Shown in pieces: positions 1 through 21,282 of a DNA stretch of 21,282 nucleotides. The DNA comes from a virus: positions 1-21,282 of the IMG/VR virus record IMGVR_UViG_3300007229_000117; one strand, given 5' to 3'. The first letter of the stretch is position 1. Every line of letters starts with the position of its first letter. The translations under genes and the position numbers were made by a program. The notes under the pieces were generated by a model, which saw only the letters and a program-made list of their open reading frames with translations, did not search any database and had not been told where the DNA came from.

Positions 1-90
1 GGTGACCCAGAACTCGACATTCGTTATGGCAAGATGCTTCAAGCACGGGGCGAAATTCTTCTTGAAATGAAGGAGAGCAGAAATGGCTGA
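1..90 (+). CDS. Hypothetical protein, C-terminal fragment (5' end outside window)
   Basis: Frame 1 is open from the first base to a TGA at 88-90 and gives the last 29 residues of a protein, ending ...EILLEMKESRNG. The next gene starts at 83, so the two overlap by 8 nt, the same coupling seen between many genes downstream. This shows that the small-gene operon begins upstream of the window. The fragment is too short for any family call. Confidence 0.7.
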   Translation, partial: GDPELDIRYGKMLQARGEILLEMKESRNG

Positions 91-535
91 ATTTGATATC
101 AAAATCGAAGTTACCCAATACCATGATAGAAACTTCTCTATCACGGCAGATAACGAAGCAAAAGCAGAAGAAATTGCTAGGCAACTCGCCGCCGAACAAA
201 CCGAACATCTACAGGGCATCGACATAGATGTCGAAAACGACGGCGGTTGGACTTTCGGACTGCTAGACTTCAATACCGTCTACGTTCAACGCGAAAGCGA
301 CGAAGCACCCGAATTGAAGCTGTCCGAATATGAGTCCGGCTTCCTGACCGCAAATGCTTTTGTATTCCGCGAAGACGTAGACTCTATCGGCGCGGATGAC
401 GACTGGCGCGGCGTTCACTGCGGCTCACGGGTCTTCGATCTAAATGCTTGGGACGATGATGGCGTCACACGCGTCACGGCCTACGAAGTTATCGGCGGCC
501 AAACCGATGGTAACATTTTCAAAAGGTTGGTGTGA
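83..535 (+). CDS. Hypothetical acidic protein, possibly DpnD/PcfM-like at the N-terminus
   Basis: A 150-residue acidic protein. The ATG at 83 follows an AAGGAGAG ribosome site (69-76) at good spacing. Residues about 3-37 read as a beta strand followed by an alpha helix rich in Ala and Glu, which resembles the short N-terminal fold of DpnD/PcfM-like proteins; this resemblance is weak and from memory. The rest is rich in Asp and Trp with a single Cys and shows no motif I can name. It has no signal peptide or membrane segment. It is the first complete gene of a tightly packed string running to 1761 and is probably co-transcribed with its neighbours. Function unknown. Confidence 0.75.
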   Translation: MAEFDIKIEVTQYHDRNFSITADNEAKAEEIARQLAAEQTEHLQGIDIDVENDGGWTFGLLDFNTVYVQRESDEAPELKLSEYESGFLTANAFVFREDVDSIGADDDWRGVHCGSRVFDLNAWDDDGVTRVTAYEVIGGQTDGNIFKRLV

Positions 536-536
536 T

Positions 537-857
537 ATGGAAAAGTTTGAAGCTTTTGATGAAGACTTAAAAACTGTTTTGGAGTTCATGTTGGAGTACG
601 GCAAGGACGGCTCTTTGCCAAACATGGATGCGGGCGGTTCAGGTGATATAGCGTATGAAGCCGCTCTGCGACTAGCTGAGTCTAAAGCACCGGCTGGTAA
701 AGGGCAGGGAAACATAACCGAATACAAACTGTTTCAAGACCTGCATCAAATGGTTTCTGGCACCGATGTCACCTACAAGCAGGTAGATAGTGATTTGGAT
801 GAAGAGGGAGACGTTACTGTTTTCTTCTCTAACGTAAAGGGTGGTGGCAATGAATAA
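537..857 (+). CDS. Hypothetical acidic protein (106 aa)
   Basis: The frame is open from 444, but the start that fits the operon is the ATG at 537, one base after the stop of the previous gene (533-535). AAAAGG at 521-526 lies at workable spacing for ribosome binding. The protein begins MEKFEAFDEDLK. It is acidic, with a helical N-terminal half and a C-terminal strand-like segment ending in KGGGNE. No Cys cluster, membrane segment or catalytic motif is seen. The next gene starts inside its last codons at 850. Function unknown; the gene call rests on position, overlap and start context. Confidence 0.7.
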   Translation: MEKFEAFDEDLKTVLEFMLEYGKDGSLPNMDAGGSGDIAYEAALRLAESKAPAGKGQGNITEYKLFQDLHQMVSGTDVTYKQVDSDLDEEGDVTVFFSNVKGGGNE

Positions 858-1023
858 ACCGCTTCACATGATTTCCTCTATTACGTGGAAAAAATTATCG
901 GCATATCAAAATGAATATGTCGAACTGTCCTCATCCGACAAACAACCGGACAGGCTCCGTGAGTTAAACATCCTGTTTGAAAAAGTTGATTTAGGTAAAA
1001 TTCTGGTAGGAGGCCAACAATGA
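850..1023 (+). CDS. Hypothetical small protein (57 aa)
   Basis: I take the ATG at 850 rather than the GTG at 841, because AAAGGGTGG (836-844) then lies at ribosome-binding distance and the gene overlaps its upstream neighbour by 8 nt, the pattern used repeatedly here. The product starts MNKPLHMISS and is mixed in charge, predicted mostly helical, with no Cys and no membrane helix. It ends at a TGA (1021-1023) that overlaps the ATG of the next gene, giving the classic ATGA arrangement for translational coupling. Function unknown. Confidence 0.65.
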   Translation: MNKPLHMISSITWKKLSAYQNEYVELSSSDKQPDRLRELNILFEKVDLGKILVGGQQ

Positions 1024-1382
1024 ATAAACAAGAAATGTTAGATGAGTGGGACGCCATTGCCTCTTCCCTAGCTCCGGAAAACCTACATGAGGATGGCGAG
1101 ATTAGCCAAGCCGAGGCCGACCAGAAATTTATGGAAATTCATAACGAGGCAAAAGCCCTGTTTCAAAAGATGCCCTGCCCACAGGATATCATTGATAGGT
1201 GTGACGATGACCTCTCTATGTATGCTGAACAGAAAGAAAAATATCACCCAGATATTTTCTCTGTAAAAGATTTAAAATACCGTCTTGCTCAAGTTGGTCT
1301 GCCCTTTGAAGAAGTTGAGAGCGGTTCAGACGGTGTAATTTGTTTATGTTTTGCAACCGATGATGAGGATTATAATGAGTGA
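1020..1382 (+). CDS. Hypothetical acidic helical protein (120 aa)
   Basis: It starts at an ATG within an ATGA overlap and is preceded by a strong GGTAGGAGG ribosome site at 1006-1014. The 120-residue product is strongly acidic. Residues 1-75 look alpha-helical and the C-terminal part (SVKDLKYRLAQVGLPFEEVE) looks like a small alpha/beta unit ending in the acidic tail DDEDYNE. Three Cys are scattered and form no metal-site pattern. The last 8 nt overlap the start of the tiny Cys protein at 1375. No family recognised. Confidence 0.75.
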   Translation: MNKQEMLDEWDAIASSLAPENLHEDGEISQAEADQKFMEIHNEAKALFQKMPCPQDIIDRCDDDLSMYAEQKEKYHPDIFSVKDLKYRLAQVGLPFEEVESGSDGVICLCFATDDEDYNE

Positions 1383-1491
1383 GTATCTGCCCGTCGAAGG
1401 CTGTGAAGAGTGCGAGTTCTTTGAAACAGCCTGCCCTGAGTGCATTCTATATGGCGAAGCCAAGAAAGATGATGAAGATGGAAAAAACTGA
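1375..1491 (+). CDS. Tiny CxxC/CxxC protein, possible zinc-knuckle (38 aa)
   Basis: A short gene starting at ATG 1375, 8 nt inside the preceding gene, with GAGG at 1364-1367 upstream. The 38-residue product has two Cys pairs, C10-E-E-C13 and C20-P-E-C23, separated by six residues, and an acidic-basic tail (AKKDDEDGKN). This spacing fits a minimal zinc-knuckle or rubredoxin-like metal site, which is an inference from spacing only. The frame is supported by the overlap, the ribosome site and the regular Cys spacing. The next frame's start lies inside its end. Partner and function are unknown. Confidence 0.65.
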   Translation: MSEYLPVEGCEECEFFETACPECILYGEAKKDDEDGKN

Positions 1492-1663
1492 TGTAATTAA
1501 TGGTGTGGCGCGGGACATGGATTGGCCCACCGCCGTCCAACACCTCAGTCAAATAGTCGCGCTATACGCATCACGCATCGCGGCCGAAGGCCAATATAGC
1601 CGCGAGGCCGTGGCACGGTCTATCGAAATTCAAGCCGCTTGGAAACGGATACAACAGGGGTGA
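1478..1663 (+). CDS. Hypothetical small helical protein (61 aa)
   Basis: In-frame ATGs occur at 1469, 1472 and 1478. I choose 1478 (MEKTDVING) because the purine-rich AAGAAAGATGATGAAG at 1462-1477 lies directly upstream, but 1469 is possible. The gene overlaps the tiny Cys protein in another frame by at least 14 nt. The product is one or two amphipathic helices (WPTAVQHLSQIVALYASRIA, then REAVARSIEIQAAWKRIQQ) with no Cys. It ends at TGA 1661-1663, which overlaps the GTG start of the next small gene. Function unknown. Confidence 0.6.
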   Translation: MEKTDVINGVARDMDWPTAVQHLSQIVALYASRIAAEGQYSREAVARSIEIQAAWKRIQQG

Positions 1664-1761
1664 ATAACATAGGGTACGACGATATATTTATCGTGACCTA
1701 TCTGGTCAGCGGGTTTGCCCTGCTGGCCTATCTTTTTTGGGACGCTTGGAAAGACCGATAG
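1660..1761 (+). CDS. Tiny single-pass membrane protein (33 aa)
   Basis: A GTG at 1660 forms a GTGA overlap with the upstream stop. The frame gives 33 residues: a short acidic head (NNIGYDD), about 18 hydrophobic residues beginning IFIVTYLVSG and ending AYLFW, then a charged end (DAWKDR) and TAG at 1759-1761. This is what a minimal one-helix inner-membrane peptide looks like. A promoter block starts only 4 nt after its stop, so it is probably the last gene of the operon. Function unknown; such peptides in phages sometimes modulate host membrane enzymes or lysis, but nothing here shows which. Confidence 0.55.
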   Translation: MNNIGYDDIFIVTYLVSGFALLAYLFWDAWKDR

Positions 1762-1764
1762 AAA

Positions 1765-1810
1765 TTTCTAAAATTTTATGTTTGACATGTATGGGATTAT
1801 ATGCTATACT
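1765..1810 (+). promoter_or_regulatory. Near-consensus sigma70-type promoter with upstream block
   Basis: TTGACA at 1782-1787, an exact 17-bp spacer, and TATACT at 1805-1810. The block TTTCTAAAA (1765-1773) lies upstream of the -35 box. A second block with the same layout is at 4405-4444. The promoter would drive the gene at 1909. Confidence 0.85.
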
Positions 1811-1840
1811 ATGGGGGAGGGGCCGTGGCGGTTCCTTTTT

Positions 1841-1870
1841 ACCCCTTAACCACATTTAGGTTAAAAGGGT
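1841..1870 (+). other. 5' leader hairpin of the C39-like gene
   Basis: ACCC...TTAACC (1841-1851) pairs with GGTTAA..GGGT (1859-1870) around a 7-nt loop, with a small internal loop. No T run follows, so it is a leader structure rather than a terminator. It lies between the promoter and the CTACGGGAGGG ribosome site (1896-1906). Confidence 0.55.
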
Positions 1871-1908
1871 ACGCTGTTTCACATTGTTAATTTCTACGGG
1901 AGGGTCTC

Positions 1909-2373
1909 ATGACCAAACTACGCATTAAGCCTGTCAACCACGGTTCGACAAAGCGTGAGCGCAATAATTATTGCGGTCCGGCTGTAATCAGTTCTTTAAC
2001 CGGTTACACCACAGCGGATGCGGCACGTTGCATTAGGGATATCTCTAATCGACGGTCCGTGACCGGAACTTCTACGGGAGAAGTTCTGGGTGTCCTACGC
2101 ACGTACGGCATCAACTGTGTCGAACGAAAAGGCTCCGACTGGGGCGTCACGTTCAACCGAACGAACGGTGCAACCCTAGCAGGATGGCTCAGAGCTTCGG
2201 TGAAAGACCGAAACAGCGAGCGCATCTGGTTAGTAGTGGCAGGCTGGCATTGGCAACTCGTTCAGGGAAGGCGCTACGTTTGCGGCTTAACTAAAGAGAT
2301 TGTCAGTATCCGTGATAAACGGGTTAAGCGCAGAGCACGAGTGGCAGAAGTCTACGAGTTATCAAGTAGATAG
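1909..2373 (+). CDS. C39/papain-like cysteine peptidase-like protein
   Basis: A 154-residue, strongly basic protein. The N-terminal NNYCGPAVISSLTGY (C22) and the later GWHWQLVQGRRYVCG (H114) match the Cys and His motifs of C39-type bacteriocin-peptidase and other papain-fold domains: CGPA at the start of a helix and a His in a beta strand about 90 residues on. The protein is close to the minimal length of such a domain. There is no signal peptide, transporter domain or evident cargo. A strong ribosome site (GGGAGG) precedes the ATG. It is a stand-alone unit with its own promoter (1782-1810), leader hairpin and terminator (2395-2430). Possible roles are cleavage of a phage or host protein or isopeptide, or a catalytically dead fold; the motifs are seen, the activity is inferred. 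Confidence 0.75.
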   Translation: MTKLRIKPVNHGSTKRERNNYCGPAVISSLTGYTTADAARCIRDISNRRSVTGTSTGEVLGVLRTYGINCVERKGSDWGVTFNRTNGATLAGWLRASVKDRNSERIWLVVAGWHWQLVQGRRYVCGLTKEIVSIRDKRVKRRARVAEVYELSSR

Positions 2374-2394
2374 CTTGCAACACGGACCACGGAC

Positions 2395-2430
2395 CACGGG
2401 GCATTCTTAACGGGATGCCCCGTGTTTTTT
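2395..2430 (+). terminator. Rho-independent terminator after the C39-like gene
   Basis: A perfect 10-bp stem CACGGGGCAT / ATGCCCCGTG (2395-2404 and 2415-2424) with a 10-nt loop is followed by six T. It is preceded by two direct CACGGAC units (2381-2394) that extend a CACGG tandem into the stem. Confidence 0.92.
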
Positions 2431-2497
2431 GTTTGAAGTAGCAGTATACAGTATATAGAGCTGAGAATAAAAAAATATTTTTTTATAAAATATAGGC

Positions 2498-2607
2498 GGT
2501 ACCAACGGTACCAACGGTACCCTATCTTTTAAACACTATAAAACAATACTTTATTAGGTACCGGCAAGGTAGCACCAGTGAAAACAAAGACGGTACCTAT
2601 AAAACAA
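2498..2607. repeat. Five GGTACC palindromes plus paired CTATAAAACAA, in an AT-rich non-coding stretch
   Basis: The 286-bp gap 2431-2716 holds no gene. GGTACC occurs at 2498, 2507, 2516, 2557 and 2592; the first three form a 9-bp direct repeat (CGGTACCAA). I saw no other GGTACC in the window, where about five would be expected by chance over 21 kb. A related dyad, GGTagcACC, is at 2567-2575. The 11-mer CTATAAAACAA occurs at 2536-2546 and 2597-2607. A/T runs flank both sides (2468-2494 and 2632-2656). The pattern fits clustered sites for a DNA-binding protein: an operator array or a replication origin with iterons. Which one cannot be told from sequence. Confidence 0.75.
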
Positions 2608-2641
2608 GAAAACGCCTAATGGGGGTCTTGCAATATTTTTT

Positions 2642-2670
2642 TTGAAAAATATATTTCTGTCCTATATAAA
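2642..2670 (+). promoter_or_regulatory. Sigma70-like promoter ahead of the small terminase
   Basis: TTGAAA (2642-2647), a 17-bp spacer and TATAAA (2665-2670), 46 bp before the ATG at 2717. It lies just downstream of the GGTACC cluster, so a protein bound there could control it. Confidence 0.6.
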
Positions 2671-2716
2671 GAAAAGGACGTTTAACGAATGTGACCTTTT
2701 TAACTGAGGATTTATA

Positions 2717-3349
2717 ATGGCGAGTAAAGCGGCAAGCAAAGTAACAGGAAAGCCCCGTGAGACTAGAGGGCGTCCACCGGCCAGCACAGAGCAACCTTTA
2801 ACTCGTAAGCAGGAGCTTTTTGTTAAAGAGCTTGTGAGCAAGGACGGGCAGATAACTTTGCGTGAGGCGGCAATTAATGCTGGCTATTCTGCGTCGTCAG
2901 CACATAGCAGGGCGTATGAGCTAACCAATCAGCATATCTCGCCCCATGTTGTTGCCGCTATAAATTCCTACCGGCGCGAACTGGATGAGAAATACGGGGT
3001 TACATATCAGAGGCACTTGCGTGACCTACAATCTATTCGGGATGTAGCTTTGGAAAATGGGGCTTATTCTGCCGCTGTCCAAGCTGAGTATCGCAGGGGG
3101 CAAGCCCAAGGTGACATCTATGTCAGCAAATCTGAGATTCGCACAGGGTCTATTGATAGCATGAATAAAGAAGATGTTTTGAAAGCCTTAGAGGAAATCA
3201 AACAAAGCTATGCCCCAATCACCATCGACATCACTCCCAAAGAAAAGAAGAATGCCAGCAATCGCGGTAAAGCGCGAGAGCGGCTTTTACAAACAGATGA
3301 AGGAAGCGACGCAGAGGTCGAGCAGGAAGTTATTACTGACAAGGATTGA
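2717..3349 (+). CDS. terS: Terminase small subunit
   Basis: A 210-residue protein. After a basic, Pro-rich head (GRPPAS), residues 28-75 carry the motif of the Terminase_2 family: LTRKQELFVKEL, then TLREAAINAGYS and a second helix pair ending HVVAAI. This is the DNA-binding helix-turn-helix that recognises phage DNA for packaging. A helical oligomerisation region (YQRHLRDLQSIRDVALENG) follows. The tail is charged, and its last 98 nt are shared with the nuclease gene in another frame. The ribosome site TGAGGA (2705-2710) fits the ATG. It acts with the large terminase at 7621, from which it is separated by about 4.3 kb of unrelated genes. Confidence 0.85.
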   Translation: MASKAASKVTGKPRETRGRPPASTEQPLTRKQELFVKELVSKDGQITLREAAINAGYSASSAHSRAYELTNQHISPHVVAAINSYRRELDEKYGVTYQRHLRDLQSIRDVALENGAYSAAVQAEYRRGQAQGDIYVSKSEIRTGSIDSMNKEDVLKALEEIKQSYAPITIDITPKEKKNASNRGKARERLLQTDEGSDAEVEQEVITDKD

Positions 3350-3674
3350 AAATTCTGTTGGCGCAGGTATTCCTGATTTATTGATATGCGACGAGCAAGG
3401 CACCTTTCATTTTGTAGAATTAAAGTTTTTGACCAGCAACGGGGTTACCTTACAGCCGTCTCAGGTTGCTTGGTTGTCCCGACACCATCACGGGCCCTGT
3501 TGGATATTGATTAAAAAACAAAACAAACCGATGGATGAACCCGAATTGTTTTTGTATCCGGCCAGCGCGGCGGTTGATTTAAAGATGGATGGGTTACAAT
3601 CCGTCGAGCCAATACACCATCAAAAAGGAAAATTTAACTGGGACGTGCTTTTGTCCTTGATATGTCCTACATAA
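3252..3674 (+). CDS. VRR-NUC-type PD-(D/E)XK nuclease
   Basis: A 140-residue protein from the ATG at 3252, preceded by the purine-rich AAAGAAAAGAAG; the frame is also open from 3210 and a shorter start exists at 3297. Residues 31-42 (RIENSVGAGIPD) and 52-58 (FHFVELK) form the PD...ExK active site, with Q68/Q71 and W74 in the following helix as expected for VRR-NUC domains. These are small Mg-dependent nucleases common in phages, thought to cut structured or branched DNA. It overlaps the small terminase gene by 98 nt. A strong inverted repeat spans its stop codon. The family call is firm; the substrate is unknown. Confidence 0.8.
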   Translation: MPAIAVKRESGFYKQMKEATQRSSRKLLLTRIENSVGAGIPDLLICDEQGTFHFVELKFLTSNGVTLQPSQVAWLSRHHHGPCWILIKKQNKPMDEPELFLYPASAAVDLKMDGLQSVEPIHHQKGKFNWDVLLSLICPT

Positions 3675-3693
3675 TCCTATATGTATGGGACAT
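3662..3693 (+). other. Hairpin across the nuclease stop codon
   Basis: ATGTCC-TACATA (3662-3673) pairs with TATGTA..GGACAT (3680-3693), giving 12 bp with a 2-nt bulge and a 6-nt loop. No good T run follows. It may be an RNA processing or stability element, a weak terminator or a dyad operator. Confidence 0.6.
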
Positions 3694-3719
3694 CGTTAAT
3701 TTAAACACGGGAGTTTTGA

Positions 3720-3932
3720 ATGATTGACGTTAAACAGAAAATTCATACTGATTTAGTGGCTTTGTATTATTTGGCTTATGAAAATGACCTGCACGAAGTT
3801 TGCGGGGCGTTGTCTAATGTCGAGCATATGGTTTGGGAATTGCGGCGCAAGGAAGACCCTAAGCCCTCTTTGGCCGCTACACTTAAAGACAACGTGGTTA
3901 TCAATAATTTTCTTAACGGGAGTACAGCATAA
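3720..3932 (+). CDS. Hypothetical small helical protein (70 aa)
   Basis: The ATG at 3720 follows ACGGGAG at 3708-3714. The product starts MIDVKQKIHT and is predicted mostly helical, with one Cys (C27) and a hydrophobic C-terminal strand (DNVVINNFLNG). There is no membrane segment. It ends at TAA 3930-3932, overlapping the next ATG by one base. No family recognised; its place between the nuclease and the DUF932 cassette suggests an early or middle gene. Confidence 0.7.
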   Translation: MIDVKQKIHTDLVALYYLAYENDLHEVCGALSNVEHMVWELRRKEDPKPSLAATLKDNVVINNFLNGSTA

Positions 3933-4303
3933 TGCCTATTACTTATACAGAATGGGAATGGCAGGACGCCTTCGATAAATTCGGCTTTAGCGATGGCGAC
4001 GGTTGGAACGGTACGCACCTTGTAGCCGACGCTATTAAAGGGCTTGGCTATGATGTCGAGGAAGATAGCTGGGGGATACATAACTACCTCATCGTTAATA
4101 TTCAAAAAGACGGCCAGTCTATCCTTTTTGACAAAGGCATGTTGTGTTGGAGCGATGAAGTAGAGGCCCGCGTTGCTAGTCGTGGCGGATGGCCCGAAGA
4201 CTGCACTAGTCTGGGATATGTAGACCCGCGATTGTTTTTGCCCCTAGATATTCTAAAAGTTTTGGATGATACCTTTAACGATGGATATGAGGTGGCGGCA
4301 TAA
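3932..4303 (+). CDS. Hypothetical acidic protein (123 aa)
   Basis: It starts at 3932 in a TAATG junction. The 123-residue acidic protein is Trp- and Gly-rich and looks like a compact alpha/beta domain: a helical start (YTEWEWQDAFDKFGF), a middle segment with two likely strands (YDVEEDSWGIHNYLIVNIQK), and a helical end (PLDILKVLDDTFNDGYE). Two Cys are far apart. No catalytic pattern, signal or membrane segment is visible. It is coupled to its neighbours on both sides by TAATG overlaps. Function unknown. Confidence 0.72.
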   Translation: MPITYTEWEWQDAFDKFGFSDGDGWNGTHLVADAIKGLGYDVEEDSWGIHNYLIVNIQKDGQSILFDKGMLCWSDEVEARVASRGGWPEDCTSLGYVDPRLFLPLDILKVLDDTFNDGYEVAA

Positions 4304-4401
4304 TGTTTATATTTAGTTTAATTGGCCGGTTGCTTTACGGTAAAGACTGGGAAAAGCACACACAAAAACGAACGCGATATGTTAAACGTCGTCGGCGTTA
4401 A
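4303..4401 (+). CDS. Tiny amphipathic basic peptide gene (32 aa)
   Basis: A TAATG overlap at 4301-4305 starts a 32-residue frame beginning MFIFSLIGRLLYG. Residues 1-12 are hydrophobic; the rest is very basic and ends KRRRR before TAA at 4399-4401. The hydrophobic head and Arg tail fit a small membrane-associated or nucleic-acid-binding peptide. Support comes from the overlap and the clean end just before the next promoter block at 4405. No family recognised. Confidence 0.5.
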   Translation: MFIFSLIGRLLYGKDWEKHTQKRTRYVKRRRR

Positions 4402-4404
4402 AAC

Positions 4405-4444
4405 TTTCTAAAAATTCAAGCTTGACTACTATGGGCTTTTATGA
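4405..4444 (+). promoter_or_regulatory. Second copy of the TTTCTAAAA-TTGAC-TATGGG promoter block
   Basis: TTTCTAAAA (4405-4413), TTGACT (4422-4427) and TATGGG (4430-4435) sit at the same spacings as in the block at 1765-1804; I count 30 of 40 identical positions. The -10 region is poor here (GACAAC at 17-bp spacing), so this copy may need an activator or be weak. Confidence 0.55.
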
Positions 4445-4451
4445 GACAACC

Positions 4452-4484
4452 AAACCCAGCGGTGCAATGGTGCCCGCTGGGTTT
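4452..4484 (+). other. Strong 5' leader hairpin of the DUF932 gene
   Basis: AAACCCAGCGG (4452-4462) pairs perfectly with CCGCTGGGTTT (4474-4484). Inside, GCA/TGC (4464-4466 and 4471-4473) extends the stem past a one-base bulge to an ATGG loop. There is no T run, so it is a leader structure, 21 nt before the ATG at 4506. Confidence 0.75.
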
Positions 4485-4505
4485 AACTTTACGGGATGTA
4501 AAAAA

Positions 4506-5639
4506 ATGACAAACACTATTGAAAATAACAAAAACTCTCTCTCAAACCTTCTATTAAAAGTGCAGGACCAAGCCAGCCGCGCCGCTGATTATCTGGCACC
4601 GACTAGCGAACTGCAAAAAACTACCGATGAAAGAGGCCGCCCGCAAATTGTGTTAGAACAAACACGCGGTGAGCCTACAAGAATTTTTGATGTGAATGAC
4701 GTAGCCTTCGGGCAGATAGCCAGTCATGCGGACATTGACACCAGAACGGCGCGCCGGTTGCAGGCAGAAGTTGCACCAGAATTTGATGCCTTGTTAAATG
4801 CTATCTGGCAGAAAAAGCCCGCCGTCCGGATGTTAAGAACGCATGATTCGGTTGCTGGTGATGGCAATTTGCGGGCTTTTGTTTCCGACAAGTTCAAAAC
4901 TTTTGATAATGTCAATTTGCTTGAAGCCGCATTACCTCAGTTGATGGACAACCCCGCCGCGTTTCAGGTGGTAAACGCGGATGTTACCGACAAGCGTTTA
5001 TATTTGCGTTTAAAATCTCTTGTTCAAACGGGTTCGGGTGCCGCGCTGAATGATTTAATGGCGAACGGTATCGGCTTGCAAAATTCCGAAGTCGGTGCCG
5101 GTTCGGTGTCTGTTTACCAAATCGCTTGGACCTTAGCTTGCCTTAATGGAATGCAAACCCAAAACAAAACACGGTCCTCTCATATCACTAGCGCACGGGA
5201 TACCGACGACTGGGGCCTTCTATCTGATGCCGCAAAGGATGCCGATAACCGTGCTTTGGAATTGAAAATTCGCGATTTGGTAGGGGTCTATTCCAGCCGT
5301 GATGCATTCGACGCTGTTATTGAGCAAATGAAGCAGGCCGCCGCGGATACTATTGAGGGTGATTTTATTGATAAAACAGCCGTTGTTTCAGGTCTTGGTA
5401 AAGTTATGCAACTTACTAAAAAGGAAACGTCCAGCGTTCTTGATGGATTGCTTGATACAATCGGCCAAGCCGGATATGAGCAAGGCAACAGGCTTTCACG
5501 TGCTACCATGATAAACGCGGTTACAGCGGCCAGCCATAAAGCGGACCTAGACGACGTCGATTTGTGGCAACAGCGGGGCGGGCAACTCTTAAACATGAAG
5601 CCCGCCGACTGGCAACGGGTGGCCGCCATGGCCGCATAA
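4506..5639 (+). CDS. DUF932 (phage/plasmid-like) protein
   Basis: A 377-residue protein. The frame is open from 4422, but that stretch is the promoter and leader hairpin, so I place the start at ATG 4506 (MTNTIENNKN), with ACGGGATG at 4491-4498 as the likely ribosome region. The body matches the DUF932 family found in phages and plasmids: the segment AVRMLRTHDSVAGDGNLRAF, the LLEAALPQL helix, RLYLRLK, the central GIGLQNSEVGAGSVSVYQIA motif and RSSHITSARD. The family is cytoplasmic and its biochemical role is not established; it is often near replication and recombination genes. It is monocistronic here, with its own promoter and a terminator at 5666. Family call is confident. Confidence 0.82.
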   Translation: MTNTIENNKNSLSNLLLKVQDQASRAADYLAPTSELQKTTDERGRPQIVLEQTRGEPTRIFDVNDVAFGQIASHADIDTRTARRLQAEVAPEFDALLNAIWQKKPAVRMLRTHDSVAGDGNLRAFVSDKFKTFDNVNLLEAALPQLMDNPAAFQVVNADVTDKRLYLRLKSLVQTGSGAALNDLMANGIGLQNSEVGAGSVSVYQIAWTLACLNGMQTQNKTRSSHITSARDTDDWGLLSDAAKDADNRALELKIRDLVGVYSSRDAFDAVIEQMKQAAADTIEGDFIDKTAVVSGLGKVMQLTKKETSSVLDGLLDTIGQAGYEQGNRLSRATMINAVTAASHKADLDDVDLWQQRGGQLLNMKPADWQRVAAMAA

Positions 5640-5665
5640 CACCGGCCCGCTTATCTTTCCCCACT

Positions 5666-5694
5666 GGCCCGCCCTAAACCGGCGGGCCTTTTTT
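5666..5694 (+). terminator. Terminator after the DUF932 gene
   Basis: GGCCCGCC (5666-5673) pairs with GGCGGGCC (5681-5688), with a 7-nt loop and a T6 tail. The sequence CCCCACTGGCCCGCC before and in the stem is repeated at the next terminator (6493-6507). Confidence 0.93.
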
Positions 5695-5722
5695 GTTTAC
5701 ATATGCGATAAAATAAGATAAT
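5693..5722 (+). promoter_or_regulatory. Possible promoter for the Cys-rich protein gene
   Basis: TTGTTT (5693-5698), an 18-bp spacer and GATAAT (5717-5722), starting at the end of the terminator T run and 36 bp before the ATG at 5758. The -35 match is weak, but the position between terminator and gene favours it. Confidence 0.4.
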
Positions 5723-5757
5723 AAGAATTATTGGAAATTTTAACGGGGTTTTTTATT

Positions 5758-6477
5758 ATGCTTAAAACAGTCAAGTTATCACAAGCGAACAAGACGGCGG
5801 GAATTGCTGTAACATATCGTGCGGGCGCGGCGAACAAGTATGATACCTGCCCCGCCTCTTGTGAATTGAACGCGAGCGGGCGCGGTTGCGCCCCGTCGGA
5901 TATCGACGCCGAATATTTAGACGCGGTTTTAGATAGCAAGCCAAGAGGCGGGCACGGCTTCACATACTCACATTTTAGCCCGCTATTTTGGGCCCATAAA
6001 TTAAGCCCTGTTAAAACCGTTGTAAATTTTAGCGCGGCAACTTTAAAAGCCGCGGCCGAATGGGTTCGGTCCGGTGTTCCCGCTGTGGCCGTCGTTCCCG
6101 TTGATTTTTGGAAAAAGAACGCCAATCACAAAAACGCGGTTATTGATGGTGTTCGGCTTGTCCGGTGTCCGGCGGAATACAACGCTGGAATAGGTTGCGT
6201 TAATTGCGGCGCTGACAAGGCCCCATTATGCGCACGTCTGGACCGTGATTTTATTGTAGGTTTTACCGCCCATGGCGCGGGCAAAAAAGCCGCCGGTGAT
6301 TTAAACAAGGCGGGCGGATGTTATGCCGACGGCGGGAACGTTGCCATTCATTGGCGGGCAACCGCTGGACAAGAACAAGAACAAAGCGACGCCCAAACAT
6401 TGCGGGCTTTTGTTAAAACATTGCCGCCTCGCTCTGTTTTGCGGCACCATGTGGCCGGTGATATCGGGAAAGAATAA
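5758..6477 (+). CDS. Cys-rich putative metal-binding phage protein (239 aa)
   Basis: The start is ATG 5758, after TAACGGGG at 5741-5748. Cys residues form two groups. The N-terminal group is C31-P-A-S-C35 and C44, in a YDTCPASCELN context. The C-terminal group is C137-PAE, C147-V-N-C150 and C158-A-R, followed by RDFIVGFTAHG and GGCYA (C188). Eight Cys and several His fit a zinc or iron-sulphur site. I remember similar CP..C..C..CA..R proteins, with a following FxAHG, in many phages and plasmids as uncharacterised families. Residues 107-120 (VPAVAVVPVDFWKK) form a hydrophobic core. The gene is GC-richer than its neighbours and lies between two near-identical terminators. Function unknown. Confidence 0.7.
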   Translation: MLKTVKLSQANKTAGIAVTYRAGAANKYDTCPASCELNASGRGCAPSDIDAEYLDAVLDSKPRGGHGFTYSHFSPLFWAHKLSPVKTVVNFSAATLKAAAEWVRSGVPAVAVVPVDFWKKNANHKNAVIDGVRLVRCPAEYNAGIGCVNCGADKAPLCARLDRDFIVGFTAHGAGKKAAGDLNKAGGCYADGGNVAIHWRATAGQEQEQSDAQTLRAFVKTLPPRSVLRHHVAGDIGKE

Positions 6478-6500
6478 ACCCGCCCCGCATTGCCCCACTG

Positions 6501-6527
6501 GCCCGCCTTAACCGGCGGGCTTTTTTT
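6501..6527 (+). terminator. Terminator after the Cys-rich gene (near-copy of the one at 5666)
   Basis: GCCCGCC (6501-6507) pairs with GGCGGGC (6514-6520), followed by T7. It shares the CCCCACTGGCCCGCC lead-in and the TAACC-type loop with the terminator at 5666-5694. Confidence 0.93.
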
Positions 6528-6562
6528 ATAGGCTTTACATTATATAAGAGAAAGCGCATATT

Positions 6563-6592
6563 ATCGGGGACGGCCCCCGATGTGGTGGGCCG
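6563..6592 (+). other. Two mutually exclusive leader hairpins upstream of 6617
   Basis: ATCGGGG (6563-6569) pairs with CCCCGAT (6575-6581). Alternatively CGGCCC (6571-6576) pairs with GGGCCG (6587-6592). The two share bases, so only one can form at a time. No T run follows either. CTACGGGAAAG follows, then the ATG at 6617. TTTACA at 6534-6539 may be a -35 box, but a -10 box is not clear. Confidence 0.5.
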
Positions 6593-6616
6593 CATAACTA
6601 CGGGAAAGATAATATT

Positions 6617-6997
6617 ATGACAAATGAAGCTTTACAAAACACTGTATCAGATGCCGACCTTATCATTGAGCTAGCGGCTCAAAATGAGGATTTAAAAAGC
6701 CGTCTTGAGCACGCGCAACACGTTGCGGGGTTACAATCCGACCAGCTGGACCAGTTCGGGGATGCTATAATGGGCCTTATCGGTGACAAGGTAGAAGCAT
6801 TGGCGGAAAGCGTTGCCTGCAAATACTCCGAACAAGCGCTAGAAGATTTTGAGATTGGAAATTATGAATATGAAATTGGCGAGATGATAGACGACCGGTT
6901 GCCGGAAGGCTTGGATGATGAAAGCCGTTCAGACGATTTGAAAGCCGCCATTAAAGAAGTTCTAGCCGGTGCAACCGTCAGTCTGGATTTAGAATAA
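6617..6997 (+). CDS. Acidic coiled-coil protein (126 aa)
   Basis: The ATG at 6617 follows CTACGGGAAAG (6598-6608). The product is very acidic. Residues 10-50 have the heptad-like pattern of a coiled coil (LIIELAAQNEDLKSRLEHAQ), a second helix covers 50-75, and the C-terminal half is a string of acidic helices (EDFEIGNYEYEIGEMIDDRL). One Cys. There is no signal or membrane segment. It could be a multimeric decoy or adaptor protein. It is followed by its own terminator at 7025, so it is the third single-gene unit of the cassette. No family recognised. Confidence 0.72.
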   Translation: MTNEALQNTVSDADLIIELAAQNEDLKSRLEHAQHVAGLQSDQLDQFGDAIMGLIGDKVEALAESVACKYSEQALEDFEIGNYEYEIGEMIDDRLPEGLDDESRSDDLKAAIKEVLAGATVSLDLE

Positions 6998-7024
6998 TTT
7001 AAGGCCCTACAACCGCAACAACAG

Positions 7025-7057
7025 CCCGCGCCGGTACATCACCAGCGCGGGTTTTTT
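7025..7057 (+). terminator. Terminator closing the DUF932 cassette
   Basis: CCCGCGC (7025-7031) pairs with GCGCGGG (7045-7051), followed by T6. The 13-nt loop is larger than in the two upstream terminators. Confidence 0.88.
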
Positions 7058-7141
7058 CATGCCCGCTCACCGGCCGCCGTTGCCGGTTTAAAAGAGTTAA
7101 TCATGCCGCGCCCTGCCCCGCGGACCGTGCCCCAAACTCAC

Positions 7142-7162
7142 CGGCCCGTGATGCGCGGGCCG
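7142..7162. other. Perfect 7-bp GC hairpin
   Basis: CGGCCCG (7142-7148) and CGGGCCG (7156-7162) flank the loop TGATGCG. The loop and right arm contain GATGCGCGGGC (7150-7160), which recurs exactly at 7294-7304 inside the heptamer array. No T run follows, so it is not a typical terminator. Confidence 0.6.
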
Positions 7163-7230
7163 TGAACCGTAAACCACAATATCTTGTGTGGCTGCAAATC
7201 GTTTTAAACACATCATCTTGATTTGAGGAC

Positions 7231-7317
7231 CGGCAACCGGCAACTGGCAACTGGCAACTGGCAACGGGCACCGGCAACCGGCAACCGGCACCAGATGCGC
7301 GGGCAACCGGCAACCGG
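7231..7317. repeat. 7-bp tandem repeat array ([C/T]GGCAAC)
   Basis: The heptamers run head to tail: CGGCAAC at 7231 and 7238, TGGCAAC at 7245, 7252 and 7259, a 6-base GGGCAC at 7266, CGGCAAC at 7272 and 7279, a 6-base CGGCAC at 7286, an insert CAGATGCGCGG (7292-7302), a partial GCAAC at 7303, and CGGCAAC at 7308. That is about ten full or near-full units. The period is not a multiple of three and the unit lengths vary, so it is not coding. Confidence 0.92.
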
Positions 7318-7512
7318 ACCTTTCACCATGGCGCATGAACTATGAATGCCGGGCTAACGTATCCGGAAAAATGCCGGGTCCCTTCCCATATCGGGTCAAA
7401 AACCTAGGAAAATTCAGCAAAAATCGGCAAAAACGCGCCGCGGCCCGCGCCGTGCCTAGCGGGAGCATGGGCCATGTTTCTCTCAAATATTCATGTGAAA
7501 AACGGTATAGAA

Positions 7513-7528
7513 TGTTTCACGTGAAACA
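7513..7528. promoter_or_regulatory. parS: Perfect parS-type centromere site (ParB-binding palindrome)
   Basis: TGTTTCACGTGAAACA is a perfect 16-bp palindrome identical to the consensus chromosomal parS site on which ParB/Spo0J loads as a CTP-dependent clamp. Its central CACGTG, flanking TTT/AAA and outer TG/CA are all present. No parA or parB gene is in the window, so a trans-acting ParB from the host, or from elsewhere in the phage, would be needed. It lies about 90 bp before the large terminase start. A TATAGAAT run (7506-7513) touches its left edge and could be part of a promoter. Confidence 0.85.
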
Positions 7529-7577
7529 CTGCCTATTTATTAGGCAGATATGAGGTCTTGTTAACTGTCTAATAAAT
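7529..7577. other. Overlapping, competing inverted repeats next to parS
   Basis: CTGCCTA / TAGGCAG (7529-7535 and 7541-7547) form a perfect 7-bp stem that starts at the base after parS. The right part, ATTTATTAGGCAG (7535-7547), can also pair with CTGTCTAATAAAT (7565-7577), 13 positions with one G-T, across a 17-nt loop. Only one of the two can form. Confidence 0.65.
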
Positions 7578-7608
7578 GTGCATATTTGTGCATATATTTT
7601 GTGCAATT
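7577..7608. repeat. Three TGTGCA-type direct repeats before the large terminase
   Basis: TGTGCATAT at 7577-7585 and 7587-7595, and TGTGCAATT at 7600-7608, with start-to-start spacings of 10 and 13 bp. They are about one helical turn apart, as expected for side-by-side protein sites. They end 12 bp before the ATG at 7621. Confidence 0.65.
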
Positions 7609-7620
7609 TAGGGTCCCCCG

Positions 7621-9069
7621 ATGGATGGTCAGACAGACAAAGAACTAAAGCTTCAACTTCGCCTCGCGCAGTTAGAAAAGAATGAAGCTTGTAAAGATGA
7701 GTTTTTAATTTTTGTAAAAAATATGTGGCCTGAGTTTATCGCAGGAAGGCATCATAAAATTATTGCGGACAAGTTACAGCGGGTCGCGAGCGGCGAGCTA
7801 AAGCGTTTGATTATCAATATGGCTCCGCGGCACACGAAGTCTGAGTTTGCTTCTTTCTTGTTTCCTGCGTGGATGATGGGTAAGAATCCAAAGATGAAGA
7901 TTATTCAGGCAACGCACACTACCGAGCTTGCTGTAAACTTTGGACGAAAGACAAAGAACTTAATTGATAGCGATGACTACAAAGACATATTCCCGGAAGT
8001 TCGTTTGGCTGCTGACAGTAAAGCGTCGGGACGGTGGGACACCGCGTCTGGTGGAATGTACTATGCCGTTGGCGTTGGATCGAACTTGGCGGGTCGTGGT
8101 GGTGATTTAATTATTATTGATGACCCGCACTCGGAGCAGACCGCGATGTCCGCGAACGGCTTTGATGATGCGTGGGATTGGTACACTGGGGGCCCCCGGC
8201 AGAGACTTCAGCCGGGTGGTTCGATTGTTTTGGTTCAGACGAGGTGGTCTGAGAAGGATATGACGGGCCAGCTTTTGAAGGCCATGTCTAAAGATCCATT
8301 AGCGGATCAGTGGGAGGTTGTGGAGCTTCCTGCTATTTTTGAGGATGACACGCCGTGTTGGCCTGAGTTTTGGTCAATGGAGGATTTAACCGCGGTCAAA
8401 GCCTCTATCCCTCCCAGCAAATGGAACGCTCAGTATCAGCAGAATCCGACGGGCGAAGAGAACGCCATCATTCGCCGTGAGTGGTGGAACAAGTGGGAGC
8501 AGGAAAAAATCCCTAATCTTGAATTTGTAATTCAGAGTTACGATACGGCGTTTAGTAGGAAGGAGACCGCTGACTATTCTGCGATTACAACGTGGGGTGT
8601 TTTTCGTCCAGAGGAGATTGGGGGTCCCCCGGCTTTAATTCTTTTGGACAGTCAGAAGGGTCGGTGGGACTTTCCGGAGTTGAAGGAAAAGGCGTTAGAG
8701 CAGTACACTTACTGGGACCCCGACACTGTAATCGTAGAAGCCAAAGCGTCAGGGACCCCTTTGACTCACGAACTACGGAACATGGGCATACCTGTTGTTA
8801 ACTTTACGCCGAGTAAAGGTAATGATAAGGTAACGAGGGTTCATTCGGTATCGCCACTTTTTGAGGCTGGAATGGTTTGGGCCCCAGACACTACGTTTGC
8901 GGACGAGTTAATCGAAGAGGTAGCGGCGTTCCCTAATGGGGAGTATGACGACTTGGTTGATAGCATGACACAGGCTTTGATGCGATATCGGCAAGGCAAC
9001 TTCGTACAGCTACCAACAGATGACTGGGACGAAGAAGAAAGTTATGGTAAGATACACGCCTATTACTAA
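7621..9069 (+). CDS. terL: Terminase large subunit (ATPase and nuclease)
   Basis: A 482-residue packaging motor. The ATPase domain has a variant Walker A at residues 67-75 (MAPRHTKSE), Walker B LIIIDD at 163-168 and the coupling motif VLVQTRW at 203-209. The RNase H-like nuclease domain has D308 in QSYDTAFS, E373 in TVIVEAKASG and D444/D447 in YDDLVDS. All catalytic residues expected for the family are present and the length is normal. It docks on the portal (10375) and cuts and pumps DNA using the small subunit (2717). The ribosome site AGGG (7610-7613) is weak, which may keep its level low. It opens the late operon. Confidence 0.95.
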   Translation: MDGQTDKELKLQLRLAQLEKNEACKDEFLIFVKNMWPEFIAGRHHKIIADKLQRVASGELKRLIINMAPRHTKSEFASFLFPAWMMGKNPKMKIIQATHTTELAVNFGRKTKNLIDSDDYKDIFPEVRLAADSKASGRWDTASGGMYYAVGVGSNLAGRGGDLIIIDDPHSEQTAMSANGFDDAWDWYTGGPRQRLQPGGSIVLVQTRWSEKDMTGQLLKAMSKDPLADQWEVVELPAIFEDDTPCWPEFWSMEDLTAVKASIPPSKWNAQYQQNPTGEENAIIRREWWNKWEQEKIPNLEFVIQSYDTAFSRKETADYSAITTWGVFRPEEIGGPPALILLDSQKGRWDFPELKEKALEQYTYWDPDTVIVEAKASGTPLTHELRNMGIPVVNFTPSKGNDKVTRVHSVSPLFEAGMVWAPDTTFADELIEEVAAFPNGEYDDLVDSMTQALMRYRQGNFVQLPTDDWDEEESYGKIHAYY

Positions 9070-9083
9070 CAGAAAGCGGGCAC

Positions 9084-10292
9084 ATGGCTGATTCAGCGGT
9101 AAATCTTGGAATGGGTGGTTCTTCTCGCGAAGGTTTGGGAGAATTTCTAGATTATTTGCGGACTAACAGACCTGTGTACAAGGAGGGCGACGAGCGCCCG
9201 TACAAGTATTACAGCGACGACTTAATGGTTCCCGAGCAAAAAAGTAGCACGTTCGCCCAAAGGTATGAGTACACCGCGGACCGCGCATCTCCGTATGCGG
9301 GCATGGCTAACTCTCTGTATGATATAGAAGCCGAGGACATGCTGCCGCTTCTTGAGGATGGCAGCGTAACATCCAATTCTATTTATGGTAAAAGCGGAAA
9401 TAACGTACCGTCTTACGTAGAAATATCTCCGGACGGTTCGTTCACGGAAACGCCAATAGGTTTTGCCGACGGCGGAGGAGTGGACCCTCTAGCGGGGGTT
9501 AGCAACGATGACAAGCGCCGCATCTTGCGGATTGGCAACAACAACGTAGCCGACCTTGTTGATAATGATTATAAAATTTATACAATTCTGACAGACCGTC
9601 AGAAAAAAGGTCTCAGAAACTTTGCTGAGTTTGAGGACGGCGGTGAGGTTCCAATAGAAGAGGCGGGTATTATGTCCGCGCTCCTCGACCCACGGATTGA
9701 TTTACCGGACAGGGATTATCAGGACATGGTCCGCGCTTCGGGAAGAGAAGGCAGCGAGGGTTCTTCGATTTATTATTCAGAAGGGTCCCCGACGTTTGAG
9801 CAAGTGTTGGAAACAAAATACGGGTATCCGGACGACGTTGACCGCGGAGAGTTTTACAACACCTCTGAGGCTATGCGGGCAGAACGCCCTCGGCACGACA
9901 TGCCTACCTATCAAGAGTTAGAGGACGCTAGGGCTCACGCACTAATGTCCGCGGAACTTGCACAAGACCTTGGCCCGAATACTGCTGAAAAAGTAGGTGG
10001 TTTGGGGGAGATGTTTGACCGTTACATGCCCGTTCTTGGCACAGCTACGGATGCGGATGTTGTTATGGATAAGCGAAATAACGCTTTTGGCGCTAATTTG
10101 TTACGCAAGGCTGGGGTTCAGGCTAGTCCGCAAGAAATCACAAAGATGGTAGACCAAGCGGTGTTTGACCAGCTAGACGTAGTTCTTGGTAGGGCCCCCG
10201 GAGAGCGGAGATTTAAGTCTCCTGAAAAAGGTATAGATATCTTTTTTCCTCGGGATAAGCAGGGCTTCTTTGATATCAACAGGTACGATTGA
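9084..10292 (+). CDS. Hypothetical 402-aa acidic protein between terminase and portal
   Basis: The ATG at 9084 follows AAAGCGGG (9073-9080). The N-terminus is MADSAVNLGMGG, whose SAVNLG-x-G recurs in the small basic protein at 20408. Two short Gly motifs, GFADGGGV (126-133) and EFEDGGEV (182-189), match motifs in the basic proteins at the right end. Residues about 275-345 look helical and more conserved in style (QELEDARAHALMSAELAQDL, LGEMFDRYMPVLGTATDADV). The rest is acidic and low in hydrophobic content. There are no Cys and no membrane segments. Its position suggests a virion or head-assembly protein; I recall proteins of this kind next to the portal in marine phages, without a known function. 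Confidence 0.75.
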   Translation: MADSAVNLGMGGSSREGLGEFLDYLRTNRPVYKEGDERPYKYYSDDLMVPEQKSSTFAQRYEYTADRASPYAGMANSLYDIEAEDMLPLLEDGSVTSNSIYGKSGNNVPSYVEISPDGSFTETPIGFADGGGVDPLAGVSNDDKRRILRIGNNNVADLVDNDYKIYTILTDRQKKGLRNFAEFEDGGEVPIEEAGIMSALLDPRIDLPDRDYQDMVRASGREGSEGSSIYYSEGSPTFEQVLETKYGYPDDVDRGEFYNTSEAMRAERPRHDMPTYQELEDARAHALMSAELAQDLGPNTAEKVGGLGEMFDRYMPVLGTATDADVVMDKRNNAFGANLLRKAGVQASPQEITKMVDQAVFDQLDVVLGRAPGERRFKSPEKGIDIFFPRDKQGFFDINRYD

Positions 10293-10357
10293 TGTTTCGC
10301 GTTCCGCGGACCACGGCCCCAATAGCTAGGAATATGAACCGGCCTATGGTAAGTTAG
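10292..10357 (+). CDS. Possible tiny peptide gene (21 aa)
   Basis: An ATG overlapping the upstream stop (TGATG at 10290-10294) opens a 21-codon frame starting MFRVPRTTAPIARNM and ending at TAG 10355-10357. It is Arg- and Pro-rich. It fills the gap before the portal and shares bases with the hairpin at 10341-10360. It may equally be an untranslated leader. Confidence 0.3.
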   Translation: MFRVPRTTAPIARNMNRPMVS

Positions 10358-10360
10358 GCC
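10341..10360 (+). other. Small hairpin at the portal ribosome site
   Basis: GGCCTA (10341-10346) pairs with TAGGCC (10355-10360), 8-nt loop, directly before the AAAGGAGA ribosome site of the portal gene (10361-10368). It may tune portal translation or insulate it from upstream translation. Confidence 0.5.
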
Positions 10361-10374
10361 AAAGGAGATAACGC

Positions 10375-12810
10375 ATGGCACGTAAACCTATTGCAGGCAT
10401 GGTGGACAATGTTCCGTCCCAGTTGGATATGGAGGACCTTGCTGCTGAAGTGGAATTAGAGCTTCCGGGCAGCATGGAGGACAACGTCGTATCCTTTGAG
10501 GGTATGGCTGAAGGCATGGACATTGAGATTACGCCGGATGAAGATGGCGGTATGACTGTGGACTTCGATCCGCAGGACCAGCGCGGTGAGAGCGATGATT
10601 TCTACGCCAACCTAGCTGAAGAGATGCCTGACCGTGAGTTGTCTCGGATTGCGGGTGAGTTGATGTCTGAGTTTGACAGCAACAAAGCAGGACGACAGGA
10701 GTGGGAAGATGCTTATGCTAACGGTTTGGAGTTGTTGGGGTTCTCTTACGAGGAGCGTTCGCAGCCGTTCCGAGGAGCTTCCGGAGTTACCCATCCCTTG
10801 CTCGCAGAGGCTGCTACACAATTCCAAGCGCAAGCGTTTAACGAGTTGTTGCCAGCGTCTGGCCCGGTGCGAACTGCTGTCATGGGAGCCGAAACAAGAG
10901 AAAAAGAGCAGCAGGCAATACGTGTAAAGCAGTTTATGAATTATTACATCACCAACGTGATGGAAGAATATACGCCTGACTTAGACCAGATGTTGTTTTA
11001 TTTACCACTGGCTGGTTCTACCTTTAAGAAGATTTATTATGACGAGGCTCGCGGTCGTGCTGTAAGTAAGTTTATTCCGGCAGAAAACCTTGTTGTGCCG
11101 TATGAAACCTCTGATTTAGCTACTTGTCCAAATATATCCCAAGTTGTTCGCATGTCCCTGAACGACTTGCGTAAGCATCAGGTATCTGGGTTCTATTTGG
11201 ATATTCCCGTACTGCCTTCTCAGGGCGATACAAATTCCGTGGACGACGAAATCAATCGCATTGACGGTATGTCACCTTCTCAGATTGATTATGACTGCAC
11301 TCTTTTGGAGTGTCATGTTGATTTGGATTTAGAGGGGTATGAGGAAGAAGATGAAGACGGTGAGTTTACGGGTATTAAGATACCATATGTAGTCACCATT
11401 AGTCAGGATAACGGACAGATATTGTCGATACGTCGCAATTACCTTGAGGATGACGAAAAGAAGCAGAAGATTAATTATTTTGTGCATTATAAGTTTCTTC
11501 CGGGGTTTGGTTTTTATGGATTGGGCCTTATTCACACCATTGGCGGGTTGTCACGCACCGCCACGGCGGCACTGCGACAGTTGATTGACGCTGGTACGTT
11601 GTCCAACCTCCCTGCGGGTTTCAAAGCCCGCGGACTACGGATCAGGGACGATGATGAACCGTTGCAGCCCGGAGAGTTCCGCGATGTGGATGCTCCCGGA
11701 GGGGCTATTCGTGACAGCCTGATGCCGTTGCCATTCAAGGGCCCCGACCAGACTCTGTTTAATTTGCTAGGGTTTGTTGTAGATGCGGGTCGCAGGTTTG
11801 CTCAAATCACCGACATGAAGGTTGGTGACGGTAATGAGAATGCTGCGGTAGGCACTACGGTTGCTTTGCTGGAGCAGGGCGCACGAGTAATGAGTGCTGT
11901 TCACAAGCGGCTTCACTATGCCATGCGTTTAGAGTTTAAGATGCTAGCTCGTGTGATGTCGGAAAGTTTGCCACAGGAGTATCCGTACACGGTTGAAGGT
12001 GCGGAATCCAAAGTTATGGCTAGCGATTTTGATGGCCGGATTGATGTAGTTCCTGTATCGGACCCTAACATGTTTAGTCAGTCGCAGCGGATTGCTCTGG
12101 CTCAGACTAAGCTACAGCTAGCGGGTGCGGCACCTGAGTTGCACAACATGCACGAAGTGTACAAGGACATGTACGAAGCGTTGGGTGTTAAGGATACCGA
12201 CAGGATTATGAAGCGTATTCCAGATGAGGAGCCTACGCCTAAAGATCCGGCACAAGAGAACATCGACTCAATGGACATGGTGCCGATGCAAGCGTTTGAG
12301 GGTCAGGAGCATGAAGCACATATTATGGCGCATATGGTGTTTGGCTCTACTCCAATGGTTGGCGGTATGCCTGCTATTGCTATGGCGCTTCAGAAGCATA
12401 TAATGGAACATGTACGAATTATGGCTCGCGAAAAAGCAGCGGTGCAGTTTATTCAGTCTCGTCAAGCCGCAGGTGGCGAGGCGGCTACCGAAGAAGAGAT
12501 GTTGCAGGTAGAGGGCTTGACGGCACAGTTTGTTGCCGAGGGTATGCAGATGGTCAAGCAGATGTCACAGCAGGTGTCTGGTCAGGGCCCAGATCCGTTG
12601 GTACAACTCAAAGAAAAAGAGCTACAGATCAAGGCGCAAGCCGAGCAGGCGGACGCACAAGTGGACCAAGCCAAGTTGCAGCTTGATGCACAGAACCAAG
12701 AGACACGGGCGCAGCAATTCCAACAACGGATGGCTAGTCAGGAGTCAATGACTCAGGCTCGTATTCAGTCAGCTATGGAGCGGGAACTTCTCAAACAACA
12801 AGGTAAGTAA
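10375..12810 (+). CDS. Portal protein (P22 type)
   Basis: An 811-residue protein with a strong AAAGGAGA ribosome site. It matches the P22-type portal family: an acidic N-terminal part (1-90), a helical wing (RQEWEDAYANGLELLGFSYE), and the family region FRGASGVTHPLLAEAATQFQ where the clip and stem fold begins. A long central body includes FGFYGLGLIHTIGGLSRTAT and VGTTVALLEQGARVMSAVHK. The tail from about residue 690 is Gln- and Ala-rich and strongly helical (VDQAKLQLDAQNQETRAQQF), fitting the C-terminal helical barrel. Twelve copies would form the ring through which the terminase pumps DNA. It is longer than P22 gp1 (725 aa), mainly through the acidic head. Confidence 0.92.
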   Translation: MARKPIAGMVDNVPSQLDMEDLAAEVELELPGSMEDNVVSFEGMAEGMDIEITPDEDGGMTVDFDPQDQRGESDDFYANLAEEMPDRELSRIAGELMSEFDSNKAGRQEWEDAYANGLELLGFSYEERSQPFRGASGVTHPLLAEAATQFQAQAFNELLPASGPVRTAVMGAETREKEQQAIRVKQFMNYYITNVMEEYTPDLDQMLFYLPLAGSTFKKIYYDEARGRAVSKFIPAENLVVPYETSDLATCPNISQVVRMSLNDLRKHQVSGFYLDIPVLPSQGDTNSVDDEINRIDGMSPSQIDYDCTLLECHVDLDLEGYEEEDEDGEFTGIKIPYVVTISQDNGQILSIRRNYLEDDEKKQKINYFVHYKFLPGFGFYGLGLIHTIGGLSRTATAALRQLIDAGTLSNLPAGFKARGLRIRDDDEPLQPGEFRDVDAPGGAIRDSLMPLPFKGPDQTLFNLLGFVVDAGRRFAQITDMKVGDGNENAAVGTTVALLEQGARVMSAVHKRLHYAMRLEFKMLARVMSESLPQEYPYTVEGAESKVMASDFDGRIDVVPVSDPNMFSQSQRIALAQTKLQLAGAAPELHNMHEVYKDMYEALGVKDTDRIMKRIPDEEPTPKDPAQENIDSMDMVPMQAFEGQEHEAHIMAHMVFGSTPMVGGMPAIAMALQKHIMEHVRIMAREKAAVQFIQSRQAAGGEAATEEEMLQVEGLTAQFVAEGMQMVKQMSQQVSGQGPDPLVQLKEKELQIKAQAEQADAQVDQAKLQLDAQNQETRAQQFQQRMASQESMTQARIQSAMERELLKQQGK

Positions 12811-12828
12811 GGGTTTTTAGGGGGCAAA

Positions 12829-13305
12829 ATGATTGCGGAGACACTGGCTGGCATAGCTCTTTTCAAGAGTGCTGTTGACGGCATTAAATCGGCTATTGGT
12901 ACGGCTAATGATGTAGGAGACATTGCGAACTATATTGATGACTTGTTTGTGGGTGAGAAACAAGTACAGCAAGCTAGAAACAAAAAAGCTAGCGGAGGTC
13001 TGGGCGATCAGTTTGGCGTAGATACTGTAGCTCGTGAAATGATTGACGCTAGGATAGCAAAAGAAAAAATGTACGAAATCAGCCAAATGGTGGATTTGCG
13101 TTTTGGTCATGGCACATGGGCGGGTATTGTTACTGAACGGGCAAAAAGAATACAAGAAGCCAAGGAGGCGGCTAAAGTAGCTCAACGAGAGGCTTTGAAA
13201 AAGCATAAGGAAATTATGGATATGGCTAAGACTGTGGGTATATCTCTTATGGCTATTATATTTGTTGTTGTATGTGTTGTCGGTTCTGTGATGTTTGCGA
13301 GGTAA
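12829..13305 (+). CDS. Tail-anchored membrane protein (158 aa)
   Basis: The ATG at 12829 follows TAGGGGGC. The N-terminus (MIAETLAGIALFKSAVDG) is an amphipathic helix. The middle (residues 45-135) is a charged helical region with likely coiled coil (AKRIQEAKEAAKVAQREALK). One clear membrane helix of about 20 residues lies at 137-157 (VGISLMAIIFVVVCVVGSVM) and is followed only by FAR. So it is probably anchored by its C-terminus with the bulk in the cytoplasm. It opens a run of five membrane or exported proteins that ends with the lysozyme, so a lysis or virion-membrane role is likely but not shown. Confidence 0.75.
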   Translation: MIAETLAGIALFKSAVDGIKSAIGTANDVGDIANYIDDLFVGEKQVQQARNKKASGGLGDQFGVDTVAREMIDARIAKEKMYEISQMVDLRFGHGTWAGIVTERAKRIQEAKEAAKVAQREALKKHKEIMDMAKTVGISLMAIIFVVVCVVGSVMFAR

Positions 13306-13307
13306 TA

Positions 13308-13508
13308 ATGTTTACTGCGGTTCTTATAATATGTGCTCCGTTACTTGGGGATGAGTGCGTTAAGGTAGTTGACGCCAAAGGTCCTTATGACAGGCAGGCG
13401 GAGTGTATTGAGCGTGTACTTCAGATGTTTCAAGACACGCAGCTTTTGTTCCCCGCGCCATACAAGTCTGTGTCGTATAAATGTGAGAGCAAATACAAGA
13501 GAGCGTAA
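13308..13508 (+). CDS. Small exported-type four-Cys protein (66 aa)
   Basis: The frame is open from 13272; the start that fits the gene spacing is ATG 13308, three bases after the upstream TAA, with GCGAGG (13297-13302) before it. The head MFTAVLIICAPLL is a short hydrophobic segment that may act as a signal or membrane anchor. The rest carries Cys at 17, 33 and 59 (C9 is in the hydrophobic part), with a DECVKVVDAKGPYDRQAECI pattern I associate with small secreted phage proteins. Disulphide bonding in the periplasm is inferred. It ends in a TAATG junction with the next gene. Function unknown. Confidence 0.65.
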   Translation: MFTAVLIICAPLLGDECVKVVDAKGPYDRQAECIERVLQMFQDTQLLFPAPYKSVSYKCESKYKRA

Positions 13509-13702
13509 TGAGTGCTGAACAGTTAATTGAATGGAAGATTATCCCACGCCTTATGATGCTGGTAATGACGCTGATGTATATCCGGGTTATTGAGTGGGGC
13601 ATTTCATTAGAGGATTTATCCACACAGCAAAGTGCTATGATTAGCGTTGTATCTGGGGCAATGACAGGCGCGTTTGCAGTTTGGTTAGGCAGTGAGAAAT
13701 GA
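13508..13702 (+). CDS. Small two-helix membrane protein (64 aa), holin-like or lysis accessory
   Basis: It starts in a TAATG overlap. Residues 13-28 (PRLMMLVMTLMYIRVI) and 42-60 (AMISVVSGAMTGAFAVWLG) form two membrane segments joined by a polar loop (EWGISLEDLSTQQS), with a short cytoplasmic tail (SEK). Size and topology fit a class II holin or pinholin, but a better holin candidate lies at 13989, so it could be an antiholin or a membrane partner. Its stop overlaps the next start (ATGA). Topology is reasonably clear; the role is inferred from the neighbours. Confidence 0.65.
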   Translation: MSAEQLIEWKIIPRLMMLVMTLMYIRVIEWGISLEDLSTQQSAMISVVSGAMTGAFAVWLGSEK

Positions 13703-13992
13703 AACAAGCAGCTACAAAGCTAAATGAGGCAAGCGAGATAACCATTCCTTTACGGAACCTTATAAGCATGATTGCTTTTACAGCCGTATCAGTTTGGGTT
13801 TACTTCGGTTTGACAGAACGCATCAGTTTTTTAGAGCACAATCTTGAGCTTACTATGGAAGAGGTTGAAGAAAACGATAACTGGATAGATGATTTTGAGC
13901 CGCCTCAATCTGTGCAGAACACAGTTACTAGGGTTCATCAGCTTGAGATTGAGTTAGCTAAATTGAAACTGATGCTGGAGTTAAAACAATGA
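13699..13992 (+). CDS. Membrane-anchored coiled-coil protein (97 aa), possible spanin-type component
   Basis: ATGA overlap at the start. A short cytoplasmic head (MKQAATKLNEASEITIPL) precedes one membrane helix at about 19-38 (RNLISMIAFTAVSVWVYFGL). A soluble helical part with coiled-coil heptads follows (ERISFLEHNLELTMEEVEEN and VTRVHQLEIELAKLKLMLEL). One N-terminal membrane anchor plus a periplasmic coiled coil is the layout of i-spanins (Rz), and the position beside the holin and lysozyme fits. However, no lipoprotein Rz1 partner is seen nested in or next to it, so this is a tentative role. Confidence 0.65.
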   Translation: MKQAATKLNEASEITIPLRNLISMIAFTAVSVWVYFGLTERISFLEHNLELTMEEVEENDNWIDDFEPPQSVQNTVTRVHQLEIELAKLKLMLELKQ

Positions 13993-14375
13993 TACAAGCA
14001 TTAATAGGACCTATTGCAAACCTCGCCGGGACATGGCTGGAGGGCAAGGTTGAAACAAAGAAAGCCGAGACTGGTGCAAAGGTTGCTAAAGCCAAGGCTG
14101 AAGCTGTTATCATGGAAAAGAAGGCCACGGGTGAGATTGACTGGGATCTCAAGATGGCTGACGCTTCGGCCTCAAGCTGGAAAGACGAATGGCTTACAAT
14201 TTTATTTTCAGTACCACTTATACTAGCCTTCTGCGGAGAGTGGGGTAGGCAGATTGTTACAGACGGGTTTGCGGCTTTGGATACTATGCCAGAGTATTAT
14301 CGCTACACCTTGGGGATTATCGTGAGCGCAAGCTTTGGAACAAGGGCGGCCTCTAAGTTTTTTGGAAAGAAGTAA
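13989..14375 (+). CDS. Holin of the 3TM type
   Basis: ATGA overlap with the upstream gene. The 128-residue product has a charged Ala/Lys/Glu-rich helical segment at about 15-50 (KAETGAKVAKAKAEAVIMEK), then SWKDEWLTILFSVPLILAFC as the first clear membrane helix and YRYTLGIIVSASFGTRAASK as the last, with a shorter amphipathic or membrane segment between or before them. The sequence SWKDEW...FSVPL and the C-terminal tail match the 3TM-type holin family seen in phages and gene transfer agents of alphaproteobacteria. It would form the inner-membrane pore that lets the lysozyme encoded next door reach the wall. Confidence 0.75.
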   Translation: MIQALIGPIANLAGTWLEGKVETKKAETGAKVAKAKAEAVIMEKKATGEIDWDLKMADASASSWKDEWLTILFSVPLILAFCGEWGRQIVTDGFAALDTMPEYYRYTLGIIVSASFGTRAASKFFGKK

Positions 14376-14377
14376 GC

Positions 14378-14830
14378 ATGAACAAAGATAAATTACGCGA
14401 AGAAATCGCAGAAGATGAAGGATGCAAATACGAAATTTATTTGGATCATCTTGGCCTTTGTACAACGGGCGTGGGTCATTTAATAACTGAAACCGACGAA
14501 GAATACGGAAAACCAGTCGGTACAGTAGTCGAGCAAGAACGGGTAAGAAACTTGTTTGCCTTGGATATGGCTGTGACCGTGGACGAGTGTAAAGTTTTGT
14601 ATAAAGACTTCGACGACCTACCCGAGGAATGCCAGCATATCATCTGCAACATGATGTTTAATATGGGCCGTCCAAGGCTGTCCAAGTTTAAGGGTATGAA
14701 GGCTGGCGTAGACGCTAGGGACTTTAATTCCGCCGCAGACGAGATGGTTGACTCGCGTTGGTACACTCAAGTCCCTAACCGCGCAAGGCGCTTGGTAGAC
14801 CGGATGAGGGCTCTTGCAGAATCTGAATAG
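14378..14830 (+). CDS. T4-type lysozyme (glycoside hydrolase family 24 endolysin)
   Basis: A 150-residue muramidase. The N-terminal motif aligns with T4 lysozyme: E14 in EDEG (T4 E11), D23 in YLDHLG (T4 D20) and T29 in LCTTGVGHL (T4 T26), giving a complete Glu-8aa-Asp-5aa-Thr triad. Later segments LFALDMAVTVDECKVLY, FNMGRPRLSKFKGM and RWYTQVPNRARRLVDRMRAL are the usual body and C-terminal helix of the family. There is no signal peptide, so export depends on the holin at 13989. It hydrolyses the MurNAc-GlcNAc bond of peptidoglycan. It starts two bases after the holin stop. Confidence 0.92.
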   Translation: MNKDKLREEIAEDEGCKYEIYLDHLGLCTTGVGHLITETDEEYGKPVGTVVEQERVRNLFALDMAVTVDECKVLYKDFDDLPEECQHIICNMMFNMGRPRLSKFKGMKAGVDARDFNSAADEMVDSRWYTQVPNRARRLVDRMRALAESE

Positions 14831-14847
14831 TGTGTTATAAGAACACA
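14831..14847. other. Small perfect inverted repeat after the lysozyme gene
   Basis: TGTGTT (14831-14836) and AACACA (14842-14847) flank ATAAG. It begins at the base after the lysozyme stop codon (14828-14830), in the only gap between lysis and head genes. It may be a hairpin or an operator; there is no T run. Confidence 0.4.
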
Positions 14848-14872
14848 TAGGATTTAATGCGGAGTTATCAGA

Positions 14873-15070
14873 TTGGATGAAGTACATTTTGCGGAAGCTG
14901 TTTTTCGCATAATAAAAGAACGGCGGCAAGGCGTTCAAGACTTAGTTATTTATGACAACGTCAAGAACATAGAGCAGTATCGTGAGCTCATGGGTAATTT
15001 AAAAGCCCTAGATCACGTGGAACAGGAACTCAAGGGCCTGCTAGATAAACAGGAGCGAAGTAATGACTAA
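14873..15070 (+). CDS. Hypothetical small helical protein with TTG start (65 aa)
   Basis: The frame starts at TTG 14873 with GCGGAG at 14859-14864 as ribosome site; the nearby ATG at 14877 is in another frame. The product is two or three helices (AEAVFRIIKERRQGVQDLVI and EQYRELMGNLKALDHVEQEL), charged, without Cys. The last 8 nt overlap the GroES-like gene. The rare start may hold its level down. Similar small proteins lie beside the head genes in marine phages as I recall; function unknown. Confidence 0.68.
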   Translation: MDEVHFAEAVFRIIKERRQGVQDLVIYDNVKNIEQYRELMGNLKALDHVEQELKGLLDKQERSND

Positions 15071-15515
15071 AGCGCAAAGCGTTGATTTAGACGCAATATC
15101 CGAGGGAGTCGCTAACCTCGCAGAAGCATACAAGGAACCTACAGATAAGGTTCTAGACCCCGAAGCTATCGGGGGATCTCTCTTAGAAAAGTTACCCACT
15201 CCAACAGGGTGGCGTATTCTTGTTCTTCCATACCGTGGGAAAGGTAAAACCGACGGGGGTGTTTACCTGCCAAATGCGGTTGTCGAAGAACAGACGGTTT
15301 CTACACAAGTCGGATATGTCTTGAAAGTAGGTCCACTGGCTTATAAGGATTCTGAAAAGTTTCCTACGGGCGTTTGGTGCGAGCAGGGTGACTGGGTGAT
15401 GTTTGCTCGGTACTCTGGTTCAAGATTTAAAATTGACGGTGGTGAGGTTAGAATACTCAATGATGATGAGGTTTTAGCTAAAATTAAGGAACCCGAAGAT
15501 ATTTTACACTTCTAG
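15063..15515 (+). CDS. GroES-like co-chaperonin
   Basis: 150 residues. A 45-residue N-terminal extension precedes a Cpn10 fold at about 47-142: PTGWRILVLPY (first strand), KGKTDGGVYLPNAV (mobile-loop region, with GGVYL in place of the GGIVL that contacts GroEL), VGYVLKVGP, the GDWVMFARYSG strand and ILNDDEVLAKI at the end. It lies directly before scaffold and capsid genes, so it probably works with host GroEL to fold the capsid protein, as T4 gp31 does. The mobile loop is shorter than in bacterial GroES. The family call is firm; the partner is inferred. Confidence 0.85.
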   Translation: MTKAQSVDLDAISEGVANLAEAYKEPTDKVLDPEAIGGSLLEKLPTPTGWRILVLPYRGKGKTDGGVYLPNAVVEEQTVSTQVGYVLKVGPLAYKDSEKFPTGVWCEQGDWVMFARYSGSRFKIDGGEVRILNDDEVLAKIKEPEDILHF

Positions 15516-15524
15516 GAGAAGAAA

Positions 15525-16403
15525 ATGGCCGAGGCTGAAAAACAACAAATTGAATTAGATTTAGATAACGCCGAAGAAACTGAAGTTGAGATTGACGGAG
15601 TAGAAAATCCGGAAGTCGAAGCGTCAGAAGCGTCAGAAGACAACTTCGACAAAGCTAAAAATAAAACGCAAAGGCGCATTGATCAACTAACAAAGAAGAT
15701 GAATGAGTCTAAACGTCGTGAAGACGAAGCTATTCGTTATGCTCAAAACGTTCAAGCGGAAGCCAAGCAGCTTAAAGAACGTATGGAGACGCTGGATACT
15801 AGCTATGTAAACGAGTACACCAACCGTGTTGAAACTCAAATGGGCACTGCGGAAGTTGATCTTGCTCGTGCTATGGAGATAGGGGACACTAACGGTGTCG
15901 TTGAGGCCCAGCGTAAAATGACCGCGCTAGCCATTGAAAACGACCGTGCTCAACAAGCTAAAATGCAGCAGCAAAGGTACGCTCAACAGGTTCAAGCGCA
16001 GGAGCAGACTCAAGTCCAACAGCCTATGCCTCAACAGCAGCCGCAGCCTCGTCGTCCGGACCCCAAGGCGGAACAATGGGCTCAACGTAATAGCTGGTTT
16101 GGAGACGACGAAGCTATGACGTATGCTGCTTTTGGTGTGCATAAAAAGTTAGTTGAAAACGAAGGGTTTGACCCGCAGACAGAAGACTACTATACTGAAC
16201 TGGATAAGCGAATGCAGGACGAGTTTCCGCATAAGCTGAAAAACGGTGGAAGTAAACGGCCCGCTCAGACGGTTGCTTCTGTTTCCCGTTCAACATCTGG
16301 GCGCAGCAGTGGGAAAAAGGTTAGACTCACCCCTAGCCAAGTTGCGATAGCAAAGAAATTGGGTGTGCCTCTAGAAGAGTACGCGAAATACGTGAAGGAG
16401 TAA
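15525..16403 (+). CDS. Scaffolding protein
   Basis: A 292-residue protein with a strong AGGAGAAGAAA ribosome site (15514-15524). The acidic N-terminus (1-40) is followed by a long coiled coil (KTQRRIDQLTKKMNESKRRE and on to about 150), a Gln/Pro-rich linker (155-185), and a C-terminal basic segment ending in a small helix-turn-helix-like unit (VRLTPSQVAIAKKLGVPLEE). This composition, Cys-free and highly charged, and its place just before the capsid gene identify a scaffold: it drives procapsid assembly and is then expelled or cut. The basic C-terminus is the likely coat-binding end. Confidence 0.82.
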   Translation: MAEAEKQQIELDLDNAEETEVEIDGVENPEVEASEASEDNFDKAKNKTQRRIDQLTKKMNESKRREDEAIRYAQNVQAEAKQLKERMETLDTSYVNEYTNRVETQMGTAEVDLARAMEIGDTNGVVEAQRKMTALAIENDRAQQAKMQQQRYAQQVQAQEQTQVQQPMPQQQPQPRRPDPKAEQWAQRNSWFGDDEAMTYAAFGVHKKLVENEGFDPQTEDYYTELDKRMQDEFPHKLKNGGSKRPAQTVASVSRSTSGRSSGKKVRLTPSQVAIAKKLGVPLEEYAKYVKE

Positions 16404-16408
16404 GTTAA

Positions 16409-16897
16409 ATGTCTGAAGAACAAAATGAAATGTTTCAAGGTACTGTAAAACGTGCTGCTCGCGCAAATAATACTAGGGAAAAGACGGCGCAGCGTAAGCC
16501 GTGGGCTCCCCCGTCTATGTTGGACGCACCACCTGCACCGGATGGTTTTAAGCATCGTTGGATCAGGGCTGAAACCCGTGGTTTTGATGATACTAAAAAC
16601 ATCAGCGCGAAAATGCGCGAAGGTTATGAACTTGTTCGCAAGGACGAGTACCCAGACTTTGAGGCCCCGGTACTTGACTCAGGTAAATATGAAGGTGTGT
16701 TTGGAGTAGGTGGACTTATTCTTGCCCGCATACCAGATGAGACTATTGCAGAACGGACAGCTTACTTTAATCAAAGAAGCAACGACCAGATGCAGGCTGT
16801 GGATTCTGATATGATGCGTGAGAATGCTCATTCAACTATGACGATTTCTAAAGCAGATCGTCAATCTCGTGTAACTTTTGGTGGCCCTCGACGGTAG
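16409..16897 (+). CDS. Hypothetical head-region protein (162 aa)
   Basis: It starts 5 bases after the scaffold stop, with GAAGGAGTAAG upstream. The N-terminal 45 residues are polar and Pro-rich (QRKPWAPPSMLDAPPAPDGF). A more ordered part follows: HRWIRAETRGFDDTKNISAK, YELVRKDEYPDFEAPVLDSG and VFGVGGLILARIPDETIAER. The end is polar and basic. No Cys or membrane helix. Its fixed place between scaffold and capsid, together with conservation I recall in marine phages, suggests a minor head component or assembly factor. No named family. Confidence 0.72.
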   Translation: MSEEQNEMFQGTVKRAARANNTREKTAQRKPWAPPSMLDAPPAPDGFKHRWIRAETRGFDDTKNISAKMREGYELVRKDEYPDFEAPVLDSGKYEGVFGVGGLILARIPDETIAERTAYFNQRSNDQMQAVDSDMMRENAHSTMTISKADRQSRVTFGGPRR

Positions 16898-16905
16898 AGG
16901 CTACC
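16893..16905 (+). other. Small hairpin after the 162-aa gene
   Basis: GGTAG (16893-16897) pairs with CTACC (16901-16905) and is followed by ATTTTC. It is too short and the T run too poor for a firm terminator call; it may attenuate transcription or mark an mRNA processing point. Confidence 0.35.
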
Positions 16906-16926
16906 ATTTTCAAATAGGAGTGCCTC

Positions 16927-17559
16927 ATGGCAAATTTACTCACAGGTGGGTATGGTCTACGTCCTATTGGTAAAGTGGGCGGCAATGTCAATAACAACGC
17001 TACAACGATGTATGAGATTGCCAATAACTACACAACTGCTATCTACAATGGGGGCATTGTTGTGCCCGCTTCTACAGGAACAATCATCATTACCGATTCG
17101 GCGATTGCTCCTCTAGGCGTTTTAGGTGGTGTTGAGTACGTTGACTCAGTTACCGGTAAAAACACTCACCTTAACTACTGGCCCGGATCAAATGCAGTAA
17201 GCGTGGATACAAATCATCCTGTTAAAGCTTACGTCTACGATGATCCAATGCAACTGTTTGCTGTTGCGGCTGATGGAACAAACACCGACCGGGCAACCGC
17301 GTTGGCAGACGTTTTCATCAACTGTGATATGGCAAGTGTTAACAACGGCAGCACAAACACTGGTAAATCAAGTGATATGCTTGATATCAGCACCGCAGCC
17401 ACTACTAACACTTTGGATGTTCGTATCGTCGGCCTCTATGAGGACGAGGGTAACACGGACTACTCCGCGGCCGGGCATCAGTACATTGTTCGTTTGAACG
17501 GTCATTTCAACACAGGTACGACCATTGCGGTTGGCACCTTTGCAACAACCGGCATATAG
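16927..17559 (+). CDS. Probable structural protein, beta-rich (210 aa)
   Basis: The ATG follows AATAGGAGTG. The 210-residue product is rich in Gly, Thr, Asn and Val, with alternating beta-strand patterns and few charges (YEIANNYTTAIYNGGIVVPA, VGLYEDEGNTDY). Such composition is typical of capsid decoration or virion surface proteins. The N-terminal ANLLTGGYGLRPIG is a segment I have seen in marine phage proteins just upstream of the capsid gene. It lies 14 bp before the major capsid gene and probably belongs to the head. A decoration role is inferred, not shown. Confidence 0.7.
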   Translation: MANLLTGGYGLRPIGKVGGNVNNNATTMYEIANNYTTAIYNGGIVVPASTGTIIITDSAIAPLGVLGGVEYVDSVTGKNTHLNYWPGSNAVSVDTNHPVKAYVYDDPMQLFAVAADGTNTDRATALADVFINCDMASVNNGSTNTGKSSDMLDISTAATTNTLDVRIVGLYEDEGNTDYSAAGHQYIVRLNGHFNTGTTIAVGTFATTGI

Positions 17560-17573
17560 GAAGGGGCTAAAAA

Positions 17574-18485
17574 ATGGCTATTTCAAGAGCACAGCTAGCT
17601 AAAGAGCTAGAACCCGGACTAAACGCCTTGTTTGGAATGGAATACGACCGTTACGAGAACGAGCATTCTGAGATCTTCGCTGAAGAGTCTTCAGATCGTT
17701 CCTTTGAAGAGGAAGTGATGTTGGGTGGTTTCTCAACAGCGCCAACTAAGGAAGAAGGCTCTGCCATCTCCTTTGATGATGCTCAAGAGACATACACTGC
17801 ACGATACACACATGAGACAATCGCTTTGGCCTTCTCAATCACTGAGGAAGCCATTGAAGATAATCTTTATGATCGTCTTGCATCACGCTACACCAAGGCT
17901 TTGGCCCGCTCTATGGCTCAGACAAAGCAGATTAAAGCAGCATCTATTCTGAACAATGCGTTCAGCACAGGTTCTTCTGCAATCGGCGATGGTGCAGCAC
18001 TTTGTTCTTCATCACACCCATCCTTGACAGGAAACCAACGTAACCTTCTTTCAACAGCTTCTGATTTGAACGAAACTTCACTTGAGCAGATGTTGATTGA
18101 TATTGCTGGTTTGACTGATGAGCGTGGTCTGAAGATTGCAGTTCGTGGAATGAAGCTTATCATTCCTAAAGAATTGCAGTTTATTGCAGAGCGTGTGATT
18201 AACTCAAACTTGCGTTCAGCAACGGCTGATAACGATGCAAATGCTATCAAGAACATGGGTATGCTTCCTGAAGGGGCAGTAGTTAACCATTTCTTGACAG
18301 ATACAGATGCGTTCTTCATCAAGACCGATGCACCTAACGGTTTCAAATACTTTAACCGTTCTCCAATCAAGACTGCTATGGAAGGTGACTTTGACACCGG
18401 AAACATGCGGTTTAAGGCTCGTGAGCGTTATAGCTTCGGCGTTTCTGATTGGCGTTCAGTGTTTGGAACACCGGGCGCAGCCTAA
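17574..18485 (+). CDS. Major capsid protein (Mu gpT-like head subunit type)
   Basis: A 303-residue protein with ribosome site GGAAGGGGC (17560-17568). Features of the HK97-fold/gpT-like family are an N-terminal helical arm (AQLAKELEPGLNALFGMEYD), the E-loop region (SFEEEVMLGGFSTAPTKEEG), the spine helix (DNLYDRLASRYTKALARSMA), and a C-terminal strand and helix (FKARERYSFGVSDWRSVFGT). SSSHPSLTG at about 144-152 is a segment common in this group. The gene is followed by a very strong terminator, as expected for the most abundant virion protein. Codon use is richer in favoured codons such as CTT, GCA and CGT than in neighbouring genes, consistent with high expression. Confidence 0.9.
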   Translation: MAISRAQLAKELEPGLNALFGMEYDRYENEHSEIFAEESSDRSFEEEVMLGGFSTAPTKEEGSAISFDDAQETYTARYTHETIALAFSITEEAIEDNLYDRLASRYTKALARSMAQTKQIKAASILNNAFSTGSSAIGDGAALCSSSHPSLTGNQRNLLSTASDLNETSLEQMLIDIAGLTDERGLKIAVRGMKLIIPKELQFIAERVINSNLRSATADNDANAIKNMGMLPEGAVVNHFLTDTDAFFIKTDAPNGFKYFNRSPIKTAMEGDFDTGNMRFKARERYSFGVSDWRSVFGTPGAA

Positions 18486-18510
18486 CATCTCTCCTCCCGT
18501 AGAGATTAGA

Positions 18511-18538
18511 AAGAGCGGCTTCACAGCCGCTCTTTTTT
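18511..18538 (+). terminator. Strong terminator after the major capsid gene
   Basis: AAGAGCGGCT (18511-18520) pairs with AGCCGCTCTT (18525-18534), a perfect 10-bp stem with TCAC loop, running into T6. It ends the head-gene operon. Confidence 0.95.
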
Positions 18539-18607
18539 GTTGTATAGTTTTTCTAATCCCTGACAGTCGCATTGGGCGGCTGACACTAGCCACGACAGGA
18601 GAATGAC

Positions 18608-19234
18608 ATGGCTACAACAACTTTTACCGGTGCAGTTCGCTCACAAGGTGGTTTTACCTCTATCAGCAAAAACTCTTCTACCGGCGCTCTCACTACTCTT
18701 TCAAGCATCAGTTCAACTGGTGTATCTTCTTTTGATGCAAACACAATGGCTGTAGAAGCTGGTACTGGTATTACAACTGGTAGCGGCACTATTTATCGTA
18801 CTTCTGTACAGCGTGTAGGCGGCATCATTACAACTCGTATTCTTATTGACCTAACTGGTCTGCGTTCAACAGGATCTGGTGACATCATTGGTGTTAACGG
18901 TACAGCACTTGTTTGTCACATTGGTCAGATTACTGCTGCTAAAAACGGCACTGTCTTGACAGGCAGCATGGAATGCTTTGAGGCACCTGCTGGCGGTGAT
19001 CCAGACATTAACATTCACTCTGCAACAGAGGGTACGGGTGTTGAGGACGGAGCAATCGGTGACTTGACAGAGACACTTCTTGTTAACGCTGGTGACGCAA
19101 CCCTTGGAAGTAAGGTTTACTTTTCTGCGGTTCCTGCTGCCGATCAGTTCTTGTATCTAACAACAGGCGCAGCTACAGATGCTGATTATAGTGCTGGCAA
19201 ACTCTTTATCGAACTAATGGGTTACGAAGCTTAG
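18608..19234 (+). CDS. Probable virion structural protein, beta-rich (208 aa)
   Basis: The ATG follows GACAGGAGAATGAC. The product is Ser/Thr/Gly-rich with beta-strand patterns and few charged residues. It opens with TFTGAVRSQGGFTSISKNSS, a lead-in I recall in marine phage structural proteins. The body includes ILIDLTGLRSTGSGDIIGVN and ends YSAGKLFIELMGYEA. It stands as a single-gene unit between the capsid terminator (18511) and another terminator (19239). Likely a head decoration, fibre-base or surface protein; which one cannot be said. Confidence 0.72.
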   Translation: MATTTFTGAVRSQGGFTSISKNSSTGALTTLSSISSTGVSSFDANTMAVEAGTGITTGSGTIYRTSVQRVGGIITTRILIDLTGLRSTGSGDIIGVNGTALVCHIGQITAAKNGTVLTGSMECFEAPAGGDPDINIHSATEGTGVEDGAIGDLTETLLVNAGDATLGSKVYFSAVPAADQFLYLTTGAATDADYSAGKLFIELMGYEA

Positions 19235-19238
19235 TAAT

Positions 19239-19266
19239 GAGAGGGGGTAAAACCCCTCTCCTTTTA
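19239..19266 (+). terminator. Terminator after the 208-aa structural gene
   Basis: GAGAGGGG (19239-19246) pairs with CCCCTCTC (19253-19260), 6-nt loop, then CTTTTAT. The T run is short, so termination may be partial and allow read-through to the gene at 19281. Confidence 0.75.
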
Positions 19267-19280
19267 TAAAGGAGTTTAAA

Positions 19281-19883
19281 ATGTCCAGTACAGTAGTGAC
19301 TGCAAAACTCATTAGCGATGAGAACGCATCCGATCCAGATAGGCTTGTAACGGCGGCTAGACCAGATACTAGCGCGACTATGGCTCAGACCACTTTTGCT
19401 GGAGGTGGGGCTAGAAACGTGACTGTGACTACAACGGGCACAGGTGACAACGCTAAAACATGTACGATTACAGGCACAGACGTTTTTGGGGACGCTATGA
19501 CGGAAGTCATCACCTCTACCGGTAGCGCAGAGGCTGTAGCAGGCACAAAACTGTTTTTAACAGTAAGTGCTGTAGAGTGCTCTGCAAAATATGCTGCGAA
19601 CATTACGGTAGGGTCCGGGGACCTTTGTGCCGAAGCCGTACAGGGTACGAATAGAATACGCTTAAAAGGGTTTTCTATTGTCTCTGGAGGAACCGCAGGG
19701 GTTATTAATCTTATCAACGGAGCCCCCGAAGATGGCACTATTTTGTTCAAAGCTCGGACGGTTGGAACCGATAATACTACGGTAGATACCACTATTCCGG
19801 ATCAGGGGGTGTTGTTTACCAACGGAATGGTTGTTCAATACACCATTGCTACCATTGACATGATGACGTTCTTTCATGGCTAA
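19281..19883 (+). CDS. Probable virion protein, beta-rich (200 aa)
   Basis: The ATG at 19281 follows AAAGGAGT (19268-19275). The 200-residue product is rich in Thr, Gly, Ala and Val and low in charge, with repeated beta-strand patterns (RNVTVTTTGTGDNAKTCTIT, TAGVINLINGAPEDGTILFK). Cys residues at the strand edges (C61, C99, C116) are unusual for such a protein. The overall style matches the 208-aa protein upstream, though I see no direct homology. It overlaps the basic protein at 19876 by 8 nt, so the two are co-translated. Probably part of the virion; exact role unknown. Confidence 0.68.
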   Translation: MSSTVVTAKLISDENASDPDRLVTAARPDTSATMAQTTFAGGGARNVTVTTTGTGDNAKTCTITGTDVFGDAMTEVITSTGSAEAVAGTKLFLTVSAVECSAKYAANITVGSGDLCAEAVQGTNRIRLKGFSIVSGGTAGVINLINGAPEDGTILFKARTVGTDNTTVDTTIPDQGVLFTNGMVVQYTIATIDMMTFFHG

Positions 19884-20166
19884 GAAGAAAGGCACCATGA
19901 AGGGTCATACCATAAGCGGTGGGCAGAAAAGACCCACTAAATCTGGTGCTGGAATGACGGCAAAAGGGGTTGCTAAGTATAGAAAAGACAACCCCGGAAG
20001 TAAGCTAAAAACGGCGGTTACCGGCAAAGTAAAGCCCGGTAGTGCCGCCGCAAAACGTCGTAAATCGTACTGTGCCCGTTCGGAGGGTCAGATGAAGAAG
20101 TTCCCTAAAGCGGCTAAAGATCCCAATAGCCGTTTGCGTCAAGCAAGGAAGCGTTGGAAATGTTAG
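19876..20166 (+). CDS. Very basic small protein, DUF6321-like (96 aa)
   Basis: A 96-residue protein with, by my count, 21 Lys and 9 Arg against 3 acidic residues. Its core GVAKYRKDNPGSKLKTAVTG followed by AAKRRKSYCAR and the end ARKRWKC are a conserved pattern I associate with DUF6321-type proteins of cyanophages and other marine phages. Two Cys (C66 and the last residue) are kept. It overlaps the upstream virion-type gene by 8 nt. The charge suggests nucleic-acid binding, possibly packaging-associated or ejected with DNA; this is inference. It heads a module of basic proteins extending to the window end. Confidence 0.75.
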   Translation: MAKKKGTMKGHTISGGQKRPTKSGAGMTAKGVAKYRKDNPGSKLKTAVTGKVKPGSAAAKRRKSYCARSEGQMKKFPKAAKDPNSRLRQARKRWKC

Positions 20167-20399
20167 GAGCACAGTTTATAACAGGTACTCTTTTTGTAGC
20201 TTTTGTGGGTGTTTGTGTCGCCGGTCTTACGTGGATATCTGCTACGTTAATAGAGGTTGATAAAAATATAGCCGTTATGGCTGTAAAAGCCGACGTTAAT
20301 AGTCAGAAGATAGATGAATTGCATGTAATGCTTAAACCTATGTGGGAAGAGTTTACCGGCAGAACTTATGACCAAAATTTGGCATTTAACCGAAGGTGA
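20160..20399 (+). CDS. Small membrane-anchored protein (79 aa)
   Basis: The ATG at 20160 overlaps the previous stop by 7 nt; a TTG two codons upstream (20154) is a less likely start. AAGGAAG (20144-20150) is the likely ribosome site. Residues 4-31 form a membrane helix (FITGTLFVAFVGVCVAGLTW) followed by ISATLIEVD. The rest is a short helix with coiled-coil character (KADVNSQKIDELHVMLKPMW) and a polar tail. It breaks the run of basic soluble proteins. The layout is like small phage membrane proteins of unknown role; a lysis or entry function cannot be told apart. Confidence 0.68.
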   Translation: MLGAQFITGTLFVAFVGVCVAGLTWISATLIEVDKNIAVMAVKADVNSQKIDELHVMLKPMWEEFTGRTYDQNLAFNRR

Positions 20400-20407
20400 G
20401 GTAAGCT

Positions 20408-20632
20408 ATGGGTAGTGCAGTAAATCTAGGCGCAGGGCAGTGCCCGACTCGTAAGAGTAGCGTTGTTCGCATGAAAAAAGGCGGTAAAGTTAAAAGTGGG
20501 GGTAAGATATGCCCTAGCGGTAAAGCGTGGGCAAAAAGAACTTTTGACACCTACCCTTCCGCTTATGCTAATATGGCTGCTTCAAAGTATTGTAAAGACC
20601 CTAACTATGCTAAAAAATCAAAAGGTAAATAA
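20408..20632 (+). CDS. Basic Cys-containing small protein with SAVNLG head and KGGKV motif (74 aa)
   Basis: The ATG follows GGTGAGGTAAGCT. The N-terminus MGSAVNLGAGQCP resembles the start of the 402-aa protein at 9084 (SAVNLGMG). RMKKGGKV (21-28) is one copy of the GGxV motif. A conserved-looking core follows: GGKICPSGKAWAKRTFDTYP and SAYANMAASKYCKDPNYAKK. Three Cys (12, 35, 62). It has about 17 Lys/Arg and two Asp. I recall this core, often with CPSGKAxAKRxFxxYPSAYAN wording, in many marine phages without a function. Modular build and charge suggest a nucleic-acid or virion-scaffold binding role. Confidence 0.72.
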   Translation: MGSAVNLGAGQCPTRKSSVVRMKKGGKVKSGGKICPSGKAWAKRTFDTYPSAYANMAASKYCKDPNYAKKSKGK

Positions 20633-20634
20633 CT

Positions 20635-20763
20635 ATGCTTAAACAAAATAAAGCAAAAGTTAAAAAAGTTATTAGAGGTCTTAATAAGGCTTCTAAGACA
20701 CATGCTGGTCAAGCTAGAACCCTTCAAGGAATCCTAAAGGGAAAAAAGAAAAAGGGTAAGTAA
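20635..20763 (+). CDS. Tiny Lys-rich protein (42 aa)
   Basis: A 42-residue frame from ATG 20635, two bases after the upstream TAA, ending in a TAATG junction with the next gene. By my count it has 13 Lys, 2 Arg and no acidic residue. The core KKVIRGLNKASKTHAGQART looks like one amphipathic helix plus a basic tail (KGKKKKGK). The upstream AAAAGGTAAAT serves as ribosome site. Charge and context make it part of the basic-protein module. Binding to DNA, RNA or an acidic phage protein is plausible but not shown. Confidence 0.7.
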   Translation: MLKQNKAKVKKVIRGLNKASKTHAGQARTLQGILKGKKKKGK

Positions 20764-21140
20764 TGGGTCAGCTTAAAGAATGGGTGAAACAGGACTGGGT
20801 TAGGATTGGATCAGATGGCTCTATCAAAGGTAAATGTGGTACTTCAAAAGATAAGAGTAACCCTGATCGTTGCTTGCCTAGAGCTAAAGCTAACAGTCTA
20901 TCGAAGAGCGAACGAGCTACAACGGCTCGTAAAAAGAAACGTGCAGGTGCTAAAGGCAAAACTACTGTTGCTAATACCAAAGCGGCGAAAGTAACGGGTT
21001 TAAAGAACGGCGGGGCTGTTACCAAGCCCAAAAGACCCTTCAGGGGTAAATCAATTCCGGGAACAGCCGTAGCAAGAGGTTGCGGCGCTGTCATGGCAAA
21101 CCGGAGAAAGAGAACCAAGGGTTCTGTAAGTCAAGCATAG
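20763..21140 (+). CDS. Basic modular protein with CGTSK.NPDRCLP core (125 aa)
   Basis: TAATG start. Three parts can be seen. Residues 5-45 (EWVKQDWVRIGSDGSIKGKC, then KSNPDRCLPRAKA) form a compact two-Cys unit that looks conserved. A Lys/Arg linker (52-77) leads to GLKNGGAV (79-86), a copy of the GGxV motif. The C-terminal end has KSIPGTAVARGCGAVMANRR, a short motif I have seen at the ends of other phage proteins. No membrane helix or enzyme motif. It looks assembled from linear motifs shared among neighbours, so it may be a tether or nucleic-acid binder. Function unknown. Confidence 0.72.
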   Translation: MGQLKEWVKQDWVRIGSDGSIKGKCGTSKDKSNPDRCLPRAKANSLSKSERATTARKKKRAGAKGKTTVANTKAAKVTGLKNGGAVTKPKRPFRGKSIPGTAVARGCGAVMANRRKRTKGSVSQA

Positions 21141-21149
21141 GAGAATAAA

Positions 21150-21282
21150 ATGGCTAGTGAATTTCCTTCCGTAAGTGAGTACTCCGCCGATCTTGTTGGC
21201 ATGAAGAAAAAAGGTATGGCTAAAGGCGGTGCCGTCGGTATGAAGAAAAAAGGCTACGCTAAAGGCGGAAAAGTCCAGAAGA
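21150..21282 (+). CDS. Repeat-containing basic protein, N-terminal fragment (3' end outside window)
   Basis: The ATG at 21150 follows TAGGAGAATAAA and the frame is open to the window end (44 codons). After a polar head (MASEFPSVSEYSADLV) come two 13-residue repeats: GMKKKGMAKGGAV (residues 17-29) and GMKKKGYAKGGKV (30-42). Each holds the GGxV motif. At the DNA level the two 39-nt units (21198-21236 and 21237-21275) are nearly identical, so the duplication is recent or maintained. More repeats may follow outside the window. It belongs to the basic module; function unknown. Confidence 0.75.
   Translation, partial: MASEFPSVSEYSADLVGMKKKGMAKGGAVGMKKKGYAKGGKVQK

Follow-up and report, generated by a model that had tools for sequence, protein, structure and literature searches.

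An exact chromosomal-type parS site upstream of the terminase gene in a group of marine phages in which no ParA or ParB was found

The ParB-parS system is the commonest bacterial centromere. Phage-plasmids such as P1 and N15, together with some mycobacteriophages, encode their own ParA and ParB. The locus described here resembles the phage-plasmids in that parS lies on a phage genome, but whereas they carry their own parABS, none was found here. The site shares an identical 16 bp with the chromosomal parS of Caulobacter and Maricaulis, although it is located on a phage genome, away from parAB and gid genes.

The closest described case is that of Bacillus phage phi29 and its relatives; the host protein Spo0J is reported to carry phi29 DNA into the spore (Meijer et al., 2005, as described in PMC9437464). 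We found that the phi29 genome contains four parS sites with one mismatch (TGTTCCACGTGAAACA), at least some of them within genes, and no ParB_N domain. Like phi29, the present group comprises lytic phages that have parS without ParA or ParB, and it therefore fits the phi29 type, defined as a host-type parS without the phage's own ParB, ParA or integrase, with the proviso that the host is unknown and the host type of the site is inferred. Unlike phi29, which depends on sporulation and Spo0A, these are marine phages with no sign of a sporulating host, and they carry one exact, non-coding site rather than four copies of a variant. SGI1, an integrative mobile element without par genes, copies the parS of the IncC plasmid, binds plasmid ParB in trans and is stabilised (PMC10954446), and is a second precedent, after phi29, for the theft of a partition system. 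SGI1 uses a plasmid ParB and expels the plasmid (PMC10954446), whereas the virus here would use the ParB of the host chromosome. A search of the open-licence literature turned up no description of parS in these phages.

The window, that is, the whole stretch of DNA analysed, is the 21,282-bp IMG/VR virus record IMGVR_UViG_3300007229_000117. The features around the site are as follows.

Positions 7227-7317, no strand assigned: GC-rich iteron-like direct repeats (CCGGCAACCGGCAACTGG...).
Positions 7469-7509, no strand assigned: conserved box (GGGCCATGTTTCTCTCAAATATTCATGTGAAAAACGGTATA) directly upstream of parS, retained even in the clade that lacks parS here; function unknown.
Positions 7513-7528, no strand assigned: parS (TGTTTCACGTGAAACA), a perfect 16-bp palindrome with 0 mismatches to the chromosomal consensus.
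Positions 7529-7547, no strand assigned: perfect hairpin (CTGCCTA-TTTAT-TAGGCAG) abutting parS on its 3' side.
Positions 7558-7586, plus strand: weak candidate late promoter (TTGTTA-N17-CATATT), read from the sequence and its relatives and tentative.
Positions 7621-9069, plus strand: terL, large terminase subunit (phrog_38, E 2e-109; 62% to Pelagibacter phage HTVC027P).

The 16-bp sequence is present once in the window without mismatch, and 0.11 matches with up to three mismatches are expected from shuffles. It lies within a non-coding block of approximately 620 bp between an ORF at 6617-6997 and terL, which is the first gene of the late (packaging and head) block. The original prediction of an exact chromosomal-consensus parS in a non-coding block before terL, accompanied by repeats and a hairpin, was borne out in each of these parts. 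Ranked by TerL identity (58-63%), the closest isolates are 023Pt_psg01, Pelagibacter phage HTVC027P and DSL-LC04. Across parS and 60 bp on either side, any given reading frame is open in at most one of 58 related loci, which argues that the site is not a by-product of coding in this group. Nor does it have the setting of a chromosomal parS, beside parAB and close to the origin, since the record is viral and ParA and ParB were not found.

The flanking elements were compared with those of relatives. The strongly conserved 41-bp box at 7469-7509 holds TGTTTCTC and GTGAAAAA, which resemble two parS half-sites about 12 bp apart. The outer stem pair of the hairpin is C-G in the window and T-A in relatives, a compensatory change, and the hairpin is missing along with parS in the clade L014-L025. 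The candidate promoter falls under the promoter-scan threshold and stays at terL where parS has been lost. A CtrA operator (TTAA-N7-TTAA) read by eye near this promoter was rejected because relatives do not conserve it. At the place of the iteron-like repeats, which are a possible origin or packaging region, the repeat unit differs in every relative examined. The motif GGG(G/T)CCCC is over-represented in the window (5 matches versus 0.76 expected; positions include 7611-7618, 8189-8196, 8622-8629 and 9783-9790), and almost every relative has a copy immediately ahead of the start of terL.

Relatives were collected by TerL search of IMG/VR, which gave 80 and, after a second search, 92. Upstream of terL, an exact parS is found in 71 of the 92 and a one-mismatch parS in a further three; among the remaining 18, ten have a contig end or too little upstream sequence, and about eight truly lack a site near terL. 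The condition that was to refute the original prediction, absence of the site from close relatives at this locus, did not hold. Its place before terL is the usual one, but the site is not essential to the family: it is missing at terL in the clade L014-L025 and in L258, and no exact parS was found in the pelagiphage relatives. L021 showed no parS in 11 kb. When similar sequences were removed, the relatives holding the site yielded 33 non-redundant upstream regions, in which all 16 parS columns are invariant (one haplotype). In the same regions, the majority of 16-bp windows outside the vicinity of parS show 9-29 haplotypes, and the mean difference at four-fold degenerate sites of TerL is 0.515. 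The 1.04 Mb of related loci contain none of the 24 palindromes that are one step from parS, so selection acts on the letters of parS and not on symmetry alone. A palindrome kept only for its structure, such as a terminator, was likewise rejected, because parS has no compensatory variants whereas the neighbouring hairpin does vary. Across these loci, 300 palindromes with shuffled half-sites gave one match in total versus 78 parS loci, in agreement with the earlier estimate of far less than one chance match per window, and chance was rejected by control palindromes in related loci, viral contigs and isolate phages.

The earlier reading that no ParA or ParB is encoded in the window was upheld and can be extended to the relatives. 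Domain searches of 11 long relatives of up to 57 kb detected neither ParB_N (PF02195) nor AAA_31/ParA (PF13614), and no tyrosine integrase (PF00589) was detected in 12 records; control genomes were positive in the searches for all three. Serine integrases were outside the search, a very divergent ParB could escape detection by profile, and many contigs are fragments. Within these limits, the phages qualify neither as autonomous parABS elements, which would have their own ParA and ParB, nor as temperate integrating phages as judged by a tyrosine integrase. The 57.5-kb relative G003 (L218) has a lytic-type gene set, with DNA polymerase A, UvrD and SNF2 helicases, and primase. Its early region also contains a Pfam match to HlyC-type acyltransferases (E 3e-16) and two Sigma70 region 4 proteins.

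On the host side, a sample of 142 alphaproteobacterial genomes included 100 with exact parS. One Maricaulis MAG has it next to gidA, within the gidA/gidB-parA-parB region, and the parS duplex used with Caulobacter ParB has the identical 16-bp core (PMC8367383). A public genome collection places two phage contigs of this group, L204 and L205, in Verrucomicrobia MAGs; L206 lies within a Maricaulis MAG. The Verrucomicrobia MAGs contain no exact parS beyond the phage contig, so this binning is probably unreliable, and MAG membership was rejected as a guide to the host. That the phage parS is of its host's own type therefore remains an inference, as the phage host has not been identified.

We consider it probable that the site is a working parS kept by selection, that host ParB is loaded on it and that the phage genome is handled as if it belonged to the chromosome. 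What is observed is the parS sequence and how strictly it is conserved, together with its single copy per genome, its relocation and the lack of the phages' own ParA, ParB and integrase; binding of ParB to the phage parS is inferred, and we regard it as very likely even though there are no binding data and the host is unknown. The original suggestion that the phage uses the centromere code of its host without par genes of its own is well supported, short of binding data, by conservation, turnover of position, absence of ParA and ParB, and enrichment over control palindromes. In the mechanism we propose, a phage captured or re-evolved parS, and selection would have retained it. Host chromosomal ParB would recognise the site, close with CTP and slide onto flanking phage DNA. 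Host ParA, SMC and nucleoid anchoring could then position and condense the phage genome like a piece of the chromosome. Where lysis is delayed in starved or slow-growing cells, the genome might then be passed to daughter cells, and parS could act as an aid to lytic deferment or pseudolysogeny, comparable to the way in which phi29 exploits Spo0J. A recent report that lytic phages persist in bacterial assemblies in carrier-like states (PMC12768965) suggests an ecological use for such a site. Segregation or positioning as the benefit is itself only inferred, and we hold it at slightly less than even odds. Sequence alone cannot choose among condensation or positioning, a decoy and plasmid-like maintenance.

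The alternative that survives best, although we think it unlikely, is a transcriptional switch, in which host ParB spreading from parS over the late promoter would keep terL and the late operon repressed in the early phase until replication titrates ParB and frees the late genes, as a copy-number timer. In its usual place, some 90-120 bp ahead of terL, the site lies where early genes give way to late ones, next to conserved boxes, the hairpin and a sequence resembling a promoter. In the L080 and L055 clades, the element and the promoter-like part have shifted as one. In the main clade parS is always close to the late operon, so a regulatory role is still possible. A terL operator, however, would have a fixed place at the terL promoter in all members, and this is not the case. 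In L014-L025 the block of parS and hairpin is gone at terL while neighbouring elements, including the promoter part, remain, and in L025 an exact parS is found 6.7 kb away in a different context, before another gene. The wider TerL/portal family has parS in about 20 contexts unrelated to one another. Its position ranges from 33 bp ahead of terL to over 5 kb past the start of the gene, and in many members the site is thousands of bp away from terL or on its downstream side. This set (TerL identity 52-94%) came from an unbiased scan for the site; having been chosen by the site itself, it reveals the contexts in which parS occurs but not how often. Gain or relocation on repeated occasions, with unrelated flanks, is more in keeping with a genome-level, centromere-like element than with an operator of terL.

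The same independence of position counts against a decoy as the main role, a reading to which we give still less weight. Here parS would titrate host ParB off the chromosome and stall segregation and division of the infected cell. Copies of the site do multiply with phage replication, and some other phages have arrays of five exact sites, but a high copy number would be needed before any effect, and each of 11 relatives of 31-57 kb has exactly one parS with up to two mismatches allowed, where more copies would favour a decoy. The five-site arrays (L097, 2657-3444; L124, 10535-11462) have unrelated flanks and span about 0.8-0.9 kb; both contigs have a distant TerL (29-30%), and no ParB domain was found in them.

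The site also occurs in other viruses. At least 120 loci in viral contigs contain exact parS, and a palindrome of the same composition was not found. Searches by phmmer with Maricaulis proteins detected ParA or ParB at none of 119 viral parS loci, without a positive control; in a firmer test, ParB_N was present in 4 of 50 whole viral parS contigs, 3 of them above the cut-off. Among isolate phages, an 18-bp query centred on parS matched 315 records, including Listeria, Microbacterium, Arthrobacter, Gordonia, Bacillus, Lactobacillus and Ruegeria phages, against 0 for a control palindrome. ParB_N was absent from 9 of 10 isolate phages checked, and Roseobacter phage DSS3P8, whose host is Ruegeria pomeroyi DSS-3, has three exact parS and no ParB. 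The claim that such use would be unusual is corrected by these records and by the account of phi29, which show that it has precedents; the apparent parS trick of these phages resembles the one reported for phi29 but is far more widespread.

It is very unlikely that the site is an operator for a phage-encoded DNA-binding protein with the same 16-bp sequence by coincidence. Such an operator would suit a palindrome that adjoins other conserved elements, and these phages do encode small HTH and sigma-like proteins, but the probability that an 8-bp half-site matches that of parS by accident is about 1.5e-5, the same sequence occurs in unrelated phages of alphaproteobacteria, actinobacteria and firmicutes, and phi29 has four copies of its variant. 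Chance, coding or assembly artefact, for which one might cite a pelagiphage near-match that is probably a coding coincidence, is already refuted for this group and retains almost no credence, because the site is non-coding, does not vary among dozens of contigs that were assembled independently and has no counterpart among control palindromes. The near-match in question (CGTTTCACGTGAAACA; L201 at 3873, corresponding to HTVC027P 16412, and L279, L303, L305, L307 and L315) lies inside an ORF resembling a VRR-NUC-like nuclease gene, where it encodes ...YAFHVKH... and its variants are synonymous, which is why we interpret it in this way.

Recruitment of host ParB-CTP clamps via a stolen exact parS could be a general, overlooked phage strategy in non-sporulating bacteria that evolved many times and serves to organise the viral genome or hand it on while infection proceeds or lysis is deferred, a proposal whose chances we see as evenly balanced. 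Isolates identified in this analysis, such as DSS3P8 on R. pomeroyi DSS-3, would allow a direct test. The finding of exact parS without partition genes in abundant marine phages and in hundreds of isolate records suggests that viruses routinely use the segregation machinery of their hosts, and would join the field of ParB-CTP clamps to those of pseudolysogeny and carrier states.
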